Origin: Dyadobacter sp. 676
Lineage (GTDB): Bacteria; Bacteroidota; Bacteroidia; Cytophagales; Spirosomataceae
Assembly: GCF_040448675.1 (NCBI RefSeq)
Contig: NZ_CP159289.1
Location: 4,075,001 to 4,139,000, forward strand
Reading direction: 5' to 3'
Length of the DNA stretch: 64,000 nt
Below, in pieces: positions 1 through 64,000 of the stretch. Position numbers and translations under genes: made by a program. The notes under the pieces are model-generated. The model was given only the letters and a program-made list of their open reading frames with translations. It ran no database searches and was not told the origin of the DNA. Within the stretch, counting starts at the first letter, position 1. Each line of letters begins with the position of its first letter.

Positions 1-2213
1 CGGGCCTGGGTTTTGCGATGGGTAACCTTTTCGGTCCGCACGATATCGACGTCGAAAGCGCGGAGCTGATCCCCGGCGCGGCTTCCGCATTGTATGGCCC
101 GATCGCATTCAACGGAATGCTCAATACACGCACCAAAAATCCATTTGAATACCAGGGACTGAGCGTTCAGACCAAGTTTGGAATCAACCACATCGGCGAT
201 GGTACCGGCCTGGGGGCGAAGCCGCTCTACGATCTGGCGGTACGTTATGCGAAAGCGTTCAACAACAAGTTTGCGTTTAAAGTCAACGCATCGTACCTGA
301 AAGGCACCGACTGGTATGCCAACGACTACACGGATATCGATCCGAATACCAGTCCTGAAAACCGCGGCCCCGACAATCCCGGCCGCAACGCGCTGAACAT
401 CTATGGCGACGAGGTGGCGCAGACGTTGCCGAATATCGGGCGCGTGTCGCGCACGGGTTATGAAGAAAAAGACCTGGCCACCTATGGCGTTTACAGCCTC
501 AAACTGAGCGGGGCATTGCATTATCGCATTACCGACAAGCTCGAAGCCATTTACCAGGGCAATTTCAACCAGGGCACTGCCCAATACACCGGTTCGAACA
601 GGTTCGTGATCAATGATTTCAAATTCGTGCAGCACCGTTTGGAACTCCGCGGCAGCAACTTTTACGTACGTGCCTATACGAATCACGAGTACTCAACCAA
701 TTCCTACAACACCCGCGCATTGGGCCAGCAGATCAACCGCACGTGGGTGAAAGATCTGGCCGGTAACACCGTGGCTCCGAACAAGGCCGATTCGACCTGG
801 TTTGCGAGATATGCGGCGGCTTACACCGGCGCCATTGCCGGCGTGACGCAGCAAAACCACACGGCTGCCCGCGCATTTGCGGACGAGGGGCGTATCGCCC
901 CTGGTTCCGACGCATTCAATTCGGCCAAAGACCGGCTCATCAAAACACGCGGATTGGCAGGTGCCGGTATCCTCAGCCAATGCAGCCTGAACCACGTGGA
1001 AGGAATGTACGATTTCAGCTCGCTGCTGAAAGTGATCAATTTTCAGGTGGGCGGTAACTATCGTAAGTACTTCCTCAATACCGGCGGGACGCTTTTTGAC
1101 GACAAGGATAAAAATCTTACCAACGAGGAATACGGCGTTTTTGCCCAGGGTTCGAAATCATTTTGGAAAGACCGTTTGAAGTTGACAGTCTCGGGCCGTT
1201 ACGACAAGAACGAGAACTTCGACGGTCGCTTCACGCCCCGCGCTTCCGTCGTTTTCTCGCCTAATGAAAACCACCATTTTCGCGCTTCGTACCAGACGGG
1301 CTTCCGCAACCCGACGATCGGCGATCAATATATCAAGCTGAATGTCGGCCCGATCATCATTCTCGGCGGCGCACCTGTCAATTCGGTTGGTTTAAATGCC
1401 TATTCCAATTCGGTCACTATTGCTTCGTTTTCGGCTTTCGCAGCGGCATTCGGGGCGGATATGCAGAAAGGTGTTCCGTTCCCGCAAGCCGTGGCCAATA
1501 ACAAGGACAAGCTGGTGAAATCCAATGTGCCTTACATCAAATCGGAAAAAGTGAAAAGCTATGAAGTGGGTTATAAAGCGCTGATCGCGAAACAGCTGTT
1601 GTTTGATATAAATTACTATTACAGCCAATACACCGACTTTATCATCAATACGGTCGTGGCGGCCGCACCGTCGGATATCCTTTCCGCGGATGGTTCGGTG
1701 AACCAGATGGCCGCCATGGAGTTGCTGGGCCCCGGAAGGCAGTTGTATCAGTTGTATACCAATGCAAAGGATAAAGTCTCCATCCAGGGCGTAAGCGCCG
1801 GTTTGACCTACTCTTTACCGAAAAATTACAAGTTATCGGCCAACGCTACATGGATCGATTTCAATATGGGCGACGCCGATCCGAACAATATCCCGGCATT
1901 CAACACGCCGAAATGGAAAACCAACGTCATGTTCGGCAACGCCCGGCTCACCGATCGCCTCGGTTTCAACGTGGCGTGGCACTGGCAGGATGCGTTCGAC
2001 TGGTACGGCACATTTACCGAAATGCGCCCGGGACGCGTCAATGCCTATAATTTGCTCGACGCACAGGTAAGCTACCGCATTCCCGGCCTGAAAACGGTGG
2101 TGAAACTGGGCGGTTCCAATATTACGAACAAATACATCGTGCAGGCTTACGGCTCACCGGCTGTGGGCGGGCTGTACTATGTAAGTCTGAATTTTGACGA
2201 ACTATTCCGCTAA
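1..2213 (+). CDS. TonB-dependent outer membrane receptor (5' end missing)
   Basis: The reading frame is open from base 3, so the N-terminus, signal peptide and TonB box lie outside the window. The visible part starts in the plug domain, where VESAELIPGAASALYGP is the classic plug motif, and continues through a beta-barrel rich in alternating aromatic residues. It ends in SLNFDELFR, close to the usual aromatic barrel terminus. Such receptors import substrates across the outer membrane using the proton motive force passed on by TonB. The substrate cannot be read from sequence, and no SusD partner follows. The stop codon overlaps the start of the MFS transporter gene by one base, so the two are probably translated together and handle the same compound in sequence. 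Confidence 0.9.
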   Translation, partial: GLGFAMGNLFGPHDIDVESAELIPGAASALYGPIAFNGMLNTRTKNPFEYQGLSVQTKFGINHIGDGTGLGAKPLYDLAVRYAKAFNNKFAFKVNASYLKGTDWYANDYTDIDPNTSPENRGPDNPGRNALNIYGDEVAQTLPNIGRVSRTGYEEKDLATYGVYSLKLSGALHYRITDKLEAIYQGNFNQGTAQYTGSNRFVINDFKFVQHRLELRGSNFYVRAYTNHEYSTNSYNTRALGQQINRTWVKDLAGNTVAPNKADSTWFARYAAAYTGAIAGVTQQNHTAARAFADEGRIAPGSDAFNSAKDRLIKTRGLAGAGILSQCSLNHVEGMYDFSSLLKVINFQVGGNYRKYFLNTGGTLFDDKDKNLTNEEYGVFAQGSKSFWKDRLKLTVSGRYDKNENFDGRFTPRASVVFSPNENHHFRASYQTGFRNPTIGDQYIKLNVGPIIILGGAPVNSVGLNAYSNSVTIASFSAFAAAFGADMQKGVPFPQAVANNKDKLVKSNVPYIKSEKVKSYEVGYKALIAKQLLFDINYYYSQYTDFIINTVVAAAPSDILSADGSVNQMAAMELLGPGRQLYQLYTNAKDKVSIQGVSAGLTYSLPKNYKLSANATWIDFNMGDADPNNIPAFNTPKWKTNVMFGNARLTDRLGFNVAWHWQDAFDWYGTFTEMRPGRVNAYNLLDAQVSYRIPGLKTVVKLGGSNITNKYIVQAYGSPAVGGLYYVSLNFDELFR

Positions 2214-3436
2214 TGGCTATGGAGACATTGGAAATACCCCGTGCAGAACCGATCAGCGTCAGCCAGAAATGGCTAGCGTTCACGCTCTGCGTCGTGGCCT
2301 ACACGCTGAGCGGCACGGTGTCGACATTAATGTCGGTGTACTTACCCGTGGCCATTCCCGAGCTGACGGGCTCGACGGTAAGCGAGGCCGAACTGGGCGA
2401 AATAGGCGCGTATGTAAACGCCATTTATCTCTATGGCTGGATGTGCGGCGGGCTGTTGTTCGGTGTCGTGAGCGACCGCATTGGCCGGAAAAAGTCGCTG
2501 ACGCTCGTCACTGCTTTGTACGGCATTTCAACCTGCCTGGTTACTGTCGTTCCCGATTGGTACTTGTTGCTGGTAGTCCGTTTTACGGCCGGAATGGGCG
2601 TAGGCGGCGTGCTGCTGATCACCACGGTTTATATTTCCGAAATCTGGGAAGACCGTAGCCGCGCGGTGATACTCGGCGTACTGGCTGTCTGCTTCCCGAT
2701 CGGTATTGTTACCACCGGTAGTCTGAACCTGTTGTTTTCCAATTGGCGCACGGCGTTTGGCATCGGAATTATCCCTGTTGTCGCTGCATTACTGATCTTC
2801 CTGCTATTGCCGGAATCGGACCGGTGGAGGAATGTCAGGAATGACCCGAGTAGCCAGGAGCGCATTTTTGACGTTCGGAACAGGCCCAATTTAATTCGTG
2901 GCTCGCTGATTTTCGGAGCCGTCTTAATCGGTCTCTGGGGCATATTCTCATGGCTTCCTACCTGGGCGCAGACGCTGCTCGCGAGCGGGCGCGACGGGCA
3001 GCAGGAGCGGGGGCTGCTGATGGTCCTCCTCGGTATGGGCGGCATTACGGGTGGCGTGTTCTCGGGGATCCTGATGAACCGGTTCGGAAAGAAAACCACA
3101 TTGTTGGCCACTTTCGCTGCCTGTGTGGTGATGTGCGGCATATTGTTTATCACCAACCGCACATTTACCGGTATCATTTACATCGAAACGGCGCTGCTCG
3201 CACTCTGTTTCGGGATCAGTCAGGGGGCCTTATCCAGCTATATTCCCGAGCTGTTCCCATTTGCGGTGCGTGGCACGGCCACCGGTTTCTGTTTTAACGT
3301 CGGCCGGTTCTTTACCGCCACGGCGGTGTTTTTTATCGGCTCTCTGGTGACGGTGCTGGGTGGTTTCGGAAATGCCCTGCTGGTGTTTTCGTTGCCTTTT
3401 GTGGTGGCGCTGGTTGCGACAATCAGAGGCAGATGA
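2213..3436 (+). CDS. MFS transporter
   Basis: The 407-residue protein has about twelve hydrophobic segments. It carries the MFS A-type loop motif GVVSDRIGRKK (residues 84-94), a weaker repeat in the second half (MNRFGKKTT), and PESDRW after the sixth helix, as seen in sugar- and organic-acid-porter relatives. It should move a small solute across the inner membrane. Its start codon overlaps the stop codon of the preceding TonB receptor, which suggests outer- and inner-membrane steps of one import route, though export cannot be excluded. A strong hairpin terminator follows 44 bases after the stop. The substrate is unknown. Confidence 0.88.
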   Translation: MAMETLEIPRAEPISVSQKWLAFTLCVVAYTLSGTVSTLMSVYLPVAIPELTGSTVSEAELGEIGAYVNAIYLYGWMCGGLLFGVVSDRIGRKKSLTLVTALYGISTCLVTVVPDWYLLLVVRFTAGMGVGGVLLITTVYISEIWEDRSRAVILGVLAVCFPIGIVTTGSLNLLFSNWRTAFGIGIIPVVAALLIFLLLPESDRWRNVRNDPSSQERIFDVRNRPNLIRGSLIFGAVLIGLWGIFSWLPTWAQTLLASGRDGQQERGLLMVLLGMGGITGGVFSGILMNRFGKKTTLLATFAACVVMCGILFITNRTFTGIIYIETALLALCFGISQGALSSYIPELFPFAVRGTATGFCFNVGRFFTATAVFFIGSLVTVLGGFGNALLVFSLPFVVALVATIRGR

Positions 3437-3480
3437 TACTGATTTTGCGTATTATCATAGGTTAATATATTGGGCAAACG

Positions 3481-3508
3481 GGTCCGCCGTCTGGCGGACC
3501 TATTTCTT
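3481..3508 (+). terminator. Rho-independent terminator after the MFS gene
   Basis: A perfect 8-bp stem, GGTCCGCC (3481-3488) with GGCGGACC (3493-3500), closes a GTCT loop. It is followed by a T-rich stretch (TATTTCTT). It should end transcription of the TonB receptor and MFS pair and separate it from the next unit. Confidence 0.75.
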
Positions 3509-3619
3509 ACAATTGCGGTAATCTCATGATTTGATAATTCCGTGATCCTTTCAAATACATTCTACAATTCTTTCGGTGCTCTGCACCTTTTTTATGGGGA
3601 TTAATATTTACGATATGAT

Positions 3620-4765
3620 ATGAAGAGGCTTTTTTACTTTGGGATTATCGGGATAATCCTTTTTGAGATAGCGAAGGTTTACTTTATTATGCCCATGCCC
3701 GGTAGTCAGCGGATGAACAGCATCGACACCGCCTATTTTCTTCATACCTGGCGCTGGGTGCTGCGGGCCTTTTTCTGGGCGATGATCGTGGTGGGAGGTT
3801 TTTCGGTTTTTTCCGTTAAAACGAAATGGCTTCCTGCCATTTTTCTACTGCTGGCAGGAGGTATTACCTACGCGACGAATTTCGAAATGGCAGCGGATAC
3901 GATGTTTTACCAACCTTCGCAGGTAATTCAGCACAATGCAGCGACCAATAAGGTGGGTATGGACCGTCTGATAATTGGTGTGGAGGCCAATGGCGAAGCG
4001 AAAGCATATCCCATTCAATACATTGGCTACCATCACCAGGTGCGCGATGTGCTCGGCGGGAAGCCTGTTATGGTGACCTATTGCACCGTGTGCCGTACCG
4101 GACGCGTATTCGAGCCGGTGGTCGACGGTAAAACGGATGTTTTCCGGCTTGTAGGAATGGACCATTTCAATGCGATGTTTGAAGACAGCGAAACCGGCAG
4201 CTGGTGGAGGCAGGCTAACGGCGAAGCGATTGCAGGACCGCTGAAAGGCAAAATGCTCCCCGAACTCGCCAGCACGCAAACTTCATTAGGCCAATGGCTG
4301 AAACTGCACCCGAACAGCAAGGTAATGCAGCCCGACCCCGTATACCAGACCCAATACGACTCCATGAGCCGCTACGAGTCGGGCCGTGGAAAATCCGTGC
4401 TCACGCGAACCGATTCGTTGTCATGGAAAGACAAATCGTGGGTAGTAGGCATTCGGGCAGGCGGTGCGGCGAAGGCATTCGATTGGAACCGGCTCAAAAA
4501 GGAGCGCATTATCAACGATCGGGTCGGCAATGTGCCGATAGCATTGCTCCTCGGCGCGGATAACAACAGCTTTTTTGCATTCGAAAAAGGGGACGATGAT
4601 GAAGTATTCACGTTCAGGAACGACACCATTTTTACGAAAAACAGTGCCCACAATCTGCTCGGCAAACGTCTCACGGGTACGGGCAACAACCTGAAACGGA
4701 TCACTGCCTACCAGGAATTCTGGCATAGCTGGCGCACTTTCCACCCCGAAACCGGACGGTATTGA
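3620..4765 (+). CDS. DUF3179 membrane protein
   Basis: The 381-residue protein has three N-terminal hydrophobic segments (about residues 5-23, 46-64 and 69-85), then a soluble domain of the DUF3179 type. The signature is VTYCTVCRTGRVFEP (about residues 152-166), with two Cys spaced as YCxxC. DUF3179 has no settled function that I know of. The Cys pair and its exported position suggest redox or metal handling, but that is inference. The gene begins after a terminator and is followed 56 bases later by the start of a FecA-like TonB receptor, so the two are probably an operon. Most family members lack the long membrane part seen here. Confidence 0.82.
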   Translation: MKRLFYFGIIGIILFEIAKVYFIMPMPGSQRMNSIDTAYFLHTWRWVLRAFFWAMIVVGGFSVFSVKTKWLPAIFLLLAGGITYATNFEMAADTMFYQPSQVIQHNAATNKVGMDRLIIGVEANGEAKAYPIQYIGYHHQVRDVLGGKPVMVTYCTVCRTGRVFEPVVDGKTDVFRLVGMDHFNAMFEDSETGSWWRQANGEAIAGPLKGKMLPELASTQTSLGQWLKLHPNSKVMQPDPVYQTQYDSMSRYESGRGKSVLTRTDSLSWKDKSWVVGIRAGGAAKAFDWNRLKKERIINDRVGNVPIALLLGADNNSFFAFEKGDDDEVFTFRNDTIFTKNSAHNLLGKRLTGTGNNLKRITAYQEFWHSWRTFHPETGRY

Positions 4766-4821
4766 AATTCACGGTCCGTCGCCGTTCCCGGTGCCTTCGC
4801 GGCATCCTATTGCAAATGCTC

Positions 4822-7032
4822 ATGAATAAACTATCTACGACAATCCTCCTGTTGATCCTGCTAAGCCGCCAGACCGTACGGGCGCAGGAAAAGAAAAAAG
4901 ACTACGACAAGGTTTTAGACCTCGACGAAGTTACCGTAGGCGAGCGCAGGAACATGATCCACACCGAACGCCTGCCCGACGTCCATAACACTTACATTAC
5001 GGCTGGCAAAAAAAGCGAAGTAATCCAGATCGACGGTGTGAACGGCAATATTGCAGAAAAAACCGGCAGGCAAATATTTGCCAAAATCCCCGGCGTATTC
5101 GTGTACGATATGGATGGTAGCGGCAACCAGGTTAACATTTCGACGCGCGGCCTTGACCCGCACCGGTCGTGGGAGTACAACATCCGCCAGAACGGCATTA
5201 TCACCAATTCAGACATGTACGGCTACCCGGCCAGCCATTACAGTCCGGCCATGGAATCTGTCCAGCGTGTGGAGTTGATTAGGGGGACCTCCTCGTTGCA
5301 ATACGGGGCGCAGTTCGGGGGGATGATCAATTATGTGACGAAGGCCCCCGATACGACTAAGGCATTTGCGTTCGAAACCGTTAATTCCGCCGGATCGTTC
5401 GGGCTTTTCAGTTCTTACAATGCCATAGGCGGCAAGGTGGGTAAGCTGACTTATTCGGCCTATTATCAGAAGCGGCACTCAGACGGTTACCGGAAGAACG
5501 CAAAATCCGACGCGCAGTCGCAATATGTGAGCCTGATGTATGAATTCAGCTCTGTATTCAGGATCAAAGCGGAGTTGGGACGCTCGGAATATGTATACCA
5601 AATACCGGGGCCGCTTACGGACGCCATGTTCAGGGAAGACCCGCGACAGTCGACCCGTTCGCGCAACTATTTCAATCCGGATATTTATGTGCCGTCCATC
5701 GTGATGGACTGGCAAATAAATCCCGATACCCAGCTGAAACTCACCACTTCCGGCGTATACGGCGCACGGAACAGCGTTATGTTCGACGCATTTGCCAATG
5801 TGCCGGATACGATCAGTCGTATTACCAATGCCTACCGTGCACGGCAGGTCGATATCGATAATTTCAAAAGCTTTACTTCCGAGCTTCGCCTGATGCACCG
5901 GTACGAGTTTCTCGGTTTTCGTAATGTGGTCTCAGGTGGCGTACAATATATGCATAACAAGTTGCGCCGCCGCCAGCTCGGCAAAGGCACCACAGGCAGC
6001 GATTTCGATCTGACCTTGACCGATCCGCAGTTTGGCCGCGATATGTATCTGACCACCGATAACGTTGCTGCATTCATAGAAAACCTTATTTTCATCACTC
6101 CGCAGCTCAGTTTTTCGCCTGGTGTGCGTGTGGAGAAGGGTGGGACGGACATGACCGGCCGGATCACTTACTACGATCCGCAGAATTTGCCCAATACCAT
6201 CAGGCACAGCTTCCCGCTCTTCGGGGTCAGCGCTCAGTACAAGCCTGGCGGGAATAGTCGTGTTTATGCAGGCATCTCGCAAGCCTATCGCCCGGTGGTG
6301 TTTAAGGACATTATCCCGGGGTCCGTTTTGGAAAAAGTTGACAAAAACCTCAAAGACGCGACCGGCTATAACCTCGAAGCGGGTATAAGCGGCAATGTGG
6401 GGAATGTGCTCAAATACGATGTCGGGCTTTTCCAAGTGATGATCAACCACCGGATGGGTACCGTGTCGATGAAAGATGAAAACGGGTTCTCTTATCTGTA
6501 CCGTACCACCACCGGCGACAGCAAAACCCGCGGCGTGGAGGCCTATCTGGAATACTCCGTTTTTCAACATTACAACGGCGCAGAACCTCGGACCGAACTG
6601 TCGTTTTTTACTTCCACTTCCTATTTCGATGCCAAATATGTACGTGGGACCGCCGTCGAGAACAACGAAAACAAAAGTGTCGCCGGCAACCGTGTAGAAG
6701 GTGTTCCAACCTGGATTTCGAGAAACGGCATTCAGTTTCAATACAAAAAACTGTCGGTAACCGCTCAATACAGCTATGTAAGCTCCAATTTCGCGAATCC
6801 GCTGAATACCGTGGCGCCTTCCGCGAATGGTACCATCGGTAAAGTACCGGGCTACGGTTTGCTCGACCTCAATGCCACGCTTTATCTCGGCCGGCATTAC
6901 AAGCTGCGTTTCGGAGTGAACAATGTTACCGACAAGCAGTATTTTACCAAACGCCCGACCATGTATCCGGGCGCCGGTGTGTGGAGTTCGGATGGGCGGA
7001 GCCTGGGAGTTTCTTTCGGTATTAAGATCTGA
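4822..7032 (+). CDS. TonB-dependent receptor, FecA-like
   Basis: The 736-residue protein starts at the ATG at 4822, because this gives a clean signal peptide ending near residue 22 (LLSRQTVRAQ). An in-frame TTG at 4762 would add a basic tail before it. A plug domain follows, with RGLDPHRSWEYNIRQNG and VELIRGTSSLQYGAQFGG, then a long barrel that ends in a typical terminal strand (SLGVSFGIKI). The plug resembles FecA-type ferric siderophore or citrate receptors. There is no N-terminal signalling domain and no FecI/FecR pair next to it. The gene follows the DUF3179 gene closely, so the receptor may supply what that protein acts on. The substrate is unproven. Confidence 0.88.
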   Translation: MNKLSTTILLLILLSRQTVRAQEKKKDYDKVLDLDEVTVGERRNMIHTERLPDVHNTYITAGKKSEVIQIDGVNGNIAEKTGRQIFAKIPGVFVYDMDGSGNQVNISTRGLDPHRSWEYNIRQNGIITNSDMYGYPASHYSPAMESVQRVELIRGTSSLQYGAQFGGMINYVTKAPDTTKAFAFETVNSAGSFGLFSSYNAIGGKVGKLTYSAYYQKRHSDGYRKNAKSDAQSQYVSLMYEFSSVFRIKAELGRSEYVYQIPGPLTDAMFREDPRQSTRSRNYFNPDIYVPSIVMDWQINPDTQLKLTTSGVYGARNSVMFDAFANVPDTISRITNAYRARQVDIDNFKSFTSELRLMHRYEFLGFRNVVSGGVQYMHNKLRRRQLGKGTTGSDFDLTLTDPQFGRDMYLTTDNVAAFIENLIFITPQLSFSPGVRVEKGGTDMTGRITYYDPQNLPNTIRHSFPLFGVSAQYKPGGNSRVYAGISQAYRPVVFKDIIPGSVLEKVDKNLKDATGYNLEAGISGNVGNVLKYDVGLFQVMINHRMGTVSMKDENGFSYLYRTTTGDSKTRGVEAYLEYSVFQHYNGAEPRTELSFFTSTSYFDAKYVRGTAVENNENKSVAGNRVEGVPTWISRNGIQFQYKKLSVTAQYSYVSSNFANPLNTVAPSANGTIGKVPGYGLLDLNATLYLGRHYKLRFGVNNVTDKQYFTKRPTMYPGAGVWSSDGRSLGVSFGIKI

Positions 7033-7078
7033 TCGGGCAGCATGGCAGCACGAATACGGACGTTTGCGCCGGTGCATT

Positions 7079-8575
7079 TTACTTGATCAAAAATCTCAGA
7101 TATAGCTGGCCATTGACCCAATTTCTTCTTTTTTCCACATGCGGAGCCAGTGTCGAAACGGGGACAATGATATTTAAGCCGATTTGAAGCCTGCCATTCA
7201 GCCCGAGGTGCGGATGGCAAAGTACGCCTGTCCGTAGCGCCCATTGCTGGGGGTTGAGAAGGCTTCGCATCGCTTCCCGGCCTTTCACCGTGACCAATCC
7301 ACCCTGCATGGCATACCCCGTGGCGGTTATGGTTTCATTTCTGAGCAATGCCCCCGAAAATGTCGTGTAAGAGATACCCGCCGTTGCCGAAAGCCACGAC
7401 GCGGCCTCGAATTGGTATTGGAGCGCAAAACTCATTCCGACCGCTTTGATGAAATTCACGTTATGGTGTGTAACGAAAAAAAGAGAGTCGGACACGCGGG
7501 TGGTATCCGCCCGCTGGGAGACCCTGTCGTTATTGCCGAAATAGGAATACAGCGGCGTGAACGTGAATGTGGCGGCATGCCTGTTCCAATTTTTGGTGAC
7601 AAAAATGCCCGGAACGGCCAGGCGGGCCGGACGTTTGATGCTATCGATGCCGGTGAGCAGGTAGGGGTTGTTGAGTTCTATAAAACTCATACTCCATTCC
7701 GGGCCGAAATGGATGCCATGCAAAAGCGGTCGGCGCGTTTTCGTAGCTGTTGCGGGCTTATTCGGAGCGGGTTGTTTTACCAGCTTGCTCAAATCATGGT
7801 CGTATCCTTTGAAGTGCCCCGGGAGCGATGCCAGATTATGAGGCAATGTTTGGGCGACCGCCGAGCGGATCGTTTTTTCAGGGCTATTCGATGTAATGGC
7901 TTCGGGCGCTGCTTGCGTGTCGTTCAATTTTGACGTTGGGTACCCGGCATTAACCCGTCGGGCGATGGGTATCGTAATGTCACCCGGTTGATTTGAACTT
8001 TCGCCCGCTGAAACCTCGATGTTGTGTACGGGCGCGGTACCGGTTCGGAGTGCGTTCATACGCTTGTAGCGTGTACGGGCCGCAGTAAGTTTCGCATGCC
8101 CGTTGCCCGATTGAGTGAGAGCGCCCCCGGAATGGTCGCTACTTGTTGAGGCAATTCGATTTGTCGTATCCGGTTTTTTTCGGGAAGTAACTTCGGAAGG
8201 CGTATTCGTCGTGTTGGAGTGGCTTGTGTCGGTTGTGACGTCGGGTTTTCCGAAATCTGTTTTAACCGGTGCCGGGCCCGTAGTCTTGGAAGTAATAATC
8301 TGTTTTACGGTTGGCCTATTATTTGGTTCAGTGTTCAAAATAAATATAACAGCTATTGCCGAGGTAGCCACCACCGCGGATACGACCCCGAACATCCCTT
8401 TGAGCTTCGCAACGGATTTCCAGACTTCGGACGGCCATTTCGTTCCATCCGCTCCCTGACCGGCAGCGGCGCCCAGCATATCGATCATGCCTGCCCATGC
8501 GTCGTCAACCGGGATTTCCGGGTCCGGAAGCGGGCCATGGAGAAACTTGTCGATATGTTTGTCCTTGCTTTTCAT
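7079..8575 (-). CDS. Candidate dual-membrane-spanning anti-sigma factor (Dma-like)
   Basis: The 498-residue protein has four visible parts. There is a short cytoplasmic N-terminus (1-60) with a PLPDPEIPVDDAW motif, one transmembrane helix (about 61-80), and a long Ser/Thr/Pro/Lys-rich disordered linker (about 81-280). A 210-residue C-terminal region (about 285-498) of alternating aromatic strands looks like a small outer membrane barrel. The gene overlaps the upstream ECF sigma gene by one base (TGATG). This layout matches the Dma anti-sigma factors reported in Bacteroides thetaiotaomicron, which cross both membranes and hold an ECF sigma factor. A classic FecR-type anti-sigma is excluded by the absent FecR domain. 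The anti-sigma role is inferred from architecture and position. Confidence 0.72.
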   Translation of the reverse strand: MKSKDKHIDKFLHGPLPDPEIPVDDAWAGMIDMLGAAAGQGADGTKWPSEVWKSVAKLKGMFGVVSAVVATSAIAVIFILNTEPNNRPTVKQIITSKTTGPAPVKTDFGKPDVTTDTSHSNTTNTPSEVTSRKKPDTTNRIASTSSDHSGGALTQSGNGHAKLTAARTRYKRMNALRTGTAPVHNIEVSAGESSNQPGDITIPIARRVNAGYPTSKLNDTQAAPEAITSNSPEKTIRSAVAQTLPHNLASLPGHFKGYDHDLSKLVKQPAPNKPATATKTRRPLLHGIHFGPEWSMSFIELNNPYLLTGIDSIKRPARLAVPGIFVTKNWNRHAATFTFTPLYSYFGNNDRVSQRADTTRVSDSLFFVTHHNVNFIKAVGMSFALQYQFEAASWLSATAGISYTTFSGALLRNETITATGYAMQGGLVTVKGREAMRSLLNPQQWALRTGVLCHPHLGLNGRLQIGLNIIVPVSTLAPHVEKRRNWVNGQLYLRFLIK

Positions 8576-9108
8576 CAGAGGAGGTTTTCAAAAATGACTT
8601 TCAATCTGTTCCTGCTCTCGCTTAAATGCCACTTGACGGTGCCTTCGCTGATGGCCAATGAACCGGCTATTTCTTTCACCGAAAAACCATCCATATAATA
8701 CAAGCTGCAAATCCGGCGTGTGGCAATGGGCAGTTGCATCAGGTACACGTGAATATCGGTGCCCGAGAGTTGTTCAAACGGGTTTTCCTGTGATATAAGG
8801 CCCATTTTGTCCTCGATCTCCACGTACTCGAATGCATGGGTTTTCCGGTCGCGCAGCAGCGTGAGTGCCGCGTTGCGAACGGTGGTATACATCCAGTTGA
8901 AAAACTCGCCCTTTGCCGGGTCGTAGCGGTCGATATTTGCGAACACTTTCAGCATGCCATTGTTGATCGCCGTGACGATGTCGTGTTTATCCTCGAAAAA
9001 ATTCCTGCAGAGCGCGAACAGGACAGGATAAAATTGCCGGTACAATTTTTCCTGACTCTGACGCTCCTGACGTTTGCAGCCGGCTAGTGTATGATATAAT
9101 GTGTCCAA
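8575..9108 (-). CDS. ECF-type RNA polymerase sigma factor
   Basis: The 177-residue protein has a sigma region 2 (about 20-90, with DPAKGEFFNWMYTTVRNAAL) and a region 4 helix-turn-helix near the C-terminus (GFSVKEIAGSLAISEGTVKW, about 142-161). Both are typical of extracytoplasmic-function sigma factors. It should direct RNA polymerase to a small regulon, perhaps including its own operon. The next gene overlaps by one base and probably encodes the membrane protein that restrains it. A lipoprotein gene lies just upstream on the same strand. Confidence 0.92.
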   Translation of the reverse strand: MDTLYHTLAGCKRQERQSQEKLYRQFYPVLFALCRNFFEDKHDIVTAINNGMLKVFANIDRYDPAKGEFFNWMYTTVRNAALTLLRDRKTHAFEYVEIEDKMGLISQENPFEQLSGTDIHVYLMQLPIATRRICSLYYMDGFSVKEIAGSLAISEGTVKWHLSESRNRLKVIFENLL

Positions 9109-9121
9109 TCGGTACGGAAAT

Positions 9122-9152
9122 GCACAGCCGACGGCGTTTTTGCCGGCTGTGC
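9122..9152. terminator. Hairpin between lipoprotein and sigma genes
   Basis: GCACAGCCG (9122-9130) pairs perfectly with CGGCTGTGC (9144-9152) around a 13-base loop. On the minus strand it lies just after the lipoprotein gene and before the sigma gene, but the T-tract on that side is weak (ATTTCC). On the plus strand a good T-run follows, although no plus-strand gene ends here. It may be a partial terminator or a leader structure. Confidence 0.4.
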
Positions 9153-9202
9153 GTGTTTTTGTTCCATTGAAACGAATTTTGCGGAAAACGCCACAATTAC
9201 TT

Positions 9203-9511
9203 TCAGTGAATAGTTTTGAGACGTTTCAAAGTACTCGTAAGACCAGTTCGGGATCCGGCGCCGAGGGTGTCCAAGAAGGAGCTGTCGGCGATAGTGCTGT
9301 CCCGGACTACTGTGTCCTGATAAACGCTGTCGCTTATGATACTGTCTGTCCCGATAGTGTCCGGTCGAATACTATCCACCTGAGCGCTATCCACACCTGT
9401 CCTTGCCGAGACCGGTGCAGGTGCATTTTCTTCCATTTTTCCCCGTTCGCAGGCGACCAGCTGGATCAGCAGCAACACAACACACAATACCAGCCATTTT
9501 TCTGTTCTCAT
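9203..9511 (-). CDS. Small lipoprotein with nine Asp-Ser/Thr pentads
   Basis: The 102-residue protein starts with a lipoprotein signal (LIQLVAC, lipidated Cys21). A short linker follows, then nine consecutive five-residue units of the form x-D-[S/T]-x-x. Asp occurs at 41, 46, 51, 56, 61, 66, 71, 76 and 81, each followed by Ser or Thr. A short basic tail (LKRLK) ends it. I recognise no family: canonical pentapeptide repeats have Leu or Phe at the centre of A(D/N)LxX, which is absent here. The spacing would suit a regular beta structure or a row of divalent-cation ligands, but that is speculation. It lies upstream of the sigma factor gene on the same strand and may belong to that regulatory unit. 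Confidence 0.7.
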   Translation of the reverse strand: MRTEKWLVLCVVLLLIQLVACERGKMEENAPAPVSARTGVDSAQVDSIRPDTIGTDSIISDSVYQDTVVRDSTIADSSFLDTLGAGSRTGLTSTLKRLKTIH

Positions 9512-9547
9512 GACTATTGATGGTTAAATTTGAGATAATAAATCAGG

Positions 9548-9559
9548 AGAAGCGCTTCT
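9548..9559. promoter_or_regulatory. Perfect 12-bp palindrome, possible LacI-family operator
   Basis: AGAAGCGCTTCT is a perfect palindrome in the spacer between the divergent lipoprotein gene (minus) and the esterase gene (plus). The core AAGCGCTT fits the general LacI/GalR operator shape with a central CG. No LacI-type regulator is encoded in this window, so the link rests on the motif and position only. Confidence 0.4.
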
Positions 9560-9695
9560 ATTAAAATAAACTACAATGGATGGCGGGAAGGTTGGGCAGG
9601 TATCGGAAAAAATACTGATTAAAATGTGTATTGTCAGTAAATACCAGTTATTTGAGCGTTTTGGTTTTGAAATGAATAGCCCCAACCATCGCCTC

Positions 9696-10868
9696 ATGAA
9701 ACGAATTGCCTGCATATTGATCCTGCAACTGGCCAGCCTGGCGGTTTTTGCCCAGAACTACGACGAGTCCAAGGTCCCGCATTACACATTGCCTGATGTG
9801 TTGAAGACATCGGCAGGAAAGACGATCCGCAACAAGGAAAAATGGGAGAAACTGAGGAGGCCCGAAGTACTGAAACTTTTCGAAGACAATGTGTATGGGC
9901 AACTGCCAACCGACTACGACAGCATCCGCTACGCGCTATCAGAAGACGACCACCCGGAAATGGACGGAAAGGCGGTGTTGAAACAGGTCGGCATTACCGT
10001 GTTCAGGAAAGGGACACCGGTGCAGATCGATGTGGTGCTCTTTGTGCCGGCGCAGCCAAAGAAGCCCGTACCGGTTTTCCTGCTCATTAATAACCGCGGC
10101 AAGGAGAACACCGATCCTACGCGTGCTACCAGGAGCGAGTTCTGGCCGGCTGAAATGGTGATCGACAGCGGGTTCGCGATTGCGGCATTTCATGTGAGCG
10201 ACCTGGCGCCCGATAATAAGGATACGTATGCGACGGGCCTTTTGCAGAAGCTCTATCCGGAGCAATTGAAAAAAGATAACGGCATGAAGGCCATTGGCGC
10301 CTGGGCATGGGGTGCAAGCCGGGTAATGGATTACTTCGAGACCGATAAGGATATCGATGCGAAAAAAGTCATTGTCGTGGGGCATTCGCGTGGAGGGAAA
10401 ACTTCGTTGTGGGCCGCGGCCCAGGACCAGCGCTTTGCAGCCTGTGTAACCAATTGTTCCGGAAATACCGGTGCGGCGCTCGCGAGGCGGCAGTTCGGCG
10501 AGAGGATCAGCCGTATCAACGCTACTTTTCCCCATTGGTTTAATAACAATTACAAAAAGTATAACGACAGGGAGAATGCATTGCCGGTTGATCAGCACAT
10601 GCTGATCGCGCTCATCGCACCGCGGCCGGTTTATGCCACGAATGCTTCCAAAGACCTTTGGGCGGACCCAAAAGGAACATTCCTGGCCATGAAAGCCGCT
10701 GAACCTGTTTATGCGTTGTACGGTATCAAACCGGAATTGCCCAACGATCAGCCGGGGATCGATGTGCCGGTAATCGGCCCGCACTTCGGTTACCATAACC
10801 GTGAAGGCGAGCACAATATGACGGCCTACGACTGGGCGAATTTTATCCGGTTCGCGAGGAAATTCTGA
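9696..10868 (+). CDS. CE15-like glucuronoyl esterase / alpha-beta hydrolase
   Basis: From the ATG at 9696 the protein has 390 residues and a clean signal peptide (SLAVFAQ, cleaved near residue 20). An ATG at 9672 adds eight residues before it. The nucleophile elbow is GHSRGGK with Ser231, and the likely catalytic His373 sits in REGEHNMTAYDW near the C-terminus. This arrangement is typical of carbohydrate esterase family 15, which cleaves ester bonds between glucuronoxylan and lignin. A related acetyl xylan esterase-type role is possible. It is probably periplasmic. No other polysaccharide-degradation genes are adjacent. The nearby palindrome at 9548 may control it. Confidence 0.8.
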   Translation: MKRIACILILQLASLAVFAQNYDESKVPHYTLPDVLKTSAGKTIRNKEKWEKLRRPEVLKLFEDNVYGQLPTDYDSIRYALSEDDHPEMDGKAVLKQVGITVFRKGTPVQIDVVLFVPAQPKKPVPVFLLINNRGKENTDPTRATRSEFWPAEMVIDSGFAIAAFHVSDLAPDNKDTYATGLLQKLYPEQLKKDNGMKAIGAWAWGASRVMDYFETDKDIDAKKVIVVGHSRGGKTSLWAAAQDQRFAACVTNCSGNTGAALARRQFGERISRINATFPHWFNNNYKKYNDRENALPVDQHMLIALIAPRPVYATNASKDLWADPKGTFLAMKAAEPVYALYGIKPELPNDQPGIDVPVIGPHFGYHNREGEHNMTAYDWANFIRFARKF

Positions 10869-11059
10869 TGTATTGCGCGTTTTTCTTCGGGAAATAACTC
10901 GGAGAGGCGTATCGTCGCATACCGGGCAGGGAACGCATATGCCAGTCGATAAGGCCCACGCTGTGAAAAAGAGAATGCCTGGTTTTAAGTCGGGCACAAA
11001 TTTTGAATGCCCGAAAGTGAAAGAACGCCTGTTTACTTCTTTACTAAAATACCTGAATC

Positions 11060-11287
11060 ATGAAAGACAGAAAACTTCCCGAAGATCAATCGCTGGTTTT
11101 ATTTACCGATCTGAACGGCGTTCCGCGAGAAGGTACTTATAAAAAAGCTTCCAAAGCATTTGTCGAGGCTATCGGCGACGAGGGACCGGAGGATACAGGG
11201 AATATTTATCCGGAGGAAGACATCGTGTCATGGGAATATCTCGACAAAAAGGACCGGCCTAATCCGGATATTATGGTGATTCTTTAG
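11060..11287 (+). CDS. Small hypothetical protein (75 aa)
   Basis: This is an acidic, soluble protein with no signal peptide or membrane segment. The reading frame is clean, with features of a folded domain (FTDLNGVPREGTYKKA, then an Asp/Glu-rich second half). It stands alone on the plus strand between the esterase and a minus-strand gene pair, and its stop overlaps the stop of the opposing small frame by four bases. I do not recognise the family. Confidence 0.6.
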   Translation: MKDRKLPEDQSLVLFTDLNGVPREGTYKKASKAFVEAIGDEGPEDTGNIYPEEDIVSWEYLDKKDRPNPDIMVIL

Positions 11288-11448
11288 GGCGGTAATTGCT
11301 TCCCGACCGGTAGTCGTGCCTTGATCGGGGAAGCCTCATTCACCACCCATCCGGATTGAAGTTTCCGCAAGCCTCGTTCGTAATATGCGGACGGCGCTAG
11401 TTCTTTCCATTCGACACTCAGGATAATGGTCACTGAATACGATTCCAT
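11284..11448 (-). CDS. Possible small gene (54 aa) downstream of the metallopeptidase
   Basis: An ATG at 11448 begins only six bases after the stop of the metallopeptidase gene (TAA, TCGGAA, ATG). It opens a 54-residue frame that ends in TAA at 11284. The sequence includes SVEWKELAPSAYYERGLRK and a basic C-terminal tail (KARLPVGKQLPP), with no signal peptide. Tight spacing behind a same-strand gene, a GGA-containing spacer and a stop overlapping the convergent small gene argue for translation. The length is short enough that chance is a real alternative. No family is recognised. Confidence 0.4.
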   Translation of the reverse strand: MESYSVTIILSVEWKELAPSAYYERGLRKLQSGWVVNEASPIKARLPVGKQLPP

Positions 11449-11454
11449 TTCCGA

Positions 11455-14400
11455 TTATTTTACATCAACGACAATATCAGCGAACTGGAACCCGCTTTGC
11501 CACTCATTGAACGGAGAGCCAGGGTTAATAAAGTCTGCTGTGATGATATGGTTTCCGACAACGGCCTGCCCGTCGAGCAGCACCGAGAAGCGTGGCTGGT
11601 CGAAAGGATAATACAGGGCCGGATTGAAAATGTTGAGCATTTTCAACCTGAGGGTGTATTTGCCGATGGGCTTCATGGTCAGGACCATGTCCAGGATCGC
11701 GTTCTCCGAATCGACCAGCAGCTGGGTTACCGGGTTGCCGTTTCCGTCAGCGACAGGCAGTTTTACGCCATTAGGGTCGAAAAGCTCCACGGCCAGCACG
11801 TAATCGGATGTTTCAAAAGAGAAAGGGTCGCTGGGGTCCACATCGTTTCGGAATGCATGAAGCCCGATGATGAAGTTTTTGGTTGGAGTAGCCGGTGGGT
11901 TGTTACTGCCGCCGGCGGTAGTCTTGAACAGTACCGTCGGGGGATCGATGCCCGGGCATGCCCCCTGGTTTTTAATGGTCAGGGCATAGGTCTTGCTGCC
12001 GGTTAGCTTTCCGGCAGGGACAGCCATCGATGTTGCGGTGGTAGGGGTATTGTTGAAACCGGGTACCGGGTTGGCACCGTCCAGGATCGTGACCAGATAG
12101 CTATCGCCCGGTTTGAGCCACAGGCTGGGATGCCAGCTGATAGTAAATGCCTTGGCGGGGTCGATCTTATCGATGTCGGAGGGGAACTTGGGGAACGGCT
12201 GGTCGGGGCAGATACTGTAATTGAAAGGCTGCGATAATGCGGATTTGGCCCCCAATGGCCCCACGGCCTGCACCCTGAGCTGGATGCCTTGCTTGTCGTC
12301 GAACATCAGTTGGTCGTTCACATATAGTTCGAAAATCTTTCCCGGGACGCTGTAAACGGTGGTCAGGTTGGAGGTCTTCTCGGTCAGGTGCAGTTCGAAG
12401 TGGTCGACCAGGCCCATGTTCAACGTATTCGCCTTCCATTGGAAGGTGGCCCCCAGATAGTTCTTATAGGCGATCGGCGAGCCATCGGCGGGGGCTTTCA
12501 TGGCCGGCAGGATGGCGTTCTCGTCCGTCTCGACTCTCCACACATTGACGCAGCCGCCAGAGGTAGTCCCTTTCAGAGGCAACACCCTTACAAACAGGTC
12601 CGTCTGGTTGGGTAGCAGGGGTAGGCTCACCAGATCGGTCGTCAGGTTTCCGGCCGCGGTCTGGGTACGGATGATGTTGGCAAATGCATTATCGGTGGCA
12701 ATCTGGACGACGAAGCTGGCGGCGCCTGGTACCGGGTCCCAACCTACCCAGAAGCCCATGCTGCTGACCAGATGGGCAGGGTCGCCAGCTCCCTGGTTTT
12801 TGGCCTGGGTGACTGCTGTTAACGGAACAACGGTTACAATCATTTCGGTCTTCGACCAGGCTCCGAAGTTGTCGGTGATCTGGGCGATATTGGTCCGTTC
12901 GGCCCGCACGCGGGCATAGTAGTTTTTTCCAATATCCAGGCTGGCATTGATCACGCCCGATTCGGTAAAATTGCCGGTATGGTTAGTGGTTCCGGTATAG
13001 ACCAGATCGGTCAGGGCTTTGTCATTGAAAACCTGGAAGGTGTATTTCTGAGCGTCGCCGACCGATTTCCAGGTCAGGGTGGGATTATTCCAGGGATTGA
13101 CCCCGCTGGCTCCTTGCACCCAGCTGAAAAAGGTAGCCTGCTTGTTGTCGAGGGTAAAAACGTGGGCCGGGCCGAACTGTTGATGAAGGGCGCAGAGCGG
13201 ATTTTGGGCTGTCCGGCAGAAATTGGGATCTGCCTGAGTAATGCGTGCCCGGGTATAGACCTTTTCACTAGGGTGGTAGTAGCCTTTGACAGTGGCAGTG
13301 TAAGCGATGCCGCCTTTGGGGTTGACCACCGTTGTGAAGTTGCTGACTTTGTAAGTTTGTAAGTTCGCCGAGAAATCGTACTTGGTCGACATCTGTACTT
13401 CCCATTCGAGTACGGGCTCGTTTTCCCATGTGAGGCTGACCTGCGTCTGGGGCCAGGGGTTAACACCCTTGGCGCCGTTGACAGGCGACATCATAAAGCC
13501 TTTTGGGTTATTATCGCAGACGCCTACCGCACACCAGGCGTTCTGAGTGGCCAGATGTTCCGCCGAGTTAAGACCGTACAGTTTTTCGGCAGCCTGCAGT
13601 GTCAATGTCCGGAAGGCGGGATAGTCCGTATCGACGGTAATTGCTGGCATAGCATCCCAGACGATCTGGATGGCATTTTCGACGCCAATACCCGTCAGAT
13701 TGCCGTAGCCGTACCCGAGGTCGTTATAAGCCGTGCCCTGGAAGCCGACGGAAAGGAGATAGAACCATTTTCTTGCAACGCCCGAACCGGGATGAGGCTC
13801 ATAGTCCTCCGTGCAGGTATTTACATAATACTCCCCATTGTAAGTATCTGCAAAACCATAAACCTTGGGGACTGAAAAATTCTCGGCTGACACTTTATAT
13901 TGCTCTCCGAATAACCAGGAATAGTTTTGAGGCGAATTTTGCTTGATTTTATTCTTGACGTATAAACCCAAAATGTCAGCAATTCCTTCATTGAGCGTTC
14001 GAAATTCATGGCATAAGTATTGGTCATAGCCGATGATGCCTGTTTTATTTGAGAAAATCGCATGTGCATATTCATGTGCGATTACCTCCAGTACATTGAT
14101 AAAAGGCTTGGTATTTTGAGGAAGAAGGCTTCTGTAAAACGAAATGCTTTCGCTTAAATCGTCCTTATAGTGAATTGCATAAGCTGCCGCTGACGCCGAC
14201 GGATCTTCATCTGAGCTTTTTAAAAATATTTCGATTGGCGCAACACCAGTGCCATCAAAACCCTTCCACCCAAATCGTTGGTCAAATTCTTTCATCACTT
14301 TTTGGAAGCCGTAAAGCGTTTGAACAGCTTCCGAACTCAGATAAGGTGTCGGATTATCTGTAAATTGATTATCCTGCTGTGCCTTATCCTCAAAATAGAT

Positions 14401-14658
14401 GGAATTACCTCCACTGATTCCTTGCAGTGTAATGGCGGGAAAGCCGTTCTCAGGCAATGTCTGTAAGCGGCAAACTTTTTCACTTTGCGGATCAGCGTTA
14501 ACCGTGTATTCCAGCGCTCGGAACGTTTGTTGTCCATCGAAGAAGCTCATGGCTGTCCGGTCGACATTCTTAGCGTTATAAAATGGCTGGGCGAAGGATA
14601 CGCCCGATGCCAGGAGGCAGGCGAGTCCTGCTGTGAGATGTAAGAAAGATCTTTTCAT
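11455..14658 (-). CDS. Secreted M4-type zinc metallopeptidase with Fn3-like repeats
   Basis: The 1067-residue protein has a signal peptide (LASGVSFAQ, cleaved near residue 24). Its peptidase domain carries HEYAH (195-199) and NEGIAD (223-228), giving the two His and the Glu zinc ligands. A later EPHPGSGVARKWFYLL segment matches the catalytic His region of M4 thermolysin-type peptidases. Peptidase signatures end near AWCAVGVCD. About 650 residues of beta-rich modules follow, resembling fibronectin III repeats (two segments share a GxxGVNPWxxxxLTW pattern). The last module is not a recognisable type IX sorting domain. It is probably exported and degrades or binds extracellular protein. Family assignment is firm; the substrate is unknown. 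Confidence 0.82.
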   Translation of the reverse strand: MKRSFLHLTAGLACLLASGVSFAQPFYNAKNVDRTAMSFFDGQQTFRALEYTVNADPQSEKVCRLQTLPENGFPAITLQGISGGNSIYFEDKAQQDNQFTDNPTPYLSSEAVQTLYGFQKVMKEFDQRFGWKGFDGTGVAPIEIFLKSSDEDPSASAAAYAIHYKDDLSESISFYRSLLPQNTKPFINVLEVIAHEYAHAIFSNKTGIIGYDQYLCHEFRTLNEGIADILGLYVKNKIKQNSPQNYSWLFGEQYKVSAENFSVPKVYGFADTYNGEYYVNTCTEDYEPHPGSGVARKWFYLLSVGFQGTAYNDLGYGYGNLTGIGVENAIQIVWDAMPAITVDTDYPAFRTLTLQAAEKLYGLNSAEHLATQNAWCAVGVCDNNPKGFMMSPVNGAKGVNPWPQTQVSLTWENEPVLEWEVQMSTKYDFSANLQTYKVSNFTTVVNPKGGIAYTATVKGYYHPSEKVYTRARITQADPNFCRTAQNPLCALHQQFGPAHVFTLDNKQATFFSWVQGASGVNPWNNPTLTWKSVGDAQKYTFQVFNDKALTDLVYTGTTNHTGNFTESGVINASLDIGKNYYARVRAERTNIAQITDNFGAWSKTEMIVTVVPLTAVTQAKNQGAGDPAHLVSSMGFWVGWDPVPGAASFVVQIATDNAFANIIRTQTAAGNLTTDLVSLPLLPNQTDLFVRVLPLKGTTSGGCVNVWRVETDENAILPAMKAPADGSPIAYKNYLGATFQWKANTLNMGLVDHFELHLTEKTSNLTTVYSVPGKIFELYVNDQLMFDDKQGIQLRVQAVGPLGAKSALSQPFNYSICPDQPFPKFPSDIDKIDPAKAFTISWHPSLWLKPGDSYLVTILDGANPVPGFNNTPTTATSMAVPAGKLTGSKTYALTIKNQGACPGIDPPTVLFKTTAGGSNNPPATPTKNFIIGLHAFRNDVDPSDPFSFETSDYVLAVELFDPNGVKLPVADGNGNPVTQLLVDSENAILDMVLTMKPIGKYTLRLKMLNIFNPALYYPFDQPRFSVLLDGQAVVGNHIITADFINPGSPFNEWQSGFQFADIVVDVK

Positions 14659-14963
14659 AGTGATGTGTAGCGATGATCGATGCTAAATAGCTTTAAAAAA
14701 AGCACAATCGGGTCTTATTTGTGGTGGTTAAAAACTAGTCTGATAACCTAATTTACCAGCCACATGAGTCGAAGAAATAGCTCCCGCGAACGACGGAGAG
14801 TTTATGATTTATAATTGGAGACATTATCGGTAGATACCTCTGACACAATTGACATTAAGGGCGTACGGCGCAGAAATCGAGGCAAAATGAGTGTCTGAAA
14901 GCCCAAAATGAATGCATCGATATGGTGCTAAACACAATTGAACACCGGAAAGGCGAAAGGGAG
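14659..14963. other. Intergenic region, 305 bp
   Basis: AT-rich spacer between the metallopeptidase start and the sensor kinase stop, both on the minus strand. It should hold the metallopeptidase promoter and leader. I see no tRNA, riboswitch or credible small frame, no hairpin terminator with a T-run for the kinase, and no clean TAnnTTTG box. Confidence 0.5.
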
Positions 14964-17900
14964 TTAATCTCTTTCCGGGAAGGTGATCAGGAATTGTGCG
15001 CCCGATGTCGCATTGGCCTTTATTTCGAGTTTTAGTATTCCGGCAAGTTCTTTTACGATCACTAGTCCGATGCCATGGATTTTCGGCTCGTCGCCCGATG
15101 ATTCGGGATAGGCAGCATCGCTCTCATTGAACCAGTTGAGGGTTTTATCCGGAAGTCCTATACCTGTGTCGGATACTATTAATGTGGTCGCTCCCGGTTT
15201 CGGGCCGGCGCTTACGGCCACAGAACCTTCTGAACTAAATTTATTAGCATTGTCGATCAGATTGTGCAGGATAATTTTCAATAATTGCCGGTTAGACCTC
15301 ACCTGTAACGTCTCGGGAACATTATTTTCAAACAGGTTCTGCTGAGCGGCGAACGCCTGTTTAAAGATGAACGCAACTTCGTCGACCAGGTCTCGCGCCG
15401 TAAATGTCTCGTAAACTACCGAACTGTCCGACAACTGCGACCTGACATAAGACAGCATGTTTTCCAGAAGGGTGAGAATTCTTCTGGAAGACTCGTTTAC
15501 GCCTGTGCTCACCGTTTCCGCGAGAGAATACTCGCCATTTTGAATCAGGCCCGGTAGCTTCCCGGAGGTGAATTCTATCGCTCTCAACGGACTACGGATG
15601 TCATGGCTGATGGATGCGATCAGGTGCATTTGGAGACGGGTCTGCCTGAGAAGCTCCTGCTCGGAGTTTTTCAGGACCCCTAATGTATCCTCCAATTTAA
15701 GGGTTCTTTCCTGGACACGTGATTCCAGAATCTTGTTCAGACCGTCGGCTTTTTTCAGGCGGTTTTTGAAATAGAGATAAATCATCACCAGCATCAGGAT
15801 GGCCAGGAATATTTTAAACGGCCAGGTTTCGTACCATGCGTAAGGAATGACAATGGTAAGCGACCTTAATTTCTGTGATTCACGGCCAAATCCTCCGTTT
15901 TTACGAAGTTTCAGGGTATAGGTCCCTGATGCAAGGTTGTTGAGGTGGATGGATTGGTGTTCGTTTTCGATGGGGTGCCAAATGTGCTTCGAGGACGCTT
16001 TTGCCTCCAAAGAGACCATGTAGTACAGTTGCTGGTTCCGCCGGTCGCCCAGGTAAGGGGACGAAACGAATACCTTTATATCGTTGGCGTCAGCGAGCTC
16101 TATTTTTGAACTGCTTACGGGAATCAGCCTGGAATCGGCTTCAATGCGGTCGATGAAAATCTCCGAATTCGGCACATCCAGGGGAATTTGCTCCGGTTTG
16201 AAAAACACGAGCCCGTCGATGGAAGGCAACGACACGTAGCCATTAGACAAGCGCACGGCACAGGGCTGGCAGCCGCCGTTGAATTCGTTCGTGTGAAAGC
16301 CACTTTGTTTGACATAATGGTGATAATACAGCCGGGTACTGTCGCGATGACTGGCGAAATCGAGGAGGTCGCCGCGTAGAATACGGAACAGCCCCTGATT
16401 AGTCGGGATCCAGAAAAAGTCATTGCCGTCGCGTACTATGCAATGCGCGTGCGCCAGGAAATGTTCCTTGTCCAACGGAAGCTTGGTCAGTTCGTTTTTT
16501 CGGAGGAGAAAAACGCCGTCGTCGTAGGTCGTAAACCACAGTTCGCCGGGGCGTTCCAGCAGCAGGCTCCTGATGTAGTACCGGTCGGTGCGCGGGATCA
16601 GGGATATGCTGTTTCGCACGAGGTTTACCTTGAACAGCCCGGCAGCGGTGGCTACCCATAGCACGTCCTTACCTTCCCGGAGCATGTAGGAGATGTGGGT
16701 GATTTTCCGGGTAAAAATGCGTTGGGAAGCTCCGTTTTTTCCAGGGTCGATGTATTTTAATCCGTAATATTTCGTGCCCAGCCAGATACGTCCCGTGTGG
16801 TCTTCATATAAATGGGAGATTTCGCCGCCCCCTGTCCATCGCCCTTTTAACTGCCGGCCGGTATGGTCAAATTGGTATAGGGAATCGTTCCCGGTATACC
16901 ATAAATCGCCCGAGCGGGCTTTGAGCATGCTGTACCGGCTGGTGACTATTTTGGTTTGCCGGGGTAAGGTCTTCACGATTATCCGACCGTCCGGGCCTTT
17001 TCCCAATACTCTGAAGGACGGTGTAGTGACAGTGCTATCGGAAAACGCCGCTTGCGAATAGAACACATTCGATTCGCGTTCGTCGCTATCGACGGTAAGG
17101 GTTTCGAATCCGTGGAAATCAAGAATAAAAAGCCCGTTGCTGAGCGTGCCCAGGTAAAGCCGCTGCCGAAGACGATCGAAAAAAATGGAGGAGACGTTGT
17201 TCCGTTCCAAATCGAAATCTTTAATTAACAGCTTAGTGGCAATAATTCCCGGCCGCTCTTCGGATAGCAGATAGAGTTTTCGTCCCTGAGCTATAAATGC
17301 GTTTCCCGAAGGATCGTGCGAATAAACGTGGTAGCGTTCGGCGAGGTTTGGTTTGTCGGTTTGTCCTTCTGCGGAAGTCAGTGTGATTTCTCCGGGGCGC
17401 GCATTGCTTCTCAGGTCTGTCGCCAGGAGCTCGATCTTTCCAGTCTCATCGTCATGGTATAAGTTTCTCCCCAACCTGAAAAAACCGCGGGGCGAGTGAA
17501 TGCGGGTTGTATAGCTCTTTTGTTTTTCCCAATTGGTGTAGAGCTGTACTTTTCCGTCGGGGCGCCACGCAAAGAAGCTACCGTCCGACCCGGGGAGCCA
17601 GAATAACTGGCACAAGGGCGACCATTTGGTATGGAAGCGGTCGGGTAAGCCTGCGGAAAAGAATAATCCATAGCCGCCTTCCGGTGTTTCCAACATCCGG
17701 CGAAGGCGTGCTGCGGCAGGGGGCTCTTCTTTGGTCGCCGTGGCGGCAACGACTTTTATGTAATCGAACTCTTCGGTCCATACGTAAAAGCGGTCCTTTC
17801 GTCCTTCCATATCGGGAAGGAAGGACATGAACATATTCGTCCGTATTCCCAGCACACTTTTATTGAAAATTACAAAAGTCTGCCCATCGAACCTCACGAG

Positions 17901-18083
17901 TCCCTGATCGGTAGCTAACCAAAGAAAACCATGAGAATCCTGCGCGATGGCACGTACGGAGTTTTGGGGAAGGCCGTTATCGCTATTGTAATGCCGGATG
18001 CTGTATTTCAATGCTACCGCCGGGGTTTGCGAAGCAACTGGTATAGCAAGTATTTGAAACAAAATACAGAAATACAATCTCAC
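14964..18083 (-). CDS. Propeller-type sensor histidine kinase
   Basis: A long periplasmic sensor is made of two-component propeller repeats (the first is NGLPQNSVRAIAQDSHGFLW) and a Y_Y_Y-like domain. A transmembrane helix (IFLAILMLVMIYLYF) follows, then a kinase core with SISHDIRSPL (phosphoacceptor His about 827), LIDNANKF (N box) and DTGIGLPD. The protein ends right after the ATPase domain. It has no receiver or AraC domain, unlike hybrid sensors that govern polysaccharide loci. I chose GTG at 18083 because it gives a signal peptide (LAIPVASQ). An in-frame TTG at 18233 would add 50 residues. Three response regulator genes lie next to it, so it probably phosphorylates one or more of them. 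The ligand is unknown. Confidence 0.88.
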   Translation of the reverse strand: MRLYFCILFQILAIPVASQTPAVALKYSIRHYNSDNGLPQNSVRAIAQDSHGFLWLATDQGLVRFDGQTFVIFNKSVLGIRTNMFMSFLPDMEGRKDRFYVWTEEFDYIKVVAATATKEEPPAAARLRRMLETPEGGYGLFFSAGLPDRFHTKWSPLCQLFWLPGSDGSFFAWRPDGKVQLYTNWEKQKSYTTRIHSPRGFFRLGRNLYHDDETGKIELLATDLRSNARPGEITLTSAEGQTDKPNLAERYHVYSHDPSGNAFIAQGRKLYLLSEERPGIIATKLLIKDFDLERNNVSSIFFDRLRQRLYLGTLSNGLFILDFHGFETLTVDSDERESNVFYSQAAFSDSTVTTPSFRVLGKGPDGRIIVKTLPRQTKIVTSRYSMLKARSGDLWYTGNDSLYQFDHTGRQLKGRWTGGGEISHLYEDHTGRIWLGTKYYGLKYIDPGKNGASQRIFTRKITHISYMLREGKDVLWVATAAGLFKVNLVRNSISLIPRTDRYYIRSLLLERPGELWFTTYDDGVFLLRKNELTKLPLDKEHFLAHAHCIVRDGNDFFWIPTNQGLFRILRGDLLDFASHRDSTRLYYHHYVKQSGFHTNEFNGGCQPCAVRLSNGYVSLPSIDGLVFFKPEQIPLDVPNSEIFIDRIEADSRLIPVSSSKIELADANDIKVFVSSPYLGDRRNQQLYYMVSLEAKASSKHIWHPIENEHQSIHLNNLASGTYTLKLRKNGGFGRESQKLRSLTIVIPYAWYETWPFKIFLAILMLVMIYLYFKNRLKKADGLNKILESRVQERTLKLEDTLGVLKNSEQELLRQTRLQMHLIASISHDIRSPLRAIEFTSGKLPGLIQNGEYSLAETVSTGVNESSRRILTLLENMLSYVRSQLSDSSVVYETFTARDLVDEVAFIFKQAFAAQQNLFENNVPETLQVRSNRQLLKIILHNLIDNANKFSSEGSVAVSAGPKPGATTLIVSDTGIGLPDKTLNWFNESDAAYPESSGDEPKIHGIGLVIVKELAGILKLEIKANATSGAQFLITFPERD

Positions 18084-18500
18084 GGATAATGCGAATTGTG
18101 GGGACACTTGATATCGAGGCGAAACAGACGAAATAGTTCTAGTTAACGCTAAAAGAAAGATCGATAAATGAATATACCCGGGATTGAATAATAGAAATGT
18201 TTCTATGTTATACTTCCGATTAGTGCGAATCAATACACCGTATTTCTATTTAGTTTTGGTGTGGCATTAGAAGGAGTCGACGCCGCGGCGAAAATATGCG
18301 AAATGTGCGTATATGGGTATTCCGTTCAGTGTTTCGAACAGCAACGAAGGCTATTGCCGTTTCCCAAAGAGCATATGCGTACAGGCCAGACCTGTTTCAC
18401 AACATACACACAAATTTGCCCACATTTCGACAATAGCATGTATAGTTGCCCGTAACTTCGGGGCAATCGTCATTTTTTATGCACCATAATCGAACCCGAC
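18084..18500. other. Divergent intergenic region, kinase / regulator
   Basis: About 417 bp separate the chosen kinase start (minus) from the first response regulator (plus). TAGTTTTG at 18251-18258 fits the TAnnTTTG box on the plus strand but lacks a TTG at the right distance upstream. TTGCCC (18445-18450) and GGGCAA (18460-18465) can pair just ahead of the regulator gene. A short plus-strand frame near 18261-18455 has no coding features. Confidence 0.4.
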
Positions 18501-19127
18501 ATGAAAGTGCTCGTAATCGACGACCATCCGCTAATGCGATCGGCCATTAAACGGGAGATAAAAGATCACAAACCCCAGGCCCGTGTCATACTCTGTGCGC
18601 ATAAGGACGAAGGAATGGAAGCGATCAGAAATCAAACAATCGATCTTGTTATCGTTGAAATCGGTATTCCTGGCGGGAGTATGCATACGATCCGGGAAAT
18701 GCGTGCAGCGGCGAGGGGAATCAAGATTCTCGTATACTCTTCTGTGAACGAAGCAATTTACGCGCTTCCCGCGGTGGCTTCCGGCGCTCATGGCTTCCTT
18801 TCCAAAGACAGTTCCGGCGATGAGTTGAGGATAGCGATCGATATGGTGCTCGACTCTAAAACCTATTTCAGCAAAACAATACAGGAAACCCTGCTCTCGC
18901 AAGTGATTGCCAACGTGGATGCGTCGAACCACAATCCGCTGCAGACGCTTACACCCCGGGAGCGGATTGTGGTGCATTTGTTGTTGCAGGGGAAAAAAAT
19001 AAAGACGATTGCGGAAATGCTGAATTTGAAAGAAAGTACTGTCAGCACGTTCAAAGCGAATGTATTCAGAAAGCTGCAAGTAGGCAGCCTGATAGCATTG
19101 TCGGAGAAAATGGCAATGTTGCGGTAG
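18501..19127 (+). CDS. LuxR-type response regulator with Glu at the phosphorylation site
   Basis: The 208-residue protein has an N-terminal receiver domain (about 1-120) with the acidic pair IDDH (7-9) and the conserved Lys102 (LSKD). A C-terminal LuxR/NarL helix-turn-helix follows (LTPRERIVVHLLLQGKKIKT). The residue expected to be the phosphoacceptor Asp is Glu53 (DLVIVEIGIPGG); the codon is GAA. The two neighbouring regulators keep Asp at this place. Glu often mimics the phosphorylated state, so this regulator may be constitutively active or respond to something other than phosphorylation. It is transcribed divergently from the kinase. Confidence 0.9.
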   Translation: MKVLVIDDHPLMRSAIKREIKDHKPQARVILCAHKDEGMEAIRNQTIDLVIVEIGIPGGSMHTIREMRAAARGIKILVYSSVNEAIYALPAVASGAHGFLSKDSSGDELRIAIDMVLDSKTYFSKTIQETLLSQVIANVDASNHNPLQTLTPRERIVVHLLLQGKKIKTIAEMLNLKESTVSTFKANVFRKLQVGSLIALSEKMAMLR

Positions 19128-19128
19128 T

Positions 19129-19153
19129 CTGCCGGATGAGGGGTATCCGGCAG
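19129..19153. terminator. Hairpin between convergent regulator genes
   Basis: CTGCCGGAT (19129-19137) pairs perfectly with ATCCGGCAG (19145-19153) around a 7-base loop. It sits exactly between the ends of the two convergent response regulator genes. There is no T-run on either side, so it would be a weak or protein-assisted terminator or an mRNA 3' stabiliser. Confidence 0.5.
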
Positions 19154-19163
19154 TACGAACAAG

Positions 19164-19808
19164 CTAATGGCCCGCGGCAGCGACGTCGTCGATGATTTTT
19201 GACAGCTCGATAGCGCTGGTGACGCCGCATTTATGGAAAATCTTCTTTTTGAAAGTGCTTACCGTACTCAATTTCAGTTGTAATTGGGTAGCGATCTCTT
19301 TTGTCCACATGCCACGGATCAGCAACCTGCTGATTTCAAGCTCCCGTTCGGTCAGCCCGATCCATTTCCGGCGTTTGATTTTAGCATAATTTTGTGGCAA
19401 TTGTGTAATGAGCTGGGCGCGGACCGCTTCGCTGAGGTATTTTTTGTCGCTCACTACCGCCGACACGGCCTCTGCATACGTTTCGGGATCGGAGCGCTTC
19501 GATAGGTAGCCGTCGGCCCCCGCCTGCACATATTTCAGCGCATACTTTTCTTCCGGCAAGCCGCTCAGGATGAGAATCTTCGCGTCGTGCCGTGCGGTCC
19601 GGATCATATCGATCATTTTTACATCCTGGCCTCCGGGCAGATGGATGTCGAGAATGACCAGCTCTATTGGTCTATCCTGGATAATCCGGAGTCCTTCGTT
19701 AAAATCTTTGGCCTCAAAAACCGAGGCATTTTCAAATAACTCACGGATCACAAGGCGCATGCCCATTCTGACAACGGCATGGTCCTCAATGAGTACTGCA
19801 TTCGTCAT
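19164..19808 (-). CDS. LuxR-type response regulator
   Basis: The 214-residue protein has a receiver domain with IEDH (acidic pocket), phosphoacceptor Asp54 (ELVILDIHLPGG) and a conserved Lys (YLSKRS). A LuxR/NarL-type DNA-binding domain follows (LTERELEISRLLIRGMWTKE, then LSTVSTFKKKIF). All key receiver residues are present, so it should be a working phosphorylation-controlled transcription factor. It converges on the Glu-type regulator and diverges from the third regulator. It is a likely partner of the nearby propeller sensor kinase, though other kinases could act on it. Confidence 0.92.
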   Translation of the reverse strand: MTNAVLIEDHAVVRMGMRLVIRELFENASVFEAKDFNEGLRIIQDRPIELVILDIHLPGGQDVKMIDMIRTARHDAKILILSGLPEEKYALKYVQAGADGYLSKRSDPETYAEAVSAVVSDKKYLSEAVRAQLITQLPQNYAKIKRRKWIGLTERELEISRLLIRGMWTKEIATQLQLKLSTVSTFKKKIFHKCGVTSAIELSKIIDDVAAAGH

Positions 19809-19855
19809 TGGTAGTAAATTTGGTTCATAGCAGAGTGGTTAAGACTTTGTAATAC

Positions 19856-19886
19856 CAAAAATAGGCAGAGTTATGCCCGGTTACAA
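19856..19886 (-). promoter_or_regulatory. Bacteroidota-type promoter for the 19164-19808 regulator
   Basis: On the minus strand a TTG (19886-19884), a 20-bp spacer and TATTTTTG (19863-19856) fit the TTG / TAnnTTTG pattern of Bacteroidota housekeeping promoters. Transcription would start about 40 bases before the regulator's ATG. Confidence 0.5.
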
Positions 19887-20003
19887 TCAAGATATTGATA
19901 AACAGATGTAAACATCATACTACACTTTTTAATGGAATTTTAGGGAGTTTTTGTTAATTCGGAGAATTTTGTTGAGAACATAGCGACAGTGCAATCTTCC
20001 CTT

Positions 20004-20657
20004 ATGAGAATCCTGCTTGTTGAAGACCATGATATTGTCCGCATTGCCACGGGCATGCTCATCCAGGAAATGATGAGCGATGTTGTCGTCGAGTCGGCGG
20101 CAAATTTTAAGGATGCTATGCGGGCAGTTTCCTCCGGTACTTATCAACTGATCATCCTCGATCTGAACATTCCGGGGACCGACCATTTACTAACAATCGA
20201 AAAGCTGCGGGCCCGGCAGCCTGACGTGCCCGTGCTGGTGTTCTCGGGACAAAAAGAAGAATTGTACGGCTTGCATTGTATCCGTGCCGGTGCGGCCGGG
20301 TTTGTCTCCAAAGAATCAAAAGCGTCCGAATTGCAGGAAGCGATCCGGGTTGTGCTGAACGGACAGAAATACCTGAGTCCGCTTGTGCGTGCACAACTTG
20401 TGGCTTCCATGCAGCAGCACCGGGTTTCGGATCCGGCAGAGCTTTTGTCGGCCAGGGAATTGATTGTCATGGAGATGCTGCTGGAAGGAGAATGGACGAA
20501 GGATATCGCCAGGAAGCTAAACCTCAAGAGTACGACAATCAGTACTTTCAAGACCCGCATTTTTAAGAAGCTCGGGGTGGATAATCTGCTCGATCTCGCA
20601 AGGCATGTCGAAATGTATTACTCATCGAACGGTAATGGTGTTTCCGACCGCAAATGA
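20004..20657 (+). CDS. LuxR-type response regulator
   Basis: From the ATG at 20004 the protein has 217 residues. An in-frame GTG at 19989 would add five. The receiver has VEDHD, phosphoacceptor Asp53 (QLIILDLNIPGTD) and a conserved Lys (FVSKES). The LuxR/NarL output domain carries LSARELIVMEMLLEGEWTKD and STTISTFKTRIFKKLGV. It is transcribed divergently from the neighbouring regulator and toward the exported S74 and T9SS genes 456 bp downstream, which it might control. It looks like a duplicate of the adjacent regulator. Confidence 0.92.
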   Translation: MRILLVEDHDIVRIATGMLIQEMMSDVVVESAANFKDAMRAVSSGTYQLIILDLNIPGTDHLLTIEKLRARQPDVPVLVFSGQKEELYGLHCIRAGAAGFVSKESKASELQEAIRVVLNGQKYLSPLVRAQLVASMQQHRVSDPAELLSARELIVMEMLLEGEWTKDIARKLNLKSTTISTFKTRIFKKLGVDNLLDLARHVEMYYSSNGNGVSDRK

Positions 20658-21113
20658 TAATCTCCGCGTCGGGTCCCGGATAAAAATACCTCCATTTGTC
20701 TCCATTTTTGAGTAGAATAAATAATAGAAACAATTCGATGATTTGTAGGAGGTTTGTTAGGTAAACTATTGGTAGTCAATACATTTAATAACTATCCTGT
20801 TCATAGAACTTCGCCTATCCATCTAATCGGATATCTTTTTCCCGCTACTTTGTAGATATAGTTTGTATCGCAGATCCTGCTATAACCCGGCCGGAAAGCA
20901 GCAGTCTTGCGATCGCAATGCCTGAGCCTTCATGGGTTTGGTTTATCATTTAAGCCCCATTGTATTGAACGCCTTAAATCCATTCAGAATGAAAGGCTGA
21001 TCACCATGTCCATTCTGTAATGGCGTGCGCCTTTCTTCGTGGGTTCCAAAACGCAATCGCTTATCAATTCCATACTGTTTTTAAACCATTTGTTAATTAA
21101 AACCAATTAGACA
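20658..21113. other. Long leader / intergenic region, 456 bp
   Basis: AT-rich spacer upstream of the S74-domain gene. I found no tRNA, known riboswitch or coding frame. A near-match to the -7 box (TATCTTTT, about 20832-20839) and short repeats such as CAGAATG / CATTCTG (about 20987-21019) are present. The length leaves room for operators bound by the regulators next door. Confidence 0.4.
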
Positions 21114-22658
21114 ATGAAAGTAAAACGACTACTAACACGCACTGCCGGTGCATTCGGGGTTACCGCCGGTTTGCTATTTGTGGGTTCGCCGTTGATGGCG
21201 CAGGTGAAAATCGGGGACAACCCGAATATGATTGATTCAAATTCTATTCTGGAACTGGAAAGTACAAACAAAGGGTTTCTTCAGCCCCGAGTAGCGCTTG
21301 TGGCTACCAACAACGTGGCGCCAATGACCGCTCCCGTGCCGGAAGGTATGCGCGTTTATAATACGGCTACCACCTCGGGAACGTACGGGGTATCACCCGG
21401 CGAGTATTACTATGACGGTAGAGGTTGGGTAAGACTGGTAACTGCCATTCCTTATGGCCAGGAAGTTTTCCGCCAAGGGCCTGCCCCGGTGGGCGCATCG
21501 TGCGGGTCTGATCCGGAAGGAACAATCTGGAACGATATATTGGAAAATAGTCCCACCGAAGGGCAGCAATGGATATGTAGAGTGGGTGTATGGGAAGTCT
21601 ACAATGCTCCCAGCAGCAGCACACCCTTCTTTGCAAAATTGACGAAGGACACGGATGCCGGCGCCAGGAAGGCTGGAACGATCAACCGATTGGGGCACAT
21701 AGTAGTGCGACGTGACGATGACGGGGCTTCCACAACCATAACCCCTGGCGGGGGCATCAGGCTCCTGCGCACGCTGGCACTTGCACCGAACCATGGCGCG
21801 TTCGTTGATTTCGCTCGCAGCCCTGCAAATCCTGACCTGTTCCGTATCGGACTCCGGAACGACCTCAATGACGGAAATGGTGCATTGACTTTCCAGAGCA
21901 GCCTCGCAAGCGGGAATTTTACCCCTCGCATGCTGATCGGCTTGAACGGCCAGATTGGTGTTAACGTAACAGATCCCAAAAGCAGGCTCCATGTAGAGGG
22001 TACTGTTTTGATTACCGAGAATAGCGAGGATGGTGCCGGCTATGACGTTGCAACCGGCGGCAAAAACGGTATAAAACTTTATTACGACAGTACCGCGAAC
22101 AGGGCGCAGATTTTTGTCCAAGCCGATGCAAGTGATCCCAATGTAGTCTTGTCCAAAAAGGTGGACGGAGGGGGAACCGTTCCCAACGGCTCGATATTCC
22201 AGAAATTTCAAATACCGAGTGGTACAATAGGTAGCGTCACGCGTGAAGCGGGTTTGACGGTAAAATACAACGAAACTTCTGACCGTCGTCTGAAAGAAAA
22301 TATCAAAAACACACACTATACAATTGAGGATTTGATGAGGATAGCGGTGGTTGACTACAACTACAAAAGCGACGCTGCCAAAACCCGTATGCCTGGCTTC
22401 ATCGCCCAGGATCTCTACGAAGTATACCCTCGTGCGGTTACCAAAGGCGGTGAGAATCCTAAAACCAGTCCGTGGATGGTGGATTACGGCAAACTGACGC
22501 CGCTATTGGTAAAAGCGGTTCAGGACCAGCAAAAAGAAATCGCTTCACTGAAAGCGCAACTGAGCGAAATGCATGCGCTCAAAGCTGAGGTGGCCAGCAT
22601 CAAGGCGATGTTAGGCAATGCCGAACAGCTGAAATCCGAGGCTACCATTTCAAAATGA
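21114..22658 (+). CDS. Exported protein with C-terminal S74 self-cleaving chaperone domain
   Basis: The 514-residue protein has a signal peptide (LLFVGSPLMAQ) and a middle region of fibre-like segments. A C-terminal peptidase S74 domain starts at SDRRLKENI (catalytic Ser about 389) and continues through MPGFIAQDLYEVYP. The last 45 residues form a heptad coiled coil (KAVQDQQKEIASLKAQLSEM). In phage tail spikes this domain acts as a trimerisation chaperone that cleaves itself off. Bacteroidota have many chromosomal exported versions of unknown role. Its gene is followed 7 bases later by a T9SS-tailed protein, so the two probably build or modify one surface structure. There are no other phage genes around. 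Confidence 0.85.
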   Translation: MKVKRLLTRTAGAFGVTAGLLFVGSPLMAQVKIGDNPNMIDSNSILELESTNKGFLQPRVALVATNNVAPMTAPVPEGMRVYNTATTSGTYGVSPGEYYYDGRGWVRLVTAIPYGQEVFRQGPAPVGASCGSDPEGTIWNDILENSPTEGQQWICRVGVWEVYNAPSSSTPFFAKLTKDTDAGARKAGTINRLGHIVVRRDDDGASTTITPGGGIRLLRTLALAPNHGAFVDFARSPANPDLFRIGLRNDLNDGNGALTFQSSLASGNFTPRMLIGLNGQIGVNVTDPKSRLHVEGTVLITENSEDGAGYDVATGGKNGIKLYYDSTANRAQIFVQADASDPNVVLSKKVDGGGTVPNGSIFQKFQIPSGTIGSVTREAGLTVKYNETSDRRLKENIKNTHYTIEDLMRIAVVDYNYKSDAAKTRMPGFIAQDLYEVYPRAVTKGGENPKTSPWMVDYGKLTPLLVKAVQDQQKEIASLKAQLSEMHALKAEVASIKAMLGNAEQLKSEATISK

Positions 22659-22665
22659 GTTAACT

Positions 22666-23940
22666 ATGCACAAAATCATCCATAAAAAGCTCTTTGGTTT
22701 GAGCGCGGCATTATGCCTGTCGCTTCTGCTAGGGGTCGATCCCGTGGCGGCACAGTCGAGCAGCCAGGGGAATACGACCATCTTCGAAGGCACGCAGATG
22801 ACCGTGTTCGGTACGCATACGTTCCTGGCGGGCGGCTCAGGCATACAACCGGGAATTATCAAAGCGATCCGCTCCACTTCGCCCGGCATTCTGGGCTTTG
22901 CGTCGGGTGCGACTTACTCAGGGCAGGACGACGCGAACCATGTCGATGGCTATGTGTCCAAGGCGGGAACCGATGCGTTCGTTTTCCCCGTCGGAGACGG
23001 CACCAAACTGCGTCCTATCGGAATCTCGGCACCCGCTACATCGGGTGTATACAAAGCGGCATACTGGTCGGAAGACCCTGGTACTGCTACCCTGCCCGCC
23101 GGCGGACCATTCCCGGCGACTAATATGGGAACAGGCGTCACCGATGTAAGCACCGTGGAATACTGGGACCTCGACGGTCCGTCTCCGGTTGACATCACCC
23201 TTACCTGGGACGCGGCCAGCGACCTGGAGACGCTCGCCAATTCCAACATCGCCAATCTCCTGGTGGTCGGTTACAATCCGGTCACCGCCAAATGGGAAAA
23301 TCTGGGCAGGGCAGGAGGTGTTACGGGTTCGCTGACTACCACCGGCAGCATCACCGCTACCGGAATCATTCCCGACAACTATTCGGCCTTTACTTTTGGT
23401 GCGGATATAAATCTGCCGGTAACACTGGTAGCATTCGATGCCAGAAGGGAGGGTTCGACGTCGGCGCTCACCTGGTCGACAACCGCCGAAACCAACAGCG
23501 ACCGCTTCGAGATCGAGCGCAGCTTAAACGGAAAAGTGTGGGACAAAATCGGGACCGTGGCGTCCGCCGGGGAAAGTGCGGTGCTTGTGAAATACACATT
23601 CACCGATGCCTCGCCGCTGCCCGGCGAAAACCTGTACCGCCTCAGAATGGTCGACCGGGACGGGACCTACGCATACAGCAGCATCCGAAATCTCACATTT
23701 GAAGGCCAGACAACATCGGTCGCTTATCCTAACCCGGCACGCGACGTGCTGTACATTCGGGACGCGCAGAGTGTGCAGGCCGTTTCGATCCTGGATATGA
23801 AAGGAAACATTGTAAACGATGCCGGTACGATGCAGGGCGGAATGTTCAGGGTCAACGGACTTGAGGCCGGTATATATGTCGTGAAAGTGGTTCGAAACAA
23901 CGGCATCGTGAAATCTCAGAAAATCGTCGTTGCCAAATAG
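22666..23940 (+). CDS. T9SS type A sorting domain protein
   Basis: The 424-residue exported protein has a signal peptide (LLLGVDPVAAQ). A repeat-free beta-rich N-terminal part is followed by a segment common in cytophagal surface proteins (LTWSTTAETNSDRFEIERS, about residues 265-283). The C-terminal domain of about 75 residues is the type IX secretion signal: VAYPNPARDVLYI, then GIYVVKVV and SQKIVVAK. The protein should be secreted or anchored on the cell surface. It follows the S74-domain gene closely and is probably in the same operon. A hairpin terminator follows. Its biochemical role is unknown. Confidence 0.88.
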   Translation: MHKIIHKKLFGLSAALCLSLLLGVDPVAAQSSSQGNTTIFEGTQMTVFGTHTFLAGGSGIQPGIIKAIRSTSPGILGFASGATYSGQDDANHVDGYVSKAGTDAFVFPVGDGTKLRPIGISAPATSGVYKAAYWSEDPGTATLPAGGPFPATNMGTGVTDVSTVEYWDLDGPSPVDITLTWDAASDLETLANSNIANLLVVGYNPVTAKWENLGRAGGVTGSLTTTGSITATGIIPDNYSAFTFGADINLPVTLVAFDARREGSTSALTWSTTAETNSDRFEIERSLNGKVWDKIGTVASAGESAVLVKYTFTDASPLPGENLYRLRMVDRDGTYAYSSIRNLTFEGQTTSVAYPNPARDVLYIRDAQSVQAVSILDMKGNIVNDAGTMQGGMFRVNGLEAGIYVVKVVRNNGIVKSQKIVVAK

Positions 23941-23965
23941 CGTCTCGCTACATTTGTATTTTGTG

Positions 23966-23999
23966 TGGCCCTGGAAGAATTTCCGGGGCTACTTTTTTT
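23966..23999 (+). terminator. Terminator after the S74/T9SS operon
   Basis: A GC-rich stem with G-T wobble pairs (GGCCCTGGA at 23968-23976 with TCCGGGGCT at 23982-23990) is followed by a run of seven T. Confidence 0.65.
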
Positions 24000-24138
24000 A
24001 TTGGCGGGCGTTTGATACATTGACATTATACCCAGCAGTCGCATACTTTTTCCCTCGCTGAATAAACCGCTGCACATGTTTATTGATAAAAAAAGCACTT
24101 AGCGAATTGTTTCGCATAAGTGCTCGGTTTTTAGTTTG

Positions 24139-24212
24139 TGGGCCCACCTGGGATCGAACCAGGCACCTACTGATTATGAGTCAGTTGCTCTAACCGAATG
24201 AGCTATAGGCCC
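24139..24212 (-). tRNA. tRNA with CAT anticodon, probably Ile2
   Basis: The minus strand folds as a full cloverleaf of 74 bases. The acceptor stem is GGGCCTA / TGGGCCC with discriminator A, the D arm is intact, the anticodon arm is ACTGA-CTCATAA-TCAGT, and the T arm is CCTGG-TTCGATC-CCAGG. The anticodon is CAT. The acceptor pairs C4-G69 and C5-G68 are those known to favour lysidine modification by TilS in E. coli tRNA-Ile2, whereas E. coli elongator tRNA-Met differs there. I therefore favour Ile2, reading AUA, over Met. The CCA end is not encoded. Confidence 0.8.
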
Positions 24213-24290
24213 TTTTCCAAACTTGCGTTTGGGTTGCAAAATTAGGGAATCGGTTCAATTCTCCAAATGAATACAACAAGATTAGCTTCT

Positions 24291-24318
24291 TTTGTCCGTT
24301 GCTTGTTTATTACTTTTG
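24291..24318 (+). promoter_or_regulatory. Bacteroidota-type promoter for the HD gene
   Basis: TTTG (24291-24294), a 16-bp spacer and TACTTTTG (24311-24318) resemble the TTG / TAnnTTTG promoter. If it is used, transcription starts about base 24325. Translation would then have to begin downstream of that point, supporting the TTG start at 24333. Confidence 0.5.
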
Positions 24319-24332
24319 CCAAAAAATCGATT

Positions 24333-25565
24333 TTGAATAAAAGGAAAATCATCAACGATCCGGTTTATGGGTTCATCTCCATTGCCTCGGACCTGCTCTA
24401 TGACCTGGTCGACCATCCTTATTTTCAGCGGCTGCGGCGGATAAGGCAGCTCGGGCTTGCGGATATCGTCTATCCGGGAGCGCTCCACACACGTTTTCAC
24501 CATGCGCTTGGGGCAATGCACCTGATGAACCAGGCACTCCGTGCGTTGCAGGAGAAAGGGCATATGATCTGGGAGCTGGAACAGGAGGCGGCGCAGGCGG
24601 CGATTTTGCTGCACGACCTCGGACATGGCCCGTTCTCCCATGTACTCGAAAGTGTCGTGATCCCCGGAGTCCCGCACGAGGCGATTACGCTCACGATGAT
24701 GAAAGACCTGAACCGCCAGCTCGACGGAAGACTGGATATTGCCATCCAGATGTTTGAAGGAACCTATCCGCGCAAGTTCTTCCACCAGATGATTTCCAGC
24801 CAGCTCGATATGGACCGGATGGATTACCTCAACCGCGACAGCTTTTATACCGGCGTCATCGAGGGCTCCATCGGTGCCGACAGGCTGATCAAGATGCTGG
24901 ATATCAGTCACGATCAGCTGGTGGTGGAGGAAAAGGGCCTTTTAAGTATCGAAAACTTCCTGCATGCGCGCAGGCTGATGTACTGGCAGGTGTATCTGCA
25001 CAAGACGCTCCTGAGCGCCCAGGCGATGCTCACGCAAATTATGCGTCGCGCACGTGAGCTGGCGGCAGCAGGGGAGCAGTTGTTTGCCACACCCGATTTC
25101 GCACGCTTTCTCTACAACCGGTTTACCCTTGCCGACTTCGATAGCGAACCCGAACTGCTTGGGGCATTCAACGGATTGGACGATAACGACGTATGGGCCT
25201 CTGTAAAAGGGTGGAAAAATCATCCCGACCCGGTTCTGTCCAAACTATGTGGCATGCTTCTCGACAGAAACTTGTTCAAGATCAGCTTTTTTAATGCGCC
25301 TCCGGGCGGAGAGGTGCTGGCGCCGCTTCGGAAGCAACTGATTGCCGCCGGCGTTCCTGAAAACGACATGCCCTATTTTCTGATTACCGGTGAAACTACC
25401 AACTGGGCCTATGCGAAGGAACAGGACCCCATCCGCGTCAAAATGAAAAGCGGAAATTTGCTCGATATCGCCGATGCGTCGGATATTCCCACCATCGAAG
25501 CCCTCACTAAGATTGTACGCAAGTACTATGTATGTTGGGGTAAAAATGTATCTTTGCGTGGTTAA
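24333..25565 (+). CDS. HD-domain phosphohydrolase
   Basis: The protein is a metal-dependent HD hydrolase. It shows RFHHALGAMHLM, then HDLGHGPFSH with the His-Asp pair, and a QLDMDRMDYLNRD segment typical of the SamHD1/dGTPase-like branch. It probably cleaves a nucleotide or phosphate ester; the substrate is not known. I chose the TTG at 24333 because the resulting start (MNKRKIINDPVYGF) matches the usual beginning of this family and lies after a promoter-like sequence. An ATG at 24267 would add 22 residues. It precedes the lpxD operon by about 80 bases. Confidence 0.8.
   Translation: MNKRKIINDPVYGFISIASDLLYDLVDHPYFQRLRRIRQLGLADIVYPGALHTRFHHALGAMHLMNQALRALQEKGHMIWELEQEAAQAAILLHDLGHGPFSHVLESVVIPGVPHEAITLTMMKDLNRQLDGRLDIAIQMFEGTYPRKFFHQMISSQLDMDRMDYLNRDSFYTGVIEGSIGADRLIKMLDISHDQLVVEEKGLLSIENFLHARRLMYWQVYLHKTLLSAQAMLTQIMRRARELAAAGEQLFATPDFARFLYNRFTLADFDSEPELLGAFNGLDDNDVWASVKGWKNHPDPVLSKLCGMLLDRNLFKISFFNAPPGGEVLAPLRKQLIAAGVPENDMPYFLITGETTNWAYAKEQDPIRVKMKSGNLLDIADASDIPTIEALTKIVRKYYVCWGKNVSLRG
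25549..25556 (+). promoter_or_regulatory. TAnnTTTG box upstream of lpxD
   Basis: TATCTTTG fits the -7 consensus of Bacteroidota promoters and lies inside the end of the HD gene, about 90 bases before lpxD. No TTG is visible at the usual distance upstream. Confidence 0.35.
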
Positions 25566-25646
25566 TCAGGACCCTAAAAAGAAAAGCCGAATTAATAATT
25601 TATACAACGTACTCGAATACCATTACCCGAAATTAGCCGATAAAAT

Positions 25647-26687
25647 ATGAAATTTACTGTCAGCGAGATTGCTCAGATGCTGAATGGAACTGTTGTTGGG
25701 GATGATCAGATCATAATTAATTCGGCTGCAAAAATTGAAGAGGGCCTGCCGGGTTGTATTTCTTTTCTGGCCAACAGCAAGTATGAGCATTATATTTACT
25801 CCACACAGTCTTCGGCAGTAATTGTCAATAAAGATTTTGTTCCCAAAAAAGAAATTTCTGCGACGTTGATCTACGTCGACAACGCCTATACCGCCTTCAC
25901 GATCCTGCTGGAAGAATACCAGAAACGCCTCGCTGGCAGCAAGTCGGGCGTGGAGCAGCCCAGTTTTATGGGGGAGAACAGCCAAACCGGAGAGGATTGC
26001 TATCGCGGCGCTTTTTCCTACATTGGCAAAAACTGCGTGATTGGCAAAGGCGTGAAGATTTACCCGCAGGCGTGGCTGGGCGATGGCGTGGAAGTAGGCG
26101 ATTATTCGGTGATCCATCCCGGCGTTAAAATTTACGACAACACGGTGATTGGAAAGAATTGCACGATTTTTGCCAACACAGTGATCGGCAGCGACGGGTT
26201 CGGATTTGCACCGCAGGCCGATGGCAGTTATAAAACCATCCCGCAACTCGGAAATGTGATCATCGAGGATAATGTAAGTATCGGGGCGAATACGACCGTC
26301 GATTGTGCGACAATGGGTTCCACGATCATCAGGCAGGGCGCAAAAATTGATAACCTGGTACAGATTGCACATAATGTAGAGATTGGAAAAAATACCGTAA
26401 TTGCGGCCCAGTCCGGAGTATCCGGGTCTACAACAATCGGCGAACAATGCGTGATAGCCGGTCAGGTAGGGATTGTAGGCCATATTACGGTGGCAAACCA
26501 TACTAAAGTGGGCGCACAAAGCGGACTTGCCAAATCCATTAAAAAGGAAGGTTTATCGCTTTCGGGCTCTCCTGCCAGGGACCTTAACGAACATTTGCGG
26601 TCCATGGCACTGGTGCGAAGGCTGCCCGAGCTCGAAGAACGGCTGAAAGACCTCGAACGCAAGCAGGAAACGTCCGATTTTCAGTGA
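25647..26687 (+). CDS. lpxD: UDP-3-O-acylglucosamine N-acyltransferase LpxD
   Basis: The 346-residue protein has an N-terminal LpxD domain that includes [16 protein letters not shown] left-handed beta-helix of hexapeptide repeats follows ([20 protein letters not shown]), then the conserved [14 protein letters not shown] segment and a C-terminal helix. It adds the second 3-hydroxyacyl chain in lipid A synthesis, in the cytoplasm. It is the first gene of a lipid A operon; the downstream lpxC-fabZ gene starts about 50 bases later. Confidence 0.96.
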
Positions 26688-26737
26688 CAGCCGGCAGTCC
26701 CCTAATCGCACCTTATTTTGAAAAGGAAATAGATATA

Positions 26738-28129
26738 ATGAACGAAAAACAACAAACCATTTCTAAGTCTGTATCCGTAACTGGAGTGGGTTTACATACC
26801 GGTGTTGTGGCCACAATGACATTTGTGCCGGCACCAGCCAACCACGGGTACAAGTTTCAGCGTATTGATTTACCCGACCAGCCGATCGTCGATGCGGATG
26901 TCGACAATGTAGTGGACCTTTCGCGGGGTACCACCATTGAGCAGAACGGTGCGCGAATCCATACGGTTGAGCACACACTGGCAGCATTGGTAGGCTTGCA
27001 GATCGATAACGTACTGATCCAGCTCGACGGCCCCGAACCTCCCATCATGGATGGCAGCTCGATCAAATTCGTGGATGCGCTGCTCGACGCGGGCATCGAA
27101 GAACAGAATGCATACCGCAACTATTTCGAAGTTCCGGAATACGTACATTATAAAAACAAGGAAAAGGATACCGAGCTGGTAGCGCTTCCGCTTTCGGATT
27201 ATCGTCTTACGGTGATGGTCGATTATAATTCGACCGTTATCAGCAGCCAGCATGCTTCCCTGAACGATATCACGCTTTTCAAGGAGGATATTGCCGCTTG
27301 CCGGACATTCGTGTTCCTGCACGAACTCGAAGCGCTTTATAAACAAAACCTTATCAAGGGCGGCGACCTCACCAACGCCATCGTGATCGTGGACCGCGAG
27401 GTGCAGGATGGCGAGCTCGACCACCTTTCGCAACTGTTGAACAAACCGAAGGTGAGCGTCAACAAGTCGAAAGGTATTCTGAACAATGTCGAGCTGCATT
27501 ACCCGAATGAGATGGCGCGGCATAAACTGCTCGACCTGATCGGCGACCTAGCGCTGGTAGGCCGGCCCATTAAGGCGCAGATTCTCGCCGCGCGCCCGGG
27601 ACACGCAGCGAATGTGGCTCTGGCTAAAAAAATCAAAAAACTGATTAAATCTGGCAAAGGAGATATTCCGCAATACGACCCGAATAAGGCACCTGTTTTC
27701 GATATCAACCAGATTGGCCAGTTGCTTGCGCACCGCTACCCGTTCCAGATGATCGACAAGATCATCGCACTGGACGAAAACAGCGTGGTAGGTGTAAAGA
27801 ATGTGACGATCAACGAACAGTTTTTTCTCGGACACTTCCCTGGTAATCCGGTCATGCCGGGCGTTTTGCAACTGGAAGCGATGGCGCAGACAGGCGGTAT
27901 CCTGGTACTTTCCAGCGTGCCCGATCCGGACAATTACTGGCCATACCTCATCGGGATCGATGCATGCCGTTTCCGACGCAATGTTTTTCCCGGCGATACA
28001 GTTATTTTTAAATGTGAATTCACATCCCCGATGAAAAGAGGGATCGTCAAAATGAGTGGCCGGGGATATGTAGCCGGACAACTGGTATGTGAAGCGGATA
28101 TGATAGCAAGCCTGGTAAAGAAAAAATGA
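26738..28129 (+). CDS. lpxC/fabZ: LpxC-FabZ bifunctional enzyme
   Basis: The 463-residue fusion has an LpxC deacetylase half (about 1-310), with HTVEHTLAALVGLQ and HKLLDLIGDLAL supplying zinc-site and catalytic residues. The FabZ dehydratase half (about 325-463) has HRYPFQMIDKI and FLGHFPGNPVMPGVL. LpxC performs the committed step of lipid A synthesis, and FabZ makes unsaturated acyl-ACP for fatty acid elongation. Fusing the two is normal in Bacteroidota and probably balances lipid A with phospholipid supply. The start at 26738 (MNEKQQTISKSVSVTG) suits the family better than 26684. The stop overlaps the lpxA start (ATGA). Confidence 0.96.
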   Translation: MNEKQQTISKSVSVTGVGLHTGVVATMTFVPAPANHGYKFQRIDLPDQPIVDADVDNVVDLSRGTTIEQNGARIHTVEHTLAALVGLQIDNVLIQLDGPEPPIMDGSSIKFVDALLDAGIEEQNAYRNYFEVPEYVHYKNKEKDTELVALPLSDYRLTVMVDYNSTVISSQHASLNDITLFKEDIAACRTFVFLHELEALYKQNLIKGGDLTNAIVIVDREVQDGELDHLSQLLNKPKVSVNKSKGILNNVELHYPNEMARHKLLDLIGDLALVGRPIKAQILAARPGHAANVALAKKIKKLIKSGKGDIPQYDPNKAPVFDINQIGQLLAHRYPFQMIDKIIALDENSVVGVKNVTINEQFFLGHFPGNPVMPGVLQLEAMAQTGGILVLSSVPDPDNYWPYLIGIDACRFRRNVFPGDTVIFKCEFTSPMKRGIVKMSGRGYVAGQLVCEADMIASLVKKK

Positions 28130-28938
28130 CTCAATCATTAGCATATATCCATCCTGACGCCAAGATCGCTCAGAATGTGTCCATTGAACCTTTCGCGATG
28201 ATCCATGCTGATGTTGAGATCGGCGAAGGCTCGTGGATCGGTTCGCACGCGGTAATCAATTCAGGAGCGAGGATCGGTAAAAACTGTAAAATCTACCCGG
28301 GCGCGGTCATTTCCGCGACACCGCAGGATTTGAAATACAACAATGAATACACGCTCACGGTAATCGGCGATAATACCACCGTCCGCGAATATGCGACGAT
28401 CAGCCGCGGTACCGAAGAGCATTGGAAAACCGTAGTAGGTTCCGACTGCCTGATCATGGCTTACGCGCACGTAGCGCACGATTGCCGGGTCGGGAACAAT
28501 GTAATCATAGGCAATAATGTGCAGATGGCAGGCCATGTCCACGTAGGCGACTGGGCGATCGTGAGCGCGTTGAGCGCGGTACACCAGTTTGTGAAGATCG
28601 GCATTCATGCTTTCGTATCGGGCGCTTCGCTGGTGCGGAAGGATGTTCCTCCATTTACAAAAGCTGCGCGGGAGCCTATTTCCTACGTGGGTATTAATTC
28701 GGTCGGCCTGCGGAGAAGAGGTTTTACCAACGAGCAAATTATCGATATTCAGAACATCTACCGGTACGTGTATATGAAGGGCTTTAACAATGCGGAGGCA
28801 CTTCAGAAGATCGAGCTGGAAATGGCGCCTTCGGACGAACGCGATGAAATTATCAATTTTATCCGCAACTCGGAAAGAGGTATTATGAAAAGTCCTTTTC
28901 AGACGACGGGAGCCAGCGAGACTGAAGCTCAATCCTGA
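28126..28938 (+). CDS. lpxA: Acyl-ACP--UDP-GlcNAc O-acyltransferase LpxA
   Basis: The 270-residue protein is a left-handed beta-helix acyltransferase (GEGSWIGSHAVINSGARIG, and NVQMAGHVHVGDWAIV with the catalytic His region) with a helical C-terminus typical of LpxA. It catalyses the first step of lipid A synthesis. It overlaps the end of lpxC-fabZ by four bases and ends the operon, followed by a terminator shared with the convergent MOSC gene. The length is normal. Confidence 0.96.
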   Translation: MTQSLAYIHPDAKIAQNVSIEPFAMIHADVEIGEGSWIGSHAVINSGARIGKNCKIYPGAVISATPQDLKYNNEYTLTVIGDNTTVREYATISRGTEEHWKTVVGSDCLIMAYAHVAHDCRVGNNVIIGNNVQMAGHVHVGDWAIVSALSAVHQFVKIGIHAFVSGASLVRKDVPPFTKAAREPISYVGINSVGLRRRGFTNEQIIDIQNIYRYVYMKGFNNAEALQKIELEMAPSDERDEIINFIRNSERGIMKSPFQTTGASETEAQS

Positions 28939-28977
28939 CAAAGCCATTCATTTCCATCATAAAATTTGCAGCATTGC

Positions 28978-29006
28978 CCGGGGGGGTGTCACCTCCCGGT
29001 TTTTTT
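28978..29006. terminator. Terminator after lpxA
   Basis: An 8-bp stem, CCGGGGGG (28978-28985) with CCTCCCGG (28992-28999) and one G-T wobble, closes a 6-base loop. It is followed by seven T. It separates lpxA from the convergent MOSC gene, whose stop codon lies in the T-run. Confidence 0.75.
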
Positions 29007-29808
29007 ATTCCTGAACTGTGAGCTGGTCACCGATTTTGATCTCTCCCGAATCCCGGGCCGTCACGTTTTGTCCGAATAATATCTTGTTGCCGTTCTTCCG
29101 GTAGCCGGCCAGGGTTTTCAATGGCTCCGGGCCCTTTTCACCGGTAGCAGGGTCAATAGTGGTCAATACGCAGCGTGCGCAAGGTTTCACTACTTCGAAA
29201 CGCAGGTTGCCTATGGTAACGTGCTTCCATTGGTCTTCGGCAAACGGTTCGGTACCGCTAATGACGAAATTGGGGCGGAAACGCCGCATTTCGATCGGCT
29301 CGGCGAGGCGGCCGTTCAAATCGTCCAGCGAAGCCTGGGAAATGACGAGGTAAGGGAAGCCATCGGCAAAGCTTACATTCTCGTGATGCCGTGCATACCG
29401 CGGATCGGCCTTTCTTTCGGTTGAATCGGGCATCATTACGAGCCGAAGGTCGAGCCCGAGCTGCCTGCTGAGCCATACATCTGCATCTGCCGAGACGGTG
29501 ACGGCTTCGACCGTGTCATCCCAGACGCGGACCGTAACCGGAAATGCCGTTACCGGTCGGTAAGGGACAAGTACGAAATCCGACGGATCGGTGCGAAGGG
29601 ATATTTTCAATCCTTTGTCCAGCAATGCCACGTCTATCAGCGCCATTTCAGGGTAGGCGCGCTGGGTGATAAACACGTTGTTTTCGTCGACGATCATCCA
29701 CCGGCGGTCGTGTCGCAAACCTCTCTCCTCGACTGTTGCGTTGCTGAGCCGGATTCCGCCGAGTGATTTGACAGGATAAATCCATATTTCGGATAAAGTC
29801 ATGGCCAT
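29005..29808 (-). CDS. MOSC-domain protein
   Basis: The 267-residue protein has an N-terminal MOSC_N beta-barrel region (EIWIYPVKSLGGIRL) and a C-terminal MOSC domain. The latter has RFRPNFVISGTEPFAEDQW, the conserved Cys segment CARCVLTTIDPATG, and PLKTLAGYRK. It is related to the YcbX / mARC and molybdenum cofactor sulfurase C-terminal proteins, which handle molybdenum cofactor in reduction of N-hydroxylated compounds. No ferredoxin domain follows. It lies 13 bases downstream of tsaD on the same strand and is probably cotranscribed, which need not mean a shared function. Confidence 0.88.
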   Translation of the reverse strand: MAMTLSEIWIYPVKSLGGIRLSNATVEERGLRHDRRWMIVDENNVFITQRAYPEMALIDVALLDKGLKISLRTDPSDFVLVPYRPVTAFPVTVRVWDDTVEAVTVSADADVWLSRQLGLDLRLVMMPDSTERKADPRYARHHENVSFADGFPYLVISQASLDDLNGRLAEPIEMRRFRPNFVISGTEPFAEDQWKHVTIGNLRFEVVKPCARCVLTTIDPATGEKGPEPLKTLAGYRKNGNKILFGQNVTARDSGEIKIGDQLTVQE

Positions 29809-29821
29809 GATTTTACTGTTA

Positions 29822-30820
29822 TTAAAATTCCATCCTGGCGAGCGGGCTTACCGTTTGGTCGGTGAACTCGCCGGCGATGAACTTGTAATGTGCGGCAATG
29901 GCGATCATAGCCGCATTGTCGGTGCAATATTCAAAAGCAGGAATATATACGCGCCAGCCCAGTTGGTCGCCCAATTCTTTCAGGGATGCCCGTAACCCGG
30001 AGTTCGCCGACACCCCTCCGGCGATCGCGATTTCCTTGATGCCGGTTTCGCGGGCCGCCTTTTTCAGCTTTTTCAGGAGGATGTCGATCAGTGTAAATTG
30101 AATGCTCGCACAAATGTCGGCGATGTTTTCCCGTATAAAATCCGGGTTCTCCCGGACCTGTTTTTGAAGAAAATACAAAAATGAAGTCTTGATGCCACTG
30201 AATGAAAAATCCAGTCCGGGCATTTCCGGCAAAGGAAAGGGGTAGGCCAGCGGATTTCCCTGTGCGGCGTATTTGTCGATCAGCGGACCGCCCGGATAAG
30301 GCAGGTCGAGCAGCTTGGCGGTTTTGTCAAATGCTTCGCCGACAGCGTCGTCACGGGTTTCGCCGATGATTTCCATGTGCAACGGACCGGTCACTTTCAC
30401 GATCTGCGTATGTCCCCCGCTCACGGTGAGGCACAGGAACGGGAAAGCAGGTTTCGGGTCGTCGATGAAATGTGCCAGCACGTGCGCCTGCATATGGTTA
30501 ACCCCGATCAACGGGACGCCCAGGCCGAGCGCCATCGATTTCGCGAAGGAAGTGCCCACAAGCAACGCCCCCAGCAAGCCCGGTCCCTTCGTAAAAGCAA
30601 TGGCATTCAGGTCTTTTTTTGCTATTTTTGCGTCATTCAATGCTTTGTCCACCACGGGCAGGATATGCTGCTGATGGGCCCGTGAAGCGAGTTCGGGCAC
30701 GACCCCCCCATACTGCGTGTGGATGAGTTGCGTGGCAACAACATTGGAGCGGATATTCCCGTTTGTAATTACAGCTGCGGAGGTTTCGTCGCACGACGAT
30801 TCAATGGCGAGGATATTCAT
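29822..30820 (-). CDS. tsaD: tRNA threonylcarbamoyladenosine synthase subunit TsaD
   Basis: The 332-residue protein starts MNILAIESSCDETSAAV and carries the metal-binding HMQAHVLAHF motif and GGVSANSGLR, all typical of TsaD (Kae1/YgjD). It transfers the threonylcarbamoyl group to A37 of tRNAs that read ANN codons. A TAATTTTG box lies just upstream on the minus strand (30838-30845), downstream of an in-frame ATG at 30856, so 30820 is the better start. It diverges from tamB. Confidence 0.96.
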   Translation of the reverse strand: MNILAIESSCDETSAAVITNGNIRSNVVATQLIHTQYGGVVPELASRAHQQHILPVVDKALNDAKIAKKDLNAIAFTKGPGLLGALLVGTSFAKSMALGLGVPLIGVNHMQAHVLAHFIDDPKPAFPFLCLTVSGGHTQIVKVTGPLHMEIIGETRDDAVGEAFDKTAKLLDLPYPGGPLIDKYAAQGNPLAYPFPLPEMPGLDFSFSGIKTSFLYFLQKQVRENPDFIRENIADICASIQFTLIDILLKKLKKAARETGIKEIAIAGGVSANSGLRASLKELGDQLGWRVYIPAFEYCTDNAAMIAIAAHYKFIAGEFTDQTVSPLARMEF

Positions 30821-30837
30821 ACGGTGGCAAATATTCG

Positions 30838-30845
30838 CAAAATTA
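30838..30845 (-). promoter_or_regulatory. TAnnTTTG box upstream of tsaD
   Basis: On the minus strand TAATTTTG lies 18 bases before the tsaD ATG. Transcription would start close to that ATG. No matching TTG is seen at the usual distance. Confidence 0.35.
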
Positions 30846-30889
30846 AGCATTAACAATAAGATAAGCAGTATCCCGCTGCGAAGCTGTAT

Positions 30890-33800
30890 ATGTTAAAATT
30901 CCTGAAGGCGCTGGGTAATGGTCTGATCGTGGTTATCATCCTCGTGCTGCTGGCGCTTGGGATTGCTACCACCGCATTGCAGCTGCCTTCGGTACAAACC
31001 TGGGCCGTCAGGCATGTGACTGCCAACATTTCCGGTAAACTCGGATATCCCATCGCCATCGGAAAAGTCAATATCAAATGGTTCGACGTCGTTTCGCTCG
31101 AAGGCGTTTCGGTAAAAGACACCTCGGGTGCGGATATGATCGACGTCGGCCGTATCGATGTAAACCTCAATTTGAATAATATCATCCGCGATTCCGCCCG
31201 CGAAATTTTTCTCGACGAGGTCAATGTATTTCAGCCTAATGTGCATCTGGTAATCGTGCCCGAATCCGGCGATCTCAATATCGACGGGTTCATCGCCCGT
31301 ATCAACGAGCTGACGGCGCCTGCTGTACCGAGGCCGCCCGATGCTCCTGAAAACAATACGCCTTTCATCATAGGCAAAGCCAAGGTGATCGACGGGACTT
31401 TCGGTTACGACGACCCCCGCCAGCCGCGCGACAGGGGCGTGAGGGTGTTCGACTATTCCCATTTCAGTCTGCGTCACCTATACGGCGAGCTCAACGACTT
31501 CCTCGTTCAGGGCGATACGATTTCTTTTCGTGCCAGGAACCTGAAAACCGTCGATAAGCAAACGGGCCTGGAAATGCACGATCTCGACACCCGTTTTCTT
31601 TTCTGCCAGAAAAAAATGGAGTTCAGGGAACTCGACGCGCACATCGGGAACTCGCATTTGAAAGACGAGGTCACATTCTACTATAACCGGTCGGGCGAGC
31701 TGGGCGATTTTAACCACAAAATCCGCATGAAAGGCCACCTGGTAGGCAGTCGTGTGGATTCGCGGGACCTTGGACTGTTTTCGAGCTATATCGATGGGTT
31801 GAATGAAACCTGGCTGATTTCGGGCGACTTTAATGGAAAGGTCGACGATTTCGTAGTGTCCAATACCGATTTGCATTTCGGGAAAAACAGCCGTCTGATC
31901 GGCGATATCGGATTTAGAGGCTTGCCCACCATCGAAGGCGTGCAGATGGACATCCGGTTGTCGGTTTCGAGGATCGACCCGGCCGATCTGGTTCAGTACT
32001 ACCCGGAATGGGGCATGCATCCTGACTTGCAAAAATTTGGCTACACACTGCTGGACGGCACTTTCAAAGGTACGCTGGAAGATTTCGCGGTGAATGCATC
32101 GGCGTCGTCGGAACTGGGCGAGTTGTCGGGGGACCTGGTGTTTCATATTGCCGACGCCCAAACGACGACCTATTCGGGAGAAGTGAAAACGGCCGCATTT
32201 AATCTGGGGACCTTGCTGGAAGACGAGGATAACTGGCAGGAGCTCGATTTTGAAGGGAAAGTATACGGGAAGGGACTGGAGCTTTCACTGGCTTCGGCGG
32301 ATATGAATGCAACCGTCCACAGGATCGGTTTCCGGAACTACGATTACAAAAACATCCGGCTCAAAGGAAATTTACAAAACCAGTATTTCAACGGACTGGT
32401 AAGCGCGCGCGACAGCAACCTGATGGTGAGCCTGGACGGCGAATTTGACCTCTCCGGGCAGCAGAACAAGTTCGATGTCAAGGGATTGGTGGAAAAGGCG
32501 AATCTGAAAGAGCTCGGTTTCAGCCGGGACCCGATCACTCTCCGCACGCAATTGAATGTCAACGTTTCGGGGAATACCGTGGATGAACTGGTCGGCGATG
32601 CCAGGTTGCTGGAAACCTACCTGGTAATGACCCACAAGGAGCGGAATCTGGTAATCGATACGCTGGTTTTTTCATCGAGAAACCAGGCAGGAAAGCGGGA
32701 ATTGCAACTGGACAGCGAGTTTCTGACGGCCCGGGTCGAGGGCAATTTTCTACCTACGCAGGCGTGGAAAGACGTAAGTCAGGTGCTGGAAGAGTATAAG
32801 CTTTATTTCTTTGAAAATGAGGCAACTCGAGATGATTATTATGCCAGTAAGCCTTTAAAGCTCCTGCGAAGCAGGTATCAGATCGACTATGCGGTGCAAA
32901 CCCATAACCTCTCGCGTTTTCTGGCCTTTCTCAGCCCGGAAATTTACATCTCGCGCGGGGCTAAGGCGGAGGGCACCTTCAAAATGGATAACACGGCGGT
33001 TCTTACCTTCAACGCGGTATCCGATACGGTGAGCTATGGGAAAAACCAGTTTATAAAAGCAGAGGTGGATGTGACTACTTCCAAATTCGTCAACAGCGCC
33101 GAGGTACTCGCGTCCATTCTCGTTATTTCCGACAAGCAGCAAATCAGTAAAATGGTTCCGACCGAGAAAATGGAACTCGAAGGCACCTGGGATACGGATC
33201 ATATCGATTTCAATGGCGCAATCCATCAGGTGAAAAGCAACAATCGAGCGAACCTGGCAGGCGAGATACGCTTTTTGGCTGCCGGTCTCGACATCGGTTT
33301 TAAAAATTCCAAACTTTATCTGCTCGATGAAGAATGGAATGTCCCGTCCGAAAGCCTGATCTCGATCGTCGGAAACGATATTACGATGTCAAACCTCGGC
33401 CTGGTGAGCGGCAAACAACGCATTTTCCTGAGCGGTACCGCTTCTGAAGATCCGGAAAAAAGCCTTTTGCTGGATATCAAGAACTTCAAACTAGCCAGTT
33501 TAAACCCGGTTTTCAATACCAGACTTTCAGGGATCATGGACGGCGCGGCGAAGGTGAAGGATATTTATAACAGCGTTGTGCTCGATGCCAATTTCGCTAT
33601 CGAGGGGCTTGGTTACGGGCAATATGAATTCGGGAATCTCTCGGGGACCGGCGATTGGGACCAGACCACGAGCGAGCTGCAAATCGATGCACAGCTTAAC
33701 AAGAATGCACGGCGCGTTTTCAACCTAACCGGATCGTACCGTCCCAAGCTGGAAACCAATACGCTGAATCTGAAAGCGATCTTCAACCAGGCCGATTTCA

Positions 33801-34393
33801 AAGCGATTGAACCATTTGCCGAGGGACTGGTGTCGGATATTAGTGGAACCGCGCAGGGGACCGTGTCGATCAAGGGCGTGGTAGATGCCCCGGTGCTGGA
33901 AGGTTCCTTGATGGTGGACAAGGGACGGATGAAGTTCGATTATCTGCAATCTGTATTTACATTCAGCGACAAGATCAATTTTTCGGAAAGCGAGATCACG
34001 GTTAACAACATTCTCGTAACCGATGCCGACGGCAATACCGCAACGCTGCGTGGCGGGGTTTTTCACGACGGTTTCAAATACTTTTCGCTCGGGTTCAATG
34101 CGGATCTCCGCAATTTCAAAATATTGAATACCAATGCGAAGGACAACGATATCTTTTACGGAACGGCCTATGTGACCGGTCCAGTGGCTGTTTACGGGCC
34201 GATCGACAACCTGAATATCGAGGCCAATGTCAGCAGTAATAAAGGTACCAGGATATATATTCCGCTGGATGGCGCAACCGAAGTCGCAACGCAGGACTAC
34301 ATTCAGTTTGTGAGTAAAATGGTGGCTGCGGACAGCACGAACGGTACACCGGTTGACTCGATTGCGAGGAGCCAGATAGCCGGGGGGGATTAA
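30890..34393 (+). CDS. tamB: TamB-like translocation/assembly protein, first part (frameshifted)
   Basis: This is the N-terminal 1167 residues of a TamB-family protein. An N-terminal membrane helix (GLIVVIILVLLALGIATTAL) is followed by many beta-rich repeats (AsmA/TamB-like groove). TamB works with an Omp85 partner, or transports lipids, between inner and outer membrane. The frame ends in TAA at 34393 just after a run of seven G (34382-34388). With six G it would read on (AGGIKMDFNFNLTPDA) into the next frame, giving a normal-length protein of about 1530 residues. The break is therefore a true disruption, a phase-variable switch or a sequencing error. Confidence 0.85.
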   Translation: MLKFLKALGNGLIVVIILVLLALGIATTALQLPSVQTWAVRHVTANISGKLGYPIAIGKVNIKWFDVVSLEGVSVKDTSGADMIDVGRIDVNLNLNNIIRDSAREIFLDEVNVFQPNVHLVIVPESGDLNIDGFIARINELTAPAVPRPPDAPENNTPFIIGKAKVIDGTFGYDDPRQPRDRGVRVFDYSHFSLRHLYGELNDFLVQGDTISFRARNLKTVDKQTGLEMHDLDTRFLFCQKKMEFRELDAHIGNSHLKDEVTFYYNRSGELGDFNHKIRMKGHLVGSRVDSRDLGLFSSYIDGLNETWLISGDFNGKVDDFVVSNTDLHFGKNSRLIGDIGFRGLPTIEGVQMDIRLSVSRIDPADLVQYYPEWGMHPDLQKFGYTLLDGTFKGTLEDFAVNASASSELGELSGDLVFHIADAQTTTYSGEVKTAAFNLGTLLEDEDNWQELDFEGKVYGKGLELSLASADMNATVHRIGFRNYDYKNIRLKGNLQNQYFNGLVSARDSNLMVSLDGEFDLSGQQNKFDVKGLVEKANLKELGFSRDPITLRTQLNVNVSGNTVDELVGDARLLETYLVMTHKERNLVIDTLVFSSRNQAGKRELQLDSEFLTARVEGNFLPTQAWKDVSQVLEEYKLYFFENEATRDDYYASKPLKLLRSRYQIDYAVQTHNLSRFLAFLSPEIYISRGAKAEGTFKMDNTAVLTFNAVSDTVSYGKNQFIKAEVDVTTSKFVNSAEVLASILVISDKQQISKMVPTEKMELEGTWDTDHIDFNGAIHQVKSNNRANLAGEIRFLAAGLDIGFKNSKLYLLDEEWNVPSESLISIVGNDITMSNLGLVSGKQRIFLSGTASEDPEKSLLLDIKNFKLASLNPVFNTRLSGIMDGAAKVKDIYNSVVLDANFAIEGLGYGQYEFGNLSGTGDWDQTTSELQIDAQLNKNARRVFNLTGSYRPKLETNTLNLKAIFNQADFKAIEPFAEGLVSDISGTAQGTVSIKGVVDAPVLEGSLMVDKGRMKFDYLQSVFTFSDKINFSESEITVNNILVTDADGNTATLRGGVFHDGFKYFSLGFNADLRNFKILNTNAKDNDIFYGTAYVTGPVAVYGPIDNLNIEANVSSNKGTRIYIPLDGATEVATQDYIQFVSKMVAADSTNGTPVDSIARSQIAGGD
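34382..34388 (+). repeat. Run of seven G at the tamB frameshift
   Basis: Seven G in a row directly precede the premature TAA (34391-34393). Removing one G joins the two tamB frames. Homopolymer runs like this slip during replication and are also common sequencing errors. Confidence 0.85.
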
Positions 34394-34394
34394 A

Positions 34395-35489
34395 ATGGAT
34401 TTCAATTTTAACCTTACCCCCGATGCGACCTGCGAGATCATCTTCGACCGGCAGACCGGCGACGTCCTGCGCGGTAACGGCAGCGGTCGTCTTAATCTGA
34501 ACATCGATACCCAGGGCGATTTCACGATGGCCGGTACCTACGAGATCGAGAAGGGCGAATATAACTTTACACTTCAGAATGTCATCAACAAGAAATTCAA
34601 TATCAAACCGGGAAGCCGGATCGTATGGTCGGGCGACCCGTACGGTGCGCAGCTGGACGTAAAAGCCGGCTACACGCAAATGGTGTCACTCGCTGGCGTA
34701 TTACCCAATACGAGCAATCTGGGCAACAATAACGGCGACGCGTTGTCGAGGAGATACCCTGTGGAGGTAACCATCGGCCTGTCGGAGCGATTGATGTCGC
34801 CAACGATCCGTTATGACCTTAAAATACTGGATAATCCGTCGCTGAGTGCTTATCGTGGCCAGTTGGAGGCATTTCAGAATAAATTGAAATCCGACGAGCA
34901 GGAATTGAGCCGACAGGTGAGCAGCTTGCTGGTGGTGAACCAGCTTCTGCCGGAAAGCAGCCTGGCGACCGTGGGTAGCCAGAATTTCCTTGGCAGCAGC
35001 ATCAGCGAACTTGTGTCGAACCAGATCAGCCGCTGGGCGTCGGGGATCAATGAGAACCTGGAAGTGGGTGTTTCGGGCTTGTCACTCGACCAGAACGCCT
35101 GGAATAACCTTCAACTCCGGTTCTCGTATCGATTCCTGAACGACCGTTTCCGCGTCACGCGCGACGGGCGGTTTACATCGGGAACGCAGTCGCAAACCGG
35201 TGCTTCCCAATACGATGCCGCGAGTTTGCTGGGCGAATGGACATTGGAATACTGGCTGAACAGCAAAGGGTCGGTACGGGTGAAAGCCTACAACCGGAAC
35301 ATTCAGAACAGCCTGATGTTCAATACCGGCACCTTCACGACGGGTGGTGTGAGCATGCAGTTTACCCACAGCTTCAACCGCTTTACCCGTGCCCCGAAGC
35401 CGGGTGTGAAAATTCCCTTCCTGCCGCCGGACTCGTCGAAGCAGGATACCGTCAGAAAGCTGATCTCCGAAAAAGAATCTACGCGTTAG
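34395..35489 (+). CDS. tamB: TamB-like protein, C-terminal domain (after frameshift)
   Basis: The 364 residues form the conserved TamB C-terminal (DUF490) domain: MDFNFNLTPDATCEIIFD, GSGRLNLNIDTQGDFTMAG and VDVKAGYT-like strands, ending with PPDSSKQDT. It is one frame away from the upstream part. An ATG at 34395 lies one base after the upstream stop, with the G-run as a possible ribosome site, so it could be translated separately by reinitiation. A soluble fragment without the membrane anchor would probably not work alone. Its end overlaps the convergent thioesterase gene by 11 bases. Confidence 0.82.
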   Translation: MDFNFNLTPDATCEIIFDRQTGDVLRGNGSGRLNLNIDTQGDFTMAGTYEIEKGEYNFTLQNVINKKFNIKPGSRIVWSGDPYGAQLDVKAGYTQMVSLAGVLPNTSNLGNNNGDALSRRYPVEVTIGLSERLMSPTIRYDLKILDNPSLSAYRGQLEAFQNKLKSDEQELSRQVSSLLVVNQLLPESSLATVGSQNFLGSSISELVSNQISRWASGINENLEVGVSGLSLDQNAWNNLQLRFSYRFLNDRFRVTRDGRFTSGTQSQTGASQYDAASLLGEWTLEYWLNSKGSVRVKAYNRNIQNSLMFNTGTFTTGGVSMQFTHSFNRFTRAPKPGVKIPFLPPDSSKQDTVRKLISEKESTR

Positions 35490-36006
35490 TCCCCTGAAGC
35501 AATTCCTGCTTGATGGCATGGATGCGGTCGTTGAAATGCAGGTTGGGGAAGTCGAGACCGGGAACGCAAGTAGCGACGAGATAGTCCATCACCTCCTGCG
35601 GATGCGGCACACGTTGTCCCGACGTAATGCTGATATGTTTCGAGGTAGTCCAGAGAACGGTTTTCAGTTCGGTACGCAGGTCGTTGGTCATGAAATACTC
35701 GGTCACCATGGTGTCTTCATTATAATAGATCACACGTGATGTGATGCGTACCCACTCGCTGATGCGCGCCGGGCGTACGTACGCGATCTGGTGCTGGTAC
35801 ACAACCCAGCTTGTCCGCAACTCACGGAACATCGCTTCGAAACTGAAACCATACAATTTGGAAACCTGGTCTTCCCGTACATTGAAGAAGTAATCAAAAT
35901 ATTTGGAGTTGTTCAGGTGCATCAGTGGATCGCAATCCTGGAAACGGATAATGACCCGCGATTCTGCTTCGACGGGCATGTCGGAAAGTTTGGCAGTAAA
36001 CAGCAT
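35479..36006 (-). CDS. Hotdog-fold acyl-CoA thioesterase
   Basis: The 175-residue protein shows the 4HBT/YbgC-type pattern FQDCDPLMHLNNSKYFDYFF (about 22-41), with the catalytic Asp and the HLNN motif, and a single hotdog domain. It probably hydrolyses acyl-CoA thioesters in the cytoplasm. The stop overlaps the end of the tamB region on the other strand. The lipoprotein gene begins upstream on the same strand about 20 bases away, so the two may be cotranscribed. The chain-length preference is unknown. Confidence 0.85.
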   Translation of the reverse strand: MLFTAKLSDMPVEAESRVIIRFQDCDPLMHLNNSKYFDYFFNVREDQVSKLYGFSFEAMFRELRTSWVVYQHQIAYVRPARISEWVRITSRVIYYNEDTMVTEYFMTNDLRTELKTVLWTTSKHISITSGQRVPHPQEVMDYLVATCVPGLDFPNLHFNDRIHAIKQELLQGTNA

Positions 36007-36026
36007 AGTTTGTTTCGTTAGAAGTG

Positions 36027-36419
36027 TTATTCCCCGCGGAACCGTACGGCCAGTCCGCTCAGCATGTAGCCTTCCTTGTTCACGCTTGTGTAGTACTTGT
36101 ATTTGACGTTAATAATGGCGTCGGCACCGATTTTCTGCGCTTTCATCACCAGTTTTGCCGTGAGCAGCTCTTTGGTTTTGGCATCATTTCCACGATACAT
36201 CATCCTTTTGTCGACGGTCTGGTCGGCCGTGAGGGAATCCTCGCTGCTGATCTCCACCACACCTATTTCGGAATAGGGGCGTTCCAGTGGCTGGTTATCG
36301 TACAGCACTTCGATGGGATACTTCGTATTGGATGAAATGGGGATGCCGCTGCCGGCGCAGGCCGATAGTATTATGGCAATGATGGAAAATAGAATCGGGG
36401 CATTATTGATCTTATTCAT
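36027..36419 (-). CDS. Hypothetical lipoprotein (130 aa)
   Basis: Starting at the ATG at 36419 the protein has a lipoprotein signal with a lipobox (IIAIILSAC). The mature part includes YSEIGVVEISSEDSLTADQT and KAQKIGADAIINVKYKYY. That pattern recalls the heavy-metal-binding / YbjQ-like or DUF4156-like lipoproteins, but the match is loose. An ATG at 36491 would put extra residues before the signal. It is probably anchored in the outer membrane facing the periplasm. Function unknown. Confidence 0.65.
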   Translation of the reverse strand: MNKINNAPILFSIIAIILSACAGSGIPISSNTKYPIEVLYDNQPLERPYSEIGVVEISSEDSLTADQTVDKRMMYRGNDAKTKELLTAKLVMKAQKIGADAIINVKYKYYTSVNKEGYMLSGLAVRFRGE

Positions 36420-36631
36420 TTTCTCGAAAAGACTGACATAATTTAAACTGCGATACGCGGCAAAGAATTCCGTACGGGAATGCAGGCCCACGTACTACCG
36501 GTACATGCAGGACAGGACGTTTTGTTGCAACGTATATTATTTTGCCATTTGTCACCAATCCATTGCTAAATGTGATATTGTGCATTACATTCAGGGATTA
36601 TAAATCTAAACTAATTGATTTTAATATGGTC

Positions 36632-39436
36632 ATGAAATCTAAAAGAACAAATTTGTTCAGGCACGTTTCGCTGGCTGCAATGATGCTGGCCGCGATGCTT
36701 GCGATGCCGTCGGAAGCGCAGCAACTGCCGAAGGGCGTTACGAAAGTCACGTCCGTTGAAGGGATTACCGAATACAATCTCGAAAACGGCCTGAAAGTGC
36801 TTATGTTTCCGGACCCTTCGAAACCGACCATTACGGTAAACGTGACCTATCTCGTGGGCTCGCGTCATGAAGGTTATGGTGAAACCGGTATGGCCCACCT
36901 GCTCGAACACCTTGTATTCAAGGGCTCTCCGAAGCATACCAATATCCCGCAGGAACTCACGGAGCACGGTGCCCGCCCGAACGGGACCACCTGGTATGAC
37001 CGAACCAACTACTTCGAAACATTTTCGGCAACCGAAGAAAACCTGAAATGGGCACTCGACCTGGAATCCGACCGGATGGTAAACTCTTTTATTGCCAAAA
37101 AGGATCTGGACAGCGAGTTTAGCGTGGTGCGGAACGAGTTCGAATCGGGCGAGAACAGTCCTTTCCGCGTTCTGATGGAGCGGGTAATTTCGACCGGTTT
37201 CCTGTGGCACAATTACGGCAAATCCACGATCGGTAACCGTTCCGACATCGAGCGCGTGCCTATTGAAAACCTGCAAGCCTTTTATAAAAAATATTATCAG
37301 CCGGATAATGCCGTACTCACCGTCGCGGGCAAGATCGACGAGGCGAAAACACTGGCGCTGGTTAACGAATATTTTGGAAAAATCCCGAAACCCACCCGCG
37401 TCCTTCCCAAATCCTACACCGTCGAACCCACGCAGGACGGCGAACGCTTTGTGGAGCTGAAACGTACCGGCGACGTACAAATGCTGATGGCCATGTATCA
37501 CATCATGCCGGGCTCTCATGCCGACTATCCGGCGATGGAGGTGCTGACGGAGCTCCTGACCAGCGAACCTAACGGACGTTTGTACAAGAATCTGGTAGAT
37601 ACCAAAAAGGCTTCTTCGCAATTCGGTTTCAGTTTTCAGCTGTACGATCCGGGACTGGTTCTTTTCGGGGCGGAGATTTTGAAGGAAAAGTCACTTGACG
37701 AGGCCCGGAAAGCATTCGTCGCGACACTCGATTCGGCGGCGATCCTGAAACCTTCGAAGGAAGATGTGGAACGGGCCAAAACGACCCTTCTCAAAAACTG
37801 GGACCTCGAATTCCGGAATTCCGAAAGGGTGGGGCTGAGCATTAGCGAATCCATCGCTACCGGCGACTGGCGGCTGGCATTCCTTTTCCGCGACAATATC
37901 CGTAAGGTTACCCCCGAGGACGTTTTCCGCGTCGCCCAGTATTATTTCAAACCCTCGAACCGTACGCTCGGAACGTTCGTGCCCGAAGCCAACCCGGTAA
38001 GAGCGGAAATCCCCGAAGCCCCGAAAGTGGCCGATCTGTTAAAAGATTATAAGGGCGAGGCGGTGGTAGCGGAAGGCGAGGCCTTCGACCCGTCACCGGC
38101 CAATGTCGAAACCCGCACGACGCGTATTGAGAAGGCCAATACCGTCGAAACCGCATTACTGCCCAAAAAGACCCGTGGAAATGTCGTGGCGGCGCGTATT
38201 ACCCTGCGCTACGGGGACGAAAAGAGTCTTGAGAATAAAGCAACGATTTCGGATCTGACCGGCTCGATGCTCGATAAAGGCACGAAAACCAAAACCCGCC
38301 AGCAAGTAAAGGACGAGTTCGATCGTTTGAAAGCCCGCGTAAGCTTTTTCGGCGCAGCTAACCAGGCCGGGGCCAGCATCGAAACAACGAAGGAAAACCT
38401 TCCGGCCGTAATGAAACTGGTTGCCGAAGTGCTGAAGACCCCTGCATTCGACGAAAATGAGTTTGAGAAGCTGAAACAGGAAGAACTTGCGGGTATCGAA
38501 TCGCAGCGCAGCGAGCCGCAGGCGATCGCATTCAATCAGTACCGGCGCCTCGTTTCACCGTATCCTAAGAGCGATGTACGTTATGTAGGTACGTTCGATG
38601 AAGATGTGGAGAGCATTAAAGCCACGACAATCGACCAGATCCGTCAGTTTCACAAGGATTTTTACGGAGCTAACAACGCATCGGTGGCGGTTGTAGGGGA
38701 TTTCGACAAAGACGCTATTCAGAAGATCGTGAATGACGAGTTCGGAAGCTGGAAGAGCGCCCGTCCGTTTACCCGCATCGCGTCGCCTTACCAGCCCGTA
38801 AAGGCGGAAAACAAATCGATCGAAACGCCGGATAAGGCCAATGCGATGTTCGTGGCAGGTATGAACATGCCGTTGCAGGATACCGACCCGGATTATCCCG
38901 CGCTGATTGTGGGCAACTATATGCTCGGCGGCGGTTTCCTGAACTCGCGCCTGGCTACACGCATCCGCCAGAAAGAAGGGCTGAGCTACGGTGTGGGCTC
39001 TCAGTTTTCGGCCAGCCCGCTGGATAAGAACGGTACATTTATGTCGTATGCGATTTACGCCCCGCAGAATGCCGAAAAACTGGAAGCGGCATTCAGGGAA
39101 GAAATCGAGAAGGTGATGAAAGAAGGGTTTACGGCCGATGAATTGAAGGCGGCGAAATCGGGTTACCTGCAATCGCGGCAGGTGGCGCGCTCACAGGATG
39201 CGTCGCTGGCGAACACCCTCACCAGCAACCTTTACCTGAACCGTACCATGCAATGGGATGCCGATTTCGAGAAGAAGATCGAGGCGCTGACGCCGGAGCA
39301 GATCAAAGCCGCATTTAACAAGCACATCGATTACAACAAACTCGTGATCATCAAGGCGGGGGACTTCGAGAAGGCTAAAAAAGGTGCTCAAACAGCAGGT
39401 GCCCCCGCCCAGCTTGGGGGAAGCGAGAAAAAGTAA
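36632..39436 (+). CDS. M16 family zinc peptidase, two-domain
   Basis: About 934 residues follow the ATG at 36632, with 36626 as an alternative. The signal peptide is AAMLAMPSEAQ. The first half has the inverted zinc motif HLLEH (GMAHLLEHLVFKGSPKHTN) and a downstream Glu region (FSVVRNEFESGENSP). The second half is the catalytically silent M16 partner fold (VGNYMLGGGFLNSRLATRIR). It is a periplasmic pitrilysin-like protease, related to processing or oligopeptide-degrading enzymes. Full length; a terminator follows. Confidence 0.9.
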   Translation: MKSKRTNLFRHVSLAAMMLAAMLAMPSEAQQLPKGVTKVTSVEGITEYNLENGLKVLMFPDPSKPTITVNVTYLVGSRHEGYGETGMAHLLEHLVFKGSPKHTNIPQELTEHGARPNGTTWYDRTNYFETFSATEENLKWALDLESDRMVNSFIAKKDLDSEFSVVRNEFESGENSPFRVLMERVISTGFLWHNYGKSTIGNRSDIERVPIENLQAFYKKYYQPDNAVLTVAGKIDEAKTLALVNEYFGKIPKPTRVLPKSYTVEPTQDGERFVELKRTGDVQMLMAMYHIMPGSHADYPAMEVLTELLTSEPNGRLYKNLVDTKKASSQFGFSFQLYDPGLVLFGAEILKEKSLDEARKAFVATLDSAAILKPSKEDVERAKTTLLKNWDLEFRNSERVGLSISESIATGDWRLAFLFRDNIRKVTPEDVFRVAQYYFKPSNRTLGTFVPEANPVRAEIPEAPKVADLLKDYKGEAVVAEGEAFDPSPANVETRTTRIEKANTVETALLPKKTRGNVVAARITLRYGDEKSLENKATISDLTGSMLDKGTKTKTRQQVKDEFDRLKARVSFFGAANQAGASIETTKENLPAVMKLVAEVLKTPAFDENEFEKLKQEELAGIESQRSEPQAIAFNQYRRLVSPYPKSDVRYVGTFDEDVESIKATTIDQIRQFHKDFYGANNASVAVVGDFDKDAIQKIVNDEFGSWKSARPFTRIASPYQPVKAENKSIETPDKANAMFVAGMNMPLQDTDPDYPALIVGNYMLGGGFLNSRLATRIRQKEGLSYGVGSQFSASPLDKNGTFMSYAIYAPQNAEKLEAAFREEIEKVMKEGFTADELKAAKSGYLQSRQVARSQDASLANTLTSNLYLNRTMQWDADFEKKIEALTPEQIKAAFNKHIDYNKLVIIKAGDFEKAKKGAQTAGAPAQLGGSEKK

Positions 39437-39460
39437 CATTAAAATAAAATTAAGATTCGG

Positions 39461-39498
39461 AAAACCGGGCGCGAAAAGCAGGCCGGTTTTCTGCTTTT
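39461..39498 (+). terminator. Terminator after the M16 gene
   Basis: AAAACCGG (39461-39468) pairs with CCGGTTTT (39483-39490) around a 14-base loop. A T-rich tail (CTGCTTTT) follows. Confidence 0.6.
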
Positions 39499-39514
39499 AA
39501 CGGTAGTACATCTT

Positions 39515-39522
39515 TATCTTTG
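39515..39522 (+). promoter_or_regulatory. TAnnTTTG box upstream of the first PafA-like gene
   Basis: TATCTTTG lies 43 bases before the ATG of the phosphatase gene and just after the M16 terminator, so it is well placed as a promoter. No TTG is visible at the usual distance upstream. Confidence 0.45.
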
Positions 39523-39565
39523 CCGAGTATTATACAGAACTTTACTGCTGCTATTAGCTTCGCAA

Positions 39566-41236
39566 ATGAAATTGAACTACCATCCGCTTCTCAGGGTTTT
39601 GTTCGCCGGGCTTGTCCTTAGCCATTCGGTTTTTAGTCAATCCAAAACTACCGCAGCAACCGCTTCCAAATTGGCAAGGCCCAAACTGGTGGTGGGTATG
39701 GTCGTTGACCAGATGCGCTACGACTACCTGTACCGCTATTATGACAAGTACAGGGAAGGTGGCCTGAAAAGGCTCATTAACGACGGTTTTAACTGCCGTA
39801 ACAACCATTACCACTACGCGTTGACGGTGACGGCCGCGGGTCATTCGGCGGTTTATACCGGTTCCATGCCCGCTATTAACGGGATCGTCGGCAATGATTG
39901 GTATGACATCGCCCAAGGCAAAAATGTATATTGCACCGACGACAACACGGTTGCCACCGTAGGCAGCAGCAATGTCACGGTAGGTAAAATGTCGCCCAGA
40001 AACTTGCTTGTGACCACCGTAACCGACCAGTTGCGCATTGCGACCAATTTCCGCTCAAAAACGATCGGCGTCGCCATTAAAGACCGGGCATCCATTCTGC
40101 CGGCGGGGCACGCTGCCTCCGGCGCTTACTGGTTCGATTCCAAAACCGGGAATTTTGTGACCAGTACTTATTATATGAACGCGCTGCCACAATGGGTTAC
40201 CGATTACAACAATAGCAAAAAGCCCGCCGAATACATGGGTAAGGGTTGGAACACCCTGTTCCCTGTTGAACAATACACTCAAAGCTCCCCGGACGATGTA
40301 CCGTGGGAAGGCAAACTGTCGAATGCGACTAAACCTGTATTTCCGCACGACCTGACGGGCAATGCGGGCGATGCGTACGGTCCTCTGACAACCTCGCCGT
40401 GGGGCAACACCATCACCAAGGAAATGGCTATTGCGGCTATCAAAGGAGAGAACCTCGGTAAAGGTGCCGAAACAGACTTCCTGGCAGTGAGTTTCTCTTC
40501 TCCCGATCGCATCGGCCACATGTTTGGACCCAACTCGGTGGAACAGGAGGACGACTACCTGAAACTCGACATGGAATTTGCCGATTTCTTTAATTTCCTC
40601 GACGGCTGGGTTGGTAAAGGCAACTACACCGTGTTCCTCACTGCGGATCACGGCGCTATGGATGTGCCGGCATTCTGGCAGGAACATAAATTGCCCGCCG
40701 GGCTGATGAGCGCCACCACGCTCACGCGCACGATCGTGAAGACTTTGAACGACGCATTTGGAGAAGCCGAATATGTGACTGCATTCGAAAATTACCAGCT
40801 GTACCTCAACAAGGCGATCCTGAAAGAGAAGAAAATCAGTGTTGCGGATGTTTATCAGATATTGCGCGACGCATTGCTGGCAGTCGATGGCGTAGCGGAT
40901 GTGATTAACCTACGGGATATGGGAAAAGCGCCTTTGAACACCTATCAACTGGAGTTGTTCAAAAACAATATCAATGCCAAACGCAGCGGCGATTTGCAGG
41001 TGCTGCTGCAACCGGGCTGGTTCGCGTCGACGATGAGCACCGGCACCGACCACGGCACTCCCTACAACTATGATACGCACGTGCCGTTCCTGCTGTATGG
41101 CTGGGGCATCGACAAGGGCGAGACGCTTCGCCGCACGTCCATTGCCGACATCGCACCGACCATTTCGGCATTGCTGCACATTTTGCCGCCGAGCGGCAAT
41201 GTGGGCAATCCGGTGCAGGAAGCATTGAAAAAGTAA
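39566..41236 (+). CDS. PafA-like alkaline phosphatase, copy 1
   Basis: The 556-residue exported protein has a signal peptide (LVLSHSVFSQ). It has the PafA signature VVDQMRYDYLYRYYDKY and the nucleophile segment ALTVTAAGHSAVYTGS, with Thr89 in place of the Ser of PhoA-type enzymes. Metal ligands of the alkaline phosphatase superfold are present (LTADHGAMDVP, and a THG-type segment as TDHGTPYNYDTHVPFLLYG). PafA enzymes in Bacteroidota release phosphate from monoesters in the periplasm, often without phosphate control. A second, similar gene follows 88 bases later. Confidence 0.9.
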   Translation: MKLNYHPLLRVLFAGLVLSHSVFSQSKTTAATASKLARPKLVVGMVVDQMRYDYLYRYYDKYREGGLKRLINDGFNCRNNHYHYALTVTAAGHSAVYTGSMPAINGIVGNDWYDIAQGKNVYCTDDNTVATVGSSNVTVGKMSPRNLLVTTVTDQLRIATNFRSKTIGVAIKDRASILPAGHAASGAYWFDSKTGNFVTSTYYMNALPQWVTDYNNSKKPAEYMGKGWNTLFPVEQYTQSSPDDVPWEGKLSNATKPVFPHDLTGNAGDAYGPLTTSPWGNTITKEMAIAAIKGENLGKGAETDFLAVSFSSPDRIGHMFGPNSVEQEDDYLKLDMEFADFFNFLDGWVGKGNYTVFLTADHGAMDVPAFWQEHKLPAGLMSATTLTRTIVKTLNDAFGEAEYVTAFENYQLYLNKAILKEKKISVADVYQILRDALLAVDGVADVINLRDMGKAPLNTYQLELFKNNINAKRSGDLQVLLQPGWFASTMSTGTDHGTPYNYDTHVPFLLYGWGIDKGETLRRTSIADIAPTISALLHILPPSGNVGNPVQEALKK

Positions 41237-41324
41237 TCCGAAAGAAGAATATCCGCTGCGGGCCATGCCGGCTTCGGACCGTATCGGGCTCCGCAGTTTT
41301 TTGTTTTATCTAAATCCCTTAACT

Positions 41325-42983
41325 GTGAGAAAATTATCTTGCTGGGTGCTGGCAGCAATGGCTACTACGGCCGTTTACGCACAAGCTCCCAAGAAGGCCG
41401 CCCCCGCAAAGGCCCCGACCATTGCCCGTCCCAAACTTGTTGTCGGTATTGTAGTAGACCAGATGCGCTACGACTATTTGTACCGCTATTACGACCAGTA
41501 CACCGAGGGCGGTTTCAAACGAATGATGAACGAGGGCTTCAACTGCCGCAACAACCATTACAGCTACGCGCTGACCGTCACGGCGGCGGGGCATGCTTCG
41601 GCCTACACAGGCTCGGTCCCTGCGATTAACGGCATCGTCGGAAACGAATGGTATGACCCCATCGCAAAGCAGGATGTTTACTGTGTCGAAGACAGCACCG
41701 CCCGAACAATAGGCAGCAATAACACCGCGGTAGGTAAAATGTCGCCCCGAAACCTGCTGGTTAGCACCATTACCGATCAGCTGCGCATCGCGACGAACTT
41801 CCGTTCCAAAACGATCGGCGTGGCGATCAAGGACCGCGGATCGATCCTCCCGGCAGGCCATGCAGCCAATGCGGCCTATTGGTTTGATTCCAAGACCGGT
41901 AACTGGGTTAGCAGCTCCTATTATATGGACGACCTGCCGCAGTGGGCGAAGGATTATAATGCGAAGAAAATGCCCGCCGAATATGCGAAGAAGGGCTGGG
42001 ATTTGCTGCTGAGCGCGGATGCTTACACGCAAAGTTCGCCCGACGACGTGCCGTGGGAAGGCAAGTTGCCGGGTGCCAAAAAGCCGGTGTTCCCTTATGA
42101 GCTGATGGGAATGGCGGGAGATGCATACGGTATCGTGACCGACACGCCCTGGGGCAACACCATTACCAGGGAAATGGCGATCGAGGCGATTAAAGGCGAG
42201 CAGCTTGGAAAAGGCAAGGATACCGATTTTATCGCGATCAGCTTTTCCTCGACTGACAAGATCGGCCACCGCGTCGGGCCGAATTCGGTGGAGCAGCAGG
42301 ACGATTTCCTGCGTCTGGACCGCGAGTTTGCGGATTTGTTCAACTTCCTCGATGGCTGGGTAGGAAAAGGTCAGTATACGGTCTTTCTGACGGCCGACCA
42401 TGGGGTAGTGGACGTGCCCGGTTTTGCGAAGGAGCATAAACTGCCCGCCGGGCTCGTCGACCGCAAACTGCTTACAAATGCCGTTACCGACGCGCTGAAC
42501 GAAGCTTTCGGAAAGGATAAGTATGTGATAGCCACGGATAACAACCAGCTGTATTTTGACCACGCGCTTTTGAGGAAGAAGAACATTACCATTGCAGCGG
42601 TCCATAGCGTCGTACGCGATGCGGCATTGACGGTCCCCGGTATTGCCGACGTGCTCGATCTCTCCGATATGGGCAAAGCGCCGTTGAATACCTACCAACT
42701 GGAACTGTACAAAAACAATGTGAATGCAAAACGCAGTGGCGATTTGCAGGTAATCTCCCAGCCTGGCTGGTTTTATGGTAATTCAACCGGTACTTCGCAC
42801 GGTACACCTTATAACTACGACACCCAGGTGCCTTTTCTGATGTTTGGATGGGGCGTTAACAAAGGAGAGACTGTAAAGAGAACTTCCGTTTGCGACATCG
42901 CACCGACTATCGCGGCACTGCTTCACATTCTGCCCGGCAGCGGCAACATCGGGCATCCGGTGGAGGAAGCACTGAAAAAGTAG
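41325..42983 (+). CDS. PafA-like alkaline phosphatase, copy 2
   Basis: This is a close paralogue of the preceding gene; by eye most residues match along the whole length. The nucleophile segment is ALTVTAAGHASAYTGS (Thr86 from the chosen start), and the metal-site segments are TADHGVVDVP and SHGTPYNYDTQVPFLMFG. I chose GTG at 41325 because it gives a proper signal peptide (LAAMATTAVYAQ). An ATG at 41265 would add 20 residues in front. Role as for copy 1, perhaps with another substrate or expression pattern. A bidirectional terminator follows. Confidence 0.88.
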   Translation: MRKLSCWVLAAMATTAVYAQAPKKAAPAKAPTIARPKLVVGIVVDQMRYDYLYRYYDQYTEGGFKRMMNEGFNCRNNHYSYALTVTAAGHASAYTGSVPAINGIVGNEWYDPIAKQDVYCVEDSTARTIGSNNTAVGKMSPRNLLVSTITDQLRIATNFRSKTIGVAIKDRGSILPAGHAANAAYWFDSKTGNWVSSSYYMDDLPQWAKDYNAKKMPAEYAKKGWDLLLSADAYTQSSPDDVPWEGKLPGAKKPVFPYELMGMAGDAYGIVTDTPWGNTITREMAIEAIKGEQLGKGKDTDFIAISFSSTDKIGHRVGPNSVEQQDDFLRLDREFADLFNFLDGWVGKGQYTVFLTADHGVVDVPGFAKEHKLPAGLVDRKLLTNAVTDALNEAFGKDKYVIATDNNQLYFDHALLRKKNITIAAVHSVVRDAALTVPGIADVLDLSDMGKAPLNTYQLELYKNNVNAKRSGDLQVISQPGWFYGNSTGTSHGTPYNYDTQVPFLMFGWGVNKGETVKRTSVCDIAPTIAALLHILPGSGNIGHPVEEALKK

Positions 42984-42996
42984 TATTGGAACAAAT

Positions 42997-43040
42997 ACAA
43001 AAGCCGTGAGCACGATCCGAATGTGCTCACGGCTTTTTGT
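42997..43040. terminator. Bidirectional terminator between phosphatase and nfeD
   Basis: A 13-bp perfect stem, AAGCCGTGAGCAC (43001-43013) with GTGCTCACGGCTT (43023-43035), is flanked by A-rich and T-rich ends. It serves both convergent genes. Confidence 0.8.
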
Positions 43041-43051
43041 ATGAAGATATT

Positions 43052-43486
43052 TCAGGATTCTTCCACAATCAGGACAATGCCTTCCGTTTTTTTGATTACT
43101 ACCTTGCTGCCGGCGGGAATGTTCTGATGATTTTCCGAAACGGCTTTCCATTCGGCACCGCGGTAATAGATTCTCCCTTCGCCATTGCCGGGAATATCCC
43201 GGATTACCATGGCTGTTTCACCGGTAAATTCACTGTATTCCGCAGTCGAACGGCGTTCGAGAAGGTTACGGGCATGTTTTCGGAGCAAGAGCAGCGAAAC
43301 CAGCGAGATAGCCGAGAATGCCAATATCTGGCTCTCGACGCCCGGCAGCAAACCGATGGAGGTAAGGAGGGAAGTCAGCAATGCGCCTACCGCGAAGAAG
43401 ATAAATACGAGCAGGACGCTGACCAGTTCTGCCAGCAGCATCAACAGCCCGACGATGAGCCAAATCTGTGGTAAGGTCAGATCCAT
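43052..43486 (-). CDS. NfeD family membrane protein
   Basis: The 144-residue protein has two or three membrane helices (about 8-80) and a C-terminal OB-fold domain (about 85-140, with GETAMVIRDIPGNGEGRIYY). NfeD proteins work with SPFH proteins in membrane microdomains. Its start at 43486 lies one base after the stop of the SPFH gene, so the two are translationally linked. An ATG at 43516 would overlap that gene. The length is that of the short NfeD form without a protease domain. Confidence 0.9.
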   Translation of the reverse strand: MDLTLPQIWLIVGLLMLLAELVSVLLVFIFFAVGALLTSLLTSIGLLPGVESQILAFSAISLVSLLLLRKHARNLLERRSTAEYSEFTGETAMVIRDIPGNGEGRIYYRGAEWKAVSENHQNIPAGSKVVIKKTEGIVLIVEES

Positions 43487-43487
43487 G

Positions 43488-44402
43488 CTAGTGCTTCGTT
43501 TCGGATGATTTGACAACGGTTAAGGCGGTCGCGATGAGCGAGCCCATATCGGCGAGGTTGGCCGGGAGAATCAACGTGTTGCCGGCTTTGGCCAGTTTAC
43601 CAAACTGCTCCACATAGTTTTCCGCCACTTTCAATTGCACGGCTTCCGAGCCGCCTTCTTCCCGGATAGCCTGCGCAACAAGCCTGATACTTTCCGCGGT
43701 CGCTTCTGCGACCGATTTCAATGCCGCAGCCTCGCCTTCCGCTTCATTGATCTGCCGCAAGCGGATACCTTCCGATTCCAGGACCACTTTCTGCTTTTGT
43801 CCCTCGGCAACATTGATAGCCGCCTGTTTTTCACCATCCGATTGCAGGATCACCGCGCGGCGTTCGCGCTCGGCCTGCATCTGTTTTTCCATCGCATTCA
43901 ACACGCTTTGGGGCGGGGTAATGTTCTTGATTTCATAACGGAGCACTTTCACGCCCCAGCCGGTGGCCGCCTCGTCGATGGATTCTACCACGGCACGGTT
44001 GATGGTCATACGTTCCTCGAATGTCTTGTCCAGGTCGAGTTTACCGATTTCGCTCCGCATGGTGGTTTGCGCCAGCTGAATTACAGCAAATGTGTAGTCG
44101 GAAATACCGTATGCGGCCTTCCGGGGATCGATCACCTGAATGAATATGACGCCGTCCATGCGTACCTGCACGTTGTCGCGCGTAATACAGATCTGCTCGG
44201 GGATATCGACAGCCGCTTCTTTAAGCGTGTACTTGTAGGCAATCCGGTCGAAAAAGGGAATGATGAAATTGACGCCCGGTTGCAGGACGGCGTAGAATTT
44301 TCCCAGACGTTCCAGAATGTAAGCACTTTGCTGGGGGACGACTTTAACGGTCATCAAGATGGTAAGCACCACCAGTACGAGTAGAACAATGAAAGGGGTC
44401 AT
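43488..44402 (-). CDS. SPFH/Band 7 (paraslipin-type) membrane protein
   Basis: The 304-residue protein has one N-terminal membrane helix (VLLVLVVLTILMTVKVV) and an SPFH domain (QSAYILERLGKFYAVLQPGV through KVLRYEIKNITPPQSVLNAM). A charged coiled coil follows (MQAERERRAVILQSDGEKQ). It is like E. coli QmcA: it forms inner-membrane assemblies that organise membrane domains and protease activity. It forms an operon with nfeD directly downstream, the usual pairing. Confidence 0.93.
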   Translation of the reverse strand: MTPFIVLLVLVVLTILMTVKVVPQQSAYILERLGKFYAVLQPGVNFIIPFFDRIAYKYTLKEAAVDIPEQICITRDNVQVRMDGVIFIQVIDPRKAAYGISDYTFAVIQLAQTTMRSEIGKLDLDKTFEERMTINRAVVESIDEAATGWGVKVLRYEIKNITPPQSVLNAMEKQMQAERERRAVILQSDGEKQAAINVAEGQKQKVVLESEGIRLRQINEAEGEAAALKSVAEATAESIRLVAQAIREEGGSEAVQLKVAENYVEQFGKLAKAGNTLILPANLADMGSLIATALTVVKSSETKH

Positions 44403-44533
44403 AACAAGTCGGTTTAAGGTCTATGGCGAAAATAGCCATAACCCGTCTTGCTTCCTATTCTCCGTGGACCAACGCGACGGAAAACTTGCTTATCGGTTCG
44501 ACAATGGGATAGGTGGTTTATTATGAAATGTGA

Positions 44534-45697
44534 TTATTTTAATATTTCTTTTGATATAACCATTTTCTGTATTTCGCTCGTACCTTCGCCGATCGTGCAG
44601 AGCTTGCTATCGCGATAGAATTTCTCCACGGGATAATCCTTTACAAAACCGTAGCCTCCGAAAATCTGCACCGCTTCATTGGAAACGCGGACAGCCGTTT
44701 CGGACGAATGGTATTTCGCAACCGAGCTCGCGAGCGTTACCCGGTCGCCCGCGTCTTTCAGCGCGGCCGCATGAAATGTGAGCAATGAGGATGCCTGCAC
44801 GTCGGTATACATATCGGCGAGCTTGAATGCGATGGCCTGGAAATCGCAGATCGCTTTTCCGAACTGTTTGCGCTCCTTGGAATAGGCCAACGCAGCTTCG
44901 TAGGCACCCCAGGCGGTGCCTACGCCCAGTGCCGCAATGGAAATGCGGCCGCCGTCGAGCACTTTGAGGGACTGAATAAACCCGTCGCCGATTTCGCCGA
45001 GTCTCTGGCTGTCGGGAATGCGGCAGTCCTGAAACAGCAGTTCAACAGTTTCGGAAGCGCGCATACCGAGCTTGTCTTCCTTGCGGCCGGCGCTGAAACC
45101 GGGCGTGTCGGCGTCCAGGATAAATGCAGTAGCGCCGTGCTTGTTGCCGGGTTCGCCCGTTCTTGTCATGACCACCAATACATCGGCGCTTTTACCATTG
45201 GTAATGAAGTTCTTGGATCCGTTAATCACCCAGTCGTCACCATCCCTGACGGCCACGGTACGCATATTGCCGGCGTCGGACCCCGTATTGGGTTCGGTGA
45301 GCCCCCATGCGCCTACCAGTGTGCCTGTGGCCAGGCCCGGCAGGTATTTCTGATGCTGTTCGGCGTTACCGAACATGTATATATGATTGGTACAAAGTGA
45401 ATTATGTGCCGCCATGGACAATGCTACCGACGGGTCCACCCTGGCCAGTTCGATAATGGCCGTGACGTATTCGCGATAGCCCAGGCCGGCACCGCCGAGG
45501 CTTTCGGGAACGAGCATGCCCATGAGCCCCAGCTCGCCCATGGCTTTGAAAAGTTCTTTTGGAAAGTGCTGCTGCTCGTCCCAGGTGCGGATGTGTGGCT
45601 TAATGTGCAATGCCGCGAAATCCCGGACGGTTTCTTTGATGAGGTTGCAGGTCTCGTCGGAGGGGTATTTGGCTATATCCTTATCTCGTGTGTCCAT
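44534..45697 (-). CDS. Acyl-CoA dehydrogenase
   Basis: The 387-residue flavoenzyme has the FAD and substrate signatures LTEPNTGSDAGNMRT and KNFITNGKSADV. The C-terminal segment VEKFYRDSKLCTIGEGTSEI carries the catalytic Glu region. It oxidises acyl-CoA to enoyl-CoA in beta-oxidation or branched-chain amino acid breakdown; the sequence does not tell which. It is monocistronic, with no partner beta-oxidation genes adjacent. Confidence 0.94.
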   Translation of the reverse strand: MDTRDKDIAKYPSDETCNLIKETVRDFAALHIKPHIRTWDEQQHFPKELFKAMGELGLMGMLVPESLGGAGLGYREYVTAIIELARVDPSVALSMAAHNSLCTNHIYMFGNAEQHQKYLPGLATGTLVGAWGLTEPNTGSDAGNMRTVAVRDGDDWVINGSKNFITNGKSADVLVVMTRTGEPGNKHGATAFILDADTPGFSAGRKEDKLGMRASETVELLFQDCRIPDSQRLGEIGDGFIQSLKVLDGGRISIAALGVGTAWGAYEAALAYSKERKQFGKAICDFQAIAFKLADMYTDVQASSLLTFHAAALKDAGDRVTLASSVAKYHSSETAVRVSNEAVQIFGGYGFVKDYPVEKFYRDSKLCTIGEGTSEIQKMVISKEILK

Positions 45698-45812
45698 AGG
45701 TGTTGATGATTTATATTTGCGTGATTACCCAATGATAGTGAGAATGTGACAAAATCGCTAGCCACTAACGAACAAATCCAAATGGCGAAGGTGAAGATTC
45801 GTTTAAAAAAAT

Positions 45813-45820
45813 TACTTTTG
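45813..45820 (+). promoter_or_regulatory. TAnnTTTG box upstream of ugd
   Basis: TACTTTTG lies in the gap between the divergent acyl-CoA dehydrogenase and ugd genes, about 90 bases before the ugd ATG. No clear TTG is seen at the usual distance. Confidence 0.4.
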
Positions 45821-45909
45821 CAACCGTCCTAACGCACTGGACTTAGTTAAGTACAATTCCCGGAATTTTACTGACAAGTGCCGAAACAGCTATATATAAT
45901 TAACCGTTT

Positions 45910-47226
45910 ATGAAAATTGCAGTAGTAGGAACAGGATACGTTGGTTTGGTGACAGGCACCTGCTTTGCCGAGACAGGCAACCAGGTGACTTGCGTCGATA
46001 TCGATGTCAGAAAGGTGGAACGCCTTCAAAAAGGAGAAATACCCATTTACGAGCCGGGCCTCGACGTGCTTTTCGACCGCAACGTGGCGGAAGGGCGCTT
46101 GTTATTTACTACCAGCCTGGCCGAAGGGATCAAGGATGCGCAGGTGATTTTCCTTGCATTACCAACGCCTCCGGGCGAAGACGGCTCCGCCGATCTTAAA
46201 TATATCCTCAAAGTAGCCGACGACCTGGGGCCGCTCCTGGATCAATATGCGGTGGTCGTCGACAAAAGCACAGTGCCGGTTGGGACAGCCGAAAAAGTAC
46301 AGGCGGCGATTGCGAAAAACGCCAAAGTGGATTTCGACGTGGTATCGAACCCCGAGTTCCTTCGCGAAGGCGTCGCTGTGGAAGATTTTATGAAGCCGGA
46401 CCGCGTGGTAGTCGGTACTACCTCGGAAAAAGCCAAAAAGGTAATGGAGAAATTGTACGCTCCGCTGGTACGCCAGGGCAACCCGGTTATCTTCATGGAC
46501 GAACGGTCCGCCGAAATGACCAAATACGCGGCGAACTCGTTCCTGGCGATGAAAATCACTTTCATGAACGAAATAGCTAACCTTTGCGAAAAAGTTGGTG
46601 CCAATGTGGACGATATTCGCCGGGGCATCGGGACCGACAGCCGCATCGGCAAGCGCTTCCTGTTCGCCGGTATCGGATATGGCGGTAGCTGTTTTCCAAA
46701 GGACGTACAGGCATTGGCAAAAACTTCCGCGGACTACGACTATGATTTTCGCATTCTCAAATCGGTGATGGACGTAAACTACGACCAGAAGAAGAAATTG
46801 CTCCCGATGGTGGAAGGCTATTTCCCCGATGGCTTGAAAGGAAAGACCATCGCGGTCTGGGGATTGGCTTTCAAACCTTATACCGACGATATTCGCGAAG
46901 CGCCGGCATTGGAAAACATCGAAGCATTGCTGGCCGCGGGGGCGAAAGTGACCGCTTACGACCCCGAAGCGATGAACAACGTGAAGGCATTGCTGGGCGA
47001 CAAGGTCACTTTTTGCCATACACCTTACGCGGCGCTCGACGACGCGGATGCGTTGATGATTTTTACCGAATGGCCGCAGTTCCGTACGCCGGAATTTGAA
47101 AAAATGGGTAAACTGCTGAAAAACAAAGTGATTTTCGATGGCAGAAACCTGTACGAACTCGATCAGATGCGCGAAATGGGTTATACCTATTACAGCATCG
47201 GTCGCGAGAAGGTATTGCCGGCCTGA
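45910..47226 (+). CDS. ugd: UDP-glucose 6-dehydrogenase
   Basis: The 438-residue protein has an N-terminal NAD-binding Rossmann motif (VVGTGYVGLVTG), the middle dimer segment and the catalytic Cys261 in GIGYGGSCFPKD. The C-terminal UDP-binding domain contains WGLAFKPYTDDIREAP. It oxidises UDP-glucose twice to UDP-glucuronate in the cytoplasm. The next gene, 35 bases downstream, decarboxylates that product, so the pair makes UDP-xylose for polysaccharides or glycans. Confidence 0.96.
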   Translation: MKIAVVGTGYVGLVTGTCFAETGNQVTCVDIDVRKVERLQKGEIPIYEPGLDVLFDRNVAEGRLLFTTSLAEGIKDAQVIFLALPTPPGEDGSADLKYILKVADDLGPLLDQYAVVVDKSTVPVGTAEKVQAAIAKNAKVDFDVVSNPEFLREGVAVEDFMKPDRVVVGTTSEKAKKVMEKLYAPLVRQGNPVIFMDERSAEMTKYAANSFLAMKITFMNEIANLCEKVGANVDDIRRGIGTDSRIGKRFLFAGIGYGGSCFPKDVQALAKTSADYDYDFRILKSVMDVNYDQKKKLLPMVEGYFPDGLKGKTIAVWGLAFKPYTDDIREAPALENIEALLAAGAKVTAYDPEAMNNVKALLGDKVTFCHTPYAALDDADALMIFTEWPQFRTPEFEKMGKLLKNKVIFDGRNLYELDQMREMGYTYYSIGREKVLPA

Positions 47227-47261
47227 TCATAAATTAGTAAATACTTAACTTACTCATCTTA

Positions 47262-48254
47262 ATGAAACGTGTTTTAATTACGGGAGCAGCAGGTTTCCTG
47301 GGTTCGCACCTCTGCGAGCGTTTTTTGAAGGAGGGAATGTATGTGATCGGGATGGACAACCTGATCACCGGTGATATGCGCAATATCGAACACCTGATGC
47401 CAAACCCTAACTTTGAGTTTTATCATCACGATGTAACCAAATATGTGCACGTACCGGGCGAGCTCGACTACATTATGCACTTCGCATCTCCGGCGAGTCC
47501 GATCGATTACCTGAAAATCCCGATCCAGACGCTCAAAGTAGGTGCAATGGGAACGCATAACCTGCTGGGATTGGCCCGTGCCAAAAAATCACGTTTCATT
47601 ATCGCTTCCACTTCGGAGGTTTACGGCGATCCGCTCGTACACCCGCAGACCGAAGATTACTGGGGCCATGTGAACCCGATCGGGCCACGCGGCTGCTACG
47701 ATGAGGCGAAACGTTATCAGGAGGCGATTACGATGGCATATCACCGCTATCACGGCCTGGAAACCCGCATCGTCCGCATATTTAACACCTACGGCCCCAG
47801 AATGCGCCTCAACGACGGACGGGTGCTGCCTGCTTTTATGGGACAGGCATTGCGTGGCGAGGACATTACCGTGTTCGGCGATGGCACGCAAACGCGTTCA
47901 TTCTGTTATGTGGACGATCTGGTGGAAGGGATTTACCGCCTGCTGATGAGCGACTACTCGTTGCCGGTGAACATCGGTAACCCGATGGAAATCACGATCG
48001 GGCAGTTTGCGGAGGAGATTATCAAGCTGACCGGTACGGATCAGAAGGTAGTTTACAAACCGCTTCCGCAGGACGATCCGAAACAACGCCAGCCGGATAT
48101 TACAAAAGCGAAGGAAGTCCTTGGATGGGAGCCCAAAGTATCGCGCGAAGAAGGTTTGCGCATCACCTACGACTATTTCCGCAGCTTGCCGAAAGAGCGG
48201 TTGTATGAAGAGTCGAATCACCGCGGCTTCGAAGGTTTTAGTGCGAAAAAGTGA
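47262..48254 (+). CDS. uxs: UDP-glucuronate decarboxylase (UDP-xylose synthase)
   Basis: The 330-residue SDR enzyme has the NAD motif [14 protein letters not shown] at the N-terminus and the catalytic Tyr-Lys as [12 protein letters not shown]. Other UXS features are [12 protein letters not shown] and [10 protein letters not shown]. It converts UDP-glucuronate to UDP-xylose. It sits directly behind ugd, giving a two-gene pathway. Xylose would go into exopolysaccharide, O-antigen or protein glycans, and no glycosyltransferase genes lie nearby. The hairpin pair after the gene terminates it. Confidence 0.94.
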
Positions 48255-48317
48255 GTTAACTTCGGCAGTCGGCTTTCTAAAAGGTTTGACAGCCGATAGC
48301 CGACAGCCGAAGTTAAC
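48255..48317. repeat. 20-bp inverted repeat overlapping a terminator
   Basis: GTTAACTTCGGCAGTCGGCT (48255-48274) is matched by the inverted arm at 48298-48317 with one mismatch, around a 23-base loop. Its right arm shares five bases with the left arm of the terminator hairpin that starts at 48313, so the two hairpins cannot both form fully. Confidence 0.65.
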
Positions 48318-48357
48318 CAATAAAAAACCCGCATTAAGCGGGTTTTTTATTGGTTAA
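48313..48357. terminator. Bidirectional terminator between uxs and frr
   Basis: A perfect 20-bp inverted repeat (48313-48332 and 48338-48357, core AAAAAACCCGC / GCGGGTTTTTT) closes a 5-base loop. A and T runs form part of the stem, so it can end transcription from both sides. Confidence 0.9.
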
Positions 48358-48372
48358 GGTAGGGAATCAGTC

Positions 48373-48933
48373 TTATACTTCCATGATCTCCTTTTCCTTC
48401 ACGGAGAATATCTGGTCTATTTTGGCGACATAGCTGTCGGTCAGTTTCTGAACACGTTCCTCACTGGATTTTACCAGATCCTCCGACACTCCTTCTTTTG
48501 TCAGCTTACGCAGCGAATTGTTCGCGTCCTGGCGGATGTTGCGAACGTTGATTTTGGCAGTTTCAATTTCGCCTTTCGCACGTTTTACCAGCTCGCGGCG
48601 GCGTTCTTCATTCAATGGGGGAACAGAAATACGGATTATTTCACCGTCGTTGGAAGGTGAAAAGCCAAGGTTACTGTTACGGATCGCCTTTTCGATGTCA
48701 TTGATGATCTTTTTCTCGAAAGGTTTGATAGCCAGTGTCCGTGCGTCGGGCGTATTGATCGTCGCGACGTTCTGGATCGGCGTCATTGAACCATAGTATT
48801 CGATCTGAAGACCTTCCAGCATTTGCGGGGATGCTTTTCCGGCGCGGATTTTACCCAATTCTATAATAAGGTGTTTGATTGCGCCTTCCATGGTATCCTT
48901 GGCGTCGTCCAGATATAATTCTATTTCTTCCAT
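48373..48933 (-). CDS. frr: Ribosome recycling factor
   Basis: The 186-residue protein matches RRF along its full length: GAIKHLIIELGKIRAGKASP at the N-terminus, IQNVATINTPDARTLAIKPF in the middle and a helical C-terminus ending VKEKEIMEV. It releases ribosomes from mRNA after termination. It is the last gene of a minus-strand operon (dus, biotin carrier, pyrH, frr); pyrH-frr adjacency is widely conserved. The gap to pyrH is 23 bases. Confidence 0.97.
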   Translation of the reverse strand: MEEIELYLDDAKDTMEGAIKHLIIELGKIRAGKASPQMLEGLQIEYYGSMTPIQNVATINTPDARTLAIKPFEKKIINDIEKAIRNSNLGFSPSNDGEIIRISVPPLNEERRRELVKRAKGEIETAKINVRNIRQDANNSLRKLTKEGVSEDLVKSSEERVQKLTDSYVAKIDQIFSVKEKEIMEV

Positions 48934-48956
48934 CGTTTTATAGTAAACTGTATTTT

Positions 48957-49679
48957 CTATTTGTTCGAAATCAGGGTCCCGACTTCACCGCCCATTACCA
49001 GGTCATACAGGTTGCCAGGCTTGTTCATGTCGAATACGATGATCGGCAGATCATTTTCCTTACATAACGTAAATGCGGTAAGGTCCATAATCTTGAGATT
49101 TTTAGACAAAGCTTCGTCAAATGTAAGCTGGGAATATTTGGTCGCGTTCGGGTCTTTCTCGGGATCGGCGGTGTAAACGCCGTCCACACGGGTACCTTTC
49201 AAGACCACCTCCGATTCTGATTCGATGGCGCGGAGGCCGGCTGTGGTGTCGGTTGTGAAGTAGGGGTTACCGGTGCCCGCTCCGAAAATCACCACACGGC
49301 CCTTTTCGAGGTGGCGAATGGCGCGGCGGCGGATCAATGGCTCGCAAACCTGCTCCATTTTAATCGCCGACATCAGGCGGGTATTCACCCCGTGTTTTTC
49401 CAGCGAGCTCTGGATCGCCATGCCGTTGATAACGGTCGCGAGCATACCCATATGGTCACCCTGAACCCGGTCGATCCCTGATTTTTCCACGGAAGCCCCG
49501 CGGAATATATTTCCACCACCAATTACAATTGCAACCTGCACACCTACCTCGGTAATCCTTTTGATTTCCCTGGCATAATTATCGAGAATGTTGAAGTCGA
49601 TGACCTGGGCTTTGTCGCCCCCGTTGAGTGCTTCTCCGCTGAGTTTCAGTAATAAACGTTTGTATTTTGGTTCCGGCAT
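48957..49679 (-). CDS. pyrH: UMP kinase
   Basis: The 240-residue protein begins [15 protein letters not shown] and has [20 protein letters not shown] and [15 protein letters not shown], all characteristic of bacterial UMP kinase of the amino acid kinase fold. It phosphorylates UMP to UDP. It lies between the biotin carrier gene and frr on the minus strand, in the common pyrH-frr pair. Confidence 0.97.
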
Positions 49680-49741
49680 GGTTGTGATGTGGTGTTTTGA
49701 TCCGTAAAAATAAGCGGACGAACCTCAGATTCACAAGTTAT

Positions 49742-50269
49742 TTAATGAAACTCCAATAATACCTGGTTTTTTTCCACAATCTGTCCGGGCGTCACTTTCA
49801 GCGATTTAATGACCCCGCTGCCGGATGATTTGATCACGTTTTCCATCTTCATCGCCACCAGCACGAGCAGGTTGTCGCCTTTGGCAATGCTGTCGCCTTC
49901 GGCCACATTAATGGACTGGATCAGGCCCGGCATAGGGGCTTTTACATTGTTGATCTTTTGGCTGGAAGCGTTCTGCATTCCCATTTTTTCGAGCAGCAAA
50001 TCGAGGTCGTCCCTGGTCGTGGTATGGTAATGCTGCCCGTTGATGAGCAAATGCGTCGTTTTTCCGGCCGGGTTACGGTCGATGACCTCGATATTGTAGG
50101 ATCTGTTGTTCCGGATCACGTGGAAGCGGTTCTCGCCGAGCGCCACAATGTCGCCTTCAAATGCATTTCCATCGATAAACCAGCCTTCTTTTCGCCACTC
50201 GATCTCAAATGCCCTGCCATTCTCCGGCTGGTCGGCCTGCGGCTTGTTTCCCACATTTACTTTCAGCAT
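49742..50269 (-). CDS. Biotin carboxyl carrier protein (acyl-CoA carboxylase subunit)
   Basis: The 175-residue protein has a C-terminal biotinyl domain (about 105-175) with the biotin-accepting Lys in LVAMKMENVIKSSG. The N-terminus is a beta-rich linker, not the Pro/Ala-rich type of AccB. It resembles the separate carrier subunits of propionyl-CoA or oxaloacetate-type carboxylases; AMKM and no other enzyme domain are seen. Its start overlaps the end of the dus gene by 7 bases, and pyrH follows 62 bases later. The carboxylase it serves is not in this window. Confidence 0.88.
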   Translation of the reverse strand: MLKVNVGNKPQADQPENGRAFEIEWRKEGWFIDGNAFEGDIVALGENRFHVIRNNRSYNIEVIDRNPAGKTTHLLINGQHYHTTTRDDLDLLLEKMGMQNASSQKINNVKAPMPGLIQSINVAEGDSIAKGDNLLVLVAMKMENVIKSSGSGVIKSLKVTPGQIVEKNQVLLEFH

Positions 50270-51252
50270 ACCATTTCGCTGTAATCGTTCGAAATTTCTT
50301 TCAGGATGCTGTCGAGTTCATCGAATGTAGGCGCTTCCACCAGGCGCATTCTGTAAGGTTTGAAGTGTTCCAACCCTTTGAAATAATTGGTATAATGCCT
50401 TCTCATTTCAAAAACACCCGCTACCGGTCCTTTCCAGCGGATCGAGAATTCCAGGTGCCTGCGGCAAACGTCCACACGCTGCTCCATGGTCGGTGGCGGC
50501 AACTTTTCGCCGGTTTTGAGGTAATGCTTGATCTCGTTGAATATCCAGGGGTTACCGATGGTCGCACGGCCGATCATGATGCCATCGACGCCATATCTGT
50601 TTTTGTATTCCAATGCCTTTTCGGGCGTGTCGACATCGCCATTACCGAAAATGGGGATCGTAATGCGCGGGTTTTCCTTCACTTTCGCAATCAGCGACCA
50701 GTCGGCGGAGCCTTTGTACATCTGCACGCGCGTGCGGCCGTGGATAGACAACGCCTTGATGCCGATATCCTGCAAACGCTCCGCTACCTCCTCGATGTTC
50801 TTCGTATTGTCGTCCCAGCCGAGGCGCGTTTTTACCGTCACAGGCAAATGTGTCGATTTGATTACGGATTCCGTCATTCTGACCATTTTGGGAATATCCT
50901 GCAATAATGCAGCGCCCGCACCGCGGCATGCGACATTCTTCACCGGACAGCCATAGTTGATATCGATCAGGTCGGGGTTCACACGGGAGGCGATTTCCGC
51001 GCATGAGCCCATCGTTTCCACATCGCTGCCGAAAAGCTGGATGCCGATGGGGCGTTCGTATTCAAAAATATCCAGTTTCTGAACGCTTTTGGCCGCGTCG
51101 CGAATAAGCCCCTCCGACGATACGAATTCGGTGTACATCAGGTCAGCGCCGTTTTCCTTGCAAACCGCGCGGAACGGCGGATCGCTCACGTCCTCCATCG
51201 GAGCAAGCAGCAGGGGAAAATCGCTCAGTTCTATATTTCCAATCTTAACCAT
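50263..51252 (-). CDS. dusB: tRNA-dihydrouridine synthase (DusB type)
   Basis: The 329-residue TIM-barrel flavoprotein shows LLAPMEDVSDPPFRAVCKEN at the N-terminus and the catalytic Cys segment YGCPVKNVACRGAG. KTRLGWDD and GNGDVDTPEKALEY are further family signatures. It reduces uridines in the D-loop of tRNA. The gene is the first of a minus-strand operon, overlapping the biotin carrier gene by 7 bases. Sub-family assignment (DusB) is by overall similarity to the common bacterial form. Confidence 0.92.
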   Translation of the reverse strand: MVKIGNIELSDFPLLLAPMEDVSDPPFRAVCKENGADLMYTEFVSSEGLIRDAAKSVQKLDIFEYERPIGIQLFGSDVETMGSCAEIASRVNPDLIDINYGCPVKNVACRGAGAALLQDIPKMVRMTESVIKSTHLPVTVKTRLGWDDNTKNIEEVAERLQDIGIKALSIHGRTRVQMYKGSADWSLIAKVKENPRITIPIFGNGDVDTPEKALEYKNRYGVDGIMIGRATIGNPWIFNEIKHYLKTGEKLPPPTMEQRVDVCRRHLEFSIRWKGPVAGVFEMRRHYTNYFKGLEHFKPYRMRLVEAPTFDELDSILKEISNDYSEMVC

Positions 51253-51366
51253 AATCCTTCATCTCCGCTTCGTAGTAATACGCACCCGAACGGTAAGTCC
51301 TCGCCCGGGCGGGTTTACGAAGCCCTTATTTATAAATTGATAATAAACTGTAAATTTACACCAATT

Positions 51367-52332
51367 ATGCAAAATAGTAACCCGAATCTGGTTGTTTCCC
51401 GCGTACCCGGCACCTGGGGCAGTTTACTGGTATTGGTAGGTTTCATGCTGATAGGCATGGCAGTAGGCAACGTGCTCGCGGTAATGGCACTGGCCATCTA
51501 CCTCCATGCCGATACCGAAAGCGTAACGGCGCTGCTGACCCGGCTTTTTGCCGAACCCGAAAAAATACCAGACGGATGGAATGCATTGATGATCATGCAG
51601 GGTACGGTCCATTTCTTTTCCTACCTGCTTCCAACGCTCATTTACTGGTTCTATATCGAACGCCGTACGATCGGGCAGTTCAGCGCCGACCGTCGGCCGG
51701 CCTGGCCCATTTGGGTGCTGGCATTCGTTCTGGTACTCGCGTTTATCCCGGTGAACAGCAAGTTTATCGAATGGAACGCGGCGATGGAACTGCCCGATGC
51801 GTTGTCGGGACTGGAAAAGTGGATGCGGGACAAGGAGGACCAGTTGTCGGTGATGACCGAGTTCCTGACTAGCTACAAGAGTTTCGGTCAATTGCTGATC
51901 GCATTGTTTGTCGTAACACTCCTTCCGGCGCTTGGCGAGGAGGCGCTTTTTCGTGGTGTGGTGCAAACGAAGCTTTTTCGCGAATTGCGCAATATACATG
52001 TCGCTATATGGCTTTCGGCCGCTGTTTTCAGTGCTATCCATTTCCAGTTTTATGGTTTTCTGCCGCGGATGATGCTTGGTGCATTGTTCGGCTATCTGTA
52101 TTACTGGACCGGGAATTTGTGGGTCGCCGTGCTTGCTCATTTTGTGAATAACGGCTTCGTGCTGGTAATGATGTACTTGCACAATATCGGCGCGGTGGAG
52201 ATCAACATCGAGGAAGCCAAATCGATGCCGTTCATACTCATTCTCGCTTCGCTGGTAGTTTCGGCCACCATTCTCGGGGTGATCAGAAGGAACGGGCACG
52301 AGGGGCGAACCGGCCTCCCGCATAACTTTTAA
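51367..52332 (+). CDS. CPBP family intramembrane metalloprotease
   Basis: Starting at the ATG at 51367 the protein has 321 residues and about eight membrane helices. The CPBP (Abi) motifs are present: GEEALFRGVVQTKLF (EExxxR), FSAIHFQFY (second His motif) and a last HFVNNG motif. It is related to prenyl-protein protease Rce1-like membrane enzymes that cleave within the bilayer. It is followed closely by the DUF2007 gene and cdsA on the same strand. The substrate is unknown. Confidence 0.9.
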   Translation: MQNSNPNLVVSRVPGTWGSLLVLVGFMLIGMAVGNVLAVMALAIYLHADTESVTALLTRLFAEPEKIPDGWNALMIMQGTVHFFSYLLPTLIYWFYIERRTIGQFSADRRPAWPIWVLAFVLVLAFIPVNSKFIEWNAAMELPDALSGLEKWMRDKEDQLSVMTEFLTSYKSFGQLLIALFVVTLLPALGEEALFRGVVQTKLFRELRNIHVAIWLSAAVFSAIHFQFYGFLPRMMLGALFGYLYYWTGNLWVAVLAHFVNNGFVLVMMYLHNIGAVEINIEEAKSMPFILILASLVVSATILGVIRRNGHEGRTGLPHNF

Positions 52333-52355
52333 GATATTTTAACATTTCAAAAATA

Positions 52356-52577
52356 ATGGAGGAGAATTGGGCGAGAGCCTACCAGAGCGGACAGGCCATC
52401 CGGGCGGAAATAGCCCGCGAAATTTTGGAACAGAACGGAATCGCGGCGGTGATCGTGAACAAGCAGGACACCAGTTACCCGATCTTCGGAAACTTTGAAG
52501 TCCACGTGCCCGCGGCCGATCTGGAAAAGGCCCAAACCATACTGACGAATGAAGAAGCGTTTAAACAATCTGAGTAA
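52356..52577 (+). CDS. DUF2007 domain protein
   Basis: This small protein of 73 residues has the DUF2007 pattern: an alpha/beta fold with RAEIAREILEQNGIAAVIVN and a short conserved strand (GNFEVHVPAADLEKAQTIL). It is soluble and has no known enzymatic role. It sits 23 bases after the CPBP protease gene and overlaps the start of cdsA by 29 bases, so it is translated with them. Confidence 0.85.
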   Translation: MEENWARAYQSGQAIRAEIAREILEQNGIAAVIVNKQDTSYPIFGNFEVHVPAADLEKAQTILTNEEAFKQSE

Positions 52578-53382
52578 TTTACAACAAAGGACTATTACCG
52601 GACTTGCAGGCGTAATTGTCATTATCGGTTGCATTTTATACAGCGAATGGTCGTTTTTACTGCTTTTCTGCGCCATCAGCTCCCTTACGCAGCTTGAATT
52701 TTATAAACTGCTCGGCCTCGACGGCAACCAGCCGCTTACCTATTATGGCACGTTCTGTGGCACAGTCATGATACTTCTTGCGTATTTGATTGAGCAGGAC
52801 ATTGTACCGTTTGAAAATTACTTCATTATCAGCCCGTTGCTGTCGATGATCTTTTTTATCAAACTCTACAAAAAGAACGACCTGAAACCCTTTACGAACA
52901 TCGGGTTTACATTCCTGGGTATTATTTACGTGGCGTTGCCGTTCGCACTGATCATCGTGATGGCCCTGCGCGGCGGGCGTTACAACTACGAAATCGTACT
53001 GGGGAGCCTGTTGCTGCTTTGGGCATCGGATATAGGCGGGTATTTTGCCGGTACGAAGTTTGGCAAAAGGAAGTTGTTCGAACGCATTTCACCCAAGAAG
53101 TCCTGGGAAGGCTCGATGGGCAGCGCGGTGTTCGCCGGGATTATCGCATTTGCGCTGGGGCATTATTTCCGTACCTTCGAGCCGTGGAAATGGTATTGCA
53201 TCGGCGCCATTATCGTGGTGGTAGGCACTTACGGAGATCTGGTGGAGTCGTTGTTCAAGAGGAGTATCGCTATCAAAGACTCGGGAAGCAGTATTCCCGG
53301 CCATGGCGGCTTTCTCGACCGTTTCGACGGACTATTGCTCTCGGCACCATTTATTGTGACATTTTTAAAGTTATTTTCCTGA
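52549..53382 (+). CDS. cdsA: Phosphatidate cytidylyltransferase
   Basis: The 277-residue protein has about seven membrane helices and the CDP-alcohol family C-terminal motif SLFKRSIAIKDSGSSIPGHG followed by GFLDRFDGL. It makes CDP-diacylglycerol from phosphatidic acid and CTP, the precursor of phospholipids. Its start overlaps the DUF2007 gene. The length is normal. Confidence 0.95.
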   Translation: MKKRLNNLSNLQQRTITGLAGVIVIIGCILYSEWSFLLLFCAISSLTQLEFYKLLGLDGNQPLTYYGTFCGTVMILLAYLIEQDIVPFENYFIISPLLSMIFFIKLYKKNDLKPFTNIGFTFLGIIYVALPFALIIVMALRGGRYNYEIVLGSLLLLWASDIGGYFAGTKFGKRKLFERISPKKSWEGSMGSAVFAGIIAFALGHYFRTFEPWKWYCIGAIIVVVGTYGDLVESLFKRSIAIKDSGSSIPGHGGFLDRFDGLLLSAPFIVTFLKLFS

Positions 53383-53550
53383 GTGAAACGGCTTTGTATA
53401 AAATGCAGGGCAATGACCGGTTACTCGGGGCGTTTGTAAAATAAGGAACGGAATTTTTACAAGCTTGCGGCAGACACTATTTGAAGGGAAATTTATCATC
53501 GTGCTAATCTAAGCTACCGGGCGGTTGTTCCGGGGCGTAATCTGGAAGGA

Positions 53551-54375
53551 ATGAAACGGAGTTTTTTAATATTTTTCCTGGTGCTTGCGGGAATGTTGTG
53601 CGGGCGGGAAGCATTTGCTCAGGGTGAACAGAAGGCCATTATCTTCTCCGGCGTGGTGGTGGGAGGTAAAACAACCGAGCGTTTGCCGGGCGCCACCATT
53701 TTTATCGTAAACGCCGGCCGGGGGACGCTAGCGAAAAGCGACGGTTCTTTCACGATCCCGGTTTTTCCGGGTGATAGCATCGTGTTCAGCTATGTGGGTT
53801 ACAAGAAGCAGTACCACGTTGTACCGAGAAACTATAATTCTGAACTCTATTCGGCGATTGTTGCATTACGCGAAGATGTGGTAACCCTTTCCGGCGTCAC
53901 CATTTACCCATATTCCACCGAGGAAGAATTTAAAAAGGCTTTCCTTGCATTGAAACTGCCCGATCAGGCCGACCGGGATGCTTTGGCGAAAAGTACCGAT
54001 CCGGATTACATCAACCGGCTGGCGGCTCAGATGCCCAACAATGCGCAGACCAACTACCGATATTCGATGGATCAGCTGATGTTCGGACGCGAATCGGCGG
54101 CTAATAAAGGTTTTGCGACGAGCTTCCCGTTCCTGAACCCGTTTGCTTGGGCGAAATTTATCAAGTCTGTTAAAAACGGGGATTTGAAGCAAAAGGATTG
54201 GAGCAAAGAACTGAATGCGACCCCGCGCGAAAATATTACCAAGCAGGACTTCATCACGCCGAGTCCAGGCGAAACGGAGGCTGCGAGAAAACGGGGGGGG
54301 ACTAACCGATCGCCGGTCCGAATCTCTTCAATTGCAGATCATTGCCGTCGAACGCGGCATAATGCTGCTGGGTGA
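53551..54375 (+). CDS. Exported protein with carboxypeptidase-like regulatory domain; end probably frame-altered
   Basis: The protein has a signal peptide (CGREAFAQ) and a beta-sandwich domain of the CarboxypepD_reg type (GATIFIVNAGRGTLAKSDGS, about 50-69), as found at the start of many TonB receptors. No receptor barrel follows. The body ends in a hydrophilic stretch (QDFITPSPGETEAARKRGG). A run of eight G (54293-54300) precedes 26 further residues that read against the opposing lpxH gene. With nine G the frame would stop at once (RGGD-stop). The tail as written is therefore doubtful. Function unknown. Confidence 0.7.
   Translation: MKRSFLIFFLVLAGMLCGREAFAQGEQKAIIFSGVVVGGKTTERLPGATIFIVNAGRGTLAKSDGSFTIPVFPGDSIVFSYVGYKKQYHVVPRNYNSELYSAIVALREDVVTLSGVTIYPYSTEEEFKKAFLALKLPDQADRDALAKSTDPDYINRLAAQMPNNAQTNYRYSMDQLMFGRESAANKGFATSFPFLNPFAWAKFIKSVKNGDLKQKDWSKELNATPRENITKQDFITPSPGETEAARKRGGTNRSPVRISSIADHCRRTRHNAAG
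54293..54300 (+). repeat. Run of eight G at the end of the 53551 gene
   Basis: Eight G in a row lie just before the end of the convergent lpxH gene. Adding one G would end the plus-strand frame at an immediate TAA. Like the tamB run, it is a candidate slippage site or miscount. Confidence 0.7.
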
Positions 54376-55111
54376 CCCACTCGCCCAGGTTGATATAGCG
54401 CGACTGTGCGTTGACCTGCATATCCAGTACCAGATGCCGGTGCCCGAAAACGTAAAAGTCGTGATGCTGCGAGGCTTCGACTTCCCGGCAGTATTGAAAC
54501 AGCCACTCGTTATCCGCACCGAGAAAGCGCTCTTCGCCTTTGTTCACATTGGCCAAACGGCTGCGTCTCGACCATTCGGAAGCAATCCACATGCCCACAT
54601 CCGGATGCACCACGCGGAACAGCCACTGGAAAAAGCTGTTTTCAAATACCTTTTTCAGAAACTTATAGGTATGGTCTCCCGGGCCGAGGCCATCGCCATG
54701 ACCTACGAGCAGCTTCTTCTCGCCGGACCCGGCCCTGATCGAAAAACTTACAGGGTTCCGGTAAATCGGTGCGCCGAGCTCTTCGGTCAGGTAGCCCGAC
54801 ATCCACATGTCGTGGTTGCCGGTGAAGACGACTAGCTCGATACCTTCGTCGGCCAATTCGGCCAGCTTGCCCAGCAAACGCACAAAGCCTTTTGGAATGG
54901 CACGGTTGTATTCAAACCAGAAGTCAAAAATATCGCCTACCAGGAAAATCGTCTGCGCATCGTGCCGGATCGATTCTAGCCAGCTTACAATGCGTTTCTC
55001 GCGCTCGCGACTGGCAGAGGCGGTGGGGACTCCCAGGTGAAAGTCCGACGAAAAGTAAATGCGGCGGCCGGGTGCGAGCGTAATGGTTTTTTGCTGGAAC
55101 GAAAGACTCAT
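54302..55111 (-). CDS. lpxH: UDP-2,3-diacylglucosamine diphosphatase LpxH
   Basis: The 269-residue metallophosphoesterase starts at the ATG at 55111. It has DFHLG, GDIFDFW, GNHD, GHGDGLGPGDHTYKF and HRH, the metal-binding motifs of LpxH-type enzymes. It removes UMP from UDP-2,3-diacyl-GlcN in lipid A synthesis, on the cytoplasmic side of the membrane. It stands away from the lpxD-lpxC/fabZ-lpxA operon in this genome. An ATG at 55135 would add eight residues. Confidence 0.9.
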   Translation of the reverse strand: MSLSFQQKTITLAPGRRIYFSSDFHLGVPTASASREREKRIVSWLESIRHDAQTIFLVGDIFDFWFEYNRAIPKGFVRLLGKLAELADEGIELVVFTGNHDMWMSGYLTEELGAPIYRNPVSFSIRAGSGEKKLLVGHGDGLGPGDHTYKFLKKVFENSFFQWLFRVVHPDVGMWIASEWSRRSRLANVNKGEERFLGADNEWLFQYCREVEASQHHDFYVFGHRHLVLDMQVNAQSRYINLGEWVTQQHYAAFDGNDLQLKRFGPAIG

Positions 55112-55274
55112 GTAGATATGGCAAATGCGCCGCAATTTACGATGTTCGGCGGAAATGCTTGCAAAAGGGTTGTTTCAGGCTCCCGATCGTGACATGGCAG
55201 GACGGAAATCGGAGCGGTGGTATGGTTTTTCGATGTGCTATTTCTAGCTTGCATTCATTTTAAAGAACTGCCAA

Positions 55275-56018
55275 ATGAAACGTTATCTCTCCATTTTAAC
55301 CCTTTCGGTTTGCCTGTTGGGCGTTGTTCTGCCCGCATTGGCGCAAGCCCCTAAAAAGATACCGGCCGACAAGCAGCGCGCATTGCTCTGGAAGCCCGAC
55401 AAAGGTCAGTACTATTTCAGCCACGCGCTGGTGTTCGACTACCAGAACAAGGCCGACAAAACCGCCGGAACGCTGAAAGTGCATCTGGACCCGGTTACGG
55501 GCGCGATGTGTTTTGTGAAGGAAACGAGTTTCGGCCAGGGCGGCAAGGCATTTGATTTCGTGATCGGTTTTCCCGACGGAAAATACATTTTCTGCGGAAC
55601 GGACGAGGATGGCAAAAAAGTACGCGTCAATGAAGTGGTTAAAGAATTCAAACCCGACGCGGATACGAAAAAACAGCAGCAGGACGATTTCAAGACCTAT
55701 TGCGTCCCGACAGAAAACAAACGCGAGGAATTTGGCCTCACCGCGACGGAATACGACCTTACCTATGCTACTTCGGGCAACAAAGAGAAAATCTGGCTCA
55801 CGAAAACGTCATTCAGCGTGTACCCGCTTTATGGCCTCGAATTTGTTGAAAGTGCCGTCAGCCTGCCGGTTTCATTCGATTACATGAACCTGCTGCCTTC
55901 CGATCTGCTGCTTTCGGAGATCGATTCGAAGGATCTGGTATTGAAACTGAAAAATTTCGGGAAAGATCCTTACATGGCAAATACCAAAGGGTACGCGGTA
56001 GTGAAGGTTAACGATTGA
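55275..56018 (+). CDS. Exported protein of unknown function (247 aa)
   Basis: The protein has a clear signal peptide (LGVVLPALAQ) and then a beta-rich domain without recognised motifs. Segments such as GTLKVHLDPVTGAMCFVKE and FCGTDEDGKKVRVNEVVKEF resemble secreted lipocalin-like or outer-surface proteins only vaguely. It stands alone on the plus strand, converging on a DUF4494 gene. I cannot name the family. Confidence 0.65.
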   Translation: MKRYLSILTLSVCLLGVVLPALAQAPKKIPADKQRALLWKPDKGQYYFSHALVFDYQNKADKTAGTLKVHLDPVTGAMCFVKETSFGQGGKAFDFVIGFPDGKYIFCGTDEDGKKVRVNEVVKEFKPDADTKKQQQDDFKTYCVPTENKREEFGLTATEYDLTYATSGNKEKIWLTKTSFSVYPLYGLEFVESAVSLPVSFDYMNLLPSDLLLSEIDSKDLVLKLKNFGKDPYMANTKGYAVVKVND

Positions 56019-56085
56019 TTTTTTAAACGTCGGCCTGGCGTGGGAAAATGTCAGTCCGGGCGGAAAATGTTAGCTCTGAAGCGCG

Positions 56086-56176
56086 AATGTCACCCTGAGG
56101 CGGGGAATGTCACCCTGAGGGCAGTCGAAGGGTAAACGTGACACCGAGCGCCTCGACTGCACTCAGGGATGACATT
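56086..56176. repeat. REP-like imperfect palindrome
   Basis: The gap between two convergent genes contains an imperfect inverted repeat (arms about 56106-56131 and 56151-56176), with core AATGTCACCCTGAGGGCAG matched by the reverse-complement arm. A 15-base piece of the left arm, AATGTCACCCTGAGG, is also repeated directly at 56086-56100. Short palindromes with this kind of core recur at intergenic sites in many bacteria. Confidence 0.6.
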
Positions 56177-56179
56177 CTG

Positions 56180-56719
56180 TCAAGCACTTTCAGCAGGTAC
56201 ATTTTCGGTTTGTATCCCCTCAGCTTGCACGCGTTCAGCCATTACCTCGGCCAACGGGCGCATATTTGCGGGGATTTCGGGCTCCAGATCCTCTTCCGCT
56301 GAATAAGGGAACACGTCGAGGATCGGGGTAAGGGTAATGTCGGTCACTTCGTAGGGGATCAGGAAATTGCGCATGCTTTCGTTGATCCGGTCGAGGGCTT
56401 GCTGGATACCTTCTGCATTCACCAGCATGTAGTTCACGATTTTCTTCTCTTTTCCGCTTTTCTCGTCCACAGAAAAGTAAATCACCTTCGCCTTGAACCA
56501 CTGTTCGCCTTCTTCGTAAGAAAAGAGGTCGGCGAGGCGCATTCTTGAAATGGCGGTAACGCTGAAATCGCTGGCATCGGTGACGATCTGCTTGTAGAGC
56601 CGTGCCTCCGACTCGGTGTACGAAACGGCGTCCACCAGATACGTCTCATTGATCGTTTTCAACCTTCCTGCTTCATCTTCTTTTTGATACCGAATTTTTC
56701 CTAAATACCAGCTGGCCAT
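56180..56719 (-). CDS. DUF4494 domain protein
   Basis: The protein begins MASWYLGKIRYQ (start at 56719) and keeps the DUF4494 pattern: EARLYKQIVTDASDFSVTAI, then WFKAKVIYFSVDEKSGKEKK. It ends in an acidic tail. DUF4494 is common in Bacteroidota and has no known role. It is cytoplasmic. An upstream start at 56782 would add residues that look like leader sequence. The REP-like element lies directly downstream. Confidence 0.85.
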   Translation of the reverse strand: MASWYLGKIRYQKEDEAGRLKTINETYLVDAVSYTESEARLYKQIVTDASDFSVTAISRMRLADLFSYEEGEQWFKAKVIYFSVDEKSGKEKKIVNYMLVNAEGIQQALDRINESMRNFLIPYEVTDITLTPILDVFPYSAEEDLEPEIPANMRPLAEVMAERVQAEGIQTENVPAESA

Positions 56720-56865
56720 ATTCGTGTTGATTGGGTGAAAATTAGAGTCTGCAAATGTAGAGGCTTGGCTGAAAGCACGCAAAAAAATAACACCTTAAAC
56801 TAATAATCCATGCCGCGGGTATGCGTTCTGATACTTACTGTTTAACTTGCGTAAAATATATTGTA

Positions 56866-57498
56866 ATGAAAAAACACATTTGGATGGCCGTAATCGTGCT
56901 GGTTACGGCTGTAATGTCGGGTTGTGGCGTGAGCCGCCAGGTTTCGGAGGCGAAGGCTTTCGGGGATTGTAAATACAACATCGCGTCGGTGGACAGCGTC
57001 TATCTGGCGGGCATCGATGTCCGCGAGTTCCGGAATCTCAGAAGTTTCAGCGATTTTGACTTGGCCAAATATCCCGGACTGGCAATGGGCCTGTTAAGAA
57101 AGAATGTCCCGCTGAACCTACGCGTGAACGTCGATATTACCAACCCAACCCGCAAGCGGGCGGCTATCAACCAGCTTGAATATAAAGTGTTGCTTTCTGA
57201 AAATGAGATTTTTAACGGCTATTTAAGTCAGCTGATAGAAGTCCTGCCGGGCACCACGCCAACACGCGTGCCGGTGAGCTTGCAAACGAATGCGTATCAA
57301 TTGATTTCGAACGATCAGACGCGGGATCAGTTTGTAAATATGATCCTGGCGCTGACAGGCAAGTCGGACGCGAAACCTTCGAAATTCGTTGTGAAAGTAA
57401 GGCCGACGTTGGATATTGCCGGAAAACAGGTCAATTATCCCGGCTATATCACGTTTGAAAAGGAAATAACCAGCCAGATGATCACCGGGGCGCGGTAG
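56866..57498 (+). CDS. LEA-type 2-like lipoprotein
   Basis: From the ATG at 56866 the 210-residue protein has a lipoprotein signal (VTAVMSGC). A beta-rich domain follows with LRVNVDITNPTRKRAAINQL, the hallmark of the LEA-14/water-stress-and-hypersensitive-response fold. It is probably attached to the outer membrane. An ATG at 56821 adds 15 residues before the signal and is less likely. The family function in bacteria is not established. Confidence 0.72.
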   Translation: MKKHIWMAVIVLVTAVMSGCGVSRQVSEAKAFGDCKYNIASVDSVYLAGIDVREFRNLRSFSDFDLAKYPGLAMGLLRKNVPLNLRVNVDITNPTRKRAAINQLEYKVLLSENEIFNGYLSQLIEVLPGTTPTRVPVSLQTNAYQLISNDQTRDQFVNMILALTGKSDAKPSKFVVKVRPTLDIAGKQVNYPGYITFEKEITSQMITGAR

Positions 57499-57536
57499 AC
57501 TCCACGCCCGGTCGCATCTCAAACTGCCACACTGTT

Positions 57537-59363
57537 TTGAAGCAATTTCTGGAAAACCCTCATCTGTTCGAGTATTACAGCATCGTCGTTGTCCTGCTGC
57601 TGCTTTTTGCCGCAACATTTTTGGTTGAAAAAATAAAGGCCTGGCGCCGGTGGCTGGGAGTCGGGCTGATCGCGGCTCCGGTAATCTATTTCTTTCTTCT
57701 GCTCGACGCCCACCTGGTCAATATTCCATATACCGACGATTTCAATCTGCTCGAAACGGTACAGAAACTTCGCAATGCGGGCGGTTTTATAGAGATGCTG
57801 AAAGTGCTTTTCGAGCAGGTAAACCAACACAGGTTCGCATTCGAACGCATTGTGATGCTGCTTATGTTCGTGCTCACGGGGACCGTCAATATCAAAACGC
57901 AGATCATCATCGGGAACCTGTTCCTGTTCGGGATCGGCTATTTGTTGTATGAGGGTTTGAGGAGAGAGCGCATTTCCTGGTACCTGTTCATTCCGGTTCC
58001 CTACCTGCTTTTCAACCTGGTTTATTTTGAAAATGCCTATTGGGGAATCGCGGCACTGCAAAATACGCCGTTGATCTTTTTTGCATTTCTAACCGCGCAC
58101 GGCCTCGCGCGGCAAGACCGGAAGGGTTTCCGCATTGCAGTTGCCGCGGCATTGCTGACGACCTTTACAAGCGGTAGCGGCATGCTCGCCTGGATTATCG
58201 GAATGGTGATACTGGCATTCCAGAAACGGTTCAAAAATCTGCTGTGGTGGATGTCGGGCATGGTCGCGGTGCTGCTTTTCTATTTCCTGTTCGACTATAC
58301 CTTCATCCAATCGCCGGGTGAAAAGGTTTGGGACCACCCGGTTTTCAATGCGATTTATGTATTCGCTTTCTGGGGAAATGCATTGTTCCTCGACGTTCGT
58401 CACCCGCTTGTGCCGGTTTTTCATAAGGACCTGATCGCGTGCGTCGTGCTGGGGGCGGGTATCGCGTTTCTCTTCGGAATTTGGGTGATCAGGGTGTTGA
58501 TCTCCCGAAAGCCCGGCTGGGCCGACTGGTTTCTATGGGGCGCATTGATGTTCACTATGGGCACCGGGGCTATGTTCGTGATCAGCCGCCCCATTCCCGA
58601 CTACGTCATGTATGGCGGCACCGTATTTTCGAGGCGTTATATGATTTTCGGGGTCGTGTTGCTGGCGACCTGCTATGTTTGCCTGGTCGTGATTTTGAAG
58701 GACTGGAAGAAGTGGAAAGATGCATTGGCCGTAGCGGCTTTGCTGGCTTTCGGTATCCTGAATTTCGTCAGCTATTACCTCTCAATCGCTCAAATCCGAA
58801 AACTGCACGATGAACTGGTGATTGACAGTTATTTCTGGAAAAATTACAACACTTTCCTGACCGTGGGTGAGGTCTTTACCGATATTCCGTTCTGGAACCA
58901 TCCCACACGCATGCGCGACCTGATAACTGGGCTGGAATCGGATGGCATAACCGACTTTTACCAGTTTTACGATATGCCGGCACAGGAACGGCTGATCCGG
59001 GAAACAGGGGTGAGCAACCGGACATTTGCGGGAGAATTCGACGCACAGTTTCAGTTCAGGAATGGCGATTACAACCGTTACATGAAGTATTTTAAGTTTT
59101 CCGCTACGCCGGACAATGTCCCGAAAGGTACATTCTATTTCGTTCTGGAATCTGCCCGCTATAACATCGTGCTCCCGGCGGTACCCGTGCCGAATACATT
59201 TTCCGATTTTTTACGAAAAGCTACATATTACAGCAACAATTACCAGTACGGGCTTTACAAACCCAAGCTACCCGAAGGAAAATACCGGGCATGGATCATG
59301 TCGCGGGGCGACTCAGGCAAATGGGAGTCAGTTTACACCGGGAAGCAAGTACTGTTTTATTAG
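57537..59363 (+). CDS. Large multi-pass membrane protein of unknown function
   Basis: The 608-residue protein starts at a TTG (MKQFLENPHLFEYYSI). It has about 10-12 membrane helices in the first 420 residues and a C-terminal soluble domain of about 190 residues (from SYFWKNYNTFLTVGEVF to its end). The profile recalls GT-C-type glycosyltransferases or other polyprenol-linked sugar enzymes, including a D-D pair early in the first loop (TDDFN, about residue 63). No conserved family motif is clear. It follows the LEA-like lipoprotein gene by 38 bases and may be cotranscribed with it. Confidence 0.7.
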   Translation: MKQFLENPHLFEYYSIVVVLLLLFAATFLVEKIKAWRRWLGVGLIAAPVIYFFLLLDAHLVNIPYTDDFNLLETVQKLRNAGGFIEMLKVLFEQVNQHRFAFERIVMLLMFVLTGTVNIKTQIIIGNLFLFGIGYLLYEGLRRERISWYLFIPVPYLLFNLVYFENAYWGIAALQNTPLIFFAFLTAHGLARQDRKGFRIAVAAALLTTFTSGSGMLAWIIGMVILAFQKRFKNLLWWMSGMVAVLLFYFLFDYTFIQSPGEKVWDHPVFNAIYVFAFWGNALFLDVRHPLVPVFHKDLIACVVLGAGIAFLFGIWVIRVLISRKPGWADWFLWGALMFTMGTGAMFVISRPIPDYVMYGGTVFSRRYMIFGVVLLATCYVCLVVILKDWKKWKDALAVAALLAFGILNFVSYYLSIAQIRKLHDELVIDSYFWKNYNTFLTVGEVFTDIPFWNHPTRMRDLITGLESDGITDFYQFYDMPAQERLIRETGVSNRTFAGEFDAQFQFRNGDYNRYMKYFKFSATPDNVPKGTFYFVLESARYNIVLPAVPVPNTFSDFLRKATYYSNNYQYGLYKPKLPEGKYRAWIMSRGDSGKWESVYTGKQVLFY

Positions 59364-59387
59364 CGCCCGGAACGGCCACCCTCATTT

Positions 59388-60152
59388 ATGCAAATACTTA
59401 CTTATAACCTGAACGGCATTCGCGCTGCATTGAAAAACGGCCTGCTCGACTGGCTTCAAACGACGCCCGCCGATATTCTTTGTTTTCAGGAAGTGAAAGC
59501 GACGCCCGATGTCGTCGATCTCTCCGGCTTCCAGGCACTCGGTTACGAGCTGGCGGGATGGCATGCCGCCGAGAAAAAAGGCTACAGCGGCGTGGCTATA
59601 TTTTCGAAAATCAAACCGGATCATGTGATCGCTGGGTGCGGCATCCCCGCCTATGACTCGGAGGGCCGCGTGTTGCGCGCGGATTTCGGCGATATAACGG
59701 TGCTGAACTGCTACTTTCCGTCGGGGACCAGCGGCGACATCCGCCAAAGTGTAAAAATGCGCTTCCTCGCCGATTTTTTTGTTTGGGTAAATGAATTGAG
59801 AAAGGAACGTCCGAACCTGATCATCTGTGGCGACTATAATATCGCCCACACGGAAATCGACATTCACGACCCGGTACGGAACCAGAAGTCGTCGGGCTTC
59901 CTTCCCGAGGAGCGCGCCTGGATGACCGAATGGTTTGCCAGCGGCTACACCGACGCATTCCGGTTCATGAACCCGACCCTGCGCCAATACTCCTGGTGGA
60001 CCTACCGTGCCGGTGCCCGGGGCAATAACAAGGGCTGGCGTATCGATTACATTTCCGTCGCCGATCCGATCAAACACCGCATCGTCGCTGCCCGCCAGTA
60101 CAACGACGCCGTCCATTCGGACCATTGTCCGGTGTGGTTGGAAATCGGGTAG
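59388..60152 (+). CDS. xth: Exodeoxyribonuclease III
   Basis: The 254-residue protein has the exonuclease III fold: LTYNLNGIRAALKNG, QEVKA (catalytic Glu), CGDYNIAH, and the end segment SDHCPVWLEIG with the catalytic His. It is an AP endonuclease and 3'-5' exonuclease for DNA repair in the cytoplasm. It lies 24 bases after the membrane protein gene. Full length. Confidence 0.95.
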   Translation: MQILTYNLNGIRAALKNGLLDWLQTTPADILCFQEVKATPDVVDLSGFQALGYELAGWHAAEKKGYSGVAIFSKIKPDHVIAGCGIPAYDSEGRVLRADFGDITVLNCYFPSGTSGDIRQSVKMRFLADFFVWVNELRKERPNLIICGDYNIAHTEIDIHDPVRNQKSSGFLPEERAWMTEWFASGYTDAFRFMNPTLRQYSWWTYRAGARGNNKGWRIDYISVADPIKHRIVAARQYNDAVHSDHCPVWLEIG

Positions 60153-60227
60153 GGGGTTGGGCGTGGATGTGTCTTTCAATAGCGACGATATTTATTTATT
60201 TTTATAGAAGCGAAAACTCAATGATTA

Positions 60228-60809
60228 ATGGATACCGAAATGCAGTTGACTTTAAGGATGGTTAGCCCGATGAGTGATGAAGAATTCTTTCAGTTCTGCC
60301 AGATCAACGACACACTAGAGTTCGAAAGGGACTCGCATGGAAATATTATACTTATGTCACCAACTGGAACGTTAACGGGTAGTTTTCACCCTCATATCCT
60401 GGCAGCCATTTACAACTGGAACGTGGTCTCGGGCCTGGGCGAAGTTTTCGATTCATCTACCGGGTTTACGTTGCCGAATGGGGCGGTGAGGTCTCCCGAT
60501 GCGTCTTGGATCAGAGCTGAGCGCTGGAATAGTGTTCCCGAGGATAGAAAGGATAAATTTGCACCAATCTGCCCTGATTTTGTGGTAGAAGTTCGTTCCA
60601 AGTCGGATGAGCTAAATTATTTGCCCGAAAAAATGAAGGAATATATAGGTAATGGTGCACAACTTGGATGGTTGATCGATCGCTTTGATAAAAAGGTCTA
60701 CGTTTTTCGGGCGGATGCCCCAGTTGAAGTTCTGCCGACCAATGTAATTCTTTCCGGGGAAAATGTTCTACCCGGCTTCTCGCTAAATCTGGGCAAGTTC
60801 GTCAAATAA
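60228..60809 (+). CDS. Uma2-family (PD-(D/E)xK-like) protein
   Basis: The 193-residue protein has the Uma2 / DUF820 features: SPTGTLTG, GFTLPNGAVRSPDASWI and CPDFVVEVRSKSDELNYLPEK, with the D/E-x-K-type segment EVRSKSD. It is related to restriction-endonuclease-like folds. Such genes are common in cyanobacteria and Bacteroidota and their role is unproven; some may be mobile or toxin-like. It stands alone in an otherwise housekeeping stretch. Confidence 0.85.
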   Translation: MDTEMQLTLRMVSPMSDEEFFQFCQINDTLEFERDSHGNIILMSPTGTLTGSFHPHILAAIYNWNVVSGLGEVFDSSTGFTLPNGAVRSPDASWIRAERWNSVPEDRKDKFAPICPDFVVEVRSKSDELNYLPEKMKEYIGNGAQLGWLIDRFDKKVYVFRADAPVEVLPTNVILSGENVLPGFSLNLGKFVK

Positions 60810-60833
60810 GCAGTAGCTCCGCAGTTTTAACAT

Positions 60834-61448
60834 TTGTCAGTTTTGTTCCAATACTTCCTCATCTACAAGCCCTTCGGAATGCTTTCGCAATTCTCGCGAG
60901 AGGGCGACCATCCGACGCTGGCTGATCTCGATTTTACATTTGCCAAAGATATCTACCCGGTAGGCCGCCTCGACGCGGATAGCGAGGGGCTTTTGCTTCT
61001 GACCAACGATAATTTTCTCAAAACAAAGCTCCTCGAACCGCGCAACAGGCATACGCGCACGTATTATGTGCAGGTGGAGGGAGACGTAACCGATGAAGCT
61101 TGCAGGCGGCTTTCGGGCGGCGTGACGATTTCCATTAGCGGGAAGCCATATAAGACGTTGCCCGCCGAAGTAATGAAAATCGGCGAACCCAGCTTGCCCG
61201 AACGCAATCCGCCGGTCCGTTTCCGGAAAAATATCCCTACGTCGTGGATCTCGGTTACATTGCACGAAGGAAAGAACCGGCAGGTGCGGCGGATGACCGC
61301 GGCGGTGGGTTTCCCGACGTTGCGGCTCGTGCGGTGGTCTATCGGAAAAATTTCATTGGCGGATAAAAAAAATAATTTTCCTAACCCGGGGGACGTATGG
61401 GAAGTTACGCCGAAGGAGGCTAAACTTTTTTATGAAAGGACCTTTTGA
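60834..61448 (+). CDS. RsuA/RluB/E/F-family pseudouridine synthase
   Basis: The 204-residue protein has the catalytic Asp in GRLDADSEGLLLLTND, and YKPFGMLSQF and NRQVRRMTAAVGFPTLRLVR are further family signatures. It lacks an S4 domain at the N-terminus. It makes pseudouridine in ribosomal RNA; the RluE subtype is likely but unproven. The start is a TTG at 60834, with another at 60843. It precedes mutS with an independent promoter between. Confidence 0.85.
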   Translation: MSVLFQYFLIYKPFGMLSQFSREGDHPTLADLDFTFAKDIYPVGRLDADSEGLLLLTNDNFLKTKLLEPRNRHTRTYYVQVEGDVTDEACRRLSGGVTISISGKPYKTLPAEVMKIGEPSLPERNPPVRFRKNIPTSWISVTLHEGKNRQVRRMTAAVGFPTLRLVRWSIGKISLADKKNNFPNPGDVWEVTPKEAKLFYERTF

Positions 61449-61474
61449 CGAGGGTATAAATCATTTGCCCCGAC

Positions 61475-61504
61475 TTGCCAAACCGGAGAGAAGGCTTAAT
61501 TTTG
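61475..61504 (+). promoter_or_regulatory. Bacteroidota promoter for mutS
   Basis: TTG (61475-61477), a 19-bp spacer and TAATTTTG (61497-61504) match the TTG-N19-TAnnTTTG consensus exactly. The start of transcription would fall about 26 bases before the mutS start codon. Confidence 0.7.
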
Positions 61505-61536
61505 TACAAATGCTGTTCTTAAAATTAGGCTGATAA

Positions 61537-64000
61537 TTGGCAAAGGCACATAAAGAAACTCCGCTTAATAAACAATACAATCAGATCAAAGCCAAATACC
61601 CCGGAGCATTGCTGCTTTTCCGGGTCGGCGACTTTTATGAGACGTTCGGCGAGGACGCCGTAAAAGCATCCAAGATACTGGGAATCGTGCTTACACGCCG
61701 GAATAACGGCGGTGCGCATGAGGAACTGGCTGGTTTCCCACATCATTCGCTGGACAACTACCTGCCCAAACTCGTACGTGCGGGCGAGCGCGTGGCGATC
61801 TGCGATCAGCTGGAAGACCCGGCCGCAGCAAAAGGCATCGTGAAGCGCGGCGTAACCGAATTGGTAACGCCCGGTGTGTCGTTCAACGACAACGTGCTCG
61901 ATATCCGGAAGAATAACTACCTCGCGGCGGTACACGTTGGCGGTGAAGGCATGTACGGCATAGCGTTTCTGGATATTTCAACGGGCGAATTCATGGCCTC
62001 GCAGGGCAATGCGGCCTATATTGATAAAATGTTGCAGGGTTTTGCGCCTGCGGAGGTACTCTACTGCAAAAAACACAAGCAGGAATTTAACGAACTTTTC
62101 GGAGGGAAATACCACACTTTTCACCTGGAAGACTGGTGCTTTGGCTACGACTACGGCTTTGAGCAGCTCACCGGCCATTTTCAAACCACGACTTTGAAGG
62201 GTTATGGAATCGATACGCTGCCGCTGGGCATTGTGGCGGCAGGGGTGATTTTGCATTACCTGCGCGAAACCGAGCACAAGGAAGTAGCGCATATCAGCCG
62301 CATTACGCGTTTGGAGGAAGAAAAATATGTGTGGCTCGACCGTTTTACCGTCCGGAACCTGGAACTCGTATATCCCCAGCAGGAAGGCGGTGTACCTTTG
62401 ATCGACATTCTCGACCACACGGTAACGCCTATGGGGGCACGGCAGCTGCGGAAATGGATGGTGCTGCCTTTGAAAGAAAAGGCACCGATTGAAGAGCGTT
62501 TGAATGCCGTCGGCTATTTCCTTGCGCATGAAGAGTTGCACGAGTCGTTGGTCCAGTATTTCAAACAGATCGGCGATCTGGAACGTCTGATTTCCAAAGT
62601 GGCGGTGCGGCGTATCAATCCGCGGGAACTGGTTCAGCTTAAAAAATCCCTGAAACAGATCGCGCCGGTGAAAGAACTGCTGACGGGCGATATTCTAGGC
62701 AAGTTCGCCGGGCAGCTGGATGCCTGCGAAGCGCTGGTGGAGAAAATCGAGCATGAGCTTCGCGACGACGCGCCCATACTATCGAACCAGGGCAGAATGA
62801 TCAAAAGCGGCGTGGACGCCGAGCTGGACGAACTCCACGCGATTTCTTACGAAGGAAAAGACTATCTGATCAGACTCCAGAACCGCGAGATCGAGCGGAC
62901 GGGTATCGGCTCGCTTAAAATCGCTTATAACAAGGTTTTCGGATATTACCTGGAAGTTACACACGCCCATCAGAACAAGGTACCCGCCGACTGGATCCGC
63001 AAACAGACGCTGGTGAATGCGGAACGCTATATTACCCCCGAGCTCAAAGAGTACGAGGAAAAGATCATGAATGCCGAAGACCGCATTTCGGCGATCGAAT
63101 TCAGGATTTTCAGTGAGCTTGTGCAAAAAGCGGCGGAATTTGTGGGGGCAATTCAGCAGAATGCGGTGGTGATTTCGGCGCTGGATGTACTCAGTTCGTT
63201 TGCATTGGCGGCGAGGAAGAACAAATATGTAAAGCCGGGTATCAGCGAAGGTAATGAGCTGGACATCAAGGAAGGCCGCCATCCGGTGATCGAGCAGCAA
63301 CTGCCGGTCGGTGAAAGTTATGTGCCGAATGATGTTTACCTCGACGATTCCAGTCAGCAGATTATCATTATCACCGGTCCGAATATGGCCGGAAAGTCGG
63401 CACTGCTGAGGCAAACGGCGTTGATCGTCCTGATGGCACAAATGGGGTCGTTTGTACCTGCGAAATCGGCGACGGTAGGTATTGTGGACAAGGTGTTCAC
63501 AAGGGTCGGGGCAAGTGATAACCTGAGCCGTGGCGAAAGTACATTCATGGTAGAAATGACGGAAACGGCCAGTATCCTGAACAACCTGAGCAGCAAGAGC
63601 CTGGTATTAATGGACGAGATCGGTCGGGGGACGAGTACTTACGACGGCGTTTCCATAGCCTGGGCCATTACCGAATATCTTCATAACCAATCCAATTGCC
63701 GGCCGAAAACACTTTTTGCCACACATTACCACGAGCTTAACCAGTTGGCGGAAGATTTCCCCCGGATCAAGAACTTTAATGTGGCTGTAAAGGAGGTCGA
63801 CAATAAGGTGGTTTTCCTGCGCAAACTGAAACCGGGCGGCAGTGCCCACAGCTTCGGTATCCATGTGGCGCAGATCGCCGGAATGCCGCAGCCGATCGTG
63901 TTGCGCGCCAGCGAAATCATGCAGCATCTCGAAAAGGACCACGTGGCCCATGAGCACAAGAAGCGCGTGAAGGACATCCCGAAAAATAATTTCCAGCTGA
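61537..64000 (+). CDS. mutS: DNA mismatch repair protein MutS (3' end missing)
   Basis: The gene starts with TTG at 61537, because an in-frame TAA lies directly before it. About 821 residues are in the window and the frame stays open to the edge. The mismatch-reading motif is FYE (33-35, in [13 protein letters not shown]). The core and clamp domains follow. The ATPase shows Walker A GPNMAGKS (614-621) and Walker [17 protein letters not shown] (689-704). It recognises base mismatches and starts repair with MutL. Only the short C-terminal part is missing. Confidence 0.95.

Follow-up and report, generated by a model that had tools for sequence, protein, structure and literature searches.

What does the long reading frame directly behind an ECF sigma factor gene of the soil bacterium Dyadobacter sp. 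676 encode? The pair lies in a stretch of 64,000 nucleotides, which is called the window here. The original prediction, made from the sequence alone, took the second protein for a candidate anti-sigma factor that spans both membranes, like the Dma proteins of Bacteroides thetaiotaomicron. It was found that the pair is part of a Dyadobacter module of three genes, in which a lipoprotein gene, the sigma gene, and the putative anti-sigma gene stand behind a promoter-like block. Neither the lipoprotein gene nor the block figured in the original prediction. This module is new; no such module was seen described for Dyadobacter in the literature searched, and it may have been reported elsewhere. I consider it probable that the ECF sigma factor is held by an anti-sigma factor spanning both membranes, in a self-regulated lipoprotein-sigma-anti-sigma module. 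The features are as follows.

9566..9597, minus strand: promoter-like block GCCCAACC-N17-AGTTTAT, predicted module promoter (conserved-block alignment and genus pattern search)
9203..9511, minus strand: lipoprotein gene, 102 aa, shortened form (signal peptide, lipobox LVAC, D-S-I/D-T-I repeats)
8575..9108, minus strand: ECF sigma factor, 177 aa, TTG start (Sigma70_r2 and r4_2; TIGR02937 over cut-off)
7079..8575, minus strand: putative anti-sigma factor spanning two membranes, 498 aa (ORF, homologues, alignment, AlphaFold2 model)
8402..8575, minus strand: residues 1-58 of that protein, predicted cytoplasmic sigma-binding segment with the motif PDPEIPxDDAWAGMxDML (from conservation; binding inferred)
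8330..8398, minus strand: residues 60-82, inner-membrane helix (hydropathy peak; helix 48-81 in the model, pLDDT blocks 43-68)
7724..8329, minus strand: residues 83-284, disordered periplasmic linker (pLDDT below 50 over most of it)
7082..7723, minus strand: residues 285-498, predicted outer-membrane beta-barrel domain (AlphaFold2, fold search, strand alternation)

The sigma stop codon and the putative anti-sigma start codon share one base on the minus strand (TGATG), and the predicted overlap and gene positions thus stand. Divergent from the module is a glucuronyl esterase-like gene (9576-10868, plus strand). Its listed start falls within the promoter-like block, and the true start is therefore probably further in.

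The sigma protein matches the Pfam domains Sigma70_r2 (E 4e-12) and r4_2 (E 1e-9), and the general sigma70-ECF model (TIGR02937) is the sole NCBIfam model over its cut-off among the 25 matches listed. A sequence search of solved structures with the sigma profile returned ordinary ECF structures, with SigW at the top. As a side observation, the Bacteroidetes ECF sigma model TIGR02985 matches the window's genome 89 times (E <= 0.001), some of the matches being fragments.

The putative anti-sigma protein has no match over cut-off in Pfam or NCBIfam. A barrel match was found below threshold only, and FecR was not matched in either collection at E values up to 1, as had been claimed. Hydropathy shows a single strongly hydrophobic segment at about residues 60-82. 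Between residues 83 and 285, P, T, S, N, G, and Q make up 49% of the linker, and in the AlphaFold2 model pLDDT is below 50 at residues 82-249 and 251-261. The C-terminus is all-beta, and from residue 281 onwards its 10-residue blocks have pLDDT values of 81-97. Model confidence is moderate for the inner-membrane helix (blocks 64-68) and for an N-terminal helix at residues 23-35. When the protein was aligned with 35 homologues, the N-terminus and the barrel were conserved and the linker was not. Residues 1-36 are the best conserved part, with a mean identity to the window protein of 66% over the 35 homologues and with W27, M30, and L34 among the conserved residues, and the linker varies from 173 to 284 residues and lacks cysteine in all 36 sequences. 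When solved structures were searched by sequence with the profile of the anti-sigma family, the matches outside the barrel were weak and to unrelated eukaryotic proteins alone. Hydropathy, pLDDT, and the model thus bear out the predicted order of a short cytoplasmic end, one helix, a disordered linker some 200 residues long, and a C-terminal barrel.

Is the pair a stable unit? Each of 36 other sigma genes, 52-88% identical to that of the window, stands beside a related partner, in a list of 37 pairs that was compiled by requiring adjacency. The unbiased linkage count comes from the partner side: among the loci collected (match E 1e-5), a sigma gene lies within 100 bases on the same strand in 37 of 38 distinct partner frames, and the odd one is the downstream piece of an interrupted copy. 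A profile search with the partner family gave a match in 44 of 48 genomes of the genus. The match in genome G014 is weak and to another class, which leaves 43 genus genomes with the pair or a remnant, and the pair is thus found in related genomes. G023 has an interrupted frame, and in G053 the sigma gene and the partner gene are both fragmented. At that G053 locus (L099, G053:C20:291000-299000), the promoter-like block and a short lipoprotein start persist beside the pieces. The five remaining genomes of the 48 have no sigma orthologue either, their best matches being 29-32% identical. Strong partner matches occur once per genus genome. Outside the genus, a search of 222 genomes of the family gave strong matches solely in G102 and in G187, where the partner frame is interrupted. 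A database search with the putative anti-sigma protein returned 18 matches, and all six that bear an organism name are from Dyadobacter. Among 55 loci with a sigma relative in named genomes, 21 have a sigma protein 72-88% identical over 174-177 residues, and all of these are Dyadobacter. At each of the 21, a barrel protein begins at the sigma end and the promoter-like block lies within 2.5 kb upstream.

In 34 of the 37 pairs, a lipobox scan revealed a lipoprotein frame that directly precedes the sigma gene and shares its strand. The three exceptions are G187, where a short frame holds the C-terminal part, G007, where the gene is turned round, and G022, where it lies elsewhere. By profile search, the lipoprotein was matched in 45 of the 48 genus genomes: the 43 with the pair or a remnant, G001, which has the lipoprotein without the pair, and G014, whose match was left uncounted as weak and confined to the PKD-like part. 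The usual form has about 260 residues, with a weak PKD-like region and a C-terminal domain that contains two invariant cysteines in 16 aligned rows. Pfam gave a single weak PKD match on five of the upstream lipoproteins, and a database search with the lipoprotein found seven proteins, six of them named Dyadobacter, among which P0139 of D. sandarakinus is full-length and identical to the lipoprotein of locus L107. In the window's genome and eight other genomes of the genus, the operon copy is short and the match is confined to the first 38-44 model positions. The window lipoprotein lacks the PKD-like and C-terminal regions and has D-S-I/D-T-I repeats instead. The short form may be genuine and not a product of decay, since Chitinophaga silvatica (L256) has a similar short lipoprotein with repeats in front of a sigma-barrel-type pair. 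How strict is the unit of three? Chitinophaga hostae (L254) has a homologous lipoprotein gene and a sigma gene with no adjacent barrel-type protein, and another locus of the Chitinophaga comparison (L255) has a sigma gene and a barrel-type partner with no recognised lipoprotein. These two loci and G001 argue against a strict three-part unit. A search of the window's genome for NigD_N gave no match.

Upstream of the lipoprotein start lies a nearly invariant ungapped block with the consensus ACCCAACC-N17-AGTTTAT (33 loci alignable, of the 37 pairs). The deviations among the 33 are a changed first base in the window and, at L088, one changed base of the second element together with a different element start. 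I searched the 48 genus genomes for the pattern with at most one mismatch, using the pattern read backwards as the control. There were 63 matches against 50 for the control. Of the 63, 43 are at pairs (42 on the same strand and one, in G007, on the opposite strand) and 20 are elsewhere. The block is found 0.5-1.5 kb upstream on the same strand in 42 of the 43 genomes with the pair or a remnant, and 40 of these matches are exact. Away from the pairs only two matches are exact, one preceding a second lipoprotein copy in G043 and one spanning a start codon in G013. One-mismatch blocks in G022 and G001 likewise precede the lipoprotein gene. Among six of the 20 matches that were inspected, three precede a lipoprotein gene (G043, G022, and G001), two are at PorP-like genes, and one has no lipoprotein hit (G049). 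In the two PorP-like cases, the second exact match of G013 and a match with one mismatch in G060, the match spans the start codon of a gene that was named by eye; both were taken as chance. The unlinked sigma gene of G022 is preceded by an identically spaced block that departs from the pattern at three positions, and each of the two divergent genes in G007 has a block upstream. The block also stands before the lipoprotein gene wherever the gene has moved, turned, or been duplicated. Apart from these, the matches do not exceed chance, since the backward pattern occurs 50 times in this set of genomes.

The shape of the block, with AACC separated by 17 bases from an element rich in A and T, resembles that of ECF promoters. 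On these alignments the simplest reading is that the block is the predicted promoter of the sigma factor, that the lipoprotein is the conserved target, and that the sigma and anti-sigma genes are in the same transcript. The block could also belong to another regulator. In the window's genome, a search with at most two mismatches gave 10 matches, including that of the module itself, against eight for the backward pattern; thus, no further targets are shown. The regulon looks very small; in the window's genome it perhaps consists of the module's own operon and nothing else. There the lipoprotein is without the folded regions and the block has one mismatch, so that the output may be lower.

How might the module work? 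The N-terminus of the anti-sigma factor would bind the sigma factor and keep it at the inner membrane. A disturbance of the outer membrane (an unassembled barrel, or a ligand on the barrel) would be transmitted through the linker, perhaps by proteolysis, and would free the sigma factor. The freed sigma factor would then read the conserved promoter and raise the lipoprotein, itself, and its own inhibitor. I infer this holding and release from the studied cases, EcfO-Reo and Dma1/Dma2, because they share the same layout. By that analogy, the system most likely monitors the outer membrane and activates the operon of its own lipoprotein, much as EcfO-Reo acts on NigD. This module reading is supported by the layout, the predicted barrel, the linkage, the finding and loss of sigma factor and partner together, and the lipoprotein gene and block that travel with them. 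It is tempting to go further and make the lipoprotein a third working part, which would bind the barrel of the anti-sigma factor. The circuit would then be closed and would measure and restore the amount of one lipoprotein, or of its delivery machinery. The repeat-only form, shared by the window's clade and, in similar shape, by Chitinophaga L256, would be the minimal ligand. Across Bacteroidota, the same design of one sensor and one lipoprotein would recur with unrelated lipoproteins, such as NigD in Bacteroidaceae. I regard this extension as speculative, with the chances well against it.

Is the barrel protein an anti-sigma factor at all? It might be a co-transcribed outer-membrane protein or an activator, with the sigma factor controlled otherwise. 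Such a role would suit L254, where the lipoprotein and sigma genes occur without it, and also the contact model, which predicted no interface. In that model the sigma factor and the partner N-terminus of a relative were fused in a single chain (45 input rows: 11 paired, 19 sigma-only, and 15 N-terminus-only) and judged on pTM and pLDDT alone. The pTM was 0.47, and the pLDDT of the N-terminal helix, about 73 and then 55, equalled that of the isolated protein; such values speak neither for nor against binding. However, the N-terminus is the best conserved part though predicted to be cytoplasmic, absence and decay are shared with the sigma gene, and the same-layout proteins Reo, Dma1, and Dma2 inhibit their sigma factors, as judged by genetics. 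I therefore think this role unlikely. The claim of a Dma-type pair fits the layout, the linkage, the shared absence, and one case of shared decay, and the predicted sigma contact gained nothing from the model in helix confidence.

A second alternative is that the C-terminal domain folds into a soluble beta-barrel or sandwich in the periplasm, which would make the protein an ordinary one-helix anti-sigma factor with a periplasmic sensor. BcnB, PsbO, and a TbpB lobe are soluble or lipid-anchored proteins. These non-membrane barrels appear at ranks 25, 32, and 45 of the fold search, and Foldseek with the whole model gave low TM-scores. However, the first 24 rows of the fold search are membrane barrels by title, and residues 285-498 form long strands of alternating hydrophobicity. 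In addition, a Bacteroidaceae protein of similar layout (L160) passes the Pfam cut-offs of both OMP_b-brl_2 and OMP_b-brl. A database search with one natural fusion of sigma factor, helix, and barrel-like end gave 2,566 matches; the best 120 all carry sigma domains, and 111 of these 120 carry OMP_b-brl_2. The domain is modelled with high confidence as a membrane-type barrel rather than a soluble domain, in agreement with the prediction, and the soluble alternative, which seems quite improbable, was rejected on the barrel model, the fold search, and the strand alternation. FecI/FecR-type cell-surface signalling, in which the pair would work with the TonB-dependent receptor next door (4762-7032), is very improbable and was rejected, since, although an ECF sigma factor with a one-helix membrane partner does adjoin a TonB receptor gene, the partner has no FecR match, the receptor is convergent and consists of plug and barrel only (no other Pfam match at E 0.001, no signalling domain), and a similar receptor gene occurs in five of 19 compared stretches (6.5-19 kb, unequal in reach), whereas the sigma gene is in all 19, once as a remnant.

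Is the layout common outside Dyadobacter? I searched a phylum sample of 395 genomes with the sigma factor (E 1e-20) and read 29 loci, all outside the window's genome. An adjacent partner of at least 376 residues was found at 20 of the 29 (eight are cut by the locus end), the type being judged by length and hydrophobic segment, and 14 of the 20 long partners have a clear hydrophobic segment by my own cut-off. At four loci the partner is short (212-259 residues) and a separate protein with a signal-like start comes next, and at five the script detected no adjacent partner. At L136, L143, L144, and L145, the order of sigma factor, short one-helix partner, and separate protein with a signal-like start is possibly that of a split two-membrane anti-sigma factor. 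From a search of 61 Bacteroidaceae genomes, 30 sigma loci were retrieved: in 23 the partner is 354-475 residues long, three are natural sigma-helix-barrel-like fusions, one has a partner of 70 residues, two have no adjacent partner, and in one the script found no sigma frame. The window's genome itself has two further pairs of a sigma factor and a long partner, in other sequence families and with a presumed barrel (L221 and L222; G000:C1 near 2733778 and 4314747). The two-membrane layout with other sequences is common in Bacteroidota.

By sequence, the putative anti-sigma protein of the window is a separate family. Profile comparisons linked it to a second family (Cytophagales and other rows) through the N-terminus and helix (96.6%, E 6e-10), and this second family to the Bacteroidaceae family through the barrel (98.6%, E 6e-16). 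Compared directly, the window family and the Bacteroidaceae family are weakly linked (61%, E 8e-5). In sub-alignments, the window and Bacteroidaceae N-termini matched no better than permuted or reversed controls; the other five comparisons beat all 20 permutations and the reversed control, some across short stretches. Common descent of the window and Bacteroidaceae families, which are linked mainly through the intermediate family, is likely, short of proof. The likeness in layout is clear; the Bacteroidaceae rows were likened to Dma and Reo by layout, not by name.

How does the module compare with known systems? The original prediction expected an extension of Dma-type signalling to cytophagal bacteria. 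It was right in layout, but this layout is already common in the phylum, and Dma is described as a class confined to Bacteroidota in the consulted part of the 2026 Dma2 paper (PMC13088901). The sensor class is thus already known. The novelty lies in the arrangement of three genes, in the lipoprotein family, and in a promoter-like block through which the regulon becomes testable. Experimental study of two-membrane anti-sigma factors concerns gut Bacteroidales only, as far as the portions of the literature considered go. The Dyadobacter module would offer a version from free-living bacteria, in which a single sensor, a single predicted promoter, and a single main target make a simple setting for tests of both signal and output. 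It also points to a possible general rule, by which two-membrane sensors come with a dedicated lipoprotein.

Like FecI-FecR, the module combines an ECF sigma factor with a one-helix membrane partner; it differs in having no FecR domain and no transducer receptor. Dma3 of B. thetaiotaomicron and the three natural fusions (L168, L171, and L173) resemble it in having a sigma region, one helix, a linker, and a barrel-like end, in a single chain, and in L171 the barrel is over the Pfam cut-off. The two proteins of the window are not fused, and in the three fusions region 4 continues directly into the helix without the W-motif segment. In B. thetaiotaomicron, the effects of losing Dma1 or Dma2 run through Das1 or Das2, according to the sections consulted of the same report (PMC13088901). 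These pairs affect vesiculation and polysaccharide-use genes, whereas the motif search in Dyadobacter pointed only to lipoprotein genes and the pair. The EcfO-Reo system of Bacteroides fragilis and Phocaeicola vulgatus, as described in the available parts of two papers (PMC9308784, PMC13114119), has an ECF sigma gene followed by a large anti-sigma gene, whose product by prediction extends from the cytoplasm to a barrel in the outer membrane. EcfO targets its own operon and NigD surface lipoproteins, and nigD adjoins the pair by consecutive locus tags. In P. vulgatus, EcfO is set free when the anti-sigma factor is lost; it drives NigD surface lipoproteins and is itself induced after toxin stress. 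Two Bacteroidaceae loci of the present study (L160 and L169) likewise have a sigma-partner pair beside a NigD gene. The Dyadobacter module differs from EcfO-Reo in sequence family, lipoprotein family, and genus, and its operon opens with a lipoprotein of its own behind a nearly invariant promoter-like block.
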